Origin: Pseudomonas asgharzadehiana
GTDB taxonomy: Bacteria > Pseudomonadota > Gammaproteobacteria > Pseudomonadales > Pseudomonadaceae
DNA: 64,000 nucleotides
Reading direction: 5' to 3'
Assembly: GCF_019139815.1 (NCBI RefSeq)
Contig: NZ_CP077079.1
Coordinates: 1,984,001 to 2,048,000, forward strand
Part shown: positions 1-64,000 of the stretch, one piece after another
Layout: each line of letters opens with the position of its first letter
Numbering within the stretch: the first letter of the stretch is position 1
Notes under the pieces: model-generated
Seen by the model: the letters and a program-made list of their open reading frames with translations, nothing else
Databases searched by the model: none
Told to the model about the DNA's origin: nothing
Translations under genes and position numbers: made by a program

Positions 1-1838
1 TGCAGGTAGCTGTCATTGCAGGTCTGCAGCAAGCCCTGTCGGTCACGCACATAGATCGGGTGCGGGGTTTCATTGACGAGGGCGCGCATGAACTCGAACT
101 GATCATTGAGCGCGCGTTCGGCCATCTTCCGATGCTTGATCTGGCGGCGCATGTAAGCGTTCCAGATCAGGGACGTCAGCAGCAGCAGCCCGGTCCCGAT
201 GATGATGCGCGCGATCAATTGGTGGTAATCGCGCCAGTAGCTGTCGGAGTCGACGCTGTAGCCTCGCCAGCGACTATTGATCACCCCCAGTTCATCCGGC
301 GCGATGCTGAGCAGGGCCTTGTCGAGAATCGAGCTGAGTTCGTTAGCGCTGCGTGAGGTCGCCAGCGCAAAAGTGGCGGGCATCGTCCCGATGCTGAAGC
401 TGATTTGAGTTTTGTCCTGGAACACCCGCGATGACAGGAAATAGTTGGCGACCACCAGGGTATTGACCGCACCCTCCACCTCGCCTTTTACCAGTAGTTC
501 GGTCGACTTGAAGGAGTCACCTGTTTCAACCAGATGAATCTTCGGAAAATTCTCGCGCAGGAATTTTTCCAACGGGCTGCCTACGGTGATCGCCAGCCGC
601 TTGCCTTCCATTTCTTCCAGGCCAGTGGGAGCTTGGTTCTCCTTGCGCGTTAACATCACGTAGGAGTTTTCCAGATAGGGGCGACTGAAGTTCAGCTGGG
701 TTTCTCGTTCGGTGCTGGGAACGATGGCGCCGATGATGTCCGCTTTGCCGGCCTCGATTTGGTTGATCATCGCGTCCACATCCCGGCCGCGCTGGATGTC
801 GAAGCGCAACCCGGTGCGCAGGCGAATCAGCTCCAGGAGGTCGGCGGTGATGCCGCGAAAATTGCCTTCGGCATCGAAGAACGTCAACGGCGCATAGGCT
901 TCGTTGACGATCACCCTGACCACCGGGTTGTCCTTCAGCCAACGCTCTTCGCGAAGGGTCAGTTGCAGCTTGTGGTCAGTCAGCAAGATATCGCTGCCGG
1001 CACTCCAGCGCTTGGCAATCGCTTCCCGTTCATTGATGGGCACGGCCATTAATACCGCGTTGACGATGCTCAACAGGGTGCGCTGGTGCTGGGGCACGGC
1101 AAAACTGAAACCGTAGGCTTCATGCTTGCTGAAGTTGGCCATGCGGATGTTTTTCAGGTAGCCCTTGTTGATCAGGTAATGGGTGGAAATGGTATCGCCC
1201 AGGAACACGTCGGCCTGGTCGAATGCCACCGCATTCAGGGCGTTTTGATAGGAGGGGTAGGCGCGGATGATTGCCTCTGGGTACAGCTTCTCTACCTCGT
1301 CCAGCGGCAGGTAGTGGTAGACCAGGGCTAGGCGCAGTTGCGCCAGGCCATCACTGAGGCTGCGGGTTTCGCCCTCGCGGGTGACCAGTACCGGCTGATC
1401 CACGGCATAGGGTTCTGACAAGGTCAGGTTGGGGTTCGCCGCTTCAAAACCGTTGGAGGAACCCAGCAAATCGATATCGCCTGTTTCCAGGGCGCGTATG
1501 GCGGCCTCACGGGACGGATATCGCAACACTTTCACCGGAAGGTCCAGTGCCTGAGCCAGCAGGCCAGCGTAGTCGGCGGTAAGGCCTTCATAGTCGCGAC
1601 CGCTTGAGGTGAGGTCGAAGGGCGGATAGTCGGGTGATGCGGCCCCCAGCAGTAGTTCGCGTTTGTTCTGCAACCACAGGCGTTGCGCCTTGTCCAGATT
1701 GGGCTCCAGTTGTATGGCGCTTGCGCGACTCAACAAGTTGAAGTGTTCCGGGCTTGTTTGAGTGTTTGCAGGCACAGCGGTGCTGAAGCACAAACCGGCA
1801 CTCAATATAATCAGATAGTCCTTTATACACCTGGGCAT
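1..1838 (-). CDS. BvgS/EvgS-type hybrid sensor kinase, N-terminal part (cut by window edge)
   Basis: The first 612 residues of a large sensor kinase are present; the kinase core lies beyond base 1. The ATG at 1838 is followed by a hydrophobic signal segment (LIILSAGLCFSTAVPA). Two periplasmic solute-binding (SBP_bac_3, Venus flytrap) domains follow, at about residues 45-265 and 284-510. A membrane helix at about 543-562 (GTGLLLLTSLIWNAY) comes next, and then the start of a PAS-like domain (VNETPHPIYVRDRQG). This order is typical of BvgS, EvgS and RocS1. It lies 8 bases downstream of the response-regulator gene on the same strand, so the two are probably cotranscribed. The ligand cannot be deduced. 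Whether receiver and HPt domains follow cannot be seen. Confidence 0.88.
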   Translation of the reverse strand, partial: MPRCIKDYLIILSAGLCFSTAVPANTQTSPEHFNLLSRASAIQLEPNLDKAQRLWLQNKRELLLGAASPDYPPFDLTSSGRDYEGLTADYAGLLAQALDLPVKVLRYPSREAAIRALETGDIDLLGSSNGFEAANPNLTLSEPYAVDQPVLVTREGETRSLSDGLAQLRLALVYHYLPLDEVEKLYPEAIIRAYPSYQNALNAVAFDQADVFLGDTISTHYLINKGYLKNIRMANFSKHEAYGFSFAVPQHQRTLLSIVNAVLMAVPINEREAIAKRWSAGSDILLTDHKLQLTLREERWLKDNPVVRVIVNEAYAPLTFFDAEGNFRGITADLLELIRLRTGLRFDIQRGRDVDAMINQIEAGKADIIGAIVPSTERETQLNFSRPYLENSYVMLTRKENQAPTGLEEMEGKRLAITVGSPLEKFLRENFPKIHLVETGDSFKSTELLVKGEVEGAVNTLVVANYFLSSRVFQDKTQISFSIGTMPATFALATSRSANELSSILDKALLSIAPDELGVINSRWRGYSVDSDSYWRDYHQLIARIIIGTGLLLLTSLIWNAYMRRQIKHRKMAERALNDQFEFMRALVNETPHPIYVRDRQGLLQTCNDSYL

Positions 1839-1846
1839 CCGCTTTC

Positions 1847-2464
1847 TCACACTAGCGCGTTTCGTTTTGCCATCTCGATAAGTTCTACCAAGGACTTGGC
1901 TTGAAGTTTCTGCATCAGCCGCTTTTTATAAGTACTTACTGTCTTGTTGCTCAAGAACATACCTTTTGCAATTTCCTTATTGGTGCGGCCTTGTGCAAAA
2001 AGTTGCAATACCATTAGTTCGCGATCGTTGACCGCTTTGAACAGTTCGAGTTCTTTGGAGTCGATGCCGGCGGCATTCAATGCCTGGCTGGGGAAGTAGT
2101 TGTAACCGGATAGCACGGCACGGATAGCGCTCAGCAGCTCGCTCAGGTCGCCTTCCTTGCACACATACCCATCGGCGCCCGACCGCATGCATCGCGTGGC
2201 GAAGAGTGTCGGCGACTGGGCCGTCAGCACCAGCGTTTTCATTGAGGCATTCATGGCGTTGAATCGGCAGAGCACTTCCAGCCCGTCCAGTTTTGGAATG
2301 CTGATATCGAGGATGATCAGGTCCGGCAGGCATTCGCGCACCATTTGTATGGCGTCGCATCCGTTATCCGTTTCACCCACTACTTTGTAGCCCTCATGTT
2401 CCAACAACATTCGGATGGCAAGCCTTATAACCGGATGGTCATCGATAATAAAAACGGTGTTCAT
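1847..2464 (-). CDS. BvgA/EvgA/RocA-type LuxR-family response regulator
   Basis: The 205-residue protein starts with a receiver domain: acidic pair D8/D9 (FIIDDHP) and phospho-acceptor Asp53 in LDISIP. It ends with a LuxR/NarL-type helix-turn-helix at about residues 145-200 (GRTNKEIAKGMFLSNKTVST). The ATG at 2464 gives the usual family length; an in-frame start 36 bases upstream would add a non-conserved tail. It should be phosphorylated by the adjacent sensor kinase through a phosphorelay and then bind promoters as a dimer. The receiver begins almost at residue 1, as in BvgA, EvgA and RocA1. Target genes are unknown. Confidence 0.9.
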   Translation of the reverse strand: MNTVFIIDDHPVIRLAIRMLLEHEGYKVVGETDNGCDAIQMVRECLPDLIILDISIPKLDGLEVLCRFNAMNASMKTLVLTAQSPTLFATRCMRSGADGYVCKEGDLSELLSAIRAVLSGYNYFPSQALNAAGIDSKELELFKAVNDRELMVLQLFAQGRTNKEIAKGMFLSNKTVSTYKKRLMQKLQAKSLVELIEMAKRNALV

Positions 2465-2561
2465 AGTCACATTCCATGCTGGTGCAAATAAAGCGGGCAC
2501 ATTAGCTCAGAAGAGGGTGTGGAGCATGAGCACGAAGGGGGGCAGATATAAAACAGGAAAG

Positions 2562-2718
2562 GTCCTACATAAAAAAAGGTGAAGACTTACGAGTTGCTAA
2601 GGCTTTCTGAAGCGGCATTCCGGTGTTTTGCAACTAGCTGGCTGAATGCTGATGCGATGGATTAGGTGAAGATAAGCCGGAATGTTTTCGACGGGTTAAT
2701 AGGTTTAACGTCCTACAT
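2562..2718. promoter_or_regulatory. Two copies of GTCCTACAT, candidate response-regulator sites
   Basis: The 9-mer GTCCTACAT occurs at 2562-2570 and 2710-2718, flanking the spacer between the response regulator and the stand-alone receiver gene. BvgA-class regulators recognise TTTCCTA/TTCTACA-like half-sites (established for BvgA and EvgA), so these may be autoregulatory boxes. This is inferred from similarity; no promoter was located with certainty. Confidence 0.3.
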
Positions 2719-3114
2719 TCAGGCCGGGCTCAATGCTCGGATCAAGCATGAAAGTTCATGTTTGTTTAAGGGTTTTGGCAAGTAGCCGAGCAGGGGAAGG
2801 CCTCGTTCCAAGGCTTGGGTTTGCAGCATGGAAAGTTCTGCCAAGGGCAAGCCACTGAGCAGGATCGCGGTGTTGATAAAGCGTTGGCGACTGGCGATGT
2901 CTATCAACTCAAGCCCAGGCAGGTCGGGCAGGCATTGGTCGCACAGGAGGATGTCGAAGGGCGCCTCGGCCAGCGTCATCAAGCGGATCGCTTGTTCGGC
3001 GTTTTCCGCCGGTGTCAGTTGCTCGAAGCCAAAACTTCTAAGCAGGCACTGGGTGGCCAACAGTTGAAAGGGATGGTCCTCCACCAACAGGATACGAAGG
3101 GGGTAACTGGGCAT
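2719..3114 (-). CDS. Stand-alone receiver-domain protein (RocR-type receiver without EAL)
   Basis: This is a 131-residue single-domain response regulator: ILLVEDHPFQLLA at the N-terminus, phospho-acceptor Asp59 (LLCDQCLPDLPG) and conserved Lys114 (YLPKPL). The EDHPFQLLA start resembles the receiver of RocR in the P. aeruginosa Roc system, but here the protein ends after the receiver, with no EAL domain. The ATG at 3114 is preferred; a TTG 21 bases upstream is in frame, and neither has a good ribosome-binding site. Lying upstream of a RocA/RocS-like pair, it may act as a phosphate sink or competitor for the kinase. That role is inferred. Confidence 0.8.
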   Translation of the reverse strand: MPSYPLRILLVEDHPFQLLATQCLLRSFGFEQLTPAENAEQAIRLMTLAEAPFDILLCDQCLPDLPGLELIDIASRQRFINTAILLSGLPLAELSMLQTQALERGLPLLGYLPKPLNKHELSCLIRALSPA

Positions 3115-3281
3115 AGAAAGTACACGATGAGTCAAGCGTCGATGGGGACGCAGGGCAGTTATCCACGTTTGCCCGGAGCGTGCGCGATTATTCTCCGGGT
3201 GTTTGTGCGAATTCGATCAGGCCGCTCTGTTCCCTGTGTAGGGGGATTCTTTGAAGGCGGCAGACGGCTTGATCAATTCCG

Positions 3282-4613
3282 TTACTGAGGGCTGGAGCGC
3301 CCGGTCATCTCTCGCGCCATCTCGGTGGCATAGCTGTCGGTCATGCCGGCGATGAAGTCGATCATGCGTAGGAACGAGGTGTGCAATGGCCATGCAGGGT
3401 TGGGCGCATTGTTGCCAAGCAGGTCGAGAATGCGCCGGTTCTTGAAGGACGGCGTGCGTCCGCCATGTTGCTCCAGCGCCGCACCGCAAAAGGCGTTCAA
3501 CAGAATCTCCAGCGTGGTGTAGGCGCCGATTTCATGCAGGGTCTTGCGCTTGTCCTGGAAGATTTTCTTGCGCGCCATGTCTTTGGCATCCAGTACACAG
3601 CGTTTGGCCGGGCCGTGCATATGCTCCACCAGGTCGCCGGGGAGGGTACCGGCCAGCAAGGCGTCCTGCTGCTCGACGAACGCGTGCGCGGCGGCGTTGG
3701 TCAGGTGCTCAATGGCTTTGCCGCGCAAAATCGCCAGCTTGCGGCGGCGTGAGTCCAGTGGGCCCAGTTGCCGATAAGTCTGCGGCAGGTCGTCGCCCAC
3801 CAGGTTAAGCAGCAGCGACTCGACTTCGGCATAGTCCAACAGGTCCATTTCCAGGCCGTCTTCCAGGTCGATCAAGGCATAGCAGATGTCATCCGCGGCC
3901 TCCATCAGATACACCAGCGGGTGACGGGCCCAGCGTTGTTCTTCGAGTTGCGGCAGGCCGAGTTTGTGGGCGATCTGTTCGAGGATCGGCAGCTCGCTCT
4001 GATAACAGCCGAATTTGTGTTTTTTGTAGCCCAGGGAGTCGGCGTGGCGGGCGGTCCAGGGGTATTTCAGGTAAGTCCCCAGGGTGGCGTAGGTCAGCCG
4101 TGTGCCGCCATCGAACTGGTGATATTCAAGCTGCGTCAGCACCCGGAAGCCCTGGGCGTTCCCTTCGAAGTTGAGAAAGTCATTGCGCTCGGCACCGCTC
4201 ATGTCGTCCAGCCAGCCGCGCCCCGCCGCCTGTTGAAACCAATGGCGGATGGCATCTTCGCCGGAATGCCCGAAGGGTGGGTTGCCGATGTCATGGGCCA
4301 GGCAAGCCGATTGCACCACCATGCCCAGGTCGCTCGGGTCGCACCAATCGGGCAAGGCGCCGCGCAGGGTTTCGCCAACGCGCATGCCCAGGGAGCGGCC
4401 TACGCAACTGACTTCCAGCGAGTGGGTCAGGCGCGTGTGGATATGGTCGTTACTCGACACCGGATGCACTTGGGTCTTGCGGCCCAGGCGGCGGAACGCA
4501 CCGGAGAAAATAATGCGGTCATGGTCTTTGTGAAACGGGCTGCGGCCCAATTCTTCCGGGCTGTGGAGGGGTTTTCCAAGACGTTCGCGGGTAAGCAGGG
4601 TGGGCCAATCCAA
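3282..4613 (-). CDS. dgt: Deoxyguanosinetriphosphate triphosphohydrolase-like protein (dGTPase)
   Basis: HD-superfamily dNTP triphosphohydrolase that should cleave dNTPs, classically dGTP, to the nucleoside and tripolyphosphate. The metal-binding residues are visible: His in RLTHSLEVS, the HD pair in [14 protein letters not shown] and a distal Asp in EAADDICYA. No start codon suits the conserved N-terminus except TTG at 4613 ([20 protein letters not shown]), which has GGAGAG eight bases upstream. This gives 443 residues, the usual Pseudomonas length. The possible upstream extension to 4676 is not conserved-looking. It lies 71 bases downstream of an EAL gene on the same strand. Confidence 0.93.
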
Positions 4614-4684
4614 GGCGAGTACTCTCCGGGCGGTAAATGACCCTCCCAGCTTCCCGGTTCCGCCTTGGCGGGGCAAGCGAAAAT

Positions 4685-5848
4685 CTACAGGCCGGCGGCG
4701 TCAATATCGATTAACAGCAGGCGCTGACCATTGTCGAAGAATTGTCCGGCGGTGAGGCAGTACTGGTTGGTGGTGGCGTCGCGGTAGGTCGAGGACAGGG
4801 TCAGGCGCCGTTCCTCCCAACCTTCGGCCAGCAAGTGATAGAAGTACGGGCGCCACGACCAGTTATGGCCCAGGTAGCGGCTGTCGGACTGCCACGCGTC
4901 CTGGCGCCACTCGAAGTTGGGCGTCAACTGCGTTCCATGCCGGTCGCACTGATAAAAGCGCAGCAACCAGGGGAAGTCCGGTAGCTGCGGCAGCAGGGCC
5001 AGCGGCGCCTGGCCTTGGGCCCAGGTTTGCAGGATCTTCATCAGTTCGGTCAGTTGCTGGCGCAGGTGCATGAGGCGTCCGCGCTCCGCCAGTTTTTGCT
5101 GCACATACGCCGTGCGCAGTTGCGCAAAACGCGGTACGAAGGCGTCGGTGGCGAACCAGTCCAACTGCGCCTGGGCAAACAGATAGCCCTGCACATACCG
5201 CGAGCCGCATTCCAGGGCGAAGCTCAGTTGCGCCTCGGTCTCCACGCCTTCGGCGATGATCCAGCAACCGGTCTTTTCCGCCATCTGCGCCAGCGCCCGC
5301 ACCACGTCGCTGCTCGGTCCGCCTCGGGCGGCGGCCTGGAACAGGCGCATGTCCAGCTTGAGAATGTCCGGTTGCAAGGCCAGTACCCGGTCGAGCTGGG
5401 AGTAGCCAGCGCCGAAATCGTCAATGGCAATACGTGCGCCCGCCGCGCGATAGCGCGCCACCACGTCGGCCAGGCGCTGTATATCGCCGCCCAACTCGGT
5501 GATCTCGAACACAATGCGCGCAGGGTCGACGCCATGCCTGTGTATCTGTTTCAGGCTCGGCAACGCCTGGCCCGGGCGCAGGCGGTTGATCCAGCGCGGC
5601 GACATATTCAGGCTCAGGAACCAATCGTCGGGGGCTTCATGCAGGCGGCTCAGCGCGTTGTCGCGTATCTGCCGGTCGAGGCGGCGCAACGCCACGCCCG
5701 GTGTGCGCGGGTCGTCGAACAGCGGGCCCACGGATTGCAAACGGCCGTCCGGCTGGCGCAGTCGGCCCAGGGCCTCGACGCCGGCAATGCGCCCGGTGGC
5801 GGTATCGATAAACGGCTGGAAGCAGGCGAGCGGTTGCCCGTCGATCAC
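4685..5848 (-). CDS. EAL-domain c-di-GMP phosphodiesterase with YkuI-like C-terminal domain
   Basis: Cytoplasmic protein of 387 residues. The EAL domain spans about 1-240 and retains the catalytic set: E25-A26-L27, N80, E114 (VFEITE), D142/D143 in DDFGAGYS, K163, E199/E202 (AEGVET) and Q219. It is therefore probably an active c-di-GMP phosphodiesterase producing pGpG. After a helical linker (about 245-275), the C-terminal 110 residues ([19 protein letters not shown]) resemble the PAS/Cache-like YkuI_C domain often found after EAL. That assignment is by eye. The start is GTG at 5848, with AAGGAGG just upstream. No transmembrane segment was seen. Confidence 0.85.
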
Positions 5849-5872
5849 GGGGCCTCCTTAAGCGAGGTGGCG

Positions 5873-5909
5873 AAAAAAAGGCCCGGCCCTCATTCAAGAG
5901 GGCCGGGCC
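5873..5909 (-). terminator. Rho-independent terminator of the 5942-6988 gene set
   Basis: An 11-bp GC-rich stem (GGCCCGGCCCT / AGGGCCGGGCC) with an 8-base loop is followed, reading the minus strand, by a run of seven T. It ends the three-gene unit upstream and insulates the EAL gene. Confidence 0.85.
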
Positions 5910-5941
5910 GATTCTGTTTGCAAGAATGCAGCCAGCAGGGC

Positions 5942-6283
5942 TCAAGCTTTACGCGAAGAGCTGGCCATCGCCAATTTGATCAACGGGATCAAACCGGCAC
6001 CCAGGCGCACCAGGCGCGTAAGGCTGCTGAGGCTGCCGCCCTTGGCGCCCTTGCCGGTAAAGAAGCCCATCAGCGTCACCGCCGCCACGCCCCACAGCGG
6101 CGCGTGCTTGATGCCCAGGCTGTCCTGCCAGTTGTGGCGCATATCGCGGACTTTGTGCAGGGGTGCGAGCAATTGTTGCGACTCGTGACGGATTTCCTGG
6201 CGGTGCATTTCCATGCGCAGGCGGATCAACGCCTTGCGCATTTCCCGGCGGGAGGTGGTGTGAGGGATTTCAGTCAGGCTCAT
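5942..6283 (-). CDS. Conserved hypothetical membrane-associated protein
   Basis: The 113-residue protein has a basic, helical N-terminal half (SRREMRKALIRLRMEMHRQE). One or two short hydrophobic stretches follow (PLWGVAAVTLMGFFTG; GAGLIPLIKLAMA). It overlaps the holin-like gene upstream by four bases (ATGA), so translation is probably coupled. Its position after a DUF883 protein and a holin-like protein recalls the E. coli yqjD-yqjE-yqjK cluster, whose YqjD binds ribosomes at the membrane in stationary phase. It could be the YqjK-like member, but I cannot prove homology. Confidence 0.75.
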   Translation of the reverse strand: MSLTEIPHTTSRREMRKALIRLRMEMHRQEIRHESQQLLAPLHKVRDMRHNWQDSLGIKHAPLWGVAAVTLMGFFTGKGAKGGSLSSLTRLVRLGAGLIPLIKLAMASSSRKA

Positions 6284-6669
6284 GGCAGCAGGCGCTCCCG
6301 ATCATTGGCCAGCTCTTCGAGCGTGGCGTGGAAGGGCGTGGATTCATCGAACACCGCCGCCTTCAGGCGCACCCCGCAGAACGCGGCGGCGAGGGTATAA
6401 AACACGCATAGACAGATGATCCCGGTGAGGCGATAGCCGGTGTCCCATACCAGAATCATTACCAGCGTCGACAACCCCACCAGCAACAGCAGGGCAAACA
6501 CCAGCGCCAGGCCTGCAAACAGCAGCAGGCTGACGGTACGCGCCTTTTGTTCCTGCAGTTCGATGCCAAACAATTCGACGTGGCTGTGCAGCAGCCCTAG
6601 AACGGCCGCGCCCAGGCGTCGTGAGGTAGAACGTGTGCCCGTGGACGAGCCGCTTTCGTCGATAGACAT
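6280..6669 (-). CDS. YqjE/phage-holin-family inner membrane protein
   Basis: The 129-residue protein has two strongly hydrophobic segments, at about 46-72 (LLLFAGLALVFALLLLVGLS) and 80-105. This is the layout of the YqjE / Phage_holin_3_6 (DUF1469) family. These are cellular membrane proteins named for similarity to holins; no lysis gene is nearby. The ATG at 6669 lies four bases after the DUF883 gene and the stop overlaps the next gene, indicating a tight three-gene operon. Confidence 0.8.
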   Translation of the reverse strand: MSIDESGSSTGTRSTSRRLGAAVLGLLHSHVELFGIELQEQKARTVSLLLFAGLALVFALLLLVGLSTLVMILVWDTGYRLTGIICLCVFYTLAAAFCGVRLKAAVFDESTPFHATLEELANDRERLLP

Positions 6670-6673
6670 AGTG

Positions 6674-6988
6674 TTAGCGCCTTGTAGCCAGCAGGCCGAT
6701 CAGAAACCCCACGCCAGCGGCAATGCCCACCGCCTGCCAAGGGTTGGCCTGCACGTAATCTTCAGTGGCGGTTACCGCTGCCTGGCCGCGTTCGCGCAGG
6801 GAGTCTTCGGTCAGTTGCAGGGTTTCGCGGGCTTTGAGCAGGCTTTCATGGATCTTGCTGCGCAGTTCGTCGGCCTGGTCACCGGCCAGGATCGCGGTGT
6901 CGTCCAGCAACTTTTCGGTGTCACTGACCAGGGTTTGAAAATCCGCCATCAATATTTCCTGCGCGGTCTGTGCTGTTTTTCTGGCCAT
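6674..6988 (-). CDS. DUF883 family (YqjD/ElaB-like) membrane-anchored protein
   Basis: The 104-residue protein has a long amphipathic helix region (SDTEKLLDDTAILAGDQADE). It ends in a glycine-rich C-terminal anchor (NPWQAVGIAAGVGFLIGLLA) and RR. This is the signature of DUF883/YqjD-ElaB proteins, tail-anchored inner membrane proteins that associate with ribosomes in stationary phase in E. coli. The ATG at 6988 has GGAGA a few bases upstream. It is the first gene of the three-gene unit that ends at 5942. Confidence 0.85.
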   Translation of the reverse strand: MARKTAQTAQEILMADFQTLVSDTEKLLDDTAILAGDQADELRSKIHESLLKARETLQLTEDSLRERGQAAVTATEDYVQANPWQAVGIAAGVGFLIGLLATRR

Positions 6989-7333
6989 GGTATCTCCGTG
7001 ATGGGCTGATCTGTACGTGTGGTTTCGAGTCACCGGCATCGGTGAAGGTTCAGTGCAATTGTCTGGTACAGCTTTTGCTTTGCCTTGGTGCGCAGGCCCT
7101 GAAGGCTGCGCTGAATCTGGGCGGTAAGGCCTCAAGCCATCAAAAACCTTACCTTAAATAACTCAAACTCGCGGAAAAACCCTGTCGGCCACGGCTTTTC
7201 AGGTTGATCGCTGCGCTAAAGCGGTTCACGCCTTCTGCAGAGGGGCGGGGCCGTCGGTGCCAATTTAGTGCGCGCAACCCTGGCTCGAACCGCTTTGGTG
7301 CTTTTTGTGTTTAACACAGGCCTGCCAACCTCC
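6989..7333. other. Intergenic region between divergent DUF883 and amtB genes
   Basis: This 345-base spacer should hold the promoters of both flanking units. I looked for a sigma-54 GG-N10-GC element ahead of amtB and found none with correct spacing. No small gene, REP repeat or clear terminator was recognised. Confidence 0.5.
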
Positions 7334-8542
7334 ATGGAAAATTTGCAAAGCGCGGTGGACACTCTGGTCCACAGCTCCAACACCCTGTTTATCCTGATCG
7401 GTGCGGTCATGGTACTGGCCATGCACGCCGGCTTCGCGTTCCTCGAAGTCGGCACGGTGCGCCAGAAAAACCAAGTCAACGCCCTGTCCAAGATCCTCAG
7501 CGACTTCGCCATCTCCACCCTGGCCTATTTCTTTATAGGCTATTGGATCTCGTACGGCGTGAGCTTCATGCAACCGGCGGCCGTGATCAGCGCCGACCAC
7601 GGTTACGGTTTGGTGAAGTTCTTCTTCCTGCTGACGTTTGCCGCAGCGATCCCGGCGATTATTTCCGGAGGCATTGCCGAGCGTGCAAAATTCGCCCCGC
7701 AGCTGTGTGCCACTGCGTTGATCGTGGCGTTTATCTACCCGTTCTTTGAAGGCATGGTCTGGAACGGCAATTTCGGCCTGCAAGCCTGGTTGCTTGCCGC
7801 CTTTGGTGCCAGTTTCCATGACTTCGCAGGTTCCGTGGTGGTGCACGCCATGGGCGGCTGGCTGGCGCTGGCGGCGGTGTTGCTGCTCGGCCCGCGCAAT
7901 GGGCGCTACCGCGAAGGGCGCCTGGTGGCCTTTGCACCGTCGAGTATTCCGTTCCTGGCGCTGGGGTCGTGGATCCTCATCGTCGGCTGGTTCGGCTTTA
8001 ACGTGATGAGTGCGCAGACCCTGAGCGGCGTCAGCGGGCTGGTGGCGGTCAACTCGTTGATGGCCATGGTCGGTGGCACCGTCGCCGCGCTGGTGATCGG
8101 CCGCAATGACCCAGGCTTTCTACATAACGGTCCGCTGGCCGGGCTGGTGGCGATCTGCGCCGGTTCCGACTTGATGCATCCGGTGGGCGCGCTGGTGACC
8201 GGTGTGGTCGCCGGCGGCTTGTTTGTGTGGTGTTTTATTGCGGCCCAGGATCGCTGGAAGCTCGACGACGTGCTGGGCGTATGGCCGCTGCACGGTTTGT
8301 GCGGCGTATGGGGTGGCATCGCCTGCGGCATCTTTGGCCAGACGGCGCTGGGCGGGTTGGGCGGCGTGAGCCTGATCAGCCAGTTGATCGGCACCGGCCT
8401 GGGCGTAGCCGTGGCGTTTGGCGGCGGCCTGCTGGTGTACGGTGTGATCAAGCGCGCAAGCGGGCTGCGCCTGAGCCAGGAGCAGGAGTACTACGGCGCG
8501 GACCTGTCGATCCACAAGATCGGCGCGGTCAGTCAGGATTGA
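7334..8542 (+). CDS. amtB: Ammonium transporter (Amt/MEP/Rh family)
   Basis: The 402-residue, eleven-helix inner membrane ammonium channel carries both pore histidines, in FAGSVVVHAMGGWLAL and in PLHGLCGVWGGIACGIFG. The Amt signature region AAIPAIISGGIAERAKF is also present. The start is taken as ATG 7334 (MENLQSAVDTLV); a GTG 66 bases upstream is in frame but would add non-family sequence. No glnK gene precedes it, unlike the canonical glnK-amtB pair, so this may be an additional Amt paralogue. Its 3' end overlaps the convergent antiporter gene by 14 bases. Confidence 0.93.
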   Translation: MENLQSAVDTLVHSSNTLFILIGAVMVLAMHAGFAFLEVGTVRQKNQVNALSKILSDFAISTLAYFFIGYWISYGVSFMQPAAVISADHGYGLVKFFFLLTFAAAIPAIISGGIAERAKFAPQLCATALIVAFIYPFFEGMVWNGNFGLQAWLLAAFGASFHDFAGSVVVHAMGGWLALAAVLLLGPRNGRYREGRLVAFAPSSIPFLALGSWILIVGWFGFNVMSAQTLSGVSGLVAVNSLMAMVGGTVAALVIGRNDPGFLHNGPLAGLVAICAGSDLMHPVGALVTGVVAGGLFVWCFIAAQDRWKLDDVLGVWPLHGLCGVWGGIACGIFGQTALGGLGGVSLISQLIGTGLGVAVAFGGGLLVYGVIKRASGLRLSQEQEYYGADLSIHKIGAVSQD

Positions 8543-10265
8543 TCGGCGCCTCGTCGTCATTGCCGGGGTGGGAGTAAAAACCGTGCAGCAGGCGGTAGCG
8601 GGTTTGCCGCACTTCATCGACCCGGGCCTGTACCTGTTGGTCCGGCAGGCCCAGCAGGATCAAGGCGTGGGAGGCGAGCATCAGGCTCGACTCCAACAAC
8701 TCGGGCACCACTTCACTGGCGCCCGCGGCTTTCAGCTCAGCCAGTTGGCTGTCATCGCGGGTACGCACCAGGATCGGCACGTCGGGGTTGATTCGGCGTG
8801 CCTCCTTCAACACCAGCAGGGCGACATCGCTGTTGTCCACGGCGATCACCACCAACCGCGCGCGCTCCAGGCCCACCGCACTGAGCAGCGCGCCTCGGCG
8901 GCAGTCGCCGTAATGCACGCTGCTGTCTTCGGTGGCCGCCTCCTGCACCCGTTCCGGGTCGTCATCCAGGGCGATAAACGCCTGCCGCTCGCGGTGCAGA
9001 AAACGCCCGATGGACTGCCCGACACGGCCATAGCCGCAGATCACCGCATGCCCGTGCAACTGCGCGTTGAGCGCGGTGATTGCTTCCAGTTGCACCTGTT
9101 GGTTGGGTTTGCGGTGCAGGCGCAGGGCAATCGCCGGCGCGGCGCGCAACAACAGCGGAGTCAGCAGCATCGAGCAGAAGGTCGCGGCGAGCAGCACGCC
9201 ATTGAACTGGTCCGGAATCAGTTGGCTCTGCTGCATCTGCGCCATCAGCGCAAAACAGAACTCACCACCCTGGGCCAGGGCCAGGCCGCTGCGCCAGGCG
9301 GTTTCACTGTCGCTGCCGCGCAGCTTGACCAGCACGGCGACCACGGCGCCCTTGATAAGCATCAAGGTGAGGGTCAGGCCGAGGATCAGCAGGCCGTGGC
9401 TTAGGAATAACTGCAGGTCGATGAGCATGCCGATACTGACGAAAAACAGCCCCAGGAGGATGTCGCGAAACGGTCGGATATCCGCTTCGATCTGGTGGCG
9501 ATAATGGCTTTCGCCGAGCAGCATGCCGGCCAGGAACGCACCAAGGGCCGGAGACAGGCCGAGCAAGTGCGTGAGCCAGGCGGTCAACAACACAATCACC
9601 AGCGCCAACAGCACAAACAGCTCGGCCGAATGGGACGCGGCGACTTCGTGAAACAGGCGCGGTAACAACCAGCGACTGGCCAGCAGCAGGCCCACGAACA
9701 GCACCCCGGTTTTACCCAGGGTCAGCGGCAAGGCCCAGTACCAGGCGTGGTCACTGCTGCCGGCAAACACGGGCACCAGGGTCAGCAGCAACACGGCCAC
9801 CACGTCCTGGAACAGCAGCACGCCGATCGCATTCTGGCCATGGCTGCTGAAGATTTCCCCGAGGCTGGTCAGCTCCTTGCTGACGATGGCCGTAGACGAC
9901 AACGCCAGCCCCGCACCGAGCAGCAAGGCGATGCCTGGCGCCACGCCCAAGGCCATCAACATACCGCCCAGCAGCACCGCGCAACCCAGCACTTGCAAAC
10001 TGCCCAGGCCGAATACGACGCGGCGCAGGGCCAGCATCTTGGTCAGGGAAAACTCCAAACCCAGGGAAAACAGCAGGAACACCACGCCCAACTCCGCGAG
10101 GTCGGGCAGCTCTTCGCTGTCATTCACCCAATCCAGAGCCGTCGGCCCCACGGCCAGGCCCACACACAGGTAGCCCAGCACGGGAGGCAGTTGCAGCCGG
10201 CGAAACAGCGCAATCACCACCAGGGAGGAGGCCAGAATGATCAGCAGGTTGGCAAACACGAGCAT
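8529..10265 (-). CDS. CPA2-family monovalent cation/proton antiporter with RCK (TrkA-N) domain
   Basis: The 578-residue protein has about 12 membrane helices of the Na+/H+ exchanger fold at residues 1-380 (LPPVLGYLCVGLAVGP; GALLGAGLALSSTAIV-like core). A cytoplasmic Rossmann-type TrkA-N/RCK domain starts at about 410 (HAVICGYGRVGQSIGRF, with GxGxxG). This is the KefB/KefC/YbaL architecture, so potassium or proton-coupled cation efflux gated by nucleotides is likely. ATG 10265 is the best start; a TTG eight codons upstream is possible. It lies 145 bases from the divergent glutaredoxin-like gene and overlaps amtB tail to tail. Confidence 0.9.
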   Translation of the reverse strand: MLVFANLLIILASSLVVIALFRRLQLPPVLGYLCVGLAVGPTALDWVNDSEELPDLAELGVVFLLFSLGLEFSLTKMLALRRVVFGLGSLQVLGCAVLLGGMLMALGVAPGIALLLGAGLALSSTAIVSKELTSLGEIFSSHGQNAIGVLLFQDVVAVLLLTLVPVFAGSSDHAWYWALPLTLGKTGVLFVGLLLASRWLLPRLFHEVAASHSAELFVLLALVIVLLTAWLTHLLGLSPALGAFLAGMLLGESHYRHQIEADIRPFRDILLGLFFVSIGMLIDLQLFLSHGLLILGLTLTLMLIKGAVVAVLVKLRGSDSETAWRSGLALAQGGEFCFALMAQMQQSQLIPDQFNGVLLAATFCSMLLTPLLLRAAPAIALRLHRKPNQQVQLEAITALNAQLHGHAVICGYGRVGQSIGRFLHRERQAFIALDDDPERVQEAATEDSSVHYGDCRRGALLSAVGLERARLVVIAVDNSDVALLVLKEARRINPDVPILVRTRDDSQLAELKAAGASEVVPELLESSLMLASHALILLGLPDQQVQARVDEVRQTRYRLLHGFYSHPGNDDEAPINPD

Positions 10266-10410
10266 CTCCGTTGCAGGGTGAGCGGGCAAAAAGCCGCGAG
10301 AATCGCTGAATCAGTTATAGGCCATGCTGATCTGGGTCAATTTTTTTTGTGGGTCACAGCGCCAGGGCGGCTTTAGAATGCTCACTCGTCCCCTGCCAGG
10401 TCTATTCGCC

Positions 10411-10647
10411 ATGCTTCCTGAATGCCAGCTGTTCGGCACCCTGGGTTGCCATCTGTGTGAGATTGCTGAAGCTGAAATCATGCCGCTCGTCGAACACGGA
10501 CTGCTCGTTGAATTGGTCGACATCACCGACCCCGACGACCTGACCGAGGCCTATGGCCTAAGAATTCCGGTGCTTCGACGCAGGGACACGGGCGCGGAAC
10601 TGGACTGGCCGTTCGACACTGAACAGGTTGTCGCCTTCCTTCGCTGA
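10411..10647 (+). CDS. Glutaredoxin-like protein (DUF836 family)
   Basis: This 78-residue thioredoxin-fold protein carries a CHLC redox pair near the N-terminus (LFGTLGCHLCEIAEAE) and the cis-proline strand YGLRIPVLRR. These are hallmarks of the DUF836/glutaredoxin-like family. Tyrosine/phenylalanine and acidic residues replace the usual glutathione-binding surface, so the substrate is unknown. Start ATG 10411 places the first beta-strand immediately after the initiator. It is followed after 74 bases by a LexA-box gene on the same strand. Confidence 0.85.
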   Translation: MLPECQLFGTLGCHLCEIAEAEIMPLVEHGLLVELVDITDPDDLTEAYGLRIPVLRRRDTGAELDWPFDTEQVVAFLR

Positions 10648-10683
10648 GGTTTATGCGATGGCGGGTTTCCAAATATTAAGTTA

Positions 10684-10699
10684 CTGTATGTTTGTACAG
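10684..10699. promoter_or_regulatory. Predicted LexA operator (SOS box)
   Basis: CTGTATGTTTGTACAG fits the CTG-N10-CAG LexA consensus with perfect five-base outer arms (CTGTA/TACAG) and a TA-rich centre. It lies 22 bases upstream of the GTG start at 10722. The sequence is seen directly; binding is inferred from the known gamma-proteobacterial LexA site. Confidence 0.75.
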
Positions 10700-10721
10700 C
10701 GATTGAATAGAGGGAACGCCC

Positions 10722-11057
10722 GTGGTGAATGTTGAACAACTGAAAAGCAGCGTCAATCGCATGTCTGCCGACGTCGTGCGCGATGCGGTGAACGAGCTGC
10801 GCCTCGATGGCTTGGTCACGGAAGGCAAGACGCCGTTTAACAAGGTGCATTTCAATACCTGCTTTGCCGAGATCGAAGCGTTGTTCCAGCGCGCCGGTTA
10901 CCACAAGCAGTTGGACGTAGTGGGCTACCAGGGCTTGCTCTACGCCTTGTACGATCCGGGCCGCTGGGAAGCAGTGGACGTACTGCGCTGGCTCAAGGAG
11001 TTCACCGAGGCCGCCAGTGCGTCGCCGATCCTGCGGGCGCAATTGGCCAAGGCGTGA
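10722..11057 (+). CDS. Uncharacterised protein, probably SOS-induced
   Basis: This 111-residue soluble protein matches no family I can name. Its N-terminal half (EQLKSSVNRMSADVVRDAVN, then LRLDGLVTEGKTPFNK) is helical. The C-terminal half has aromatic residues (YQGLLYALYDPGRWEAVDVL). No signal peptide, membrane segment or metal site is seen. The start is GTG 10722, or the adjacent GTG 10725, behind GAGGGAAC. A LexA-type operator directly upstream suggests DNA-damage control. It is followed after 73 bases by a pseudouridine synthase gene that could be cotranscribed. Confidence 0.8.
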   Translation: MVNVEQLKSSVNRMSADVVRDAVNELRLDGLVTEGKTPFNKVHFNTCFAEIEALFQRAGYHKQLDVVGYQGLLYALYDPGRWEAVDVLRWLKEFTEAASASPILRAQLAKA

Positions 11058-11130
11058 TATCCGCCCTAGGCCGAATCCCGCTTCATGCGGGATAATGCCC
11101 GCCGGTTTTCTCAAGGCTTCGAGCATCGGC

Positions 11131-12021
11131 ATGTCCACTTCCGGTTTTTCCGCGTCCCAGCATCAAGCCAGCACGTTGTACTTGCCTCCAGGCCGTTGGG
11201 CGACGGTGCTCGACTGCCTGTGCGAACACTTCCCGGCCGTCAGCCGCGCACACTGGCTGGACCGCATCGCCCGCGGTCGGGTGCTGGATATCAGCGGCAG
11301 CCCGATCCGCCAGGACCTCGCGTACAAAGAGGGGCTGTGCATCTACTACTTCCGCGAAGTGCCGAACGAAAAGGTAATACCGGTTCAGGAAACCATCCTG
11401 TACGCCGATGAACACCTGGTGGTGGCGGACAAACCACACTTCTTGCCGGTGACGCCTGCCGGTGAGTATGTCGAGCAAACCCTGTTGCGCCGCCTCATCC
11501 GCCGCCTGGACAACCCCTCGCTGGTGCCGCTGCATCGCATCGACCGGCACACCGCCGGGTTGGTGCTGTTCTCGGCCAATCCAGCCAGTCGTTCGGCCTA
11601 TCAGCAGCTGTTTCCCACACGCCGGATCGATAAATTCTACGAAGCCATCGCCCCGGCCCTGCCTGGGCTGACGTTCCCGTTGGTGCACAAAAGCCGCCTG
11701 GTGGAGGGCGAACCCTTTTTCCGCATGCAGGAAGGCGAAGGTGCCAGCAACACCGAAACGGCGGTGCAGGTGCGGGAAAAACACGCCGGCCTGTGGCGCT
11801 ACGGCCTGTTCCCCGTGACCGGCAAGAAGCACCAGTTGCGCGTGCACATGGCCGCGCTCGGCGCGAGCATCTGCAACGACCCGTTCTACCCGCAGGTGAT
11901 CCAGGACGCCGTGGACGACTACGCCAACCCCCTCAAACTGCTGGCCCAGGGCGTGCGATTTGTCGACCCGGTGACCGGTCAAACGCGCAGTTTCCGCAGC
12001 CGGATCACGCTCGACTGGTAA
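11131..12021 (+). CDS. RluA-family RNA pseudouridine synthase
   Basis: The 296-residue protein has an S4-like N-terminal region (about 20-85: DRIARGRVLDISGSPIRQ). The pseudouridine synthase catalytic domain follows, with the RluA motif PLHRIDRHTAGLVLFS, whose Asp is the catalytic nucleophile. The C-terminal motif KKHQLRVHMAALG is also present. It should isomerise uridine in tRNA or rRNA; the target cannot be told from sequence. The ATG at 11131 follows a spacer with a GCGGGATAATGCCCGC hairpin at about 11086-11101. An in-frame upstream ATG-less extension was rejected. Confidence 0.88.
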   Translation: MSTSGFSASQHQASTLYLPPGRWATVLDCLCEHFPAVSRAHWLDRIARGRVLDISGSPIRQDLAYKEGLCIYYFREVPNEKVIPVQETILYADEHLVVADKPHFLPVTPAGEYVEQTLLRRLIRRLDNPSLVPLHRIDRHTAGLVLFSANPASRSAYQQLFPTRRIDKFYEAIAPALPGLTFPLVHKSRLVEGEPFFRMQEGEGASNTETAVQVREKHAGLWRYGLFPVTGKKHQLRVHMAALGASICNDPFYPQVIQDAVDDYANPLKLLAQGVRFVDPVTGQTRSFRSRITLDW

Positions 12022-12033
12022 CCCCGGAAACGA

Positions 12034-12056
12034 CAAGGCCCGCGCGAGGCGGGCCT
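12034..12056. terminator. Hairpin between convergent rluA-like and lipoprotein genes
   Basis: AAGGCCCGC-GCGA-GGCGGGCCTT forms a 9-bp stem with a tetraloop in the 54-base gap between two convergent genes. There is no long T run, so termination on either strand may be partial. Confidence 0.6.
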
Positions 12057-12075
12057 TGATGGCAAACGTTAAGAC

Positions 12076-12297
12076 TTACAGGTCTTTAACGGTACGCACC
12101 TGATCCTTGTTGATACGGGTACGCTTGCCGTCCAGTTGTTCGAATTCATAGAAACCCGAATCTTCGTTGTATTTCGGGGTGTCGACGGCCTGGATTTCGC
12201 GACCGTCATTCAGGGTGATCACTGTTGGCGAGGCGCAACCGGCGAGGGTAGCGAGGCCCAGTGCAAGCATGAGAGCGGCGATGGTCCGTTGAGTCAT
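12076..12297 (-). CDS. YgdI/YgdR-type small lipoprotein
   Basis: The 73-residue precursor has a lipoprotein signal peptide with lipobox LAGC (ALGLATLAGC). A single small SH3-like fold of the YgdI/YgdR (DUF903) family follows: VITLNDGREIQAVDTPKY, then YEFEQLDGKRTRINKDQV. The start ATG 12297 has GGAG eight bases upstream. It is expected to be anchored in the outer membrane; its function is unknown. Confidence 0.88.
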   Translation of the reverse strand: MTQRTIAALMLALGLATLAGCASPTVITLNDGREIQAVDTPKYNEDSGFYEFEQLDGKRTRINKDQVRTVKDL

Positions 12298-12377
12298 GGG
12301 TGTTGTCTCCAAGAGAATACTTTTAAGTGCTGACCTTGAGACGTGTAAGACGTCATCAAAGTTCCTTGTGCGAAGGT

Positions 12378-12980
12378 TCATTCTGACACGTCGGACCTTG
12401 GGTGCAACAGCTCAGGCGTATTCAGGTTGGCCAAGCGTGGGTCATCCGCCGCGCATTCCACGCCGATGCCACCCAGTTGCAGGAAGATCTGGCGCGGGCT
12501 GCGCTCACCGGCGTGCCAAGCCTGTTCTATCTCGGCGCGCAGGTAGGTCGGGATGATGCAGATCAACGGTTCCCAGAATTCGCCGTGACGCACCATGACC
12601 GGCCACAGCGGGTTGCGCTCCAGCGTGTCACGCAGGGCGTTGAGTAAGTCAGCGTCAATAGTCGGCACATCACACGGCAGTACCAGCAGACGCGAGTGGC
12701 GTGCCGCCGCCAAACCGGCGCGGATGCCCGCGAGGGGGCCAAGGAAGTCCGGGCTGTCGTCGCTCACCAGTTGATCGGCATAGGGGGCGTAGCGGTCGTG
12801 ATTGCGGTTGCACGAGATAATCAGGTCGTCTGTCAGCGGGCGCGTCAGGCGCTGCAAGTGGGCGATCAGGGGTTGGCCGCGCCACTTCACCAGGCCCTTA
12901 TCCTGGCCCCCCATGCGTTGGCCACGGCCACCGGCCAATAGCAGAATCGAACAGGGCAGGCGCGAAGAATCAAGAGACAT
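12378..12980 (-). CDS. mobA: Molybdenum cofactor guanylyltransferase
   Basis: The 200-residue MobA transfers GMP from GTP to molybdenum-molybdopterin, forming the bis-MGD cofactor of DMSO-reductase-family enzymes. The nucleotide-binding loop [17 protein letters not shown] is at residues 14-30. The [10 protein letters not shown] strand and the LVLPCDVP metal-site aspartate are present. The ATG at 12980 is 76 bases from the divergent moaB start, so one intergenic region serves both molybdenum cofactor units. Confidence 0.95.
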
Positions 12981-13056
12981 GGCGGTTCCGCTGCGGCAGG
13001 TAAATGGGGGCCTGTGATATAACACCGGGCTGTTCCTTCGACAACCGGACCGTGCC

Positions 13057-13596
13057 ATGAAAGCCAAGGCTGATGCGCCCTTCGTACCCCTGAATATTGC
13101 TGTACTGACTGTCAGCGACACCCGCACCCTGGACACCGATACCTCGGGCCAGGTCTTCGTCGACCGCCTGAGCGCCGCCGGCCACCACCTGGCCGAGCGC
13201 GTACTGCTCAAGGACGACCTCTACAAAATCCGCGCCCAGGTAGCCCACTGGATCGCCGAAGACGTGGTGCAAGTGGTGCTGATCACCGGCGGCACCGGTT
13301 TCACCGGCCGCGACAGCACCCCCGAAGCCGTGAGCTGCCTGCTGGACAAACAGGTCGATGGCTTTGGCGAACTGTTCCGCCAGATCTCCGTGGCCGATAT
13401 CGGCACCTCCACCGTGCAATCGCGCGCCCTGGCCGGCCTGGCCAACGGTACGCTGGTGTGCTGTCTGCCGGGCTCCACCAATGCGGTGCGCACCGGCTGG
13501 GACGGCATCCTTGCCGAGCAACTGGATAACCGCCATCGCCCGTGCAACTTCGTGCCGCATCTGAAACAGGCCGAGCCTTGTGAATCCCGTGGGTAA
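13057..13596 (+). CDS. moaB: Molybdopterin adenylyltransferase-type protein MoaB
   Basis: This 179-residue MoaB/Mog-fold protein has [14 protein letters not shown] at the N-terminus, the glycine-rich [16 protein letters not shown] motif and [16 protein letters not shown] near the C-terminus. MoaB-type proteins activate molybdopterin by adenylylation or have a related role. It overlaps moeA by 17 bases, which suggests the two are coexpressed. Confidence 0.93.
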
Positions 13597-14806
13597 GCCC
13601 GGCAAGACCGGCACTCTGATGCCGGTGGAAACCGCACTGCAGCAGCTGCTGGCGCTGGCCGAAGCCGCGCCGATCCGTGAGTCGCACGCTTTGTCGCTGG
13701 CTGAATGCGATGGTCGGGTCTTGGCGCAGGACCTGGTCTCCACCCTCGACCTGCCGCCCTGGCCCAACAGCGCCATGGACGGTTACGCACTGCGCCTGGC
13801 CGACTGGACCGGCGAGCCGCTGGTGGTGAGCCAGCGCATTTTCGCCGGCACTGCGCCTGAGCCCTTGGCGCCCGGCACCTGCGCGCGCATCTTCACCGGC
13901 GCGCCGGTGCCGGCGGGCGCCGACTGCGTCGAAATGCAGGAAAACGCTGTGCTCCACGCCGACGCGCGCGTGAGCTTTACCGAACCCCTGCATCTTCATC
14001 AGAACATTCGTCCCCAGGGCCAGGAAACCACGGTCGGCGAATGCGTGTTGTCGGCCGGTACACGCCTGGGCCCGATCGAACTGGGCCTGGCCGCCTCCCT
14101 GGGCCGTGACAGCTTGGCGGTGGTGCGCTGCGTGCGCGTGGCGGTGTTGTCCACGGGCGATGAGCTGATCGAACCCGGTTTGCCGCTGAGCCCGGGCCAG
14201 ATCTACAACAGCAACCGCCGCGTGCTGTGCAGTTGGTTGGCACGCATGGGCTGCGAAGTGCTCGACGCCGGGATCCTGCCGGATGACCTCGAACAGACCC
14301 GTACACGGTTGGCGAGCCTGGGCAGCGTCGACCTGATCCTGTCCACTGGCGGCGTGTCGGTGGGCGAAGCGGATTTCCTCGGTGTCGCCCTGCGCGAAGA
14401 GGGCGAGTTGGCGCTGTGGAAGCTGGCGATCAAACCGGGCAAGCCGCTGACCGTCGGCCATTTCCGTGGTGTGCCGGTGATCGGCCTGCCGGGTAATCCG
14501 GCCTCGACCCTGGTGACCTTCGCATTGCTGGCGCGGCCTTACATCCTGCGGCGCCAAGGCGTGGCCGACGTGGAACCGTTGCGCTTGGAGGTGCCGGTGG
14601 GCTTTGAGTGGCCCAAGCCGGGCAATCGCCGCGAGTATCTGCGCGGGCGTATCGAGCAGGGCCAGGCGATCATCTACCGCAACCAAAGCTCCGGCGTGCT
14701 GCGCAGCGCGGCGTGGGCCGAGGGGTTTGTGGAAGTGGTGGAAGGGACGACGCTCAAGGTCGGCGATCGAGTCAATTTCATTCCCCTGAGTGAAGTCCTG
14801 AACTGA
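13580..14806 (+). CDS. moeA: Molybdopterin molybdenumtransferase
   Basis: The 408-residue MoeA inserts molybdate into adenylylated molybdopterin. Seen: NSAMDGYALR near residue 55, IFTGAPVPAGADCVEMQE, the MoCF-domain signature STGDELIEPG, STGGVSVGEADF and GLPGNPASTLVTF. The C-terminal domain IV ends at residue 408. The GTG start at 13580 lies within the moaB end; the next plausible start would remove part of the first helix. Confidence 0.95.
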   Translation: MNPVGKPGKTGTLMPVETALQQLLALAEAAPIRESHALSLAECDGRVLAQDLVSTLDLPPWPNSAMDGYALRLADWTGEPLVVSQRIFAGTAPEPLAPGTCARIFTGAPVPAGADCVEMQENAVLHADARVSFTEPLHLHQNIRPQGQETTVGECVLSAGTRLGPIELGLAASLGRDSLAVVRCVRVAVLSTGDELIEPGLPLSPGQIYNSNRRVLCSWLARMGCEVLDAGILPDDLEQTRTRLASLGSVDLILSTGGVSVGEADFLGVALREEGELALWKLAIKPGKPLTVGHFRGVPVIGLPGNPASTLVTFALLARPYILRRQGVADVEPLRLEVPVGFEWPKPGNRREYLRGRIEQGQAIIYRNQSSGVLRSAAWAEGFVEVVEGTTLKVGDRVNFIPLSEVLN

Positions 14807-14819
14807 ACACAAATCCAAC

Positions 14820-14907
14820 TGTGGGAGGGGGCTTGCTCCCGATAGCAGGGGCTCAGCCATACATCCGTAGCTGACCCACCGCTATCGGGAGCCAGCCCCC
14901 TCCGACA
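14820..14907. repeat. REPIN (paired inverted REP repeats)
   Basis: Two REP arms face each other: TGTGGGAGGGGGCTTGCTCC on the left and a slightly diverged complement ending CCAGCCCCCTCCGACA on the right. They are separated by about 40 bases. It lies between convergent moeA and the FlhB-like gene. Confidence 0.9.
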
Positions 14908-14935
14908 TTTTGGACGTGTGCGTGCCTATGGCTAT

Positions 14936-15265
14936 TCAGTAATCGTCGCCGCGCTCCGTCACATCCCGCTCCACCGGCCCCGCATCCGGGTCATACCCTA
15001 CCGGGAACTTGCCCTTTAACGTCCAGGCAAACGCGATGATCTCGGCAATCGTGCGGTACAGCTCCTCGGGAATGCTGTCGCCCAGTTCCATGCGCGCCAG
15101 CAGTTTTACCAGCTCGGCGTTTTCATAGATCGGCACTTCATTTTCCCGCGCCAGCTTGAGGATCGCTTCGGCCAGGGCATCGTCGCCTTTGGCGGTGAGG
15201 GTGGGGGCCTGCTGGCCGTCGTATTTGAGGGCAATCGCCTGGCGTGGTGATTCGGTGTTCTTCAT
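14936..15265 (-). CDS. FlhB-like (EscU/YscU/HrcU C-terminal domain) protein
   Basis: This 109-residue protein corresponds only to the cytoplasmic C-terminal domain of type III export switch proteins: AIALKYDGQQAPTLTAKGDD and LAEAILKLARENEVPIYENA. It lacks the membrane part and the self-cleaving NPTH motif, as in the short FlhX/FlhB2 proteins found in several flagellated bacteria. It overlaps the FliK-like gene by four bases, so the two probably act together. A role in hook-length or export-substrate control is inferred. Confidence 0.87.
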   Translation of the reverse strand: MKNTESPRQAIALKYDGQQAPTLTAKGDDALAEAILKLARENEVPIYENAELVKLLARMELGDSIPEELYRTIAEIIAFAWTLKGKFPVGYDPDAGPVERDVTERGDDY

Positions 15266-16848
15266 GCGGTTTCATCCACCCAGCGTTGCTCCAGTCCGGT
15301 CTTCGGCCCGCGTGGCGGGGTACCCAGGTGGCAATCCAGGTCGCCGACGTTGATGCCCGATGTCACCAGGCGCTCGCGCAGGCTGCCCAAATGGCTTTCG
15401 ATCAAACTCGCCGTGAACGGCCGCGTTGCCCAGAGCTGGCTGGACAGCTTGCCCTGGCTCAGTTGCGCCTGCACCTGCAACGGCCCCAGCGGCTCCATGT
15501 CGAAGGCCAGTTCGACGCGCCAGAGCATCTGCTTGGCCTCTTTATTCGCCTTGCGTTCCGGCTGTTCCTTCTCCTGCGCCGGTTCTTCGCGCTGGAATTT
15601 GACCTGCAGCGGCACGATGTCCTGCAGGGTGCGCATGGGGATTTCCAACTGCCAGGTGGTCTGCAGGCGGCCATCGGCGGTGGTGCCGGTTTGTTCCAGG
15701 CTCGACAGTTGATGGCTTTGCAGGCGGGAAATCGCGCCGGCGGCCAGGCGCAGCAGGTTTTCCAGGTCGCCTTCGCCTTCCAGTTTGGCCATGAGCCGCT
15801 CCGGCAGCGGGAAGCCCACCGGTGCCTGCCGGGCGCTGACCTGGCCAAGGGTGTTGAGCGGGCTGCGCACGAAATTCGGCATGACCTGGGCCAGGGTGTT
15901 GGCGGCGAGGATGGCGTTCAGGTTGGTGGCGGTGGGCAGGGCGGGCAGCAGATCGGCGACCAGGCGCAGCAGCGCGCCTTTCATATCCAGCGGCGGTACC
16001 TGGGGGTTTTGCCCGGCGAGTAACTTGGCTTCCAGAAACGCGCCGCTGTTCTGGATCACCTGGGCCAGCACCTTGGGGTTGCTCACCTGTGCCAGGTCGG
16101 GCAGGGCGGCGAGCAAACGATCCGCCGCGGCGCGCAGGTCGGCCGAGGTGCTGTCGCCGCGCGGCAGGTTCTGCAAGGCCGTGAACACTGCATCCAGCGA
16201 GCCTTGGCGACTCTGCTGGGTAGCCAGCTGTTGCGCGACGGCCAATTGATCCTTGAGCCCGCTCAGCGGCACAAAGCTCAAGGTTTGCGCGTCCTGCACC
16301 ACGGCGCTGAGCAGGCTACCCACGCGCAAGGGCTGGGGGCTTTCCACGGTCAGCGTCGCACCCGCCAGGGCGTTGTTGAGCACGGTCACCAGCGAGCGGT
16401 AGATCGCCGGCTGCGTGGTGCCCTGGGGCAGCATCTGAGTGGTCAGCACCTTGGCTTGCAACAACGTGCCCATCGGCATCCGGTCGATGTCGATGCGGGT
16501 CAGGGCCGCCACATTGGCGCTTAAGGCCTGCTGCAAACTGAGGGTCAGGTTGCCCGCTGGCGTCTGGCTCACGGCCACATTGCTGCCCAGCGGCAACGGT
16601 TGGGCACTGCTGGCCTGTACCAGGGTCTGGCGGCCGCCCTCAAGGGTCAATTTGAGCAATAACTGAAAGGCTTCGCCGCCTTGTTTAAGGGCGATGACTT
16701 CGGCGTTCGCGGTTTTCCCCGGATCGATCAAACCGATCTGCGGCTCCAGCAGTTTGAGCAAGGCTCCCGGTGCAGGCGCGGGGCTTTGCCCGGCGGCAGG
16801 AGGGGGAGCAAGCGTAGGAAGGTTGATCTCGCCGGTCATCGTGCGCAT
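15262..16848 (-). CDS. FliK-like flagellar hook-length control protein (C-terminal Flg_hook domain)
   Basis: The 528-residue protein is rich in Pro, Ala, Gln and Leu. The C-terminal region (about 400-500: LWRVELAFDMEPLGPLQVQA, then LSSQLWATRPFTASLIESHL) matches the globular Flg_hook domain of FliK. The N-terminal 400 residues are low-complexity helical, as expected of a molecular ruler. ATG 16848 and ATG 16839 are both possible starts; neither has a strong ribosome-binding site. It forms an operon with the FlhB-like gene, far from any other flagellar gene in this window. Confidence 0.82.
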   Translation of the reverse strand: MRTMTGEINLPTLAPPPAAGQSPAPAPGALLKLLEPQIGLIDPGKTANAEVIALKQGGEAFQLLLKLTLEGGRQTLVQASSAQPLPLGSNVAVSQTPAGNLTLSLQQALSANVAALTRIDIDRMPMGTLLQAKVLTTQMLPQGTTQPAIYRSLVTVLNNALAGATLTVESPQPLRVGSLLSAVVQDAQTLSFVPLSGLKDQLAVAQQLATQQSRQGSLDAVFTALQNLPRGDSTSADLRAAADRLLAALPDLAQVSNPKVLAQVIQNSGAFLEAKLLAGQNPQVPPLDMKGALLRLVADLLPALPTATNLNAILAANTLAQVMPNFVRSPLNTLGQVSARQAPVGFPLPERLMAKLEGEGDLENLLRLAAGAISRLQSHQLSSLEQTGTTADGRLQTTWQLEIPMRTLQDIVPLQVKFQREEPAQEKEQPERKANKEAKQMLWRVELAFDMEPLGPLQVQAQLSQGKLSSQLWATRPFTASLIESHLGSLRERLVTSGINVGDLDCHLGTPPRGPKTGLEQRWVDETA

Positions 16849-16890
16849 CGTCTCTGGGAAATAGCCCTCTTTAGCGTAGGGCATCGCATG

Positions 16891-16896
16891 TATAAT
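16891..16896 (+). promoter_or_regulatory. Candidate -10 element upstream of ccmA
   Basis: A perfect TATAAT preceded by TG lies 143 bases upstream of the ccmA start. No convincing -35 hexamer was identified, so this is a weak assignment. Confidence 0.35.
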
Positions 16897-17038
16897 GCCG
16901 CCCGTCTGTAAAGAGAGCGGTAAAAACCTCACAACTATTTGATCCAGCTCTCTAAAATCGGTCGCCAAAGCCGTTATTGTGCATCTCTCTTTAACGGCCG
17001 CTGCACCGCCGACTTGAACCGTAAAGGCCCGCGATCTC

Positions 17039-17674
17039 TTGACCAGCCCTCTTCTTGAAGCCGTAGCGCTCTCCTGTGAACGCGACCTGCGCCTGTTGTT
17101 CGAGCACCTCGAACTGCGACTGGCGGGCAGTGACATGGTGCAGGTCAGCGGGCCCAACGGCAGCGGCAAGACCAGTTTGTTACGTTTGCTGGCCGGGTTG
17201 ATGCAGCCTACGGCCGGTGTTGTACGCCTCAACGGCAAACCGCTCAATGAGCAACGTACTACGCTGGCGCGCAACCTGATCTGGATCGGCCACGCCGCCG
17301 GTATCAAAGACGTGCTCACCGCCGAAGAAAACCTCAGTTGGCTCAGCGCCCTGCATCACCCCGCCTCGCGTGACGCCATCTGGCAGGCACTCGCGGCCGT
17401 GGGCCTCAAGGGCTTCGAAGACGTTCCCTGTCACACCCTGTCCGCCGGCCAACAGCGCCGCGTGGCCCTGGCCCGCTTGTACCTGCCGGGCCCGCCGCTG
17501 TGGATTCTCGACGAACCCTTCACCGCCCTGGATAAACAAGGCGTCGCCCAGCTTGAAGAACACTTGGCGCGCCATTGCGAGCAGGGCGGCACGGTACTGC
17601 TCACCACTCATCACACCCTCACCCGTATGCCTGCCGGTTACCGCGATCTGGACCTGGGGCGGTGGTCGGCATGA
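17039..17674 (+). CDS. ccmA: Heme exporter ATP-binding protein CcmA
   Basis: The 211-residue ABC ATPase has Walker [17 protein letters not shown], signature [14 protein letters not shown] and Walker [14 protein letters not shown], plus the switch His in TTHH. With CcmB, CcmC and CcmD it forms the complex that releases holo-CcmE during cytochrome c maturation. The start is TTG at 17039; no ATG occurs before residue 34. The stop overlaps the ccmB start (ATGA). Confidence 0.93.
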
Positions 17675-18339
17675 GCGTATTCGCCTTGTTGGTCGCTCGC
17701 GAAGCGCGCCTGCTGTGCCGTCGTCCGGCCGAACTGGCCAACCCGCTGGTGTTCTTCGCCATCGTCATCGCGCTGTTCCCGTTGGCGGTCGGCCCTGAGA
17801 CTAAACTGTTGCAAACCTTGTCTCCGGGGCTGGTGTGGGTGGCGGCGCTTTTATCGGTCCTGCTCTCGCTGGACGGGCTGTTTCGCAGTGATTTCGAAGA
17901 CGGTTCCCTGGAGCAGTGGGTCCTTTCGTCGCACCCCTTGCCACTTCTGGTACTGGCCAAGGTACTGGCACACTGGGCTTTTTCCGGTTTGGCGCTAGTC
18001 TTGCTTTCGCCGCTGCTGGCCATGATGCTCGGCTTGCCCGTGGAGTGCCTGCCGGTATTGCTGCTGTCGTTGTTGCTCGGTACGCCGGTGCTCAGCCTGT
18101 TGGGGGCGGTGGGCGCAGCGTTGACCGTGGGTTTGAAGCGCGGCGGCCTATTGCTGGCCCTGTTGATTCTGCCTTTGTACATCCCGGTACTGATCCTCGG
18201 CAGCGGCGCTTTGCAAGCCGCGCTCATGGGCATGCCGGCGACCGGTTACCTCCTGTGGCTTGGCAGCCTGACCGCCCTGGCGGTAACCCTGACACCCTTT
18301 GCCATAGCCGCCGGCCTGAAGATCAGCGTCGGCGAATAA
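17671..18339 (+). CDS. ccmB: Heme exporter membrane protein CcmB
   Basis: The 222-residue protein has six hydrophobic segments, beginning with [20 protein letters not shown] and including the conserved [13 protein letters not shown] loop typical of CcmB. It is the membrane partner of CcmA. The start ATG 17671 overlaps the ccmA stop. Confidence 0.94.
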
Positions 18340-18345
18340 TGAGGT

Positions 18346-18406
18346 CTGGTCAGGCTTTGCACGCCTGGCCAGTAAAGACCCTACGCTTCTTGCAACGACA
18401 AGAAGC
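18346..18406 (+). other. Two tandem hairpins in the ccmB-ccmC spacer
   Basis: CTGGTCAGGC-TTTGCAC-GCCTGGCCAG (18346-18372, one G-U pair in RNA) and GCTTCTTG-CAACGA-CAAGAAGC (18385-18406) lie in the only sizeable gap of the ccm operon. No T run follows, so they are unlikely to be plain terminators. They could adjust mRNA stability or processing between ccmAB and ccmC onward. Confidence 0.6.
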
Positions 18407-18423
18407 AACCGTGAGAAACAGCA

Positions 18424-19179
18424 ATGAACTGGACCTGGTTTCACAAGCTCGGCTCGCCCAAATGGTTTTACGGCATCAGCGGCAAGCTGCTGCCATGGTT
18501 GAGCGTCGCCGCCGTGTTGCTGATCGGCATCGGCCTGGTCTGGGGCCTGGCCTTTGCGCCGCCGGACTACCAGCAAGGCAATAGCTTTCGCATCATCTAT
18601 ATCCACGTGCCCGCCGCGATGCTGGCCCAGTCCTGCTACGTGATGCTGGCGGTGTGCGGCATCGTCGGCCTGGTGTGGAAGATGAAACTGGCCGACGTGG
18701 CCCTGCAATGCGCGGCGCCTATCGGTGCGTGGATGACGGCCGTGGCGCTGGTCACCGGCGCTATCTGGGGCAAACCTACCTGGGGTTCATGGTGGGTGTG
18801 GGATGCGCGACTAACGTCCATGTTGATCCTGCTGTTCCTGTACTTCGGTCTGATTGCCCTGGGCAACGCGATCAGCAATCGTGACAGCGCCGCCAAGGCC
18901 TGCGCGGTGCTGGCGATTGTTGGTGTGATCAACATCCCGATCATCAAATACTCGGTGGAGTGGTGGAACACCCTGCACCAGGGCGCCACGTTCACCCTCA
19001 CCGAAAAACCGGCGATGCCCGTGGAGATGTGGGCACCGCTGCTGCTGATGGTGCTGGGGTTCTACTGCTTCTTCGGGGCGGTGCTGCTGATGCGCATGCG
19101 CCTCGAAGTGCTCAAGCGTGAAGCCCGCACCAGTTGGGTCAAGGCCCACGTGCAAAGCAGCCTGGGAGTGCGCGGATGA
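18424..19179 (+). CDS. ccmC: Heme handling protein CcmC
   Basis: The 251-residue, six-helix inner membrane protein has the tryptophan-rich WWD motif [20 protein letters not shown] and periplasmic histidines ([18 protein letters not shown]). It delivers heme to CcmE. The start ATG 18424 follows a GTGAGAAACAGC region; the stop overlaps ccmD. Confidence 0.95.
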
Positions 19180-19352
19180 GTTTTGCTTCTTTCAGTGATT
19201 TTCTCGCCATGGGCCACCATGGCCTGTATGTCTGGACGGCCTATGGCATCTGCCTGGCGGTGCTGGCCCTCAACGTCGCCGCGCCGATCCTGGCCCGCAA
19301 GCGTTACCTGCAACAAGAGGCGCGTCGTCTGCGCCGGGAGACCGAAAAGTGA
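19176..19352 (+). CDS. ccmD: Heme exporter protein CcmD
   Basis: The 58-residue single-pass protein ([20 protein letters not shown]) has a basic C-terminal tail ([18 protein letters not shown]), the typical CcmD layout. It stabilises CcmC-CcmE and is needed to release holo-CcmE. The start ATG 19176 overlaps the ccmC stop and its own end overlaps ccmE. Confidence 0.92.
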
Positions 19353-19804
19353 ATCCGCTGCGTAGAAAGCGTCTGTTGATCATCCTCGCCATCATGGCCG
19401 GCGTCGGCATTGCCGTGGCCCTGGCCCTGAGCGCCCTGCAACAGAACATCAATCTGTTCTACACCCCGACCCAGATCGCGAATGGCGAAGCGCCTGTCGA
19501 TACCCGCATCCGCGCCGGCGGCATGGTCGAGAAGGGCTCGCTCAAGCGCTCCGGCGACTCCCTGGACGTGACCTTCGTGGTCACCGACTTCAACAAGGCT
19601 GTGACCATCACCTACCGGGGCATCCTCCCGGACCTGTTCCGCGAAGGCCAGGGCATCGTCGCCCTGGGCAAGCTCAACGCCGACGGCGTGGTGGTGGCCG
19701 ATGAAGTGCTGGCCAAGCACGATGAAAAATACATGCCGCCGGAGGTCACCAAGGCGCTCAAGGACAGCGGCCAATCCGCGCCAACACCCGCGAAGGAGGG
19801 CTGA
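19349..19804 (+). CDS. ccmE: Heme chaperone CcmE
   Basis: The 151-residue protein has an N-terminal membrane anchor ([20 protein letters not shown]) and an OB-fold periplasmic domain. The heme-attachment motif [13 protein letters not shown] supplies the covalent His and the axial Tyr. It carries heme to the CcmF/CcmH ligase. The start is GTG 19349, overlapping the ccmD stop. Confidence 0.95.
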
Positions 19805-19807
19805 GTG

Positions 19808-21793
19808 ATGATGCCCGCATTGTTTATTCCCGAATTGGGCCAGTTGGCGATGATCCTCGCGCTGTGCTTCGCCATCGTACAGGCCGTGGTGCCGTTGCTC
19901 GGCGCCTGGCGTGGCGACCGCCTGTGGATGAGCCTGGCGCAGCCGGCCGCCTGGGGCCAGTTCGCCTTCCTGCTGTTCGCGTTTGGCTGCCTGACCTACG
20001 CTTTCATGACCGACGACTTTTCCGTCGCCTATGTCGCCAATAACTCCAACAGCGCGCTGCCGTGGTACTACAAGTTCAGCGCCGTGTGGGGCGCCCACGA
20101 AGGCTCGTTGCTGCTGTGGGCGCTGATCCTCGGCGGCTGGACCTTCGCCGTGTCGGTGTTCTCGCGCCAACTGCCGCAGGTGATGCTGGCGCGGGTACTG
20201 GCGGTGATGGGCATGATCAGCATCGGTTTCCTGCTGTTCCTGATCATGACCTCCAACCCCTTCAGCCGCATCCTGCCGCAGATCCCGGCCAACGGGCATG
20301 ACCTCAACCCCTTGCTGCAAGACATCGGCCTGATCGTGCACCCGCCGATGCTCTACATGGGTTACGTGGGGTTCTCGGTGGCCTTCGCGTTTGCCATCGC
20401 CGCCTTGCTGGGCGGGCGTCTTGACGCAGCATGGGCGCGCTGGTCGCGGCCGTGGACCATCGTCGCCTGGGCCTTCCTCGGTATCGGCATCACCCTCGGC
20501 TCGTGGTGGGCCTACTACGAACTCGGCTGGGGCGGTTGGTGGTTCTGGGACCCGGTGGAAAACGCCTCGTTCATGCCCTGGCTGGTGGGCACGGCGCTGA
20601 TTCACTCGCTGGCCGTCACCGAAAAACGCGGCGTGTTCAAAAGCTGGACCGTGTTGCTCGCCATCGCGGCGTTTTCCCTCAGCCTGCTCGGCACCTTCCT
20701 CGTGCGTTCGGGCGTGTTGACCTCGGTCCATGCGTTTGCCTCCGACCCCGCGCGCGGCGTGTTTATCCTGATATTCCTGCTGTTTGTGGTGGGCGGTTCG
20801 CTGACCCTGTTCGCACTGCGCGCGCCGGTGGTCAAGAGTCAGGTGGGCTTCAACCTGTGGTCGCGGGAAACCCTGTTGCTGGGCAATAACCTGGTGCTGG
20901 TGGTGGCCGCGTCGATGATTTTGCTTGGCACCTTGTACCCGCTGGTGCTGGATGCCTTGAGCGGCGCCAAGTTGTCCGTCGGCCCGCCGTATTTCAACAC
21001 GTTGTTTATTCCGTTGATGGGCCTGTTGATGGTGGTGATGGCGGTGGGCGTGCTGGTGCGCTGGAAAGACACCCCGGTGAAATGGCTGGCCGGCATGCTG
21101 ATGCCGGTGCTGTTGGGCAGTGTTGCCCTGGCGGTGATCGCCGGCGTGGCCTATGGCGATTTCAACTGGGCGGTACTGGCCACGTTCCTGCTGGCGGCCT
21201 GGGTGTTGCTGGCCGGCGTGCGTGATATCGCCGACAAGACCCGCCACAAAGGCCTGATCAAAGGGCTGCCGACGCTGACCCGCAGTTACTGGGGCATGCA
21301 AATCGCCCACCTCGGCATCGCCGTATGCGCCCTGGGCGTGGTGCTCTCCAGCCAGAACAGTGCCGAGCGCGACCTGCGCCTGGCGCCGGGCGAGTCCATG
21401 GACCTGGCCGGCTATCAGTTCATCTTCGAAGGCGCCAAGCACTTCGAGGGGCCTAACTTCACGTCAGACAAAGGCACCGTGCGCGTAGTACGCAACGGTA
21501 AGGAAATCGCCGTGCTGCACCCGGAAAAACGCCTGTACACCGTGCAGAGTTCGATGATGACCGAGGCGGGTATCGACGCCGGTTTCACCCGTGACCTGTA
21601 TGTGGCATTGGGCGAGCCGCTGGGCGAGGGTGCCTGGGCGGTGCGCGTACATGTAAAACCGTTTGTACGCTGGATCTGGTTCGGCGGCTTGCTTACCGGG
21701 TTTGGTGGGTTGCTCGCGGCGCTGGACCGGCGTTATCGGGTCAAGGTCAAGAGCCGGGTGCGTGACGCCCTCGGCATGGGAGTGGCGGTATGA
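19808..21793 (+). CDS. ccmF: Cytochrome c heme lyase subunit CcmF
   Basis: This large membrane protein (661 residues) has the WWD domain GWGGWWFWDPVENASFMPWL and conserved heme-ligand histidines in VHPPMLYMGYVGF and ALIHSLAVTEKRG. It catalyses heme transfer from CcmE to apocytochrome c. AAGGAGG at 19793-19799 supports ATG 19808; neighbouring GTG 19805 and ATG 19811 cannot be excluded. Confidence 0.95.
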   Translation: MMPALFIPELGQLAMILALCFAIVQAVVPLLGAWRGDRLWMSLAQPAAWGQFAFLLFAFGCLTYAFMTDDFSVAYVANNSNSALPWYYKFSAVWGAHEGSLLLWALILGGWTFAVSVFSRQLPQVMLARVLAVMGMISIGFLLFLIMTSNPFSRILPQIPANGHDLNPLLQDIGLIVHPPMLYMGYVGFSVAFAFAIAALLGGRLDAAWARWSRPWTIVAWAFLGIGITLGSWWAYYELGWGGWWFWDPVENASFMPWLVGTALIHSLAVTEKRGVFKSWTVLLAIAAFSLSLLGTFLVRSGVLTSVHAFASDPARGVFILIFLLFVVGGSLTLFALRAPVVKSQVGFNLWSRETLLLGNNLVLVVAASMILLGTLYPLVLDALSGAKLSVGPPYFNTLFIPLMGLLMVVMAVGVLVRWKDTPVKWLAGMLMPVLLGSVALAVIAGVAYGDFNWAVLATFLLAAWVLLAGVRDIADKTRHKGLIKGLPTLTRSYWGMQIAHLGIAVCALGVVLSSQNSAERDLRLAPGESMDLAGYQFIFEGAKHFEGPNFTSDKGTVRVVRNGKEIAVLHPEKRLYTVQSSMMTEAGIDAGFTRDLYVALGEPLGEGAWAVRVHVKPFVRWIWFGGLLTGFGGLLAALDRRYRVKVKSRVRDALGMGVAV

Positions 21794-22326
21794 AGCGTTG
21801 GTTGATGGTGTTGCCGCTGGCGGCGTTTCTGGTGGTGGCGGTGTTCCTCTATCGCGGCTTGTACCTGGACCCGGCCGAGTTGCCGTCGGCAATGATCGGC
21901 AAGCCGTTCCCCGAGTTTTCGCTGCCCAACGTGCAGGGCGACAAAACCCTGACCCGTGCTGACCTCTTGGGCAAACCGGCGCTGGTCAACGTGTGGGGCA
22001 CCTGGTGCATCTCCTGCCGCGTCGAGCACCCCGTGCTGAACAAACTGGCCGACAAAGGCGTGGTGATCTACGGCATCAACTACAAGGACGACAACGCGGC
22101 GGCCCTGAAATGGCTGGCGGAGTTCCACAACCCGTACCAGTTGGATATCCGCGATGAAGACGGCAACCTCGGTTTGAACCTGGGCGTGTACGGCGCGCCG
22201 GAAACCTTCTTTATTGATGCCAAGGGCGTGATCCGCGACAAATACGTGGGCGTGATCGACGAAGTGGTATGGCGCGAGCAACTGGCCGCCAAGTACCAGG
22301 CGCTGGTCGATGAGGCCAAGCCATGA
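21790..22326 (+). CDS. ccmG: Thiol:disulfide interchange protein CcmG/DsbE
   Basis: This 178-residue periplasmic thioredoxin-like protein has an N-terminal anchor. The active site WGTWCISCRVEHP carries the CxxC pair and the CcmG-specific acidic neighbour. It reduces the apocytochrome CXXCH cysteines. It overlaps ccmF and ccmH by ATGA junctions. Confidence 0.95.
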   Translation: MKRWLMVLPLAAFLVVAVFLYRGLYLDPAELPSAMIGKPFPEFSLPNVQGDKTLTRADLLGKPALVNVWGTWCISCRVEHPVLNKLADKGVVIYGINYKDDNAAALKWLAEFHNPYQLDIRDEDGNLGLNLGVYGAPETFFIDAKGVIRDKYVGVIDEVVWREQLAAKYQALVDEAKP

Positions 22327-22796
22327 AGCGTCTGTTAGCCGCTGCTGTCCTGGCCCTGGGGCTGGTCGGTGTGGCCCACGCCGCCATCGACACCTATGAA
22401 TTCGCCAACGACGCCGAGCGTGAGCGCTTTCGCGACCTGACCAAGGAACTGCGCTGCCCCAAGTGCCAGAACCAGGACATTGCCGACTCCAACGCACCCA
22501 TCGCCGCCGACCTGCGCAAAGAGATCTTCCGCATGCTGGGGGAGGGCAAGAACAACCAGCAGATCATCGACTTCATGGTCGACCGCTACGGTGATTTCGT
22601 GCGTTACAAACCGGCGCTCACCGGCAAGACCGCGCTGCTCTGGTTTGGCCCCGCCGGGCTGCTGCTGGCCGGTGTGGTGGTGATGGCCGTGATCGTCCGC
22701 CGCCGCCGCGCCGCGCCTGCCGATGGCAGTGACGCGCTGTCCCCTGAAGAACGCAAACGTCTCGACCAATTGCTGGACACCAAGACTGATGATTGA
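22323..22796 (+). CDS. ccmH: Cytochrome c-type biogenesis protein CcmH (CcmL type)
   Basis: The 157-residue protein has a signal peptide, the redox motif [19 protein letters not shown] and a C-terminal membrane helix ([20 protein letters not shown]). It interacts with apocytochrome c in the heme lyase complex. It corresponds to the N-terminal half of E. coli CcmH; the TPR half is the next gene. It overlaps ccmI by eight bases. Confidence 0.94.
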
Positions 22797-23973
22797 TTTC
22801 TGGCTCGCAGCCGGCTTGCTGCTTCTGATTGCCCTGAGTTTCCTGTTGATCCCTGTGTTGCGCGGCCGTCGTGCCCAGCGTGAAGAGGATCGCACCGCGC
22901 TGAACGTGGCGCTGTATCAAGAGCGCGTCGCCGAATTACAAATGCAGCAGGACGAAGGCGTATTGAACGCCGCGCAACTCGACACCGGCCGCGCCGAAGC
23001 CGCCCGCGAATTGCTCGCCGATACCGAAGGCATGGAAAAACCCCGCGAATCGCGCCTGGGCAAACCGCTGCCATTACTCGCCGCCGTGCTGGTGCCCGTG
23101 TTGGGCCTGGGGCTCTACCTGCACTTCGGCGCCAGCGACAAGGTCGAACTGACTCGCGAATTCTCCCAGCCGCCGGTGTCCCTGCAAGACATGACCCAGC
23201 GCCTGGAGCGCGCCGCCGCCGCCCAGCCGGACTCGGCCGAAGGCCTGTACTTCCTCGGCCGCGCGTATATGGCCCAGGACCGTGCCGCCGATGCCGCCAA
23301 GGTCTTCGAACGCACCGTGGCCCTGGCCGGTCGCCAGCCGGAACTGCTCGGCCAATGGGCCCAGGCGCAGTACTTTGCCGACAACAAACAGTGGTCGCCC
23401 AACGTGCAGGCGCTGACCGATGAAGCGTTGAAGCTTGACCCGAACGAAGTCACCAGCTTGGGTCTACTGGGCATTGCCGCCTTTGAAGGCCAGCGTTATC
23501 AGGACGCGATTGATTACTGGGGCCGCCTGCTGGCGCAGTTACCCGCGCAGGATAATTCCCGCGCTGCGCTGCAAGGCGGCATCGACCGGGCGACGGAAAA
23601 ACTCAAAGAGAGCGGCGGCACCGTCGCACAAAAGGCGCGGCTTAAAGTGCGCGTGGACCTGGCCGCCAACGTGAAGGCCAACGCCCTGCCGACCGACAGC
23701 GTATTCATCTTCGCCCGCGCCGTCAGCGGCCCGCCGGCGCCGTTGGCGGCTAAACGCGTCACCGTTGCCGAGTTGCCCATCACCGTCGAACTGGGCGATG
23801 CCGACGCAATGATGCCGCAGTTGAAACTGTCCAACTTCCCTGAAGTCCAACTGGTTGCGCGCATCTCCCGGGCCGGTCAGCCGACCAAGGGCGAGTGGAT
23901 CGGCCGCAGCCAACCCCTGGCCAGCAGCACCACTGCGCAGCAGCAACTGACCATCGACAGTCCGGACCAGTAA
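22789..23973 (+). CDS. ccmI: Cytochrome c biogenesis factor CcmI (TPR protein)
   Basis: The 394-residue protein begins with a membrane helix ([20 protein letters not shown]). A second helix lies near residue 90 ([18 protein letters not shown]), followed by TPR repeats (about 125-265: [20 protein letters not shown]). A C-terminal beta-rich domain ends at the stop. It chaperones apocytochrome c to the heme lyase. It closes the ccmABCDEFGHI operon. Confidence 0.92.
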
Positions 23974-23987
23974 TTCGAGGAAACACC

Positions 23988-24383
23988 ATGACCGCATTCG
24001 CACGCATTACCCTGCTCAGCCTCGTATTAGGCCTGAGTGCCTGTGCGGTCCACCGGCCACCTCCGAGCCCCACCGGCCCCACCATCCCGCCGTCGGGCCC
24101 GTCCAGCCAGCCGAGCAAACAACCTTCCGGCCCAGTCACTCCGGCGCCAAAACCGCTACCGACCAAATCGCCGACATTCGCCCCACCGCCCGGCGCCGCC
24201 AGCCATTGGGACGGCAAGATGCAGGTCTACGTGCTCGACGACCAGCCGGACACCTTCTACCGCCAGCGCACCTATTACCGCTGGAGCAACGGCTGGAGCC
24301 GCTCCATCAGCCCGAACGGCCCGTGGGAAGACACCGACGTGCAGGGCGTACCGCCGGGGTTGAGCAAGCAGTACGCGCAATGA
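23988..24383 (+). CDS. Proline-rich lipoprotein, hypothetical
   Basis: The 131-residue precursor has lipobox LSAC (LVLGLSACAVHRPPP). A long Pro/Ser linker (about 22-65) then leads into a small aromatic domain (YVLDDQPDTFYRQRTYYRW). The start ATG 23988 is supported by GAGG seven bases upstream. It follows ccmI by 14 bases and ends at a strong terminator, so it is probably the last gene of the ccm transcript. Its function is unknown. Confidence 0.85.
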   Translation: MTAFARITLLSLVLGLSACAVHRPPPSPTGPTIPPSGPSSQPSKQPSGPVTPAPKPLPTKSPTFAPPPGAASHWDGKMQVYVLDDQPDTFYRQRTYYRWSNGWSRSISPNGPWEDTDVQGVPPGLSKQYAQ

Positions 24384-24384
24384 C

Positions 24385-24414
24385 AAAAGGCGACCTCCAC
24401 GAGGTCGCCTTTTT
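24385..24414 (+). terminator. Terminator after the ccm-lipoprotein unit
   Basis: AAAAGGCGACCTC-CAC-GAGGTCGCCTTTT gives a 13-bp stem ending in TTTT directly after the lipoprotein stop. The A run on the left makes it potentially bidirectional. Confidence 0.92.
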
Positions 24415-24466
24415 AATATCTGTGAAATGCATCCTTCCAAACACCGGGGTCAAAATGCGGCATTGC

Positions 24467-24577
24467 TCAGGCCTGTTTCGGTGCCGAGACCGGGGCGGAC
24501 GCCGAAGATGACGTCGGGTGGGGGTTGCGGGGTGTCATCCGAGGCGGATGGTGGGGGACTCGAAGTAACTTTTTCAT
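24467..24577 (-). pseudogene. Small ORF or remnant of a DUF6124/DUF3077-type gene
   Basis: On the minus strand, AGGAG seven bases before an ATG at 24577 opens a 36-codon frame (MKKLLRVPHHPP, ending SAPVSAPKQA). After about codon 12 the neighbouring frame reads PPPDVIFGVRPGLGTETGLSNA. This resembles the conserved core of Pseudomonas DUF6124/DUF3077 proteins (pattern IFxVxPxxxTExxLxNA) and then stops. I interpret the locus as a shortened, frameshifted remnant that kept its translation signals. A genuine small protein is the alternative. No other gene lies between 24415 and 24840. Confidence 0.45.
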
Positions 24578-24772
24578 GGCGAAGCTCCTATGAATGAGCA
24601 CCTCCATTTCGCTACCACACGATGTAAGGAGGCGACTGTACACGGGGTGGTAGACCGGTCATAGAAACCCGGCAGGCCGAAGCCTCCCATGCACAGCCGC
24701 CACAAAGCAGCCCGCGCAAAAAAACGCCCTTGAGCGTTTTGGGGATCTATGAAGGAACCGGGCTACCACACC

Positions 24773-24803
24773 GATATCGGGAGCAAGTGGCACCGCCCCT
24801 CCC
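24773..24803. repeat. Degenerate REP fragment
   Basis: ATATCGGGAGCAAGTGGC and CGCCCCTCCCACAG preserve the two ends of a REP arm with an interrupted middle. It lies in the gene-poor stretch upstream of phnN. Confidence 0.5.
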
Positions 24804-24845
24804 ACAGGGGACATCCAATCGCCATCGCCACGGGGCAAGCCCCCC

Positions 24846-24968
24846 TTTGCGTATACGCAGAACGTGATGCACGGCATGTCGCACTCCGGTAATGTGGCCG
24901 CCGCGGGCCTGGCTTCCGAGCGCGTGCTGGGTGAACTTTTCCGTGCCGACTACCCAGCGCCGTGGTCC
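24846..24968 (+). pseudogene. Possible C-terminal fragment of an oxidoreductase-like gene
   Basis: The plus frame from 24846 reads FAYTQNVMHGMSHSGNVAAA, then GLASERVLGELFRADYP. It vaguely resembles the C-terminal FAD-contact segment of glycine/D-amino-acid-oxidase-like proteins (a GxSGHGV...AG pattern). No start or upstream coding continuation is visible. The frame runs out of phase into phnN. It may be a relic of a gene that once preceded phnN, or a chance open frame; I cannot decide. Confidence 0.25.
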
Positions 24969-25002
24969 AAGAAGTCTGAAAACAAGCAAAGAGAGTGTGG
25001 TG

Positions 25003-25554
25003 ATGGCAGGCAGGTTGATCTATCTCATCGGGCCTTCGGGTTCGGGCAAGGACAGCCTGCTGGACGCGGCACGCCCACGGTTGGCCGAGCGTGGCTGCCG
25101 CATTGCGCGCCGGGTGATCACGCGTTCGCCGGAGGCGGTAGGCGAAGCCGCCCAGGGCGTGAGCCCGACGCAGTTTGCGGTGATGGAGGCCGAGGGCGCA
25201 TTTGCCCTCAGCTGGCAGGCCAACGGCCTGTGCTACGGCATTCCCAAGGCGATTGACGAATGGCTGGCGGCGGGGGAGGACGTGTTGGTCAATGGCTCCC
25301 GCGCGCACCTGGCGCAAACCCGCGAGCGTTACCCGACGTTGCTGGTGCTGTTGCTGACGGTGGATCAAACCGTATTGCGCCAGCGCTTGCTCGCGCGCGG
25401 GCGTGAGTCGCTGGCGGATATCGAGGAACGCCTGGCGCGCAACACACGGTTCACCGAGGAACTGATCGCCGCCAATGGCGCGGGGTTGTGCGTGCTGGAT
25501 AACTCCGGCCCGCTGGAGCACACGGTCGAGCGTTTGCTCTGCTGCCTGGGCTAG
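25003..25554 (+). CDS. phnN: Ribose 1,5-bisphosphate phosphokinase PhnN
   Basis: This 183-residue guanylate-kinase-fold enzyme has P-loop LIGPSGSGKDSLLDA near the N-terminus, the RRVITRSPEAVGE segment and WQANGLCYGIPKAID. It phosphorylates ribose 1,5-bisphosphate to PRPP in C-P lyase phosphonate use or as an alternative PRPP route. No other phn gene is present in the window, so it is an orphan here. ATG 25003 is preceded by GAGAG and by two in-frame GTGs that could also initiate. Confidence 0.9.
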   Translation: MAGRLIYLIGPSGSGKDSLLDAARPRLAERGCRIARRVITRSPEAVGEAAQGVSPTQFAVMEAEGAFALSWQANGLCYGIPKAIDEWLAAGEDVLVNGSRAHLAQTRERYPTLLVLLLTVDQTVLRQRLLARGRESLADIEERLARNTRFTEELIAANGAGLCVLDNSGPLEHTVERLLCCLG

Positions 25555-25651
25555 GGGCGTAGCCTGACGGAGCTTGGATCAACTGTCGGACGTGATGAAG
25601 TCTCAGCCAACAGTTGGTCCGCTCCTGATGCGAGCTCGGTGGGAGTTGCGA

Positions 25652-26848
25652 TCAGGCCACTGCCGCAACCGTCTGCCGTGACGCACTGAAGAACCGCCAC
25701 AACGCCACCAGCGGCAACGCACTGCCCACCACCACTACCCCCAGCCAGCCGCCGTGTTCATACACACTGCTGGCAATCGCCGAACCGAAGGCGCCGCCGA
25801 TGAAGATGCTGGTCATGTACAGCGCGTTCAGGCGGCTGCGGCTGTGGGCGTCAAGGGCGTAGACGGCGCGTTGGCCGATGACCATGTTCATCTGCACGCA
25901 GAAGTCCAGCACCACGCCGGTCACCGCCAGGCCGATCACACTGAACAGCGGGTGTATGAAGGCCGGCAGGAAGCTCAGCGCCGCAAACAGCATGGCCAGC
26001 AGCGAAGCACGGTGAGTGTGGCCGGCATCGGCCAGGCGCCCGGCGATGGGCGCAGCGACAGCGCCCAGGGCACCGACCAGGGCAAACAGGGCGATCTCGC
26101 TTTGGCTCAGGCCATGATTGCGCGCCAGTTCCAGCGGGGCTGCGGTCCAGAACAGGCTGAAGGCGGCAAACATGCAGCCTTGGTAAAACGCGCGCTGGCG
26201 CAATACCGGCTGGCGACGCAACAGGGTGCCCAGCGAGCCCAGCAACTGGCCGTAGCTGGCGCTGTGGTCGGGTTGGCGCTTGGGAATGGTCAGCATCAGC
26301 ACCACGCTGATGAACGCCATCAACGCCGCGGCGGCCATGAACATTGCACGCCAACCGAAGTGATCCGCCACCACGCTGGACACCGGGCGTGCCAGCAGGA
26401 TACCGAGCAGCAGGCCGCCCATGATGCTACCGACCACCCGGCCACGGGATTCGGCGGGTGCCAGGTGCGCGGCCAGCGGGATCAGGATCTGTACCGACAC
26501 CGAACTGAAGCCGATCAGTAATGACACCAGCAAAAACAGGTTCGGCTGCTCGGTAAATGCAGCGCCCAACAGGCTGGCAATCGCCACGACGGTAGTGAGG
26601 ATCATCAGCTTGCGGTTTTCCAGCAGGTCGCCCAACGGCACCAGGAAGAACAAGCCCAACGCATAGCCGATCTGCGTCAGCGACACGATCAGGCTGGCCA
26701 TTGCCGGCGTGAGGCCGATGTCCGGGGCGATCAATTCGATGATCGGCTGCGCGTAGTAAATGTTGGCGACAATCGCGCCGCAGCAAAACGCAAACAGCAT
26801 CACCATGCCTCGGGTCATGGTGGTTGTAGCGTGGGAAGTTGCGTTCAT
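25652..26848 (-). CDS. Major facilitator superfamily transporter (DHA1-like exporter)
   Basis: This 398-residue inner membrane protein has 12 predicted helices. The MFS loop 2-3 motif is FFLVPLGDLLENRKLM and a related motif recurs in the second half (GAVAAPIAGRLADAGHTHRA). Drug or metabolite efflux driven by protons is likely; the substrate is not evident. ATG 26848 has GAGAA upstream; in-frame sequence before it is not family-like. No adjacent regulator gene is seen. Confidence 0.88.
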   Translation of the reverse strand: MNATSHATTTMTRGMVMLFAFCCGAIVANIYYAQPIIELIAPDIGLTPAMASLIVSLTQIGYALGLFFLVPLGDLLENRKLMILTTVVAIASLLGAAFTEQPNLFLLVSLLIGFSSVSVQILIPLAAHLAPAESRGRVVGSIMGGLLLGILLARPVSSVVADHFGWRAMFMAAAALMAFISVVLMLTIPKRQPDHSASYGQLLGSLGTLLRRQPVLRQRAFYQGCMFAAFSLFWTAAPLELARNHGLSQSEIALFALVGALGAVAAPIAGRLADAGHTHRASLLAMLFAALSFLPAFIHPLFSVIGLAVTGVVLDFCVQMNMVIGQRAVYALDAHSRSRLNALYMTSIFIGGAFGSAIASSVYEHGGWLGVVVVGSALPLVALWRFFSASRQTVAAVA

Positions 26849-26980
26849 GGTGTTCTCATAAAAGCGAAGGAAGATGGCGAGCGAGAGTAAAGACAAGGCT
26901 CCATGCTGAGTAGGCCGTTTGTGGTGATATCACTTATGCAGGGCGATGATACATTCAGAAACAACTACACAAAAACCAAA

Positions 26981-27069
26981 TGTGGGAGGGGGCTTGCTCC
27001 CGATAGCGGAGTATCAGTCAACGCAGTATTGACTGATCCACCGCTATCGGGAGCAAGCCCCCTCCCACA
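26981..27069. repeat. REPIN (paired inverted REP repeats)
   Basis: This is the best-preserved copy in the window: TGTGGGAGGGGGCTTGCTCC at the left, its complement at the right and a 36-base inner spacer with ATTGACTGAT. Arms match over about 24 bases. It lies between the MFS gene promoter side and the end of the sulfate-binding protein gene. Confidence 0.95.
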
Positions 27070-27089
27070 GGTTTACCGCGTTTTGTCAG

Positions 27090-28091
27090 TTATTGACCGG
27101 AGTAAATCTGGTCAAACACCCCGCCGTCATTGAAGTGGGTCTTCTGCACGGTGCGCCAGTCACCAAAGGTCTTCTCCACCGACAGGAAGTCGACTTTGGG
27201 GAAACGGTCGGTGTACTTGGCCAGCACCTTCGGGTCACGTGGGCGCAGGTAGTTGTTGGCGGCGATTTCCTGGCCCTGTGGCGACCACAGGTACTTCAGG
27301 TAGTCTTCGGCGGCGGCGCGGGTGCCTTTCTTATCGACCACTTTGTCGACCACCGACACCGGTGGCTCGGCTTCGGCGGAGACGCTTGGGTAGATCACTT
27401 CGAACTGATCACGGCCGAACTCCCGGGCGATCATTTCGGCCTCGTTCTCGAACGTCACCAGTACGTCGCCGATCTGGTTGGTCATGAACGTGGTGGTGGC
27501 GGCGCGGCCGCCGGTGTCGAGCACAGGCGCCTGCTTGAACAGTTTGCCCACGAAGGCCTTGGCCTTTTCTTCATCGCCGCCGTTCTTGAGCACATAGCCC
27601 CAGGCCGACAGGTAGGTGTAGCGGCCGTTACCCGAAGTCTTCGGGTTGGGCACGATCACCTGCACGCCATCCTTGAGCAGGTCCGGCCAGTCTTTCAGGG
27701 CTTTTGGGTTGCCCTTGCGCACGATAAACACAGTGGCCGAGGTGAACGGCGCGCTGTTGTCCGGCAGGCGCGTGACCCAGTTGTCCGGCACCAGTTTGCC
27801 GTTATCGGCCAGGGCGTTGATGTCGGTGGCCATGTTCATGGTGATCACGTCAGCCGGCAGGCCGTCGATCACTGAGCGCGCTTGTTTGCTGGAGCCGCCG
27901 AAGGACATCTGCACCGTCAGCTTGTCGCCCGAGTGCTCGGCTTCCCAGTGCTTTTGGAAGGCGGCGTTGTAGTCCTTGTAGAAATCGCGCATCACGTCGT
28001 AGGAGACGTTGAGCAGGGTGGTCGCTGCCTGGGCGGAGCCCGCCAGGGCCAGGCCGGCGGCCAATAGAGAGGCGCTGAGGATTTTTTTCAC
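27090..28091 (-). CDS. sbp: Sulfate/thiosulfate ABC transporter periplasmic binding protein
   Basis: The 333-residue protein has a signal peptide (LLAAGLALAGSAQA) followed by the sulfate-binding fold. Signatures are NVSYDVMRDFYKDYN, GGSSKQARSVIDGLPADVIT, NPKTSGNGRYTYL and ATTTFMTNQIGDVLVTFENE. The start is GTG 28091, with AAGGAA six bases upstream; there is no in-frame ATG nearby. No permease genes are adjacent, so it must work with a transporter encoded elsewhere. CysP is the alternative name. Confidence 0.93.
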   Translation of the reverse strand: MKKILSASLLAAGLALAGSAQAATTLLNVSYDVMRDFYKDYNAAFQKHWEAEHSGDKLTVQMSFGGSSKQARSVIDGLPADVITMNMATDINALADNGKLVPDNWVTRLPDNSAPFTSATVFIVRKGNPKALKDWPDLLKDGVQVIVPNPKTSGNGRYTYLSAWGYVLKNGGDEEKAKAFVGKLFKQAPVLDTGGRAATTTFMTNQIGDVLVTFENEAEMIAREFGRDQFEVIYPSVSAEAEPPVSVVDKVVDKKGTRAAAEDYLKYLWSPQGQEIAANNYLRPRDPKVLAKYTDRFPKVDFLSVEKTFGDWRTVQKTHFNDGGVFDQIYSGQ

Positions 28092-28186
28092 TGCTCATTC
28101 CTTGTTGTTCGAGAGAAGGGTAAGGCCATTTGCCAGCGACTATAGCCGGGGCGCCATAGTCGCTTAAAGATTAAAAAGAACTTTGC

Positions 28187-29011
28187 TTATTCCACTTTCT
28201 TAAACAGATTGCTGCCGCAGCGTGAACAGAATGCCGCGCTGGGCTCATGGCTGTTTTTTTTGCACACCGGGCAATCGGTTTGCAACTGCTCGCCGCGCAT
28301 GGCACTGGCCAGTTCGGCGGTAAAAATCCCGGTGGGTACCGCGATGATCGAGTAACCGGTGATCATCACCAGCGACGAAATCACCTGGCCCAGCGGGGTT
28401 TTGGGCACGATATCGCCAAAGCCCACGGTGGTCAGGGTGACGATGGCCCAGTAGATGCCCTTGGGGATGCTGGTAAACCCGTGTTGCGGGCCTTCGATTA
28501 CATACATCAAGGTGCCGAACACCGTGACCAGGGTGCACACGCTGACCAGGAACACCACGATCTTCTGCTTGCTGCCGCGCAGCGCCGCCATCAGGTAGTT
28601 GGCCTGCTTGAGGTACGGGCTGAGCTTGAGCACGCGGAAGATACGCAGCATGCGGATGATGCGGATGATCAGCAGGTATTGAGCGTCGCTGTAATACAGG
28701 GCGAGGATGCCGGGCACGATGGCCAGCAAATCCACCAGCCCGTAAAAGCTGAAGGCATAGCGCAACGGCTTGGGCGAGCAATACAGGCGCAGCCCGTACT
28801 CGATCAGGAAAATCACGGTGAAGCCCCACTCGATATACGCCAGCACATCCGCGTAGTTCTGGTGGATCTGGTCGATGCTGTCGAGCATCACGATCACAAG
28901 GCTGGCCAGGATGATCAGCAGCAGGATGCCGTCAAAGCGCCGCCCAGCCGGCGTATCGCTCTGAAAAACCATGACGTAGAGGCGCTGGCGCCAGTCGTTG
29001 TTGCTGTCCAT
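28187..29011 (-). CDS. Voltage-gated-type potassium channel with C-terminal zinc ribbon
   Basis: The 274-residue protein has six helices. The S4-like segment is rich in regularly spaced Arg (IIRIIRMLRIFRVLKLSPYL) and the selectivity filter is TLTTVGFGD between S5 and S6. After S6 the tail carries two CxxC pairs, CPVCKK and CSRCG, forming a likely zinc ribbon. Start ATG 29011. It lies 31 bases downstream of the urea transporter gene on the same strand. Confidence 0.9.
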   Translation of the reverse strand: MDSNNDWRQRLYVMVFQSDTPAGRRFDGILLLIILASLVIVMLDSIDQIHQNYADVLAYIEWGFTVIFLIEYGLRLYCSPKPLRYAFSFYGLVDLLAIVPGILALYYSDAQYLLIIRIIRMLRIFRVLKLSPYLKQANYLMAALRGSKQKIVVFLVSVCTLVTVFGTLMYVIEGPQHGFTSIPKGIYWAIVTLTTVGFGDIVPKTPLGQVISSLVMITGYSIIAVPTGIFTAELASAMRGEQLQTDCPVCKKNSHEPSAAFCSRCGSNLFKKVE

Positions 29012-29042
29012 AAGTCCCGCCCGAATCGAATATCGAGCAAGC

Positions 29043-29918
29043 CTAGGGCGATTCGAAGGGGCTGTCCATGCGCGGTTGCGCAAGCACTCGGCGGCCGGCG
29101 CGCACCAGCCAGCAGGCGAGGATAAACGGCGCGGTGAGCGCCGGCACGGGCAGGCTGGCAAAGCCCGGCGTAAGCAGAATCGCCAGCAGGATGCCGAGCA
29201 GTGGCAACCAGGGTTGGCGGCGTGCCGGGCTCAAGGCCAGGGCCGCGAGGGCCGGGTTGTAGCTGTGCAGGCCCAACAGGGTAGCGGTGTTATCGCCCAG
29301 CAGCAGGCCGGCCGACACGCCGCTGATCGCACCGGCCAGTGCCCACGCGGCGGCGCGCCGGTCGGCCAGCCACAGGCCGATGGCAATCAAGGCGCCGGCC
29401 AGGGGCTGGTCCAGCAGCATGACTTGCGCCAGGCCGGTGAGAGGCGCAGCGAGCAGGGTCAAGACCTCGGGTTCGCTGAAGGCGACCGGGGGTGGCGGGA
29501 TGCTGCCCAACAGCAGCCACCCCAGCAGGACAAACGGCGCGGTGTAGGCGGGCAGGTTCTCGGGATGTGGCGCGCGTTTTAGCCACTGTCGTGTGAGGAT
29601 CGCACTCAGGCCGCCGCACGCCAGGATCAACGGCGGCACCAAGGCTGACCAGGTAAAGTGCTGGCTGATCAATACGCCCAGCAATACGCCGTTGTAGCTA
29701 TATAGACCCGCCTGGCGTTCAGCCTTGGGATAGCCCCGGCGCTGAGCGGTGAGCAGCCCCGCCAGCCCACCCAGCAGCGCACCGCCAAGCACGGCCGGGG
29801 CGCCGATCAGGATCGCCAGCAGGCACAGCAGGCCACACAGCGGGTGGCGCTGCAGGAAAATCTGGCTGAAACCGTTGAGCAGGGCTTCGGCCCAGTCGGG
29901 GCAGGTTGGGTTGTGCAT
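29043..29918 (-). CDS. Urea transporter (UT family)
   Basis: This 291-residue membrane protein is built of two homologous halves. The pore signature occurs twice, as AGLYSYNGVLLG and GLHSYNPALAALAL, and hydrophobic helices surround it. UT proteins form trimeric channels for passive urea uptake. No urease gene is present in the window. Start ATG 29918. Confidence 0.88.
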   Translation of the reverse strand: MHNPTCPDWAEALLNGFSQIFLQRHPLCGLLCLLAILIGAPAVLGGALLGGLAGLLTAQRRGYPKAERQAGLYSYNGVLLGVLISQHFTWSALVPPLILACGGLSAILTRQWLKRAPHPENLPAYTAPFVLLGWLLLGSIPPPPVAFSEPEVLTLLAAPLTGLAQVMLLDQPLAGALIAIGLWLADRRAAAWALAGAISGVSAGLLLGDNTATLLGLHSYNPALAALALSPARRQPWLPLLGILLAILLTPGFASLPVPALTAPFILACWLVRAGRRVLAQPRMDSPFESP

Positions 29919-29948
29919 GATGGGTTGTCAGTGAGACCGAGTTGCCCT

Positions 29949-30040
29949 CATCGGGAGCAAGCCCCCCTCCCACACTTGATTGGGTTCACATTCATAGGTG
30001 TGAAAACAGTCCAGTGTGGGAGGGGGCTTGCTCCCGATAA
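29949..30040. repeat. Paired REP repeats, outward-facing arrangement
   Basis: The complement arm (TCGGGAGCAAGCCCCC...CCCACA) comes first and the TGTGGGAGGGGGCTTGCTCC arm second, at 30014-30037. The orientation is reversed relative to the 26981 copy. The 40-base centre carries TGGGTTCACATTCATAGGTG. Confidence 0.9.
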
Positions 30041-30054
30041 GGCCCTTACCGGCG

Positions 30055-31470
30055 CTAAATCAGCGTCTCGATACGCAGCGAGTTGGTCGACCCCAACTGC
30101 CCGAACGGCACCCCGGCGGTAATCACCAACGTATCCCCGCGCTGCGCCATGCCCTGGGCCTGGGCGATTTCCAGCGCGGTGGAACACACTTCATCCACCT
30201 GGCGCAGCCGGTCATTGACCACCGAATGCACGCCCCACGCCACGCTCAAGCGGCGTGCCGTGGACAGGTTCGGCGTAAGGTTGAGGATCGGCGCCACCGG
30301 CCGCTCTCGCGCCGCGCGCAGGCTGGAGTTGCCCGACTCGCTGTAGTTCACCAGCACGGCTACCGGCAGGATGCTGCTGATGCGGCGGATCGCACAGCTG
30401 ATCGCGTCCGAGACTGTCGCATCGGCTTTTGGGCGGCTGACGTCCAGTTGAGCCTGGTAATCCGGCCCACGCTCCACTTGGCGAATGATCTTGCTCATCA
30501 TCTGCACGGCTTCCAGCGGGTACTCGCCCGATGCGGTTTCCGCCGAGAGCATCACCGCGTCCGCGCCTTCGGCCACCGCGTTGGCCACATCGGTGACTTC
30601 GGCGCGGGTCGGCGCGGGTGAAAAGCGCATGGATTCGAGCATCTGCGTGGCCACCACCACCGGCTTACCCAGTTGGCGGCAGGTGCGGATGATGTCTTTC
30701 TGGATCTGCGGCACGCTCTCGGCCGGCACTTCCACGCCCAGGTCGCCTCTGGCCACCATGATCGCGTCGCTCAGTTCGGCGATTTCCCGCAGGCGCTGCA
30801 CGGCCGAAGGTTTCTCGATCTTGGCCATCAGAAACGCCTTGTCACCGATCAACTCGCGGGCTTCGCGAATGTCTTCCGGGCGTTGCACGAACGACAGCGC
30901 TACCCAGTCCACACCCAGCTCCAGGCCGAAGCTCAGGTCACGTCGGTCCTTGGCGGTCAGTGGGCTCAGTTCCAACAACGCTTGTGGGACGTTCACGCCT
31001 TTGCGATCAGACAGTTCGCCGCCATTGAGCACCGTGGTGTCGATGGCATCGGCATGCTTGGTCATCACCCGCAGGCGCAACTTGCCATCGTCGAGCAGCA
31101 GGTCCATGCCCGGCTCCAGGGCCGCGATGATCTGCGGATGGGGCAGGTTGACCCGGCGCTGGTCGCCTGGGGTTTCATCCAGGTCCAGGCGCAACGCCTG
31201 GCCGCGCACCAGTTGCACCTTGCCCTTGGCGAAACGCCCGACCCGCAGTTTTGGCCCTTGCAGGTCCATGAGAATGCCCAGCGGGTAATTGAGCTGGCGC
31301 TCCACCTGGCGGATCCACTGATAACGCCGGGCATGGTCGGCGTGGTCGCCGTGGCTGAAGTTGAGGCGAAAGATATTCACCCCGGCTTCCACCAGTTCGC
31401 GGATGGCGTCGACCCCGTCGGTGGCCGGGCCCAGGGTGGCCAGGATTTTGACCTTCTTGTCAGGCGTCAT
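30055..31470 (-). CDS. pykF: Pyruvate kinase
   Basis: The 471-residue glycolytic enzyme converts PEP and ADP to pyruvate and ATP. Seen: KVKILATLGPATDG, NIFRLNFSHGDHADH, the metal-binding MDLQGPKLRVG, catalytic-loop MAKIEKPSAVQ and ARGDLGVEVP, and MLSAETASGEYP. The start at ATG 31470 lies 11 bases inside the end of ttuD, so translation is coupled. As in other Pseudomonas, it closes the glyoxylate carboligase operon and feeds the glycerate produced there into pyruvate. Confidence 0.95.
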   Translation of the reverse strand: MTPDKKVKILATLGPATDGVDAIRELVEAGVNIFRLNFSHGDHADHARRYQWIRQVERQLNYPLGILMDLQGPKLRVGRFAKGKVQLVRGQALRLDLDETPGDQRRVNLPHPQIIAALEPGMDLLLDDGKLRLRVMTKHADAIDTTVLNGGELSDRKGVNVPQALLELSPLTAKDRRDLSFGLELGVDWVALSFVQRPEDIREARELIGDKAFLMAKIEKPSAVQRLREIAELSDAIMVARGDLGVEVPAESVPQIQKDIIRTCRQLGKPVVVATQMLESMRFSPAPTRAEVTDVANAVAEGADAVMLSAETASGEYPLEAVQMMSKIIRQVERGPDYQAQLDVSRPKADATVSDAISCAIRRISSILPVAVLVNYSESGNSSLRAARERPVAPILNLTPNLSTARRLSVAWGVHSVVNDRLRQVDEVCSTALEIAQAQGMAQRGDTLVITAGVPFGQLGSTNSLRIETLI

Positions 31471-32740
31471 GGTTGGCAGTCTCAAGGATCAGGATGGCGC
31501 GAAAATCGTTGACGTTGGTGCGGGTCGGCTCGGTGATGATCAAGCCGTCGAGCGCGGCGAAATAGCCGTAGCCGTTGTTGTTGTCCAGCTCATCAGCGGC
31601 GCTCAGGCCCAAGGCCTCGGCGCGCGAATAACTGCACGGGGTCATGATTGCGCCGGCGTTGTCTTCCGAGCCGTCGATGCCGTCGGTATCGCCGGCCAGG
31701 GCATACACGCCGGGCAAGCCCTTGAGGCTGTCGGTGAGGCTCAGCAGGAATTCGGCGTTGCGCCCGCCACGGCCGTTGCCGCGCACGGTCACCGTGGTTT
31801 CACCGCCGGAAAGGATCACGCACGGCGCCGCCAACGGCTGGCCGTGCTGCACGATTTGCCGGGCGATCCCGGCGTGCACCTTGGCCACGTCCCGCGCTTC
31901 GCCTTCCAGGTCGCCGAGGATCAGCGGGCTGAAGCCGGCCTGACGCACTTTGACCGCCACCGCTTCCAGGGATTGCTGAGGGCGGGCGATCAATTGGAAG
32001 TGGCTGCGGGCGAGCACCGGGTCACCGGGCTTGACGGTTTCCGAGGCCGGATTCTGCAACCAACTGCGCACTGACGCCGGAGCCTCAATGCCGTAGCGCG
32101 TGAGAATCGCCAGCGCCTGTTGCGAGGTGCTTGGGTCGCCGACGGTAGGGCCGGAGGCGATCACCGTGGCCTGGTCGCCCGGCACATCGGAGATCGCGTA
32201 GGTGTACACCGTCGCCGGCCACGCCGCTTTGGCCAACCGGCCGCCTTTGATCGCCGAGAGGTGCTTGCGCACGCAATTCATCTCGCCGATGGTCGCGCCG
32301 GACTTGAGCAGGGCTTTGTTGAGGGTTTGTTTGTCGGCCAGGGTGATGCCTTCGGCGGGCAGCGCCAGCAGCGCCGAGCCGCCACCGGAGAGCAGGAAAA
32401 TCACGCGGTCGTCTTCGCCCAGGTTGCTGATCAACGCCAGTACGCGGCAGGCCACGGCCAGGCCAGCGGCATCGGGCACTGGATGAGCCGCTTCGACCAC
32501 TTCGATTTTTTTGCACGGCGCGCCGTGGCCGTAGCGGGTGACCACCAGGCCAGTGACTTCACCCTGCCAGCAACTTTCGACGACGAGTGCCATGGCGGCC
32601 GCCGCCTTGCCTGCGCCGATTACGATCACCCGGCCGCTGCGGTCGGCGGGCAGAAAAGGTTCAAGCACTCGGCGGGGATGGGCGGCGTCGATGGCTGTGG
32701 CAAACAGCTCGCGAAGCAGGTGTTGCGGATCGACCGACAT
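31460..32740 (-). CDS. ttuD: Glycerate 2-kinase / hydroxypyruvate reductase (MOFRL family)
   Basis: The 426-residue protein has IVIGAGKAAAAMA, LLSGGGSALLALPA and ISDVPGDQATVIASGPTVGD in the N-terminal domain. The C-terminal MOFRL motif carries LSGGETTVTVRGNGRGGRN. Such proteins phosphorylate D-glycerate, and were first described as hydroxypyruvate reductases. Start ATG 32740 has GGGAG upstream. It follows glxR across a 116-base spacer with a strong hairpin. Confidence 0.92.
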   Translation of the reverse strand: MSVDPQHLLRELFATAIDAAHPRRVLEPFLPADRSGRVIVIGAGKAAAAMALVVESCWQGEVTGLVVTRYGHGAPCKKIEVVEAAHPVPDAAGLAVACRVLALISNLGEDDRVIFLLSGGGSALLALPAEGITLADKQTLNKALLKSGATIGEMNCVRKHLSAIKGGRLAKAAWPATVYTYAISDVPGDQATVIASGPTVGDPSTSQQALAILTRYGIEAPASVRSWLQNPASETVKPGDPVLARSHFQLIARPQQSLEAVAVKVRQAGFSPLILGDLEGEARDVAKVHAGIARQIVQHGQPLAAPCVILSGGETTVTVRGNGRGGRNAEFLLSLTDSLKGLPGVYALAGDTDGIDGSEDNAGAIMTPCSYSRAEALGLSAADELDNNNGYGYFAALDGLIITEPTRTNVNDFRAILILETANHDA

Positions 32741-32792
32741 AAGCGGGCTCCCGAGGATTTTTGTTATTAGATGTGCAGCCATTTTCAGACGT

Positions 32793-32848
32793 GGAATGGG
32801 ATCAACTGTGGGAGGGGCCAAACCGCCTTCCACAGTTGATTGCATTCC
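32793..32848. repeat. Solitary REP-derived hairpin inside the gcl operon
   Basis: Nested arms GGAATG...CATTCC and ATCAACTGTGG...CCACAGTTGAT enclose GAGGGGCCAAACCGCCTT, giving a long hairpin in the glxR-ttuD spacer. It shares the GTGGGAGGGG core of the window's REPs. There is no T run on either side. Confidence 0.85.
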
Positions 32849-32856
32849 AAAGGGGA

Positions 32857-33747
32857 TTACTGATCGCGAATCGAAAAATTCGCCATATGCTCCAGGCCCT
32901 TGATCAGCGCCGAGTGGTCCCAGTGACCGCCGCCCATCGCAGCGCACGTGCTGAACACTTGCTGGGTGCCGGCGGTGTTCGGCAGGTTGATCCCCAGCTC
33001 CTTGGCACCGGCCAGGGCCAGGTTGAGGTCTTTCTGGTGCAGGTTGATGCGAAAGCCCGGATCGAACGTGCCTTTGATCATGCGTTCGCCATGCACTTCC
33101 AGGATCTTCGACGAAGCAAAGCCACCCATCAGCGCTTCACGCACCTTGGCCGGGTCGGCGCCGTTCTTGGCGGCGAACAGCAGCGCTTCGGCCACCGCCT
33201 GGATGTTCAGCGCGACGATGATCTGGTTGGCGACCTTGGCGGTCTGGCCGTCGCCATTGCCGCCGACCAGGGTGATGTTCTTGCCCATGCTCTGCAATAA
33301 CGCGAGGGCGCGTTCGAAGGTCCGCGGCTCGCCACCGACCATAATGCTCAAGGTGCCGGCCTTGGCGCCGACTTCACCGCCGGACACCGGCGCATCGAGG
33401 TACTGCGCGCCGTGCTGGTTGATCTTCTCGGCGAAGGCCTTGGTGGCGGTGGGGGAGATCGAACTCATGTCGATCACCACCTTGTTTGGCGACAGGCCGG
33501 CAGCGACGCCATCGGCGCGGAACAGCACGTCCTCCACCTGCGGAGTGTCGGGCACCATGACGATGATGAACTCGGCTTCCTGCGCGACATGTTGCGGGGT
33601 GGCGAGGGCCACGGCGCCGGCGTCGCTCAGCGCTTGCGGAGCCTTGCCGTGATGTTCGGACAGAAACAGTTGGTGACCTGCTTTTTGCAGGTTCGCGGCC
33701 ATGGGTTCGCCCATGATGCCGGTGCCGATAAAGCCGATTTTAGCCAT
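32857..33747 (-). CDS. glxR: Tartronate semialdehyde reductase (2-hydroxy-3-oxopropionate reductase)
   Basis: This 296-residue beta-hydroxyacid dehydrogenase reduces tartronate semialdehyde to D-glycerate with NAD(P)H. The Rossmann motif is IGFIGTGIMGEPMAANL. The substrate loop is DAPVSGGEVGAKAGTLSIMV and the catalytic Lys lies in GDGQTAKVANQI. Start ATG 33747 has AGAGGAT upstream. It is the third gene of the gcl operon. Confidence 0.95.
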   Translation of the reverse strand: MAKIGFIGTGIMGEPMAANLQKAGHQLFLSEHHGKAPQALSDAGAVALATPQHVAQEAEFIIVMVPDTPQVEDVLFRADGVAAGLSPNKVVIDMSSISPTATKAFAEKINQHGAQYLDAPVSGGEVGAKAGTLSIMVGGEPRTFERALALLQSMGKNITLVGGNGDGQTAKVANQIIVALNIQAVAEALLFAAKNGADPAKVREALMGGFASSKILEVHGERMIKGTFDPGFRINLHQKDLNLALAGAKELGINLPNTAGTQQVFSTCAAMGGGHWDHSALIKGLEHMANFSIRDQ

Positions 33748-33782
33748 GATGAAATCCTCTTGTAATGACACCGCAGGTCCCC

Positions 33783-33870
33783 TGTGGGAGGGGGCTTGCT
33801 CCCGATAGCGGTGTACCAGCCGACACACCTGTTGAATCAGAGACCCCTCGGGGGCAAGCCCCCTGCCACA
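33783..33870. repeat. REPIN inside the gcl operon (hyi-glxR spacer)
   Basis: A TGTGGGAGGGGGCTTGCTCC arm and a diverged complement (GGGGGCAAGCCCCCTGCCACA) sit in the 144-base gap between cotranscribed genes, so the hairpin is expected in the operon mRNA. Confidence 0.9.
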
Positions 33871-33891
33871 TTGGGCTTTGTGTTGTGTTTG

Positions 33892-34674
33892 TTAGATGGC
33901 GTTATGGGTTTTGAGCCAACCCAGTCCCGCTTCGGTGGTGGTCAACGGCTTGTACTCGCAGCCGACCCAGCCGGTGTAGCCAATGCGGTCCAAATGCTCG
34001 AACAGGAAGCGGTAGTTGATCTCCCCGGTCCCCGGCTCGTTGCGGCCGGGGTTGTCGGCCAGTTGGACGTGATTGATCTCACCCAGGTGCGCGGACAGGG
34101 TGCGGGCCAGGTCACCTTCCATGATTTGCATGTGATAGAGGTCGTATTGCAGGAACAGGTTGTCACTGCCCACCTGCTCGCGAATCGACAGGGCCTGCGC
34201 CGTGTTATTCAGGTAAAAGCCTGGAATGTCGCGGGTGTTGATCGCCTCCATCACCAGCTTGATACCCACCGCTTGCAGTTTGTCGGCGGCGTATTTGAGG
34301 TTGGCGACGAAGGTCTTTTGCAGCATTTGATCATCCACCCCCTCTGGCCGAATGCCCGCCAGGCAGTTGATCTGGGTGTTACCCAAAACCTGGGCGTAGG
34401 CGATGGCCAGCTTGACCCCGGCGCGGAACTCCTCGACCCGGTCCGGATGGCACGCCAGGCCGCGCTCGCCTTTGGCCCAGTCCCCGGCCGGCAGGTTGAA
34501 CAGCACCTGGGTCAGGCCATTGGCATCGAGTTGCGCCTTGATCTCGGCGGAGCTGAACTCATACGGGAACAGGTATTCCACACCCTCGAACCCGGCCTCG
34601 GCGGCCGCTTTGAAGCGGGCGAGGAAGTCCTGCTCGGTAAACAGCATGGACAGGTTGGCGGCAAAACGTGGCAT
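33892..34674 (-). CDS. hyi: Hydroxypyruvate isomerase
   Basis: This 260-residue TIM-barrel enzyme interconverts hydroxypyruvate and tartronate semialdehyde. Seen: RFAANLSMLFTE at the start, EGVEYLFPYE and the metal ligands around KLVMEAINTRDIPGFYL, LQYDLYHMQIMEGD and GEINHVQLADNPGR. Start ATG 34674 has AAGGAGAA five bases upstream. It lies 10 bases after gcl. Confidence 0.95.
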   Translation of the reverse strand: MPRFAANLSMLFTEQDFLARFKAAAEAGFEGVEYLFPYEFSSAEIKAQLDANGLTQVLFNLPAGDWAKGERGLACHPDRVEEFRAGVKLAIAYAQVLGNTQINCLAGIRPEGVDDQMLQKTFVANLKYAADKLQAVGIKLVMEAINTRDIPGFYLNNTAQALSIREQVGSDNLFLQYDLYHMQIMEGDLARTLSAHLGEINHVQLADNPGRNEPGTGEINYRFLFEHLDRIGYTGWVGCEYKPLTTTEAGLGWLKTHNAI

Positions 34675-34684
34675 AGGGTTCTCC

Positions 34685-36460
34685 TTAATCGAGCAGGGAT
34701 ATGGCAGTGGGCGCATCGTTGCCGACCAGTGCCAGGTCTTCAAATTCGTTGACGGCGTTGATTTCGGTGCCCATCGAAATATTGGTCACGCGCTCCAGGA
34801 TGATCTCCACGATCACCGGCACCTTGAACTCTTCGATCATCGCCTGGGCTTTGCGTAACGCCGGCTGGATCTGGCCCGGTTCGAACACGCGCAGGGCCTT
34901 GCAACCCAGACCTTCGGCGACGGCGACGTGGTCGACGCCATAACCGTTGAGTTCCGGCGCGTTGAGGTTGTCGAAAGACAGCTGCACGCAGTAGTCCATT
35001 TCAAACCCGCGCTGGGCCTGGCGGATCAGCCCCAGGTAGGAGTTGTTCACCACCACGTGGATGTACGGCAGCTTGAACTGTGCGCCCACGGCCAGTTCTT
35101 CGATCATGAACTGGAAATCGTAGTCGCCGGACAACGCCACTACCTTGCGGCTCGGGTCGGCCTTGACCACGCCGAGCGCGGCGGGGATGGTCCAGCCCAA
35201 GGGACCTGCCTGGCCGCAGTTGATCCAGTGGCGCGGCTTGTAGACATGCAGGAATTGCGCGCCGGCAATCTGCGACAAGCCGATGGTGCTGACGTAGCAG
35301 GTGTCTTTTCCGAACACCTGGTTCATCTCTTCGTACACGCGTTGCGGTTTGACGGGGACGTTGTCGAAGTGGGTCTTGCGGTGCAGGGTGGCCTTGCGCT
35401 GTTGGCACTCATGCAGCCAGGCGCTGCGGTCCTTGAGCTTGCCGGCGGCTTTCCACTCGCGGGCGACTTCGATAAACATCGTCAGCGCGGAACCGGCGTC
35501 GGAAACGATGCCCAGGTCCGGGGTGAATACCCGGCCGATCTGCGTCGGTTCGATGTCGACGTGAATGAATTTACGCCCCTCGGTGTAGACCTCCACCGAA
35601 CCCGTGTGGCGGTTGGCCCAGCGGTTACCGATACCCAGCACCATGTCCGACTTGAGCATCGTCGCGTTGCCATACCGGTGGGAGGTCTGGAGGCCGACCA
35701 TGCCTACCATTAACGGGTGGTCGTCAGGGAGGGTGCCCCAGCCCATCAGGGTCGGAATCACCGGGATACCGGTGAGTTCGGCAAATTCAACCAGCAACTC
35801 GCTGGCGTTGGCATTGATCACGCCGCCGCCGCTGACCAGCAGCGGGCGCTCGGCGGTGTCGAGCAGGGCCAGGGCTTTTTCCACCTGGACGCGGGTGGCC
35901 AGCGGTTTGGCCAATGGCAGCGGTTGGTAGGCGTCGATGTCGAATTCGATCTCGGCCATCTGCACGTCGAACGGCAGGTCGATCAGCACCGGGCCCGGAC
36001 GGCCGGAGCGCATCTCATAGAAGGCTTTCTGGAACGCGTAGGGCACTTGGCCAGGTTCGAGGACGGTGGTCGCCCACTTGGTCACCGGCTTGACGATGCT
36101 GGTGATGTCCACGGCCTGGAAGTCTTCCTTATGCAGGCGGGCACGCGGCGCCTGGCCGGTGATGCACAGGATCGGGATCGAGTCGGCCGAGGCGCTGTAC
36201 AGGCCGGTGACCATGTCGGTGCCCGCCGGGCCCGAGGTGCCGATGCACACGCCGATATTGCCGGCCTTGGTGCGGGTGTAACCCTCGGCCATGTGCGAGG
36301 CGCCTTCAACGTGGCGAGCAAGGACGTGATCGATGCCACCCACCTTCTGCAAGGCTGAGTACAGGGGGTTGATCGCGGCGCCAGGGATACCGAAGGCGGT
36401 GTCCACGCCTTCGCGGCGCATGACAAGGACGGCGGCTTCGATTGCTCTCATTTTGCTCAT
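34685..36460 (-). CDS. gcl: Glyoxylate carboligase (tartronate-semialdehyde synthase)
   Basis: This 591-residue ThDP enzyme condenses two glyoxylates to tartronate semialdehyde and CO2. Residue 51 is Val ([15 protein letters not shown]) where nearly all other ThDP enzymes have the catalytic Glu, exactly the feature known for E. coli Gcl. Also seen: [20 protein letters not shown], the ThDP-binding [11 protein letters not shown] and [14 protein letters not shown]. Start ATG 36460 follows AGAGG. It is the first gene of the operon and diverges from a GlcG-like gene. Confidence 0.97.
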
Positions 36461-36486
36461 GTTTTGGTGCCTCTTGCGTTTTGTAA

Positions 36487-36624
36487 TTGTATACAAGTGG
36501 TGTTGGGTCGAAGTGTATTCACGACAAGCGACGCAGGTCAATTCATTTTATTGATGGGTGTTTACGCGTGGCGGAAGGCGTTTTTTCGACAGATGGAAGG
36601 CGTTGGAGAAAATATTGTATACAA
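36487..36624. promoter_or_regulatory. Two TTGTATACAA palindromes between gcl and the GlcG-like gene
   Basis: Identical 10-bp palindromes occur at 36487-36496 and 36615-36624, 128 bases apart. The first is 27 bases upstream of gcl and the second is in an AT-rich stretch 93 bases upstream of the divergent gene. The shape suits a dimeric repressor of the GntR/FCD type, whose sites often read TTGTATACAA. No such regulator is encoded next to them. Confidence 0.6.
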
Positions 36625-36716
36625 AAATATAAATCATTGTGTTCTATTTGTTGTGCCGAGCATCTGATCAAACAGACCTCCACCCGTATTCTCAATAACA
36701 AAAGAAGGACGGCACC

Positions 36717-37157
36717 ATGAGCGCTTTAACCTTGAAACTCGCCAGCCAATTGGCCAGCGATGCCCTCAACGCCGGGCGCACCATCGCGGCCGCGCCGCTG
36801 ACCATCGCCGTGCTCGACAGCGGCGGCCACTTGATCACGCTGCAACGCGAAGACGGCGCCAGCCTGCTGCGCCCGCACATTGCCATCGGCAAGGCCTGGG
36901 GCGCGATTGCCCTGGGCAAGGGCTCGCGCTTGCTGGCGCTGGACGCACAGCAACGCCCGGCGTTTATCGCTGCGCTGAACAGCCTGGGGCAGGGCAGCGT
37001 CGTGCCGGCGCCGGGTGGCGTGCTGATTCGCGATCACGGCGGTGTGGTGCTGGGGGCTATCGGGATCAGCGGGGATACGTCGGATATTGACGAGCAGTGT
37101 GCGATTACGGCGATTGAGGGGGTGGGGTTGCGGGCGGATGCGGGGGTGTCAGCTTGA
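36717..37157 (+). CDS. GlcG/HbpS-family protein (DUF336)
   Basis: The 146-residue protein has the HbpS-like fold: TIAVLDSGGHLITLQREDGA, RPHIAIGKAWGAIALGKGSR and the C-terminal GAIGISGDTSDIDEQCAITA. GlcG of the glycolate locus belongs to this family; its biochemical role is unsettled (heme or cofactor binding is known for HbpS). Start ATG 36717 has GAAGGA upstream. The divergent arrangement with gcl suggests a role in glyoxylate or glycolate metabolism. Confidence 0.87.
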   Translation: MSALTLKLASQLASDALNAGRTIAAAPLTIAVLDSGGHLITLQREDGASLLRPHIAIGKAWGAIALGKGSRLLALDAQQRPAFIAALNSLGQGSVVPAPGGVLIRDHGGVVLGAIGISGDTSDIDEQCAITAIEGVGLRADAGVSA

Positions 37158-37180
37158 GTATTGAGTGACTGTCAGGACCT

Positions 37181-37254
37181 CATCGGGAGCAAGCCCCCTC
37201 CCACAGTTTTGACCGTGTTCACCGTTCAAATGGGGGAGGGGCTTGCTCCCGATG
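37181..37254. repeat. Paired REP repeats, outward-facing, short spacer
   Basis: CATCGGGAGCAAGCCCCCTC (left) and TGGGGGAGGGGCTTGCTCCC (right) are inverted around a 25-base centre. It lies between convergent genes. Confidence 0.88.
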
Positions 37255-37274
37255 GGCAAAGGCCCTTCGGTGTA

Positions 37275-37880
37275 TCAGTCCGGCTCGCAGCCCTTGAGCA
37301 CCAACCGGATAATCGTCTGCGCCGCCGCTTCATAATCGGCTTCATCCAGCTTGGCCTTGCCGGTTACCGCGGAGATCTGCCAGTCGAAATCGGCGTAGGT
37401 CTGGGTCGCGGCCCAGATGCTGAACATCAGGTGATGAGGGTCAATGGCGGCTATCAAACCGCGATCCACCCAGCTCTGGATGCACTCGATATTGTGCCTG
37501 GCCTGGGCATTGAGCTGTTCGACCTGCTCGGCGCTCAGGTGAGGGGCGCCGTGCATGATTTCGCTGGCGAACACTTTTGAGGCAAACGGCAGGTCGCGGG
37601 AGATGCGGATTTTCGAGCGGATGTAGTTGCCGAGCACCACCGAAGGGGCGCCGTCTGGGTTGAACGGTGTGGAGGCCGCCAGGATCGGCTCGATAATACT
37701 TTCGAGCACCTCGCGGTAGAGGTTGTCCTTGGATTTGAAGTAGTAATAGACGTTGGGCTTGGGCAGCCCGGCCTTGGCGGCGATGTCGCTGGTTTTGGTC
37801 GCGGCGAAGCCCTTGTCGGCAAACTCCTCGCTGGCCGCCCGCAGGATTTTTTCTTTGTTGCGCTCGCGAATGCTGCTCAT
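37275..37880 (-). CDS. TetR/AcrR-family transcriptional regulator (RutR/YcdC-like)
   Basis: The 201-residue repressor-type protein has an N-terminal HTH (ILRAASEEFADKGFAATKTS, then DIAAKAGLPKPNVYYYFKSK). The ligand domain (SIWAATQTYADFDWQISAV) resembles the YcdC/RutR C-terminal family. RutR-type proteins sense pyrimidines; the ligand here is not known. The start ATG 37880 abuts a 158-bp inverted repeat that fills most of the upstream region. Confidence 0.88.
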   Translation of the reverse strand: MSSIRERNKEKILRAASEEFADKGFAATKTSDIAAKAGLPKPNVYYYFKSKDNLYREVLESIIEPILAASTPFNPDGAPSVVLGNYIRSKIRISRDLPFASKVFASEIMHGAPHLSAEQVEQLNAQARHNIECIQSWVDRGLIAAIDPHHLMFSIWAATQTYADFDWQISAVTGKAKLDEADYEAAAQTIIRLVLKGCEPD

Positions 37881-37883
37881 AAA

Positions 37884-38041
37884 GTGCTCAGTCTCACAGA
37901 TACTGTTTCTTTTTGACGGCGGCTGTTGCCGCCATTCTGCGTCGCCGCTCCTCCCCATAGCGAGCTATGAGTCGTCGCGGCTCCTTGCCTGACGACAACA
38001 GCCGCTCGCCAAAAGAGAAACGTATCTATGAAACTGAGCAC
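37884..38041. repeat. 158-bp imperfect inverted repeat upstream of the TetR gene
   Basis: Two 78-base arms are centred on CATAGC-GA-GCTATG (37956-37969). The outer 20 bases (GTGCTCAGTYTCAYAGATAC) differ at two positions. The next block, GTTTCTYTTTTG followed by GCGGCTGTTGYCGYC, also matches with small indels, and only the stretch near the centre is diverged. It begins four bases from the TetR start codon. No flanking duplication or open reading frame was found. Confidence 0.85.
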
Positions 38042-38161
38042 GGGAGGTTTCCTTGCCATGACAGGCGGTTGCGCATGGTAGCACCGGCTATCCGCGAGCC
38101 TCAACAATGTGCCCGCAACGCGTTATGCTCGCCGCTTCTCTCCCTTATGGATACCCGATTC

Positions 38162-39076
38162 ATGGCAGGAAGCAGCTTGTTGGTGTTGATCGACGATATC
38201 GCCGCAGTACTCGATGACGTCGCCCTGATGACAAAAATGGCCGCGAAGAAGACTTCCGGCGTGCTGGGCGACGACCTGGCGCTCAACGCCCAGCAGGTCA
38301 GCGGCGTGCGTGCCGAGCGGGAAATTCCCGTGGTATGGGCGGTGGCGAAGGGCTCGTTCGTCAATAAGCTGATCCTGGTGCCGACGGCGCTGCTGATCAG
38401 TGCTTTTGCGCCTTGGGCGGTCACACCGCTGTTGATGCTCGGCGGCGCCTATCTGTGTTTTGAAGGGTTCGAAAAACTCGCGCATAAATTCCTGCACAGC
38501 AAGGCAGACGATCAGGCCGAACATGCGCAACTGGTCGAAGCCGTGGCCGACCCAGCGACCGATTTGGTGGCCTTCGAAAAGGACAAGATCAAAGGCGCAA
38601 TCCGCACCGATTTCATCCTCTCGGCGGAAATCATCGCCATTACCCTGGGTATCGTGGCCGATGCGCAATTGACGCAGCAGGTCATCGTGTTGTCGGGTAT
38701 CGCCATCGTAATGACCGCGGGCGTTTACGGGCTGGTGGCCGGTATCGTCAAGCTGGATGACCTGGGTTTGTGGCTCACGCAAAAGCCTGGCCAGGTAGCG
38801 CGCAGTATTGGTGGCGGCATCCTGCGGGCGGCGCCGTACATGATGAAGAGCCTGTCGGTGATCGGCACGGCGGCGATGTTCATGGTCGGTGGGGGCATCC
38901 TCACCCATGGCGTGCCGGTGGTGCATCACTGGATCGAGACGGTGAGCCAGAGTGTCGGTGGCCTGGCGTGGTTGATGCCTACAGTGCTCAATGCGGTGGC
39001 GGGGATTATTGCCGGGGCCGTCGTGCTGGCGGTTGTATCGATACTTGGCAAAGCATGGCGAGCGGCGAAACGCTGA
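38162..39076 (+). CDS. DUF808 family (YedI-like) inner membrane protein
   Basis: The 304-residue protein has about six to eight hydrophobic helices and the family N-terminus [20 protein letters not shown], then [20 protein letters not shown]. Other family-like blocks are [19 protein letters not shown] and [20 protein letters not shown]. Its function is unknown. ATG 38162 is used; an ATG 15 bases upstream is in frame. Confidence 0.85.
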
Positions 39077-39212
39077 TTCGTTCGTATCGAGTAGAGTTTG
39101 AAACGCTGTTTAAGATTAATCCTACAGTTCGGTTTTCCAGGCATTTATAGGATGCGTCGCGCTTCTTCATGTGAAGTGGCGCGATAAAAAATGGATCGAT
39201 AAGGGGTTAAGG

Positions 39213-39575
39213 ATGAACTGGTGTTTTCAAGCGATAAAAAACTATGCCAAGTTCAGTGGGCGAGCCTGTAGACGGGAGTATTGGGCGTTTGCAGTAATGG
39301 ACGCAATGGTTATGTTGGGCTCCGTAGTGGTAGCGAACCAGGCAGGTATTTATTCGAATCCGTGGTTCTACGTTCCATTTGGTATCTACGTGTTGTTTAT
39401 GATTCCACCCGCGTTGTCAGTGACCTTCCGGCGGCTCCATGACGTAAATGTCACGGGAGCTTACGTCCTTTGGCTTTTGATACCGGTAGTTGGTTTTATC
39501 CTGGTGTCCATTCAGTTGTTCACCCAAGGCGATAGGGGAGTGAACGATTACGGCGTGCCTCCAAATGAATTATGA
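39213..39575 (+). CDS. DUF805 family membrane protein
   Basis: The 120-residue protein has the DUF805 N-terminus NYAKFSGRACRREYWAF and four hydrophobic segments. It carries the loop SVTFRRLHDVNVTGAYVLW and the C-terminal GDRGVNDYGVPP. Its codon use is visibly more AT-rich than the neighbours, which may indicate acquisition. A strong AAGGGGTTAAGG precedes ATG 39213. Its function is unknown. Confidence 0.87.
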   Translation: MNWCFQAIKNYAKFSGRACRREYWAFAVMDAMVMLGSVVVANQAGIYSNPWFYVPFGIYVLFMIPPALSVTFRRLHDVNVTGAYVLWLLIPVVGFILVSIQLFTQGDRGVNDYGVPPNEL

Positions 39576-39624
39576 GAAATTCCAGAAAATATTAGCTGAG
39601 TAAGAGATTAAAAATCAGCGCGAT

Positions 39625-39656
39625 AAAAAAGGCCATTCAATCGAATGGCCTTTTTT
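39625..39656. terminator. Bidirectional terminator between DUF805 and mlaA-like genes
   Basis: AAAAAAGGCCATTC-AATC-GAATGGCCTTTTTT has a 14-bp perfect stem with A and T runs on both sides, between convergent genes. Confidence 0.95.
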
Positions 39657-39667
39657 GTGCGCGCTGT

Positions 39668-40456
39668 TTACTCGGCAATCTGCAACTTGCGCGATTCGGT
39701 ATAGATATACCGCACCTTCTCATACTCGAACGGCGAGTTCATCTGACCGTAGCGGAAGCTGGTCTGGTAGCGCTTGTCCACGGCACGCAGGGCCCAGATT
39801 TCCGGGTGGTTGGAGCTGACTTCGGAGACGTTCAGGAAGTTGATCTGGGACTCCGCGGTGTAATCCACCAGCAAGCCGCCGGTGTCGCGCAGATTTGACG
39901 GGCCGAAGATCGGCAGCACCAGGTAGGCGCCACCGGGTACGCCGTAGAAGCCCAGGGTCTGGCCGAAGTCTTCGCTTTGGCGCGGCAGGCCCATGGCGGT
40001 GGCCGGGTCCCACAGGCCGGCAATACCGACGGTAGTGTTGAGCAGCAGGCGCCCGGTGGTTTCCAGGGAGCGATGCCCCTTGAGTTGCAACAGGCTGTTC
40101 AACAGGTTGGGCACATCGCCCAGGTTGTTGAAGAAATTGCTCACGCCGGTGCGCAGGAAGCTTGGTGTGACGTAGGTATAGCCGTTGACTACGGGCAGGA
40201 ACACCCATTGGTCGAAACGGTAGTTGAAGTGATAGACGCGGCGGTTCCACGACTCCAACGGGTCATACACGTTGAGCGCGGTGAGCGACGACCGCTCGAA
40301 TTCGCGCTGGTCCAGGCCCGGGTTGAACTTGAGCTTGGTCAACGGCTCCTTGAAGCCATCGGCATCGATCGTCACCGGCTCGTGGGCCTTGCTGTTGTCG
40401 GCATTGGCGACGCCTGCGCACATCAGCGCGGCGAGCAGCAAAAGATATTTAGCCAC
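39668..40456 (-). CDS. mlaA: MlaA/VacJ-family outer membrane lipid asymmetry protein
   Basis: The 262-residue protein has a signal peptide. The MlaA domain includes NVYDPLESWNRRVYHFNYRF, NFFNNLGDVPNLLNSLLQLK and GFYGVPGGAYLVLPIFGPSN. MlaA removes phospholipids from the outer leaflet. Unlike classical VacJ, the lipobox is poor (ALMC), so it may be a soluble periplasmic or non-lipidated form. The start is GTG 40456 with GGAG seven bases upstream, inside the 3' end of the hydrolase gene. Confidence 0.87.
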   Translation of the reverse strand: MAKYLLLLAALMCAGVANADNSKAHEPVTIDADGFKEPLTKLKFNPGLDQREFERSSLTALNVYDPLESWNRRVYHFNYRFDQWVFLPVVNGYTYVTPSFLRTGVSNFFNNLGDVPNLLNSLLQLKGHRSLETTGRLLLNTTVGIAGLWDPATAMGLPRQSEDFGQTLGFYGVPGGAYLVLPIFGPSNLRDTGGLLVDYTAESQINFLNVSEVSSNHPEIWALRAVDKRYQTSFRYGQMNSPFEYEKVRYIYTESRKLQIAE

Positions 40457-41747
40457 GGAAGAACTCCAGCATGGCGTCGGCGTTGACGCGGTAATTGAGG
40501 TTGCCGCAATGGCCGCCCAGCGGGTAGACGGTCAGGCGATCGCCGAAGGTTTTACGCAGGAAGCCGAGGTCGCCCGGGCCCAGGATGACATCGTCGGCGT
40601 TGTGCATGACGGCGATTTTCGGGCTGGCGTGCAGGTAGTCCTTGAGGGCGTACAGGCTGACCTGGTCAACCAGTTGCAGCAGGCTGCCGCCGTCGGAGCG
40701 GGCGCGCCACATCGGGATCACCTGCTCGGTGAGGTAGCAGTCGAAGTCGCACTGCAGCGCACGCTTGAGGAATGGCGTAAGGCTGGTGCTTTCGGTGATC
40801 GGGTACTTCGGCGGGATGATCAGGCCGCGGCGGTTGATCAGGTCCGAGGTGAAGGCGATGTCGGCCGCCGAGAAGCGGAACGAGGTGCCGATCAGCATGG
40901 CCATCTGTTCGTTGGTCAGGTGTTGCTTGGATTGCTGGAAGTCGTAGAGCAGGGCGTCGTTGAGGTCGATGTAGCCTTTTTGCTGGAAGTAGCGGGTCAG
41001 CTTGTTCAGCACCAGCTCATAGAAGGTGGTGGTGTTGTTGATGCCCTTCACCTCGGTCTGCACCAACTTGTCGAGGTTGGTGATCGAGGTGTAGAGGTTG
41101 ACCGGCGGGTTCAGCAGCAAGACTTTCTTGAAGTTGAAGCTGCGGCGGGTTTCGTCGAGCTTGCTGACGAATGCCGCATCCAGGGCACCCAGGCTATAGC
41201 CGGTGAGGTAGAAGTCGGTCACCGGCAGCGAGGCGTTCTGCGCCCGCACGGCTTGCATTACACGATACATGTCTTCGGCGTCTTCCTGGCTGATGCCGGG
41301 GGTGGCGAAGCGCGACGCGGAGGCGATGAAGTCAAAGCTGGTGGGCGACGACAGTTGCACCACGTGGTAGCCAGCCTGGTAGTACAGTTTTTTCAGGTAT
41401 TCGTTGATGCTGCTGTCAAACCGCGCACCGGTGCCCGCGATTAGGAAGATCAGCGGTGCGGCGCGGTCTTGCTTGGCGATGCGATAGGTGAGTTTCTTCA
41501 CTGCCCAGAAGTTGTCCGGCAGGCTGAACTCGCGCTCGGGGCGCATGGTCAGGGTGTAGTCGGACTGGTTGATCTCGTCGTCGGTCGGCAACGTGGGCCG
41601 AAGGTCAGGCGGGGTGGTGGCGATGGTCGCTTCGAACGGGTTGGTCAAAGGGTAGCCATAGCTGGCTTGGTCAATGTCGACCGCCAGTGCTGACGCACTC
41701 AAAAAAAGGCTGCCCAGTAAGGCAGCACAGCGCAAGGAACGGAGCAT
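40449..41747 (-). CDS. Secreted alpha/beta-hydrolase of unknown substrate
   Basis: The 432-residue precursor has a signal peptide ending near ASALA. The alpha/beta-hydrolase core carries LIFLIAGTGARFDSS (oxyanion region) and the nucleophile elbow LTGYSLGALDAAF. A late Asp (AVMHNADDVILGP) and His (PLGGHCGNLNYR) complete a plausible triad. It overlaps the mlaA-like gene by eight bases, so the pair is probably coexpressed and may act together on envelope lipids. That link is inferred from context only. Confidence 0.82.
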   Translation of the reverse strand: MLRSLRCAALLGSLFLSASALAVDIDQASYGYPLTNPFEATIATTPPDLRPTLPTDDEINQSDYTLTMRPEREFSLPDNFWAVKKLTYRIAKQDRAAPLIFLIAGTGARFDSSINEYLKKLYYQAGYHVVQLSSPTSFDFIASASRFATPGISQEDAEDMYRVMQAVRAQNASLPVTDFYLTGYSLGALDAAFVSKLDETRRSFNFKKVLLLNPPVNLYTSITNLDKLVQTEVKGINNTTTFYELVLNKLTRYFQQKGYIDLNDALLYDFQQSKQHLTNEQMAMLIGTSFRFSAADIAFTSDLINRRGLIIPPKYPITESTSLTPFLKRALQCDFDCYLTEQVIPMWRARSDGGSLLQLVDQVSLYALKDYLHASPKIAVMHNADDVILGPGDLGFLRKTFGDRLTVYPLGGHCGNLNYRVNADAMLEFFRG

Positions 41748-41983
41748 GACTTAATCCCTAAGAGGAAACGTGCTGAATGAAGTTCGCAGGCTATGACCAC
41801 CGCGTAGCGTCCGAAGTGCCAGTACTCGGCACGAAAAGTCGGAAATAAACGTCAGAATCGGGGTAATAGTAGCCAGACGATACACTTTGCCACGCATGGG
41901 TGAACACTAATTGTGTGTATGTACCTTGCTAACGGCCGTCGGGGCATTAAGCTGAGCGCCGTTTTTGCCTATCGGAGTGCCTC

Positions 41984-42352
41984 ATGTCCCGTCGTTTGCC
42001 GCTGATTTTGCTGCTTATTGCCCTGCCGCTCTGGCTGGCCGCCAGTTATGGCGCGCGCTACGGTTTTATGGAAGATGGCCGGTGGGTGGGCATTTGCGCG
42101 GATGAGGCCAGTCGCTGGGAATGCCAGTTGCGCTCGAACCTGGGGTTGATGATCCACTTCCAGGTGCTGGGCTGGGCGGCATTGATCACCTCGGTACTCG
42201 CGTTTTTTGTGCCGGGGCGCGCGGGGTGGGGGTTGGCGGTGTTGGGCTTGGTGTTCGGGGTGCCGGCGCTGGCGTTGTACAACACCACATTTGCCGTGTT
42301 TGCGGTGGTGATTGCGGGGTTGCGGCTGGTCAGGAAGCCTCGCGGCGCCTGA
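41984..42352 (+). CDS. Small hydrophobic membrane protein, hypothetical
   Basis: The 122-residue protein has three hydrophobic helices: LPLILLLIALPLWLAASYGA, MIHFQVLGWAALITSVLAFF and a C-terminal LAVLGLVFGVPALALYN stretch. Two Cys lie in the first periplasmic loop (GICADEASRWECQL). CGGAGTG precedes ATG 41984. I do not recognise the family. Confidence 0.78.
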   Translation: MSRRLPLILLLIALPLWLAASYGARYGFMEDGRWVGICADEASRWECQLRSNLGLMIHFQVLGWAALITSVLAFFVPGRAGWGLAVLGLVFGVPALALYNTTFAVFAVVIAGLRLVRKPRGA

Positions 42353-42357
42353 TAAGG

Positions 42358-42442
42358 CCAATCGGGGGGCAAGGCGAATCGTCGTGCCGCCCCTCCCACC
42401 TGAGCACGCACTCCAAAGGTGAGAGGGTGGCTTGCCGATTTC
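42358..42442. repeat. Degenerate paired REP-like sequence
   Basis: AATCGGGGGGCAAG at the left and GTGGCTTGCCGATT at the right are imperfect complements in the gap between convergent genes, with CCGCCCCTCCCACC between. It looks like a different or decayed REP subtype. Confidence 0.5.
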
Positions 42443-42446
42443 GCTC

Positions 42447-44000
42447 TTAAGCCTTGCGCACCCGCAGGCAACGCCACAAGGCTGCAACCATCAACAGACT
42501 GACTGCCGCCCAACCCCATGCCTGTTGGTTCAACAGACCTTCCCGATACAGCTGCGGCGCAATGCCGGCCCCGATAATGAAGGTCAGCAACGCAATCTCC
42601 CGACGCGGCCCGGTCACCGGGCGCACCAGGTAAATCAACGCCGGTAGCACCAGTGCCGCACTCGGGAAGCTGCGGTAGCGCGGGTCGAACACCAGCGCCA
42701 GCATCATCACCGCGCCTGCGAACCCTGCGATCGCGACCAGCCAGCCCGCACGATGCTCCAGCCAGTTGAAGGCACGCTGGCGCCATCCTTCGCGGGCGCC
42801 CAAGGCCAAGGCGGCGTGAGCCAGCACCAGCAGGTTCAACAGCACCAGCAAGCCTGCCCATACCCACTCATCATTAAAACGGGCCGTGATACGGGTGAGT
42901 TCAGCAAAGGTGCCGATGGAACACGCAGCAACGGCGCCGAGCAGCGGCAGCGCGAGTGCGTTGCGCGCGCTGCGCACGCGACCACCGAGTGCCAACGTAG
43001 CCAACAGGATGGCGCCGCCCACGCCCAGCCATAGCGGCCAATAAGGCACATTGGTCACCGGCCCGGCGAGGATACCCTTGTCCTGGCGGTCGGCGTCGAA
43101 CAGGCCCCAATACCCGCCCACGGCCCCTTCACTGGCACGCTTCCACGGCTGGTCGAAGGCTTCGATCAGGTTGTAGCGCCAGCCATTGGCTTCGGCCATG
43201 GCCACGAAGCCGCGCATGAATTTGGCTTCATTGACCCGGCTCGGCACCGCCGTTTCGCGCTGGCGACCTTCGCTGGGCCAGCCGGTTTCGCCGATCAGCA
43301 CATCCTTGGGCGCGAATTTGTTGCCGAAGGTCTGGCGCACTTCGCCCACATGCTTAAGGGCCTGGTCGATGCCGGACGGGTCATCTTCCCAGTACGGCAA
43401 CAGGTGGATGGTGAGGAAATCCACCGCCGGGGCGATTTCCGGGTGTTGCAGCCAGAACTCCCAGACATCCGCATAGGTCACCGGTTGCTTGATTTGGCCT
43501 TTGACTTTTTGGATCAGTCGCACCAGTTGCGTGGCGGTGACCTCTTTGCGCAGCAAGGCTTCATTGCCGACGATCACCGAAGTCACGACATCGGGGTTGG
43601 CGTTGGCCGAGGCAATCAACTGATCGACTTCCTTTTCGGTCGCCACCGGGTCGCTGCTGACCCAGGCGCCGATCATCAGCTTCAACCCATGTTTGCGCGC
43701 CAGGCCAGGCAAGGCTTCCAGCCCGGTCATGGAGTACGTGCGGATGCATTCGAAGCGCGTGGCCAGCAGCGCCAGGTCGGCGTCCATGCGTGCAGGGCGC
43801 AGTGTGAAAGGCTGGTCGAACGGCGATTGGTCCTTGTCGAACGGCGTGTAGGACGCACATTGCAGCTTGTGGCTGGCACTGGCCACGTCCGGCAGCGCCA
43901 CCGGCCGGCCGAGGCCGTACCAGTAGCCGGCAATGGCCAGCAGGCCAAGGATCAGAGCGAAGCAATAGGGCAGGGCAGGGAAGCGGGCAGTCGCGGGCAT
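42447..44000 (-). CDS. GH17-family glucanase/glucanosyltransferase with membrane domain
   Basis: The 517-residue protein has one N-terminal helix, then a GH17 (beta-1,3-glucanase-like) catalytic domain at about 45-310. Its acid/base Glu lies in SVIVGNEALLRKEV and the nucleophile in LIGETGWPSEGRQR. Seven or more membrane helices follow at the C-terminus. Related Pseudomonas proteins act as beta-1,3-glucosyltransferases on periplasmic or cyclic glucans. Start ATG 44000. It is convergent with the small membrane protein gene. Confidence 0.87.
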   Translation of the reverse strand: MPATARFPALPYCFALILGLLAIAGYWYGLGRPVALPDVASASHKLQCASYTPFDKDQSPFDQPFTLRPARMDADLALLATRFECIRTYSMTGLEALPGLARKHGLKLMIGAWVSSDPVATEKEVDQLIASANANPDVVTSVIVGNEALLRKEVTATQLVRLIQKVKGQIKQPVTYADVWEFWLQHPEIAPAVDFLTIHLLPYWEDDPSGIDQALKHVGEVRQTFGNKFAPKDVLIGETGWPSEGRQRETAVPSRVNEAKFMRGFVAMAEANGWRYNLIEAFDQPWKRASEGAVGGYWGLFDADRQDKGILAGPVTNVPYWPLWLGVGGAILLATLALGGRVRSARNALALPLLGAVAACSIGTFAELTRITARFNDEWVWAGLLVLLNLLVLAHAALALGAREGWRQRAFNWLEHRAGWLVAIAGFAGAVMMLALVFDPRYRSFPSAALVLPALIYLVRPVTGPRREIALLTFIIGAGIAPQLYREGLLNQQAWGWAAVSLLMVAALWRCLRVRKA

Positions 44001-44333
44001 GGTCGGCTTATCTGGGGGAGCAAAGGCGCGCATCTTACCCGGATTTGGCCCTCGCCAGTGGCAGCAGCATGTTTTTGACATGCAAACTTCGGGCGGGATT
44101 TTGACGCCATGTCCTCATAATCGTCCTGCTGGCGATGTGATGTCGTTTCTTGCTTACCTGAGGTCGCTGACAGAGCAGGTCGATGAACCCGGCAGGTTGA
44201 TGATCAGGCTGTCAGCACTCCACTGATACCGCAGCCACCGGATCGATGCGCGTGAAGGGGGCGTGGTGCACCACATAACAACAGGTTGACGTCGCTCGGC
44301 ATCCGTCGGGCGCAGCACTTTCGGGGAAGTACG
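44001..44333. other. Intergenic region upstream of the betaine-type binding protein
   Basis: This 333-base spacer holds GCATG-TTTTTGA-CATGC at about 44068-44084, a possible small operator or hairpin. No gene, REP or terminator was recognised. It should contain both divergent promoters. Confidence 0.4.
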
Positions 44334-45185
44334 ATGAAGATGCGACGACTCTTGGGCGCGGCTGCCACTCTGGTAGTTGCGATGAGCTCCACACTGGCCA
44401 GTGCCGACAGCAAAACCCTGAGCATCGGCTACGTGGATGGCTGGTCGGACAGCGTTGCCACCACCCACGTGGCGGCAGAAGTGATCAAACAAAAGCTCGG
44501 TTATGACGTGAAACTGCAAGCGGTCGCCACCGGGATCATGTGGCAGGGCGTTGCCACCGGCAAACTCGACGCCATGCTCTCCGCCTGGCTGCCGGTGACC
44601 CACGGTGAGTACTGGACCAAGAACAAGGACAAGGTGGTCGACTACGGCCCCAACTTCAAAGATGCCAAGATCGGCTTGATCGTGCCGGAGTACGTCAAGG
44701 CCAAGTCCATCGAAGACCTCAAGACCGACACCACCTTCAAGAACAAGATCGTCGGTATCGACGCCGGTTCAGGCGTAATGCTCAAGACCGACGAAGCCAT
44801 CAAGCAGTACGGTCTCGATTACAAACTGCAAGCCAGTTCGGGTGCGGCGATGATCGCTGAACTGACGCGTGCCGAAGATAAGCAGGAATCCATTGCCGTC
44901 ACCGGTTGGGTGCCACACTGGATGTTCGCCAAGTGGAAACTGCGTTTCCTGGACGACCCAAAAGGGATTTATGGTGCTGCTGAGACCGTCAACAGCATCG
45001 GCAGCAAGGGCCTGGAGAAGAAAGCGCCGGAAGTCGCGGCCTTCCTGAAAAAATTCCAGTGGGCCTCCAAGGATGAAATCGGTGAAGTCATGCTCGCCAT
45101 CCAGGAGGGCGCCAAGCCTGAAGCAGCGGCCAAGGATTGGGTCGCCAAGCACCCTGAGCGTGTGGCCGAGTGGACCGCTAAGTAA
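44334..45185 (+). CDS. Glycine betaine/choline-type ABC transporter substrate-binding protein (OpuAC family)
   Basis: The 283-residue precursor has signal peptide LLGAAATLVVAMSSTLASA. The OpuAC-type fold follows: SIGYVDGWSDSVATTHVAA, AMLSAWLPVTHGEYW, VGIDAGSGVMLKTDEA and VTGWVPHWMFAKWKLRFLDD. Several Trp/Tyr residues in these loops fit a quaternary-amine cage. No permease or ATPase gene is adjacent, so it is an orphan binding protein serving a transporter elsewhere. ATG 44334 is used; ATG 44340 is also possible. Confidence 0.88.
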   Translation: MKMRRLLGAAATLVVAMSSTLASADSKTLSIGYVDGWSDSVATTHVAAEVIKQKLGYDVKLQAVATGIMWQGVATGKLDAMLSAWLPVTHGEYWTKNKDKVVDYGPNFKDAKIGLIVPEYVKAKSIEDLKTDTTFKNKIVGIDAGSGVMLKTDEAIKQYGLDYKLQASSGAAMIAELTRAEDKQESIAVTGWVPHWMFAKWKLRFLDDPKGIYGAAETVNSIGSKGLEKKAPEVAAFLKKFQWASKDEIGEVMLAIQEGAKPEAAAKDWVAKHPERVAEWTAK

Positions 45186-45208
45186 TTCACTACCTTGATG
45201 CAATCCCT

Positions 45209-45290
45209 TGTGGGAGGGGGTTTGCTGCCGATTGCGGTGTGCCAGTTAAGCAATATTGACTGACATGCCGCAGTCGGGAGCAAGCCCCCT
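45209..45290. repeat. REPIN interrupted by the IS110 element
   Basis: A TGTGGGAGGGGG arm starts at 45209 and the complementary arm runs to CAAGCCCCCT at 45290, where homology to other REPINs ends. The missing CCCACA is found at 46533-46538 on the far side of the IS. Joining the two sides restores a full REPIN. Confidence 0.9.
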
Positions 45291-45309
45291 TGTGTCTTGA
45301 TACGGGATT

Positions 45310-45470
45310 AAGCTGAGAGTGAGAGGGTGAGTGGCAAGCTGAATGCCCGAAGTGCTTAAAGCACGTGTGGGAGCCCATGCTGCCACTCACTTCTCCGCTC
45401 TGGACATGAGCCCGAACAGTTGAACGAGCCCACCTCGAACAGTTACAAGCGTGGGCCAAGCCAGAGCGCT
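45310..45470 (+). ncRNA. Candidate IS110 bridge RNA
   Basis: Two stem-loops with internal loops are seen. The first has stem GTGAGTGGCA/TGCCACTCAC (45327-45336 with 45381-45390) and inner hairpin GTGCTT-A-AAGCAC (45352-45364). Its 3' loop carries TGTGGGAG (45366-45373), complementary to the right target CTCCCACA. The second has stem CGCTCTGG/CCAGAGCG (45396-45403 with 45461-45468) and inner hairpin CGAG-CCCAC-CTCG (45425-45437). Its 5' loop has ACAGTTG (45416-45422), identical to the last bases of the element. Its 3' loop has ACAAG (45445-45449), complementary to CTTGT at the left end. The left target guide is less clear (partial GCCC match). RNA ends are estimates. Confidence 0.82.
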
Positions 45471-45498
45471 CTCACTTTTAGTGTAAGAGGGTTTGGCT

Positions 45499-46431
45499 AT
45501 GTTTTCCTATCCAGCAGGCATTGATGTTTCCAAGGACAGCCTTGAAGCTCGAGTTCATCAGGTTGACGTTGGGGTAAATTGCGCTAACGCCGAAGAAGAT
45601 TTCCCTGGGTTGATTGGGTGGCTATTGCTTCACCAGGTCGGACGCGTGGTGTTGGAGGCTACTGGCGGTTATGAGCGCAAAGTCATGAAGGCGCTTCAGG
45701 CTGCGGGCCTTAATGTCATCTGCGTCAATCCCCGTCGGGCCAAGAGTTTTTCCAGGGCGATGGGGCAACACGCTAAAACCGACCCGATAGACGCAAAGTC
45801 TCTTGCGCAGTTCGCAGCGGTTCTCGACTCACCAAGCAGCCGAATCACCAGCCCGGAACATGACGAGTTGCGCGCGTTAGTCCAGCAGCGAGAGAACTTT
45901 GTTCAGCAGAGGGACGATGACAGAAGGCGCCTGAAAACAGCCTCCTGCGACGTAGTAAAACCGGCGTTGCAGAGCCATATCGACTACTTGAGCAAGGCTG
46001 TGAACGCGATAGAGCAGCTGATTCGCGAAACCGCCAACAGGCTAGACCGCGAAAAGGTCGAACGCCTGTGCTCAGTTAAGGGCATCGGGCTCATTACGGC
46101 GGCTAGCCTAATGGCATATCTGCCGGAGCTGGGCGAGATTGGCAGGCGTCCGATCACGGCGCTAGCGGGCCTCGCTCCGTATAACAACGACAGTGGGAAA
46201 CACCAAGGTGCGCGTCACATTAGCGGCGGAAGGTTTTCCGTGCGTCGCTCGCTCTACATGGCCTGCTGGGTTGTCATCCGGGAACAGCCTGAATTCCAGG
46301 CCCGCTATAAAGCACTGCGCGACAAAGGCAAACGCGCAAAAGTTGCGCTAATTGCATGCATGCGTGTTTTGTTAGTCAGGCTGAACGCGATGCTGCGTTA
46401 TAGAGCCGAATGGAAAGAACACGCTGCCTGA
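45499..46431 (+). CDS. IS110-family transposase (DEDD/RuvC-like and catalytic-serine domains)
   Basis: This intact 310-residue recombinase has an N-terminal RuvC-like DEDD domain with Asp9 (GIDVSKDS), Glu53 (VVLEATGGYE), Asp95 and Asp98 (AKTDPIDAK). The coiled middle is followed by the C-terminal Tnp domain with CSVKGIGLITAASLMAYLPE, and the candidate catalytic Ser232 lies in APYNNDSGKHQG. All motif residues are present, so the protein should be active. A TTG two codons upstream is in frame, but ATG 45499 is preferred. It should use the bridge RNA encoded just upstream. Confidence 0.95.
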   Translation: MFSYPAGIDVSKDSLEARVHQVDVGVNCANAEEDFPGLIGWLLLHQVGRVVLEATGGYERKVMKALQAAGLNVICVNPRRAKSFSRAMGQHAKTDPIDAKSLAQFAAVLDSPSSRITSPEHDELRALVQQRENFVQQRDDDRRRLKTASCDVVKPALQSHIDYLSKAVNAIEQLIRETANRLDREKVERLCSVKGIGLITAASLMAYLPELGEIGRRPITALAGLAPYNNDSGKHQGARHISGGRFSVRRSLYMACWVVIREQPEFQARYKALRDKGKRAKVALIACMRVLLVRLNAMLRYRAEWKEHAA

Positions 46432-46687
46432 ATCGGCAGCGATGTGTGGTTGAAGGTCACACGGCTTGAAGCTGTGGGAGCTTGGCTGTCTTAAAAAGCG
46501 ATGCCAAAGTTAGGGTCATCAAGACAGTTGCTCCCACATTGGTTTCACCCTCCCGCAAATGTTTCTGCGCCCTCCCAATCCCTCGCTACACTCGATCTAC
46601 TACTAAGGTCGTCTGGAACCTGTTCGGCAGCCGCATACAGTGGCCATGTTCCAATAATAAAAAAGCTGTGCTGCGAGGATAAAAACA

Positions 46688-46999
46688 ATGAACGACAGCA
46701 TTTACCTCTCGATTCAAAACAGCCCGCGTTTCAAGGAGCTGGTGAGAAAAAGGGAAAGGTTCGCCTGGATTCTCTCGGCGATCATGCTAGGGCTTTACTC
46801 CGCTTTCATCCTGTTGATCGCTTACGGGCCACAAGTACTGGGGGCCAAGCTCAGCCCTGGTTCGTCGATTACCTGGGGCATTCCCCTGGGCGTCGGGCTG
46901 ATTGTGTCCGCTTTCATTTTGACCGGCATTTACGTGCGTCGGGCCAATGGCGAGTTTGACGACCTGAACAATGCGATTCTCAAGGAGGCTGCGCAATGA
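46688..46999 (+). CDS. DUF485 family membrane protein (YjcH-like)
   Basis: The 103-residue protein has two membrane helices ([40 protein letters not shown]) and the family motif [14 protein letters not shown]. In enterics yjcH lies between acs and actP; here it overlaps actP by four bases (ATGA), so a role in acetate uptake is likely. GAGGATAAAAACA precedes ATG 46688. The spacer before it ends with the IS right flank. Confidence 0.92.
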
Positions 47000-48654
47000 T
47001 CCGTCGTCTACTGGCAGTATTCGGCGCTTCGCTTTTTGCTCCTGCCGTTTGGGCGGCGGACGCATTGACCGGTGAAGTGCACAAGCAGCCGCTGAACATC
47101 TCGGCCATCGTGATGTTCATCGCATTCGTCGGTGCCACCCTGTGCATCACTTACTGGGCTTCCAAGCGTAACAAGTCGGCGGCCGACTACTATGCGGCCG
47201 GCGGCAAGATCACCGGTTTCCAGAACGGCCTGGCGATTGCCGGTGACTACATGTCGGCGGCATCCTTCCTGGGGATTTCCGCGCTGGTGTATACCTCTGG
47301 CTATGACGGCTTGATCTACTCGATCGGCTTCCTGGTGGGCTGGCCGATCATTCTGTTCCTGATCGCCGAGCGCTTGCGTAACCTGGGTAAATACACCTTT
47401 GCCGACGTGGCGTCCTACCGCCTCGGGCAAACCCAGATCCGCAGCCTGTCGGCCTGTGGTTCGCTGGTGGTGGTGGCGTTCTACCTGATCGCGCAGATGG
47501 TCGGCGCGGGCAAGCTGATCCAACTGCTGTTCGGCCTGGACTACCATGTAGCGGTGATCCTGGTCGGCATCCTGATGTGCATGTACGTGCTGTTCGGCGG
47601 CATGCTGGCCACCACGTGGGTGCAGATCATCAAGGCAGTGTTGCTGCTGTCCGGTGCTTCGTTCATGGCGCTGATGGTGATGAAGCACGTCAACTTCGAC
47701 TTCAACATGCTGTTTTCCGAGGCGATCAAGGTTCACCCTAAAGGTGAAGCGATCATGAGCCCTGGCGGCCTGGTGAAAGACCCGATCTCGGCATTCTCCC
47801 TGGGCCTGGCACTGATGTTCGGTACCGCCGGCCTGCCGCACATCCTGATGCGCTTCTTCACTGTAAGCGACGCCAAGGAAGCGCGTAAGAGCGTGCTGTA
47901 CGCCACCGGTTTCATCGGCTACTTCTATATCCTGACCTTTATCATCGGCTTTGGCGCGATCCTGCTGGTGAGCACCAACCCGGCGTTCAAGGATGCTGCC
48001 GGCGCACTGTTGGGCGGTAACAACATGGCGGCGGTGCACCTGGCCAACGCAGTGGGCGGCAGTATCTTCCTGGGCTTCATCTCGGCCGTGGCCTTCGCCA
48101 CCATCCTGGCGGTGGTTGCCGGTTTGACCCTGGCCGGTGCTTCGGCGGTGTCCCATGACCTGTATGCCAGTGTGATCAAGAAGGGCAAGGCCAACGATAA
48201 GGACGAGATTCGTGTGTCGAAGATCACCACCGTGGCCTTGGGCGTGCTGGCCATCGGTCTGGGTATCCTGTTCGAAAGCCAGAACATCGCATTCATGGTG
48301 GGCCTGGCGTTCTCGATTGCCGCCAGCTGTAACTTCCCGGTGTTGCTGCTTTCCATGTACTGGAAAAACCTCACCACCCGTGGCGCGATGATCGGCGGCT
48401 GGCTGGGCCTGATCAGTGCCGTGGGCCTGATGGTGCTGGGTCCGACCATCTGGGTGTCGATCCTGCACCATGAAAAAGCGATCTTCCCGTACGAATACCC
48501 GGCGCTGTTCTCGATGATCATCGCGTTCGTGGGTATCTGGTTCTTCTCCATCACCGACAAGTCGGCGGCGGCAGAGAAAGAGCGTGCACTGTACTTCCCG
48601 CAGTTTGTGCGTTCGCAGACTGGCCTGGGGGCGAGTGGGGCGGTTAACCACTAA
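46996..48654 (+). CDS. actP: Cation/acetate symporter ActP
   Basis: The 552-residue sodium:solute symporter family protein begins with a signal-like first helix and has about 13 membrane segments. Seen: [40 protein letters not shown], the sodium-site [20 protein letters not shown] and [20 protein letters not shown]. It imports acetate and possibly other short monocarboxylates. It is coexpressed with the DUF485 gene. Confidence 0.95.
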
Positions 48655-48676
48655 GGTTGTCGCTGGATAAGAAGTG

Positions 48677-48705
48677 CCCCGGTCGCAAGGCCGGGGTATT
48701 TTTTT
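48677..48705 (+). terminator. Terminator after actP
   Basis: CCCCGG-TCGCAAGG-CCGGGG is followed by TA and seven T, ending the acetate-uptake unit. Confidence 0.85.
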
Positions 48706-48732
48706 ATCTGGGGTTCTGGGGTGTCTGGGCTA

Positions 48733-48751
48733 TGGCTTGCTCCCGATAGCG
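48733..48751. repeat. Truncated REP fragment
   Basis: TGGCTTGCTCCCGATAGCGG is half of a REP arm without its GTGGGAGGGGG start, between actP and gltA terminators. Confidence 0.6.
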
Positions 48752-48774
48752 GTAGATCAGGAGACACAAATAAG

Positions 48775-48800
48775 AACGGCCTCCACTAAGGGAGGCCGTT
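48775..48800 (-). terminator. Terminator of gltA
   Basis: AACGGCCTCC-ACTAAG-GGAGGCCGTT has a perfect 10-bp stem and lies just past the gltA stop on the minus strand, with a T-rich tail (TCTTATTT). Confidence 0.85.
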
Positions 48801-48824
48801 TTCAGTACAACTTAAGCTGATTGC

Positions 48825-50114
48825 TTACTTGCGATCTTCCAGCTTGGTAATGTCGCGCGACTCGTAGCCGGTGTACAGCTGGCGCGGGCGGCCAATCTTG
48901 TACGGGCTGGAGAGCATTTCTTTCCAGTGGGAGATCCAGCCCACGGTCCGCGCCAGGGCGAAGATCACGGTGAACATGCTGGTTGGAATGCCGATCGCCT
49001 TGAGGATGATCCCCGAGTAGAAATCGACGTTCGGGTACAGCGAGCGCTCGATGAAGTACGGGTCGGTCAAGGCGATCTCTTCCAGGCGCATGGCCAGTTC
49101 GAGTTGCGGATCGTTCTTGATGCCCAGTTCCTTCAACACTTCGTCGCAGGTCTGCTTCATCACGGTGGCGCGCGGGTCGCGGTTCTTGTAGACCCGGTGA
49201 CCGAAGCCCATCAACTTGAACGGATCGTTCTTGTCCTTGGCCTTGGCGATGAAGGTGTCGATGTTGGAGACATCGCCGATTTCATCGAGCATGGTCAATA
49301 CGGCTTCGTTCGCGCCGCCGTGGGCAGGGCCCCACAGCGCGGCGATGCCGGCGGCGATGCAGGCGAACGGGTTGGCACCCGAAGAGCCCGCCAGGCGCAC
49401 GGTGGACGTCGAGGCGTTCTGCTCGTGGTCGGCATGGAGGATGAAGATCCGGTCCATGGCCTTGGCGAGTACCGGGCTGATCGGTTTGATCTCGCACGGG
49501 GTGTTGAACATCATGTGCAGGAAGTTTTCCGCGTACGTCAGGTCGTTGCGCGGGTACATCATGGGTTGACCCATGGAGTACTTGTAAACCATTGCGGCCA
49601 GGGTCGGCATCTTGGCAACCAGGCGGATCGCGGAGATTTCGCGATGCTGCGGGTTATTGATGTCGAGGGAGTCGTGATAGAAGGCCGACAGGGCGCCGAC
49701 CACGCCGCACATGACGGCCATCGGGTGGGCGTCGCGACGGAAGCCGTTGAAGAAGGTCTTCAACTGCTCGTGAACCATGGTGTGGTTCTTCACGGTGCTG
49801 ACGAACTGGGCTTTTTGCTCGGCTGTTGGCAATTCGCCATTTAGCAGCAGGTAGCAGGTTTCCAGGTAGTCCGACTTTTCAGCCAGTTGCTCGATCGGGT
49901 AGCCCCGGTGCAGCAGAATGCCATTGTCGCCGTCGATATAGGTGATCTTCGACTCGCAAGAGGCGGTCGACATGAAGCCTGGGTCGAAAGTGAAACGGCC
50001 CGTGGCCGTCAGGCCCCGTACGTCGATTACATCGGGACCAACGGTGCCGGTTAAAATGGGCAGCTCGACGGGGGCTGCGCCCTCGATGATCAACTGCGCT
50101 TTTTTGTCAGCCAT
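48825..50114 (-). CDS. gltA: Citrate synthase (type II)
   Basis: This 429-residue enzyme condenses acetyl-CoA and oxaloacetate. Seen: catalytic His in [35 protein letters not shown] and [13 protein letters not shown]. The late catalytic Asp lies in [16 protein letters not shown]. The length is that of the NADH-sensitive hexameric enzymes. TAGGAGG precedes ATG 50114. It diverges from sdhCDAB. Confidence 0.97.
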
Positions 50115-50172
50115 GTGGCCTCCTATTTATGCTTCAAATCATCAGACAGACCCCCCACGCAGGGCCCGCACC

Positions 50173-50200
50173 ACTATAGTGAGATAAATTCAGATGTCAA
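50173..50200 (-). promoter_or_regulatory. Predicted sigma-70 promoter of gltA
   Basis: On the minus strand, TTGACA (50200-50195) and TATAGT (50178-50173) are separated by 16 bases. This is near-consensus and gives a leader of about 50 bases before gltA. Confidence 0.75.
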
Positions 50201-50314
50201 TTTGCCTAAAGTCTTGCTCCAGAAGGCTTTAACCGTACTTTTTCGTCGAAATTAACTGCCATTTACGCCTTTTATCCCGCCAGCGCAATCCGCTATTAGG
50301 GTGAGGTGCGCGCG

Positions 50315-50343
50315 TTGTCATTAGTAACCTAACTGTCTATACT
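50315..50343 (+). promoter_or_regulatory. Predicted sigma-70 promoter of the sdh-suc operon
   Basis: TTGTCA (50315-50320) and TATACT (50338-50343) are separated by exactly 17 bases. Transcription would start near 50350, leaving a leader of about 130 bases. Confidence 0.75.
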
Positions 50344-50387
50344 CGGCCACCGACCGCCAAGGGCTTTTGGGCTTGCTTTCATTGGGG

Positions 50388-50430
50388 GTCGCACTCCCTG
50401 GGTGGTGCTTACCTGACCAGTCGCACTCCC
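50388..50430 (+). promoter_or_regulatory. Direct repeat GTCGCACTCCC in the sdhC leader
   Basis: The same 11-mer occurs at 50388-50398 and 50420-50430, a 32-base period, inside the predicted untranslated leader of sdhC. It could be a protein or sRNA contact. The rest of the 365-base gltA-sdhC gap holds only the two promoters. Confidence 0.45.
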
Positions 50431-50479
50431 CAACAACTTTGCCCTGATTGTTAGGGGCTCTTCAGTGTGAAAAAAAGCC

Positions 50480-50854
50480 GTGAATAGCCAACGACCTGTA
50501 AACCTAGACCTAAGGACCATCAAACTCCCCATCACCGGCGTTACGTCGTTCCTGCACCGTGTTTCCGGCATCATCCTGTTCCTGGGCTTGGGCATCATGC
50601 TTTATGCATTGAGCAAATCCCTGGGTTCCGAGGAAGGTTACGCCGAGGTGAAGGCATGCTTGACCAGCCCGCTGGCCAAGTTCGTAGCATGGGGCCTCCT
50701 GTCCGCTCTGCTGTATCACCTGGTAGCCGGTGTGCGCCACTTGATCATGGATATGGGCATCGGTGAGACGCTGGAAGGCGGCCGCCTGGGCTCGAAAATC
50801 ATCATCGCCATTTCCGTGGTGCTGATCGTTCTGGCAGGAGTTTGGATATGGTAA
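50480..50854 (+). CDS. sdhC: Succinate dehydrogenase cytochrome b556 subunit
   Basis: The 124-residue protein has three membrane helices and signature RPVNLDLRTIKLPITGVTSF, then HRVSGIILFLGLGIM. The heme-ligand His lies in LLYHLVAGVRHLIMDMG. It anchors SdhAB and takes part in ubiquinone and heme b binding. The start is GTG 50480; no in-frame ATG exists. It overlaps sdhD by seven bases. Confidence 0.94.
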   Translation: MNSQRPVNLDLRTIKLPITGVTSFLHRVSGIILFLGLGIMLYALSKSLGSEEGYAEVKACLTSPLAKFVAWGLLSALLYHLVAGVRHLIMDMGIGETLEGGRLGSKIIIAISVVLIVLAGVWIW

Positions 50855-51216
50855 CCAGCGTAACGAATCTGTCGCGTTCGGGCCTCTATGACTGGATGGC
50901 ACAGCGTGTGTCTGCGGTCGTTCTCGCGGCTTATTTCATTTTCCTGATCGGATACCTCGTCGCAAATCCGGGCATCGGCTATGAGCAATGGCACGGCCTG
51001 TTTTCCCACAATGCGATGCGAATCTTCAGTCTGCTGGCCCTTGTAGCCCTGGGCGCTCACGCCTGGGTCGGCATGTGGACCATCGCGACCGACTACCTCA
51101 CGCCGATGGCGCTGGGCAAGTCTGCGACCGCAGTCCGTTTCCTCTTCCAGGCTGTATGCGGCGTCGCGATGTTCGCTTACTTCGTCTGGGGTGTGCAGAT
51201 TCTTTGGGGTATCTGA
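50848..51216 (+). CDS. sdhD: Succinate dehydrogenase membrane anchor subunit
   Basis: The 122-residue protein has three membrane helices. Conserved SGLYDWMAQRVSAVVLAAYF is near the start and the heme-ligand His in ALGAHAWVGMWTIATDYL. ATG 50848 lies within the sdhC end. The stop is followed by sdhA three bases later. Confidence 0.94.
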   Translation: MVTSVTNLSRSGLYDWMAQRVSAVVLAAYFIFLIGYLVANPGIGYEQWHGLFSHNAMRIFSLLALVALGAHAWVGMWTIATDYLTPMALGKSATAVRFLFQAVCGVAMFAYFVWGVQILWGI

Positions 51217-51219
51217 TTC

Positions 51220-52992
51220 ATGGCTAACATTCCTACTATTTCCTTCGACGCCATCATTATTGGTGGCGGCGGTGCCGGCATGCGCGCAGCGCTGCAGCTG
51301 GCCCAGGGTGGTCACAAGACTGCCGTGATCACCAAGGTGTTCCCGACGCGGTCCCACACCGTTTCGGCCCAGGGTGGCATCACTTGCGCCATCGCCTCCG
51401 CCGACCCGAACGATGACTGGCGCTGGCACATGTACGACACCGTCAAGGGCTCCGACTACATCGGTGACCAGGACGCTATCGAATACATGTGTCAGGAAGG
51501 CCCTGCCGCGGTGTTCGAGCTGGACCACATGGGTCTGCCGTTCTCCCGTACCGAGCAAGGTCGTATCTACCAGCGTCCATTCGGCGGCCAGTCGAAGGAT
51601 TACGGTAAAGGCGGCCAGGCTGCCCGTACCTGCGCAGCTTCCGACCGTACCGGTCACGCGCTGTTGCACACCCTTTATCAAGGCAACCTGAAAGCCGGTA
51701 CTACGTTCCTGAACGAGTACTACGCGGTCGACCTGGTAAAGAACGCCGACGGCGCATTTGTTGGCGTGATCGCCATCTGCATCGAAACCGGTGAAACCAC
51801 CTACATCCGCGCCAAGGCTACCGTGCTGGCGACCGGCGGTGCAGGCCGTATCTACGCCTCGACCACCAACGCCCTGATCAACACCGGTGACGGCGTCGGC
51901 ATGGCTCTGCGTGCAGGCGTGCCGGTACAAGACATCGAAATGTGGCAGTTCCACCCAACCGGCATCGCCGGCGCCGGTGTACTGGTAACCGAAGGTTGCC
52001 GTGGCGAAGGTGGCTACCTGATCAACAAGCACGGCGAGCGTTTCATGGAGCGTTATGCTCCGAACGCCAAGGACCTTGCCGGTCGTGACGTGGTTGCCCG
52101 TTCGATGGTTAAAGAAATCATCGCCGGCAACGGCTGTGGCCCTAACGGCGATCACGTACTGCTGAAACTCGATCACCTGGGTGAAGAAGTACTGCACAGC
52201 CGCCTGCCAGGTATCTGCGAGCTGTCCAAGACCTTTGCCCACGTTGACCCAGTGGTTGCTCCGGTTCCGGTTGTTCCAACCTGCCACTACATGATGGGCG
52301 GCGTGCCGACCAACATTCATGGCCAGGCGATCACCCAGAACGCCGAAGGCGTGGACGAGATCATTCATGGCCTGTTCGCCGTAGGCGAAGTGGCGTGCGT
52401 ATCGGTTCACGGTGCCAACCGCCTGGGCGGCAACTCGCTGCTCGACCTGGTGGTATTCGGTCGCGCTGCCGGCCTGCACTTGGAAAAAGCCCTGACCGAC
52501 GGCATCGAATACGATGACGCCACCGACGCCAACATCGAGACCGCCCTCGCGCGCCTGAACGCTCTGAACGAGCGTACCGATGGTGAAGACGTGGCGACCC
52601 TGCGTCGTGAACTGCAAAGCTGCATGCAGAACTACTTCGGTGTGTTCCGTACCGGCGAATACATGCAGAAGGGTATCGCCCAGTTGGCTGACCTGCGCAA
52701 GCGCATCGCCAACGTCAAGATCAACGATAAGAGCCAGGCGTTCAACACTGCTCGTATCGAAGCCCTTGAACTGCAAAACCTGCTGGAAGTGGCTGAAGCG
52801 ACTGCGATCGCCGCCGAGGTTCGTAAAGAATCTCGTGGTGCTCACGCTCGTGAAGACTTTGAAGATCGCGACGACGAAAACTGGTTGTGCCACACCCTGT
52901 ATTTCCCGGGTGACAAGCGCGTAACCAAGCGTGCCGTGAACTTCTCGCCGAAGACGGTGCCGACGTTTGAACCGAAGATTCGGACTTACTAA
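51220..52992 (+). CDS. sdhA: Succinate dehydrogenase flavoprotein subunit
   Basis: The 590-residue flavoprotein has FAD-binding [17 protein letters not shown] and the covalent FAD-His in [15 protein letters not shown]. The active-site region includes [20 protein letters not shown], and [20 protein letters not shown] completes the FAD fold. It oxidises succinate to fumarate. Residue content and length are normal for the family. Confidence 0.97.
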
Positions 52993-53003
52993 GGGTGGCT
53001 GCC

Positions 53004-53708
53004 ATGTTGAAAGTCAGTGTTTATCGCTACAACCCTGATCAGGACGCCGCGCCGTTCATGCAGGAATTCCAGGTCGATACCGGTGGTAAAGACCTGATGG
53101 TGCTGGATGTATTGGCACTGATCAAAGAGCAGGACGAAGGTTTCTCCTATCGTCGCTCTTGCCGTGAAGGTGTGTGCGGTTCCGACGGCATGAACATCAA
53201 CGGCAAAAACGGCCTGGCGTGCATCACGCCGCTGTCGGCCGTGGTCAAAGGCAACAAGCTGATCGTTCGTCCTCTGCCAGGTTTGCCGGTTATCCGTGAC
53301 CTGGTCGTCGATATGAGCATCTTCTACAAGCAATACGAGAAAGTTAAGCCGTTCCTGCAGAACGATACGCCGGCTCCGGCCATCGAACGTCTGCAGTCCC
53401 CTGAAGAACGTGAAAAGCTCGACGGTCTGTACGAGTGCATCCTGTGCGCCTGCTGCTCGACTTCGTGCCCGTCCTTCTGGTGGAACCCGGACAAGTTCCT
53501 GGGCCCAGCTGCACTGCTGCAAGCGTACCGCTTCCTGGCAGACAGCCGTGACACCAAGACGTCCGAGCGTCTGGCTTCGCTGGATGACCCGTTCAGCGTA
53601 TTCCGCTGCCGCGGGATCATGAACTGCGTCAACGTATGTCCTAAAGGCCTGAACCCGACTAAGGCCATTGGTCACATCCGTAACATGTTGCTGCAAAGCG
53701 GCGTGTAA
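53004..53708 (+). CDS. sdhB: Succinate dehydrogenase iron-sulfur subunit
   Basis: The 234-residue protein carries all three cluster motifs. The [2Fe-2S] ligands are in CREGVCGSDGMNINGKNGLA and the next Cys. The [4Fe-4S] motif is CILCACCSTSCPSFWW. The [3Fe-4S] motif is CRGIMNCVNVCPKGLNP. It passes electrons from SdhA to ubiquinone. AAGGGTGG precedes ATG 53004. Confidence 0.97.
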   Translation: MLKVSVYRYNPDQDAAPFMQEFQVDTGGKDLMVLDVLALIKEQDEGFSYRRSCREGVCGSDGMNINGKNGLACITPLSAVVKGNKLIVRPLPGLPVIRDLVVDMSIFYKQYEKVKPFLQNDTPAPAIERLQSPEEREKLDGLYECILCACCSTSCPSFWWNPDKFLGPAALLQAYRFLADSRDTKTSERLASLDDPFSVFRCRGIMNCVNVCPKGLNPTKAIGHIRNMLLQSGV

Positions 53709-53969
53709 CTGACGTTGCAATAGAGCAGGACCGTTGTGCCCGTAAATGCTGCGGCGCAGGCTTCAACCGGCGCCGTAGTTTTAACTTGAGCAGCGACTTA
53801 CAAAGCCGCAGCTCTTATTTTGAAGAAATGAGACAAGCAGGGGCATTCGGGTTGGTACCCGAACTATCAGCGTGATCCTAAGTGGCTTGTTTTGGTCGCT
53901 GCACTTGGCCTTTTGCAAGCAAACTCGGTGTTTTCGCCGGTGGTGTCCCCAAATCGAGGGTGACCAAGC

Positions 53970-56801
53970 ATGCAAGAAAGCGTGATGCAGCGCATGTGGA
54001 ACAGCGGCTATCTTTCAGGTGGTAACGCTGCCTATGTGGAAGAGCTTTATGAGCTCTACCTGCACGACCCTAACGCTGTGCCAGAAGAATGGCGCACCAA
54101 ATTTCAGACGTTGTCTTCAGACGGCAACGCTGCCACCGATGTATCGCACGCAACAATTCGCGATCAATTTGTGCTGCTGGCAAAGAACCAGCGCCGCGCC
54201 CAACCGGTTTCCGCCGGCAGCGTGAGCAGTGAGCATGAGAAGAAGCAAGTTGAAGTACTGCGACTGATCCAGGCCTACCGCATGCGCGGCCACCAGGCGG
54301 CCCAGCTTGACCCGCTGGGGCTCTGGCAGCGTCCTGCACCGGCTGACCTGTCGATCAATCATTACGGCTTGACCAATGCCGATCTTGATACGACCTTCCG
54401 TGCCGGCGACCTGTTCATCGGCAAAGAGGAAGCGAGCCTACGCGAAATTCACGAAGCGTTGCAGCAGACATATTGCCGCACCATTGGCGCTGAATTCACG
54501 CACATCACCGATTCCGAGCAACGCCACTGGTTCCAGCATCGTCTGGAAGGCGTGCGTGGCCGTCCGGTGCTGTCCGCCGACGTGCGCAGCCACCTGCTTG
54601 AGCGCGTCACCGCAGCCGAAGGCCTGGAAAAATACCTGGGTACCAAATACCCGGGTACCAAGCGTTTTGGTCTGGAAGGCGGCGAAAGCCTGATCCCGAT
54701 GCTCGACGAGCTGATCCAGCGTTCCGGTTCCTACGGTACCAAGGAAATCGTGATCGGCATGGCTCACCGTGGTCGTTTGAACGTGTTGGTCAACACCTTC
54801 GGCAAGAACCCGCGCGAGCTGTTCGACGAGTTCGAAGGCAAGAAGAAGGTCGAGTTGGGTTCCGGTGACGTTAAATACCACCAGGGCTTCTCGTCCAACG
54901 TGATGACCACCGGCGGTGAAGTTCACCTGGCCATGGCCTTCAACCCATCCCACCTGGAAATCGTTTCTCCGGTGGTCGAGGGTTCGGTCCGTGCTCGTCA
55001 GGACCGTCGCAACGACACCACCGGTGAAAAGGTTCTGCCGATTTCCATCCACGGCGACGCGGCGTTCGCCGGTCAAGGCGTGGTTCTGGAAACGTTCCAG
55101 ATGTCGCAGACCCGCGGTTTCAAGACCGGCGGTACTGTTCACATCGTCATCAACAACCAGGTTGGCTTCACCATCAGCAACCCGCTGGATGCGCGCTCCA
55201 CCGAGTACGCCACCGACGTTGCCAAGATGATCCAGGCGCCGATCCTCCATGTGAATGGTGATGATCCGGAAGCCGTGCTGTTCGTGACCCAACTGGCTGT
55301 CGACTACCGCATGCAGTTCAAGCGTGACGTGGTGATCGACCTCGTGTGCTACCGCCGTCGCGGTCACAACGAAGCCGACGAACCGAGCGGCACCCAGCCG
55401 TTGATGTACCAGCAGATCACCAAGCAGCGCACCACCCGTGAGCTGTACGCCGAAAGCCTGACCAAGGCCGGTGTGATGGATGAGGCGCGTGTTCAGGCGA
55501 AGATCGATGAATACCGCAACGCCCTGGATAACGGCCTGCATGTAGTAAAAAGCCTGGTCAAAGAGCCGAACAAAGAGTTGTTCGTGGACTGGCGTCCGTA
55601 CCTGGGTCACACCTGGACCGCGCGTCACGACACCTCGTTCGACCTCAAGACCCTGCAGGAACTGTCCGCCAAGCTGCTGGAAATCCCAGAAGGCTTCGTG
55701 GTGCAGCGCCAGGTTGCGAAGATCTACGAAGACCGTCAGAAGATGCAAGCCGGTGGCCTGCCGATCAACTGGGGCTACGCCGAAACCATGGCGTACGCGA
55801 CCCTGGCGTTCGAAGGTCACCCGATCCGCATGACCGGTCAGGACATCGGCCGCGGTACGTTCTCGCACCGTCATGCGGTGCTGCACAACCAGAAAGACGC
55901 GGGCACCTACATCCCGTTGCAGAACCTGTACGAAGGCCAGCCACGTTTCGACCTGTACGATTCGTTCCTGTCCGAAGAAGCCGTGCTGGCGTTCGAATAC
56001 GGTTACTCCACCACCACGCCTAACGCGCTGGTGATCTGGGAAGCCCAGTTCGGCGACTTCGCCAACGGTGCCCAGGTGGTTATCGACCAGTTCATCACCA
56101 GCGGCGAGCACAAGTGGGGCCGCCTGTGCGGTCTGACCATGCTGCTGCCGCACGGTTATGAAGGTCAGGGGCCTGAGCACTCCTCGGCCCGTCTGGAGCG
56201 TTACCTGCAACTGTGCGCCGAGCACAATATCCAGGTGTGCGTGCCGACGACCCCGGCCCAGATCTACCACTTGCTGCGTCGCCAGGTGATCCGCCCGCTG
56301 CGCAAGCCGCTGGTCGTGCTGACGCCCAAGTCGCTGTTGCGTCACAAATTGGCCATCTCGACCCTGGAAGATCTGGCCGAAGGTTCGTTCCAGACCGTTA
56401 TTCCGGAAATCGACACGCTGGACGCCGCCAAAGTCACTCGCTTGATCCTGTGCAGCGGCAAGGTCTACTACGATTTGCTGGAAAAACGCCGTGCCGAAGG
56501 CCGCGAAGACATCGCCATTGTGCGTATCGAGCAGCTTTACCCGTTCCCGGAAGATGACCTCATGGAGATCATCGCGCCTTATACCAACCTCACGAACGTG
56601 GTCTGGTGTCAGGAAGAACCGATGAACCAGGGCGCCTGGTACAGCAGCCAGCATCACTTGCGTCGCAGCATCGGCAATCACAACAAGGCCCTGGGCCTGG
56701 AGTATGCCGGTCGTGATGCTTCTGCTGCGCCTGCGTGTGGCTATGCGTCGATGCACGCCGAGCAGCAGGAAAAACTGCTGCAAGATGCTTTCACTGTTTA
56801 A
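53970..56801 (+). CDS. sucA: 2-oxoglutarate dehydrogenase E1 component
   Basis: This 943-residue ThDP enzyme has the N-terminal E2-binding helix (SGGNAAYVEELYELYLHDPN). GMAHRGRLNVLVNTFGK and the ThDP/metal motif GDAAFAGQGVVLETFQMS follow, with RRRGHNEADEPSGTQPL further on. The C-terminal transketolase-like half has LPHGYEGQGPEHSSARLERY. It decarboxylates 2-oxoglutarate and succinylates the lipoyl of SucB. A 261-base spacer separates it from sdhB, probably within one transcript. Confidence 0.97.
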   Translation: MQESVMQRMWNSGYLSGGNAAYVEELYELYLHDPNAVPEEWRTKFQTLSSDGNAATDVSHATIRDQFVLLAKNQRRAQPVSAGSVSSEHEKKQVEVLRLIQAYRMRGHQAAQLDPLGLWQRPAPADLSINHYGLTNADLDTTFRAGDLFIGKEEASLREIHEALQQTYCRTIGAEFTHITDSEQRHWFQHRLEGVRGRPVLSADVRSHLLERVTAAEGLEKYLGTKYPGTKRFGLEGGESLIPMLDELIQRSGSYGTKEIVIGMAHRGRLNVLVNTFGKNPRELFDEFEGKKKVELGSGDVKYHQGFSSNVMTTGGEVHLAMAFNPSHLEIVSPVVEGSVRARQDRRNDTTGEKVLPISIHGDAAFAGQGVVLETFQMSQTRGFKTGGTVHIVINNQVGFTISNPLDARSTEYATDVAKMIQAPILHVNGDDPEAVLFVTQLAVDYRMQFKRDVVIDLVCYRRRGHNEADEPSGTQPLMYQQITKQRTTRELYAESLTKAGVMDEARVQAKIDEYRNALDNGLHVVKSLVKEPNKELFVDWRPYLGHTWTARHDTSFDLKTLQELSAKLLEIPEGFVVQRQVAKIYEDRQKMQAGGLPINWGYAETMAYATLAFEGHPIRMTGQDIGRGTFSHRHAVLHNQKDAGTYIPLQNLYEGQPRFDLYDSFLSEEAVLAFEYGYSTTTPNALVIWEAQFGDFANGAQVVIDQFITSGEHKWGRLCGLTMLLPHGYEGQGPEHSSARLERYLQLCAEHNIQVCVPTTPAQIYHLLRRQVIRPLRKPLVVLTPKSLLRHKLAISTLEDLAEGSFQTVIPEIDTLDAAKVTRLILCSGKVYYDLLEKRRAEGREDIAIVRIEQLYPFPEDDLMEIIAPYTNLTNVVWCQEEPMNQGAWYSSQHHLRRSIGNHNKALGLEYAGRDASAAPACGYASMHAEQQEKLLQDAFTV

Positions 56802-56845
56802 CGCCTTCGCGCTGACTGAAACCGAATTTTAAGGACCCACAGATA

Positions 56846-58066
56846 ATGGCTATCGAAATCAAAGCCCCGTCATTCCCGGAATCGGTTGCCGATGGCACCG
56901 TTGCCACTTGGCACAAGAAACCAGGTGAGGCCGTCAAGCGTGACGACCTGATCGTCGACATCGAGACCGATAAAGTCGTTCTGGAAGTGTTGGCCGAAGC
57001 TGACGGCGTGCTGGGCGCAATCGTTGCCGAAGAAGGCGCTACCGTTCTGTCGAACCAGGTACTGGGTTCGATCGAAGAGGGCAGCGCCGCAGCAGCACCT
57101 GCCGCCGCTGCAGCCCCGGCTGCCTCGGCACCGGCTGCCGCTCCGGCCGCTGGCGGTGAAGATCCAATCGCCGCACCGGCTGCTCGTCAGCTGGCTGAAG
57201 AAAACGGCATCAACCTGGCGTCCATCAAAGGCACCGGCAAAGACGGCCGCGTGACCAAGGAAGACGTGGTTGCCGCTGTTGAAGCCAAGAAAAACGCGCC
57301 AGCCGCCGCACCTGCCAAGGCTGCCGCACCGGCTGCCGCCGCGCCTGTGTTCGCCGCTGGCGATCGCACCGAGAAGCGCGTGCCGATGACCCGCGTACGT
57401 GCCACCGTGGCCAAGCGCCTGGTTGAAGCACAATCGAACATGGCGATGCTGACCACGTTCAACGAAGTCGACATGACCGAAGTCATGGCGCTGCGTTCGA
57501 AGTACAAGGACCTGTTCGAGAAGTCCCACAACGGCGTGCGCCTGGGCTTCATGTCGTTCTTCGTGAAAGCGGCTACCGAAGCGCTGAAACGCTACCCGGC
57601 CGTCAACGCTTCCATCGATGGCACCGACATCGTTTACCATGGCTACGCGGATATCGGCGTTGCCGTATCCAGCGACCGTGGCCTGGTGGTTCCGGTTCTG
57701 CGTAACGCCGAGCTGATGAGCCTGGCCGAAATCGAAGGCGGCATCGCCGGCTTCGGCAAGAAAGCCCGTGACGGCAAGCTGACCATCGATGAGATGACCG
57801 GTGGTACCTTCACCATCACCAACGGTGGTACCTTCGGTTCGATGATGTCGACGCCGATCGTCAACCCGCCACAAGCCGCGATCCTGGGCATGCACAACAT
57901 CATCCAGCGTCCGATGGCCATCAATGGCCAAGTCGTGATCCGCCCAATGATGTACCTGGCACTGTCTTACGATCACCGCCTGATCGATGGTAAAGAAGCC
58001 GTGACTTTCCTGGTGACCATCAAGAACCTGCTGGAAGACCCGGCTCGTCTGCTGCTGGATATCTGA
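56846..58066 (+). CDS. sucB: Dihydrolipoamide succinyltransferase (E2)
   Basis: This 406-residue protein has a lipoyl domain (residues 1-77, lipoyl-Lys in [13 protein letters not shown]), an Ala/Pro-rich linker and the E3-binding domain ([20 protein letters not shown]). A second Ala/Pro linker leads into the catalytic acyltransferase with His in [14 protein letters not shown]. It forms the 24-mer core of the complex. AAGGACC precedes ATG 56846. Confidence 0.97.
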
Positions 58067-59601
<1,535 letters not shown>

Positions 59602-59805
59602 GCGAGATAATAAGAAACCACGGCGGAGTTGCCCGTCGTGAGCCTTGCGCGCAAGACTCACCGCGGAATATCCGCTGGACGCAGCCTTGCGCAGCTTTAC
59701 GGGCCATAAGCCCCGCAAGTTGCGCAAGCAGCAGTCACAGGTGGCGCGGCACTCATAATGAGCGCAGCGCCGAATGCGCAGTACCTAACGAAGACGGTAA
59801 AAAGC

Positions 59806-60972
59806 ATGAATCTTCACGAGTATCAGGGTAAGCAGCTGTTCGCTGAATACGGCCTGCCAGTTTCCAAGGGCTACGCAGTAGACACCCCGGAAGCAGCAGC
59901 AGAAGCTTGCGACAAAATCGGTGGCACCGAGTGGGTTGTCAAAGCCCAGGTCCACGCAGGTGGTCGCGGTAAAGCGGGCGGCGTTAAGCTGGTTCGCAGC
60001 AAAGAAGACGCCAAGGCCTTCGCACAGCAGTGGCTGGGCAAGCGTCTGGTGACTTACCAGACTGATGCCAATGGCCAGCCAGTCACCAAGATCCTGGTTG
60101 AATCGTGTACTGATATCGCTAAAGAGCTGTACCTGGGCGCTGTCGTTGACCGTTCGAGCCGTCGCATCGTGTTCATGGCTTCCACCGAAGGTGGCGTGGA
60201 CATCGAGAAGATCGCTCACGAAACCCCAGAAAAAATTCTGAAAGCCACTATCGATCCACTGGTTGGCGCTCAGCCATTCCAAGGTCGCGAGCTGGCTTTC
60301 CAGCTGGGCCTGGAAGGCAAGCAAGTCGCCCAGTTCGCCAAGATCTTCGTAGGTCTGGCCAAACTGTTCCAGGATCACGATCTGGCCCTGCTGGAAGTGA
60401 ACCCGCTGGTGATCAAGGCTGACGGCGATCTGCACTGCCTGGACGCCAAGATCAACATCGACGCCAACGCCATGTACCGTCAGCCTAAGCTGAAGACTTT
60501 CCACGATCCGTCGCAAGACGATCCGCGCGAAGCGCACGCTGCCAAGTTCGAACTGAACTACGTAGCCCTGGAAGGCAACATCGGTTGCATGGTCAACGGT
60601 GCCGGCCTGGCCATGGGTACCATGGACATCGTCAACCTGCATGGCGGCAAACCAGCCAACTTCCTCGACGTGGGCGGTGGTGCTACCAAGGAACGCGTTA
60701 CCGAAGCGTTCAAGATCATCCTGTCCGACTCCAACGTCGCTGCAGTATTGGTCAACATCTTCGGCGGCATCGTTCGTTGCGACATGATTGCCGAAGGCAT
60801 CATCGGTGCAGTGAAAGAAGTCGGCGTTAAAATCCCGGTTGTTGTTCGCCTTGAAGGCAACAACGCTGAACTGGGCGCTAAAGTACTGGCAGAAAGCGGT
60901 TTGAACATCATCGCGGCTACCAGCCTGACCGACGCTGCTCAACAAGTTGTCAAAGCTGCGGAGGGCAAATAA
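59806..60972 (+). CDS. sucC: Succinyl-CoA synthetase beta subunit
   Basis: This 388-residue ATP-grasp protein starts [20 protein letters not shown]. It carries [40 protein letters not shown] and [16 protein letters not shown]. It binds ADP and succinate. The 204-base lpd-sucC spacer contains the hairpin GTGAG-CCTTGCGCGCAAGA-CTCAC at 59638-59661 and may include an internal promoter. The start ATG 59806 gives the standard length. Confidence 0.97.
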
Positions 60973-61853
60973 TGAGCGTCCTGATCAATAAAGACACCAA
61001 AGTTATCTGCCAGGGTATTACCGGTTCGCAAGGTAGTTTCCACACCCAGCAAGCCATCGAATACGGCACCAAGATGGTTGGCGGCGTAACTCCGGGCAAA
61101 GGCGGCACCGAGCACCTGGGCCTGCCAGTGTTCAACACCGTGAAAGACGCTGTAGCTGCCACTGGCGCCACCGCCAGCGTGATCTACGTTCCAGCTCCTT
61201 TCTGCAAGGACTCCATCCTGGAAGCGGCATTCGGCGGCATCAAGCTGATCGTCTGCATCACCGAAGGCATTCCTACCCTGGACATGCTGGACGCTAAAGT
61301 TAAGTGCGACGAGCTGGGCGTAGTCCTGATCGGCCCTAACTGCCCAGGCGTGATCACTCCAGGCGAATGCAAGATCGGCATCATGCCAGGTCACATCCAC
61401 TTGCCAGGCAAAGTCGGTATCGTTTCGCGCTCCGGCACCCTGACCTACGAAGCTGTGAAGCAGACCACTGACGCCGGTTTCGGTCAGTCGACTTGCGTCG
61501 GCATCGGCGGTGACCCGATCCCAGGCTCCAACTTCATCGACATCCTGAAGCTGTTCCAGGAAGACCCGAAGACCGAAGCGATCGTCATGATCGGTGAAAT
61601 CGGCGGTTCGGCTGAAGAAGAAGCGGCAGCCTACATCAAGGCTCACGTGACCAAGCCGGTTGTTTCCTACATCGCTGGTGTGACTGCCCCTGCGGGCAAG
61701 CGCATGGGCCATGCTGGCGCAATCATCTCCGGCGGCAAAGGCACTGCAGACGAGAAATTCGCTGCACTGCAAGACGCAGGTGTAAAAACCGTGCGTTCGC
61801 TGGCAGACATCGGCAAGGCCCTGGCCGAGCTGACCGGTTGGGCTGTCAAGTAA
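60972..61853 (+). CDS. sucD: Succinyl-CoA synthetase alpha subunit
   Basis: This 293-residue CoA-binding subunit has [40 protein letters not shown] and [20 protein letters not shown]. The phospho-histidine loop is [20 protein letters not shown]. Its ATG shares one base with the sucC stop codon. It is the last gene of the sdh-suc unit. Confidence 0.97.
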
Positions 61854-61880
61854 GCCTCGCGCTTAACTGACGCTTCACCA

Positions 61881-61910
61881 CACAAAGGCCACCTTCGGGT
61901 GGCCTTTGTG
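61881..61910 (+). terminator. Terminator of the sdh-suc operon
   Basis: CACAAAGGCCACC-TTCG-GGTGGCCTTTGTG has a 13-bp stem closed by a UUCG tetraloop and is followed by CGTTTT. Confidence 0.92.
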
Positions 61911-61939
61911 CGTTTTGGGTTGAAATGTACTCAATCCAA

Positions 61940-62024
61940 TGTGGGGGCTTGCTCCCGATAGCGGTGAGCCAGCCACTGATGATGTGACTGAACCACCGCT
62001 ATCGGGAGCAAGCCCCCTCCCGCA
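61940..62024. repeat. REPIN downstream of sucD
   Basis: The left arm TGTGGGGGCTTGCTCCCG has lost three G of the usual run. The right arm CGGGAGCAAGCCCCCTCCCG is intact, and the inner palindrome ATAGCGGT/ACCGCTAT is perfect. Confidence 0.92.
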
Positions 62025-62267
62025 TTGGATCGTATTGCCGAATTAAGTACGAAAACGCGACATCGAGCTGTCGCTTATCGGACAGTGCGCCCCGCAACAG
62101 TGCGTTTGTCAGCTCAATTCTGTACCCTAGCCCCCTCTTTATGCGCCCGCATCCCAAAAGGCCGCTGCGCGCCAGACCGGTCGGTCCCCACAAGGGCCGG
62201 CAGTATTTCCCTCATCCATAGGGAATCCCTCTCTAAATTCCGATTCAGTAGTGTGGTATTTCCTCAA
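62025..62267 (+). other. Leader region of brnQ
   Basis: This 243-base stretch between the REPIN and brnQ is open in the brnQ frame but reads as non-family sequence, so it is treated as a long untranslated leader or promoter region. It contains the hairpin-prone AGGGAATCCCTCT near 62217. No terminator with a T run (attenuator) was found. Confidence 0.4.
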
Positions 62268-63581
62268 ATGAAAGTGTTGAAAAGCCAGGACATCCTGGCG
62301 TTGGGTTTTATGACCTTTGCCCTGTTCGTGGGCGCCGGCAACATCATCTTCCCGCCTATCGTGGGTTTGCAGGCAGGGCCTGACGTCTGGATGGCGGCGC
62401 TGGGCTTTCTGATCACCGCAGTAGGCTTGCCGGTGGTTACCGTAATCGCCCTGGCCAAGGTCGGCGGTGGCATGGACGCGTTGAGCAGCCCGATCGGCAA
62501 GATCGCCGGTGGCCTGCTCGCGGCGGCGGCGTATCTGGCGGTAGGGCCGCTGTTCGCCACCCCGCGTACCGCGACCGTGTCTTTTGAAGTCGGCCTGGCG
62601 CCGTTGACGGGTGAAAGCCCGCTGGCGCTGTTCCTTTACAGCTCGGTCTACTTCCTGGTCGTGTTCTTCGTTTCGCTGTACCCGGGTCGACTGCTGGACA
62701 CCGTGGGTCGTTTTCTTGCGCCGTTGAAGATCATTGCGCTGGCCATCCTCGGCATCGCCGCGTTTGCCTTGCCGGCCGGCGACGTGGGTGTCGCCACTCC
62801 GGAATACGTCGCCGCGCCGTTCTCCCAGGGCTTTATCAATGGCTACCTGACCATGGATACCCTGGGCGCGCTGGTATTCGGCATTGTGATCGTCAACGCC
62901 ATTCGCTCCCGTGGCGTCGAATCGCCCAAGCTGATCACCCGCTACGCGATCATCGCCGGCCTGATTGCCGGCATGGGCCTGGCCCTCGTCTATGTGAGCC
63001 TGTTTCGCCTGGGTTCGGGCAGCCATGAAGTGGCCGCCGGCGCTGCGAATGGCGCCGCTGTGCTGCACGCCTACGTGCAACACACCTTTGGCTCCCTGGG
63101 TAGCGGCTTCCTCGCCGTACTGATCTCTCTGGCGTGCCTGGTGACCGCCGTCGGCCTGACCTGCGCCTGCGCCGAGTATTTCAGCCGTGTGCTGCCACTG
63201 TCCTACAAGACACTGGTGGTGATCCTGGCGTTGTTCTCGTTGTTTGTATCCAACCTGGGCCTGACCAAGCTGATTGCCTTCTCGATCCCGGTACTGACCG
63301 CCATCTACCCGCCGTGCATCGTGCTGGTGGCCTTGAGTTTCTGCAAAGACTTCTGGCAGGAGCAGGGCCGTATCGTTGGCCCGGTGATGCTGGTGTCGTT
63401 CATCTTGGGCTGCATCGACGCGCTCAAGGGGGCAGGGCTGGCGGGCTGGATGCCGGTGCAGTTGGCGAACTTGCCACTGAGCGAGCAAGGCCTGGCCTGG
63501 CTGATACCGTCGGTGATGGTGTTGGTGGTAGCGGTGGGGATTGACCGTATGCTCGGCAAGCGCAGCGAAGCGATCGCGTAA
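62268..63581 (+). CDS. brnQ: Branched-chain amino acid transporter II carrier protein
   Basis: The 437-residue LIVCS-family symporter has about 12 membrane helices. It starts [20 protein letters not shown] and has [36 protein letters not shown] and [20 protein letters not shown]. It imports leucine, isoleucine and valine with sodium. The start at 62268 matches the family; the longer upstream frame is not conserved-looking. Confidence 0.95.
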
Positions 63582-63603
63582 CGACCGGTTTCGCGCAGTA
63601 CTG

Positions 63604-63635
63604 AAATGCCCCGTATCAATCGATACGGGGCATTT
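63604..63635. terminator. Terminator after brnQ
   Basis: AAATGCCCCGTATC-AATC-GATACGGGGCATTT has a perfect 14-bp stem and continues into TTATG. Confidence 0.9.
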
Positions 63636-63681
63636 TATGTTTGAGAGGCGACAACCTTCTAGAGTTGGCACGCTTTCAACA

Positions 63682-63767
63682 GGTGGAAGGGGGCTTGCCC
63701 GATGAGGGTGTGTCAGTGGATAAACCTGTAACTGTCCCACCGCCATCGGGGCAAACTCCCTTCCACA
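63682..63767. repeat. REPIN, diverged copy
   Basis: GGTGGAAGGGGGCTTGCCCG at the left and a complementary GGGGCAAACTCCCTTCCAC at the right keep the pairing although both arms have changed (GGAAGG for GGGAGG), a sign of compensatory change. Confidence 0.85.
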
Positions 63768-63812
63768 TTCGTACTGCATTCCGCGAGCCAACACCGTGTA
63801 AAAAGGACCCGC

Positions 63813-64000
63813 ATGTCATTCGTCGAAACCAATCAGATCCACCTGCTTGCCGCCCTCTGGTTTGTGCTGTGCTGGGGCGGCTATACCCGTTATGCCACTT
63901 GGAAGGCCCGCGACACTGCATGCCTGGCCAGTGTGTTGCATCTGTACCGTGAAGACTGGATGCGTCGCATGCTGCTGCGGGACAACCGTATCGCCGATGC
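63813..64000 (+). CDS. DUF599 family membrane protein, 5' part (cut by window edge)
   Basis: The first 62 residues are present: a hydrophobic helix (IHLLAALWFVLCWGGYTRYA) and a basic cytoplasmic region (LHLYREDWMRRMLLRDNRIA) typical of DUF599 proteins. AAAAGGACC precedes ATG 63813. Its function is unknown; the remainder is outside the window. Confidence 0.75.
   Translation, partial: MSFVETNQIHLLAALWFVLCWGGYTRYATWKARDTACLASVLHLYREDWMRRMLLRDNRIAD

Follow-up and report, generated by a model that had tools for sequence, protein, structure and literature searches.

A Pseudomonas IS110-group element whose leader very probably encodes a bridge RNA directed at host REP repeats

The 64,000 nucleotides of DNA analysed here (the window) very probably contain a mobile IS110-group element whose leader encodes a bridge RNA like that of IS621 and which reads the REP repeats of its host; we put the probability of this reading at roughly 0.94. 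The original prediction for this DNA had named the IS110 leader as the source of a bridge RNA, and the comparative tests of the fold and of guide-site covariation were positive. Elements of this kind are already known: bridge RNAs and seek RNAs have been described (PMC11208160, PMC11187229), and both REP-targeting IS110 elements and a bridge RNA of ISPpu10 have been published. The novelty is modest for the element and larger for a link to antisense RNAs. Two features go beyond what had been predicted: a guide base adjacent to the core mismatches most host REP sites of the targeted form, and both strands of the leader are probably transcribed.

The element interrupts a REP in a single-contig genome of 6.1 Mb from the genus Pseudomonas. 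Its parts are as follows.

45209..45290: left part of the interrupted REP, with the left target AAGCCCC at 45282-45288 and the core CT at 45289-45290; this site is common to 3/3 copies in the genome
45291..46530, plus strand: IS110-group element, 1240 bp, between two CT cores, with a single gene
45499..46431, plus strand: recombinase gene of the DEDD/serine type, assigned by homology, 310 aa, with an alternative TTG start at 45493
46432..46530, plus strand: right end of the element; its positions 46473-46492 repeat the right junction (AAGACAG..CTCCCACA) imperfectly and in inverted orientation
46531-46532: second CT core, followed by the right target CCCACA at 46533-46538

The recombinase matches the Pfam families DEDD_Tnp_IS110 and Transposase_20, so that by homology both the DEDD RuvC-like domain and the serine domain PF02371 are present, and it scores 211.8 bits against a cut-off of 140 with the NCBIfam model "IS110 family RNA-guided transposase". 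Only two of 177635 PDB sequences match it at E <= 0.001, ISCro4 (E 1.6e-31) and IS621 (E 6.5e-30), with homology over residues 6-292. The genome holds three full-length copies of the element, all at the same REP position: the left flank ends in AAGCCCC-CT and the right flank starts with CT-CCCACA (3/3), and no copy at an unrelated site was seen. That the REP is the target agrees with the 301 AAGCCCCCTCCCACA sites in the genome, compared with 0 for the reversed control, and it is reasonable to regard these repeats as putative safe landing sites. Scattered pieces with 94-97% identity at 3854052-3860557 (L004-L006) on contig C1 of the same genome (G000) are probably one decayed copy of the element.

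Relatives were collected by a protein search of 398 Pseudomonas genomes including the window's own, in which at most five candidates per genome were scored and 32 genomes gave matches at E <= 1e-40. Forty further stretches were compared for their ends. At the recognised right ends the bases after the core are CCCAC, CCTAC or, in G161, TCCTAC; relatives with ends outside this pattern, such as L033-L036 (39-43% identical or less), were left out.

The non-coding part upstream of the transposase gene (tnp) comprises 208 nt, compared with about 100 nt downstream, and it contains the predicted RNA.

45317..45478, plus strand: predicted bridge RNA, based on fold and conserved structure
45326..45391, plus strand: target-binding stem-loop, tip hairpin at 45352-45364; 7/13 pairs of the main stem changed on both sides
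45343..45349, plus strand: left target guide ATGCCCG, placed by covariation with sites across relatives
45366..45373, plus strand: right target guide TGTGGGAG, which complements CTCCCACA of the right junction (46531-46538) without a mismatch
45397..45467, plus strand: donor-binding stem-loop, based on fold and comparative structure
45416..45422, plus strand: left donor guide ACAGTTG, the same 7 bases that precede the right CT (46524-46530)
45445..45449, plus strand: right donor guide ACAAG, complementary to the left-junction bases CTTGT (45289-45293)

The location of the RNA had been predicted correctly, while its span is likely about 45317-45478, slightly longer than claimed. Folding supported the two stem-loops that had been proposed upstream of the transposase: the whole leader has a z of -4.0 and the segment 45308-45478 a z of -5.2, and in both cases 0/200 shuffles were as stable. 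Among 21 distinct aligned leaders, the window's own included, 12/42 pairs had changed on both sides, compared with a shuffled mean of 3.9, a value reached in 0/500 shuffles; sliding the partners by 1-3 columns reduced the double-sided changes to 1-2. Standard pairing was found in 98.9% of the cells of the consensus structure and in 31-48% with slid partners. Further pair types number 22 vs 22.6 in shuffles, so that this one measure out of five does not favour the structure. The two-stem-loop fold is maintained by compensatory changes. The outer stem GAGAG/CUCUC, kept in 95.2% of cells, is less well supported because it has no double changes. Between the left and right target guides CCC/GGG pairing is also possible (columns 32-34 and 56-58 of alignment A2), in 96.8% of cells, since the two halves of the target are alike.

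A search of the window with Rfam 15 named no family as a bridge RNA; a covariance model (R1) was built from the leader alignment, and the comparative test stood in for an IS621 model. Elsewhere in the window the C4 antisense RNA RF01695 was found at 24625-24707 on the minus strand (68.1 bits), which may indicate phage-derived DNA nearby, and the sucA-II and sucC RNA motifs at 53749-53966 and 59734-59804.

The right target guide was already part of the original prediction, and its 8/8 complementarity to the right half of the insertion site is exact in the window copy. Of 20000 leaders shuffled by mononucleotide, 105 contained TGTGGGAG, 268 contained ACAGTTG and 0 contained both. The left target guide had been called only partly evident. 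The partial match is real, ATGCCCG agreeing with the element's own target AAGCCCC at 5/7 positions, and the guide can now be placed: across relatives, the seven bases preceding the tip stem of the target loop vary in step with the seven that lie left of the core. Over 18 types of target loop the guide agrees with its own site at a mean of 5.61 of 7 positions, compared with 4.53 for permuted pairs (p = 5e-5, an optimistic value and a guide only, because the types share ancestry). With G-U pairs allowed the means are 6.17 and 5.24, and with the later addition of the G196 type (19 types) they are 5.53 and 4.51 (p = 5e-5). An interval of 2 or 3 nt between the end of the guide and the tip stem was allowed, in real and shuffled pairs alike. 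Two of the 18 types, a P. palleroniana-like one and that of G161, were added by hand, and L056, a variant of an included type, was left out. Only numbers at the level of types are used, because the copy counts include refetched loci (the three own sites are counted nine times).

Agreement is found in 17/18 types at guide positions 5, 6 and 7. The copies of G018 have the guide CCATTCG and are found mostly in GAATTCG-CT; TAGCGCG in G126 goes with the site AAGCGCG, AAGCCAG in G331 with GAGCCAG, and TCGTCCC with TCGCCCC. The right guide varies too, with GTAGGAG at the site CTCCTAC (G363, G127) and TAGGAAG at CTTCCTA (G161), and the genome counts of AAGSSCGCTCCTACA agree with this variation (491 in G363, 95 in G391, 46 in G126 and 1 in the own genome). 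In G391 some copies have GTATGAG as right guide, even though CTCCTACA, the one site form counted there, occurs 95 times. Poor matches were seen in an incomplete copy in G117 (guide GTGCCGC, site CTACCCG, 3/7) and in a decayed copy in G196 (GAGTGCG, AAGCCCG, 4/7 by hand). On these comparisons of sequences, the target-loop guides covary with the insertion sites, as the original prediction had proposed to check.

The left guide of the window element ends in G, whereas 301 sites of its genome have C at this position and just 18 have G (AAGCCCGCTCCCACA). All three insertions (3/3) are at C-form sites, and the guide mismatches them at two positions on the left. G121 and G174 harbour elements of 89-90% identity with exactly the same target loop; these occupy AAGCCCG-CT sites, with which ATGCCCG agrees at 6/7 positions, and G121 has 205 AAGCCCGCTCCCACA sites. 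Elements in CCC(C)-CT sites of G158, G308 and G187 have a guide that ends in C. Because the loop is the same as in G121 and G174 and the own copies are all at C sites, the element appears to have come from a host whose REPs are of the G type, and to keep inserting despite a mismatch beside the core. For IS621, position 7 of target and donor is described as the "handshake" position, at which base pairing to the own target impedes strand exchange (PMC11208158), and by analogy this is a possible reason why the mismatch is tolerated.

The donor guides match the element's own ends, exactly as had been predicted for ACAGTTG (identical to the seven bases before the right CT) and for ACAAG (complementary to the CT core plus TGT at the left end). 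The donor loop is too invariant for a covariation test. The joined ends of a circle would add a further feature, a pair of promoter-like hexamers.

45293..45301: left subterminal inverted repeat TGTCTTGAT, with its partner ATCAAGACA at 46518-46526
45309..45314, plus strand: -10-like TAAGCT, with a spacer of 17 from the -35-like TTGCTT

The -35-like TTGCTT is whole only at the circle junction, where TTG (46528-46530), CT and T (45291) meet. Joined junctions read TTGCTT in 20/22 distinct cases and TTGGCT in 2/22, and TAnnnT follows at exactly 17 nt in 22/22. In the inserted state the first three bases of the -35 position are CCC, CCG or TCG, and a generic sigma-70 scan of the inserted element found no promoter on either strand, which fits a promoter assembled only in the circle, short of proof. 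Each hexamer of the window junction shares 3/6 bases with the sigma-70 consensus and is therefore weak; the pair resembles the promoter arrangement that has been described at the junctions of IS110 circles (PMC11208160). From its position we infer a start of the predicted bridge RNA near 45321.

The closest parallel is IS621, for which a leader-encoded RNA with two loops, left and right guides in each loop, a CT core and a REP target are described (PMC11208160); the window element is like it in the predicted two-loop leader RNA, the placement of the guides, the core and the target. The two RNAs also differ. That of IS621 has 177 nt and a 5′ stem-loop, whereas in our model the ends pair (GAGAG/CUCUC) and there is no separate 5′ stem-loop. 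The left target guide of the element is followed by AA, so that the core does not lie within the guide, unlike in IS621, whose guide includes the core. Insertion into REPs is shared with ISPpu10, ISPpu9 and ISPa11, which we liken to the element by their published description: 7/7, 7/7 and 6/6 of their copies lie in REPs of Pseudomonas hosts, and ISPpu9 and ISPpu10 make a 2-bp repeat (PMC1525189). ISPpu9 is further reported with an AG repeat, a 3′ sRNA (Ssr9) and solo ssr9 copies (PMC8450116), and according to its legend, Extended Data Fig. 10 of PMC11208160 draws the bridge RNAs of ISPpu10 and ISPa11.

The element ends, the reuse of one site, the conserved fold, the guide-target covariation and the junction hexamers can be read from the sequences, and they would fit the following course of events. 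The element would excise as a circle, at whose junction the promoter would be assembled, and from there the leader would be transcribed into a bridge RNA of roughly 160 nt. Its target loop (ATGCCCG and TGTGGGAG) would read the AAGCCC(C/G)-CT-CCCACA half of a host REP and the donor loop (ACAGTTG and ACAAG) the element's own joined ends, and the recombinase would exchange strands at the CT core. For circle formation, transcription and catalysis this course draws on the biochemistry of IS621.

A different view, for which the published work on ISPpu9 is the precedent, takes the leader mainly as a regulatory 5′-UTR of tnp, with a hairpin that hides the ribosome-binding site and an antisense RNA that relieves it, the guide matches being a by-product of life in REPs. 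Such a role was first proposed for the 244-nt 5′-UTR of ISPpu9, where the antisense RNA Asr9 raises tnp translation (PMC8450116), and the conservation of an antisense -10 hexamer (see below) speaks for it too. A pure 5′-UTR, however, predicts neither loop bases that change with the insertion site, nor donor-loop bases equal to the element's own ends, nor a pair of promoter-like hexamers complete in the circle alone, and we consider it very unlikely as the main explanation. The bridge-RNA and the 5′-UTR regulatory functions are compatible and can coexist. That the element belongs to the IS1111 group, with a guide RNA in the right end, is more improbable still: its subterminal inverted repeat of 9 bp (4-9 bp across 22 distinct junctions) is longer than the 2-3 bp given for the IS110 group (PMC11208160), which places it between the two published groups, and a second TGTGGGAG lies in the right end (46473-46480), but the longer of its non-coding ends precedes tnp (208 vs about 100 nt), relatives with the same type of leader have a right end of 14-15 nt, too short for a guide RNA, and the nearest solved proteins are IS621 and ISCro4.

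The right end itself contains an imperfect inverted repeat, 46473-46492 against 46520-46538, that includes half of the target (TGTGGGAGC..GCTGTCTT vs AAGACAG..GCTCCCACA). Judged by eye, this inverted copy is kept in relatives of about 68-100% identity; in 55-57%-identical relatives the right end is reduced to the 14-15 nt mentioned above.

The R1 model matches 38/398 Pseudomonas genomes and 3/369 genomes drawn across the class, the own genome being included in both. Among 72,556 plasmid records there was no near-identical DNA; 2458 records had protein matches, all below 60% identity. All eight extra matches fetched from complete genomes (L156-L163) adjoin a transposase. Guide-only mini-elements were considered for pieces of 65-110 nt in G264, G356, G095, G088, G318 and others and were rejected, most of those fetched stopping at or near contig ends. 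Transposase scraps only were found in G126 (L151), G196 (L152), G284 (L137), G391 (L144) and G331 (L150), and no transposase was seen at L145 (contig 47 of G391) or at a weak match in G148 (L149). Matches without a full transposase gene are read as decayed copies. L145, a bridge-RNA-like match of 62.5 bits away from contig ends with no transposase in the 2-kb stretch, could conceivably be a solo guide. A tandem leader containing an N in contig 45 of G264 is probably an assembly join. An apparent in-frame TGA in relatives was likewise discounted: in the six loci inspected (of seven) it lies at the end of the protein and is thus a real stop codon.

On the strand opposite to the predicted bridge RNA, two further features were found.

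45313..45476, minus strand: antisense match to the whole Rfam model RF02234 (sX15), 44.4 bits, E 1e-5
45480..45485, minus strand: TACACT, an antisense hexamer of -10 type, which overlaps the stretch immediately 5′ of the likely ribosome-binding site of tnp

The sX15 RNA was reportedly first detected as a transcript in Xanthomonas, and Rfam files it only as "Xanthomonadaceae sRNA". The 44.4 bits of the window match are under the Rfam gathering score of 55; the 57%-identical relative L018 scores 61.7 bits and a locus in G409 120.2 bits. In 20/20 distinct Pseudomonas leaders the antisense hexamer has the form TAnnnT (14 TACACT, 2 TAGACT, 2 TAAACT, 1 TAGTCT and 1 TAGGAT). Matches to sX15 occur in 35/198 genomes of the family of G409, presumably the Xanthomonadaceae judging from the Rfam name and the matches, 22 of them above the cut-off, and in 0/14 control genomes.

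One sX15 locus each was examined from 30/35 of these genomes; five end at most 58 nt from the match, so that 25 could be judged. An IS110-type transposase frame or remnant adjoins the 5′ end of sX15 on the opposite strand, head-to-head, in 22/25 loci, several of them truncated; in L182 the transposase begins about 100 nt off, and L172 and L176 rest on reading frames. Three loci (L179, L183 and L184) have no adjoining IS110 transposase. In this family the 5′ end of sX15 thus lies just upstream of IS110 transposase genes. The R1 model matches the opposite strand at 24/25 loci, weakly in L183 and partially in L192. In 22/25 loci a TAnnnT hexamer starts 9 to 13 nt ahead of the sX15 5′ end, compared with a background of 2.1% for a window of this kind; the loci are related and not independent.

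Since an IS110 transposase gene or its remnant faces sX15 in 22/25 loci, this RNA is very probably transcribed antisense to an IS110 bridge-RNA leader, comparable to Asr9, which is antisense to the 5′-UTR of ISPpu9 (PMC8450116). The leader in the window probably carries an opposite-strand promoter as well, which would yield an antisense RNA of the Asr9/sX15 type complementary to the bridge RNA; this rests on the conservation described above and on the published RNA of another IS110-family element. More tentatively, and with slightly less than an even chance in our view, the leaders of Pseudomonas and of the family of G409 share a conserved opposite-strand promoter for an "anti-bridge" RNA (Asr9, sX15) that covers nearly the whole bridge RNA, so that an antagonist or a timer of target choice would be encoded by the element itself, and sX15 would be this RNA and not an independent regulator. 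In PMC8450116, Asr9 is described as an activator of tnp translation and not in terms of a bridge RNA. A dRNA-seq study reports 24 sRNAs in the strain studied (PMC3771888), and in PMC6337395 sX15 is mentioned as a table entry. A literature search, with most subscription papers outside its coverage, found no paper naming both sX15 and IS110.

Taken from genomes alone, these data depict a lineage of bridge RNAs that has repeatedly been re-aimed as its landing sites change (GCCCG, GCCCC, ATTCG, GCGCG, GCCAG, GCCGG), and they provide a natural set of guide-target pairs, one of them from a copy inserting despite a guide mismatch next to the core. The link between sX15 and Asr9, if true, would give a function to an Rfam family that is filed only as an sRNA. 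It would also add an antisense layer to RNA-guided recombination, which bears on the silencing of these elements and on their use as tools.
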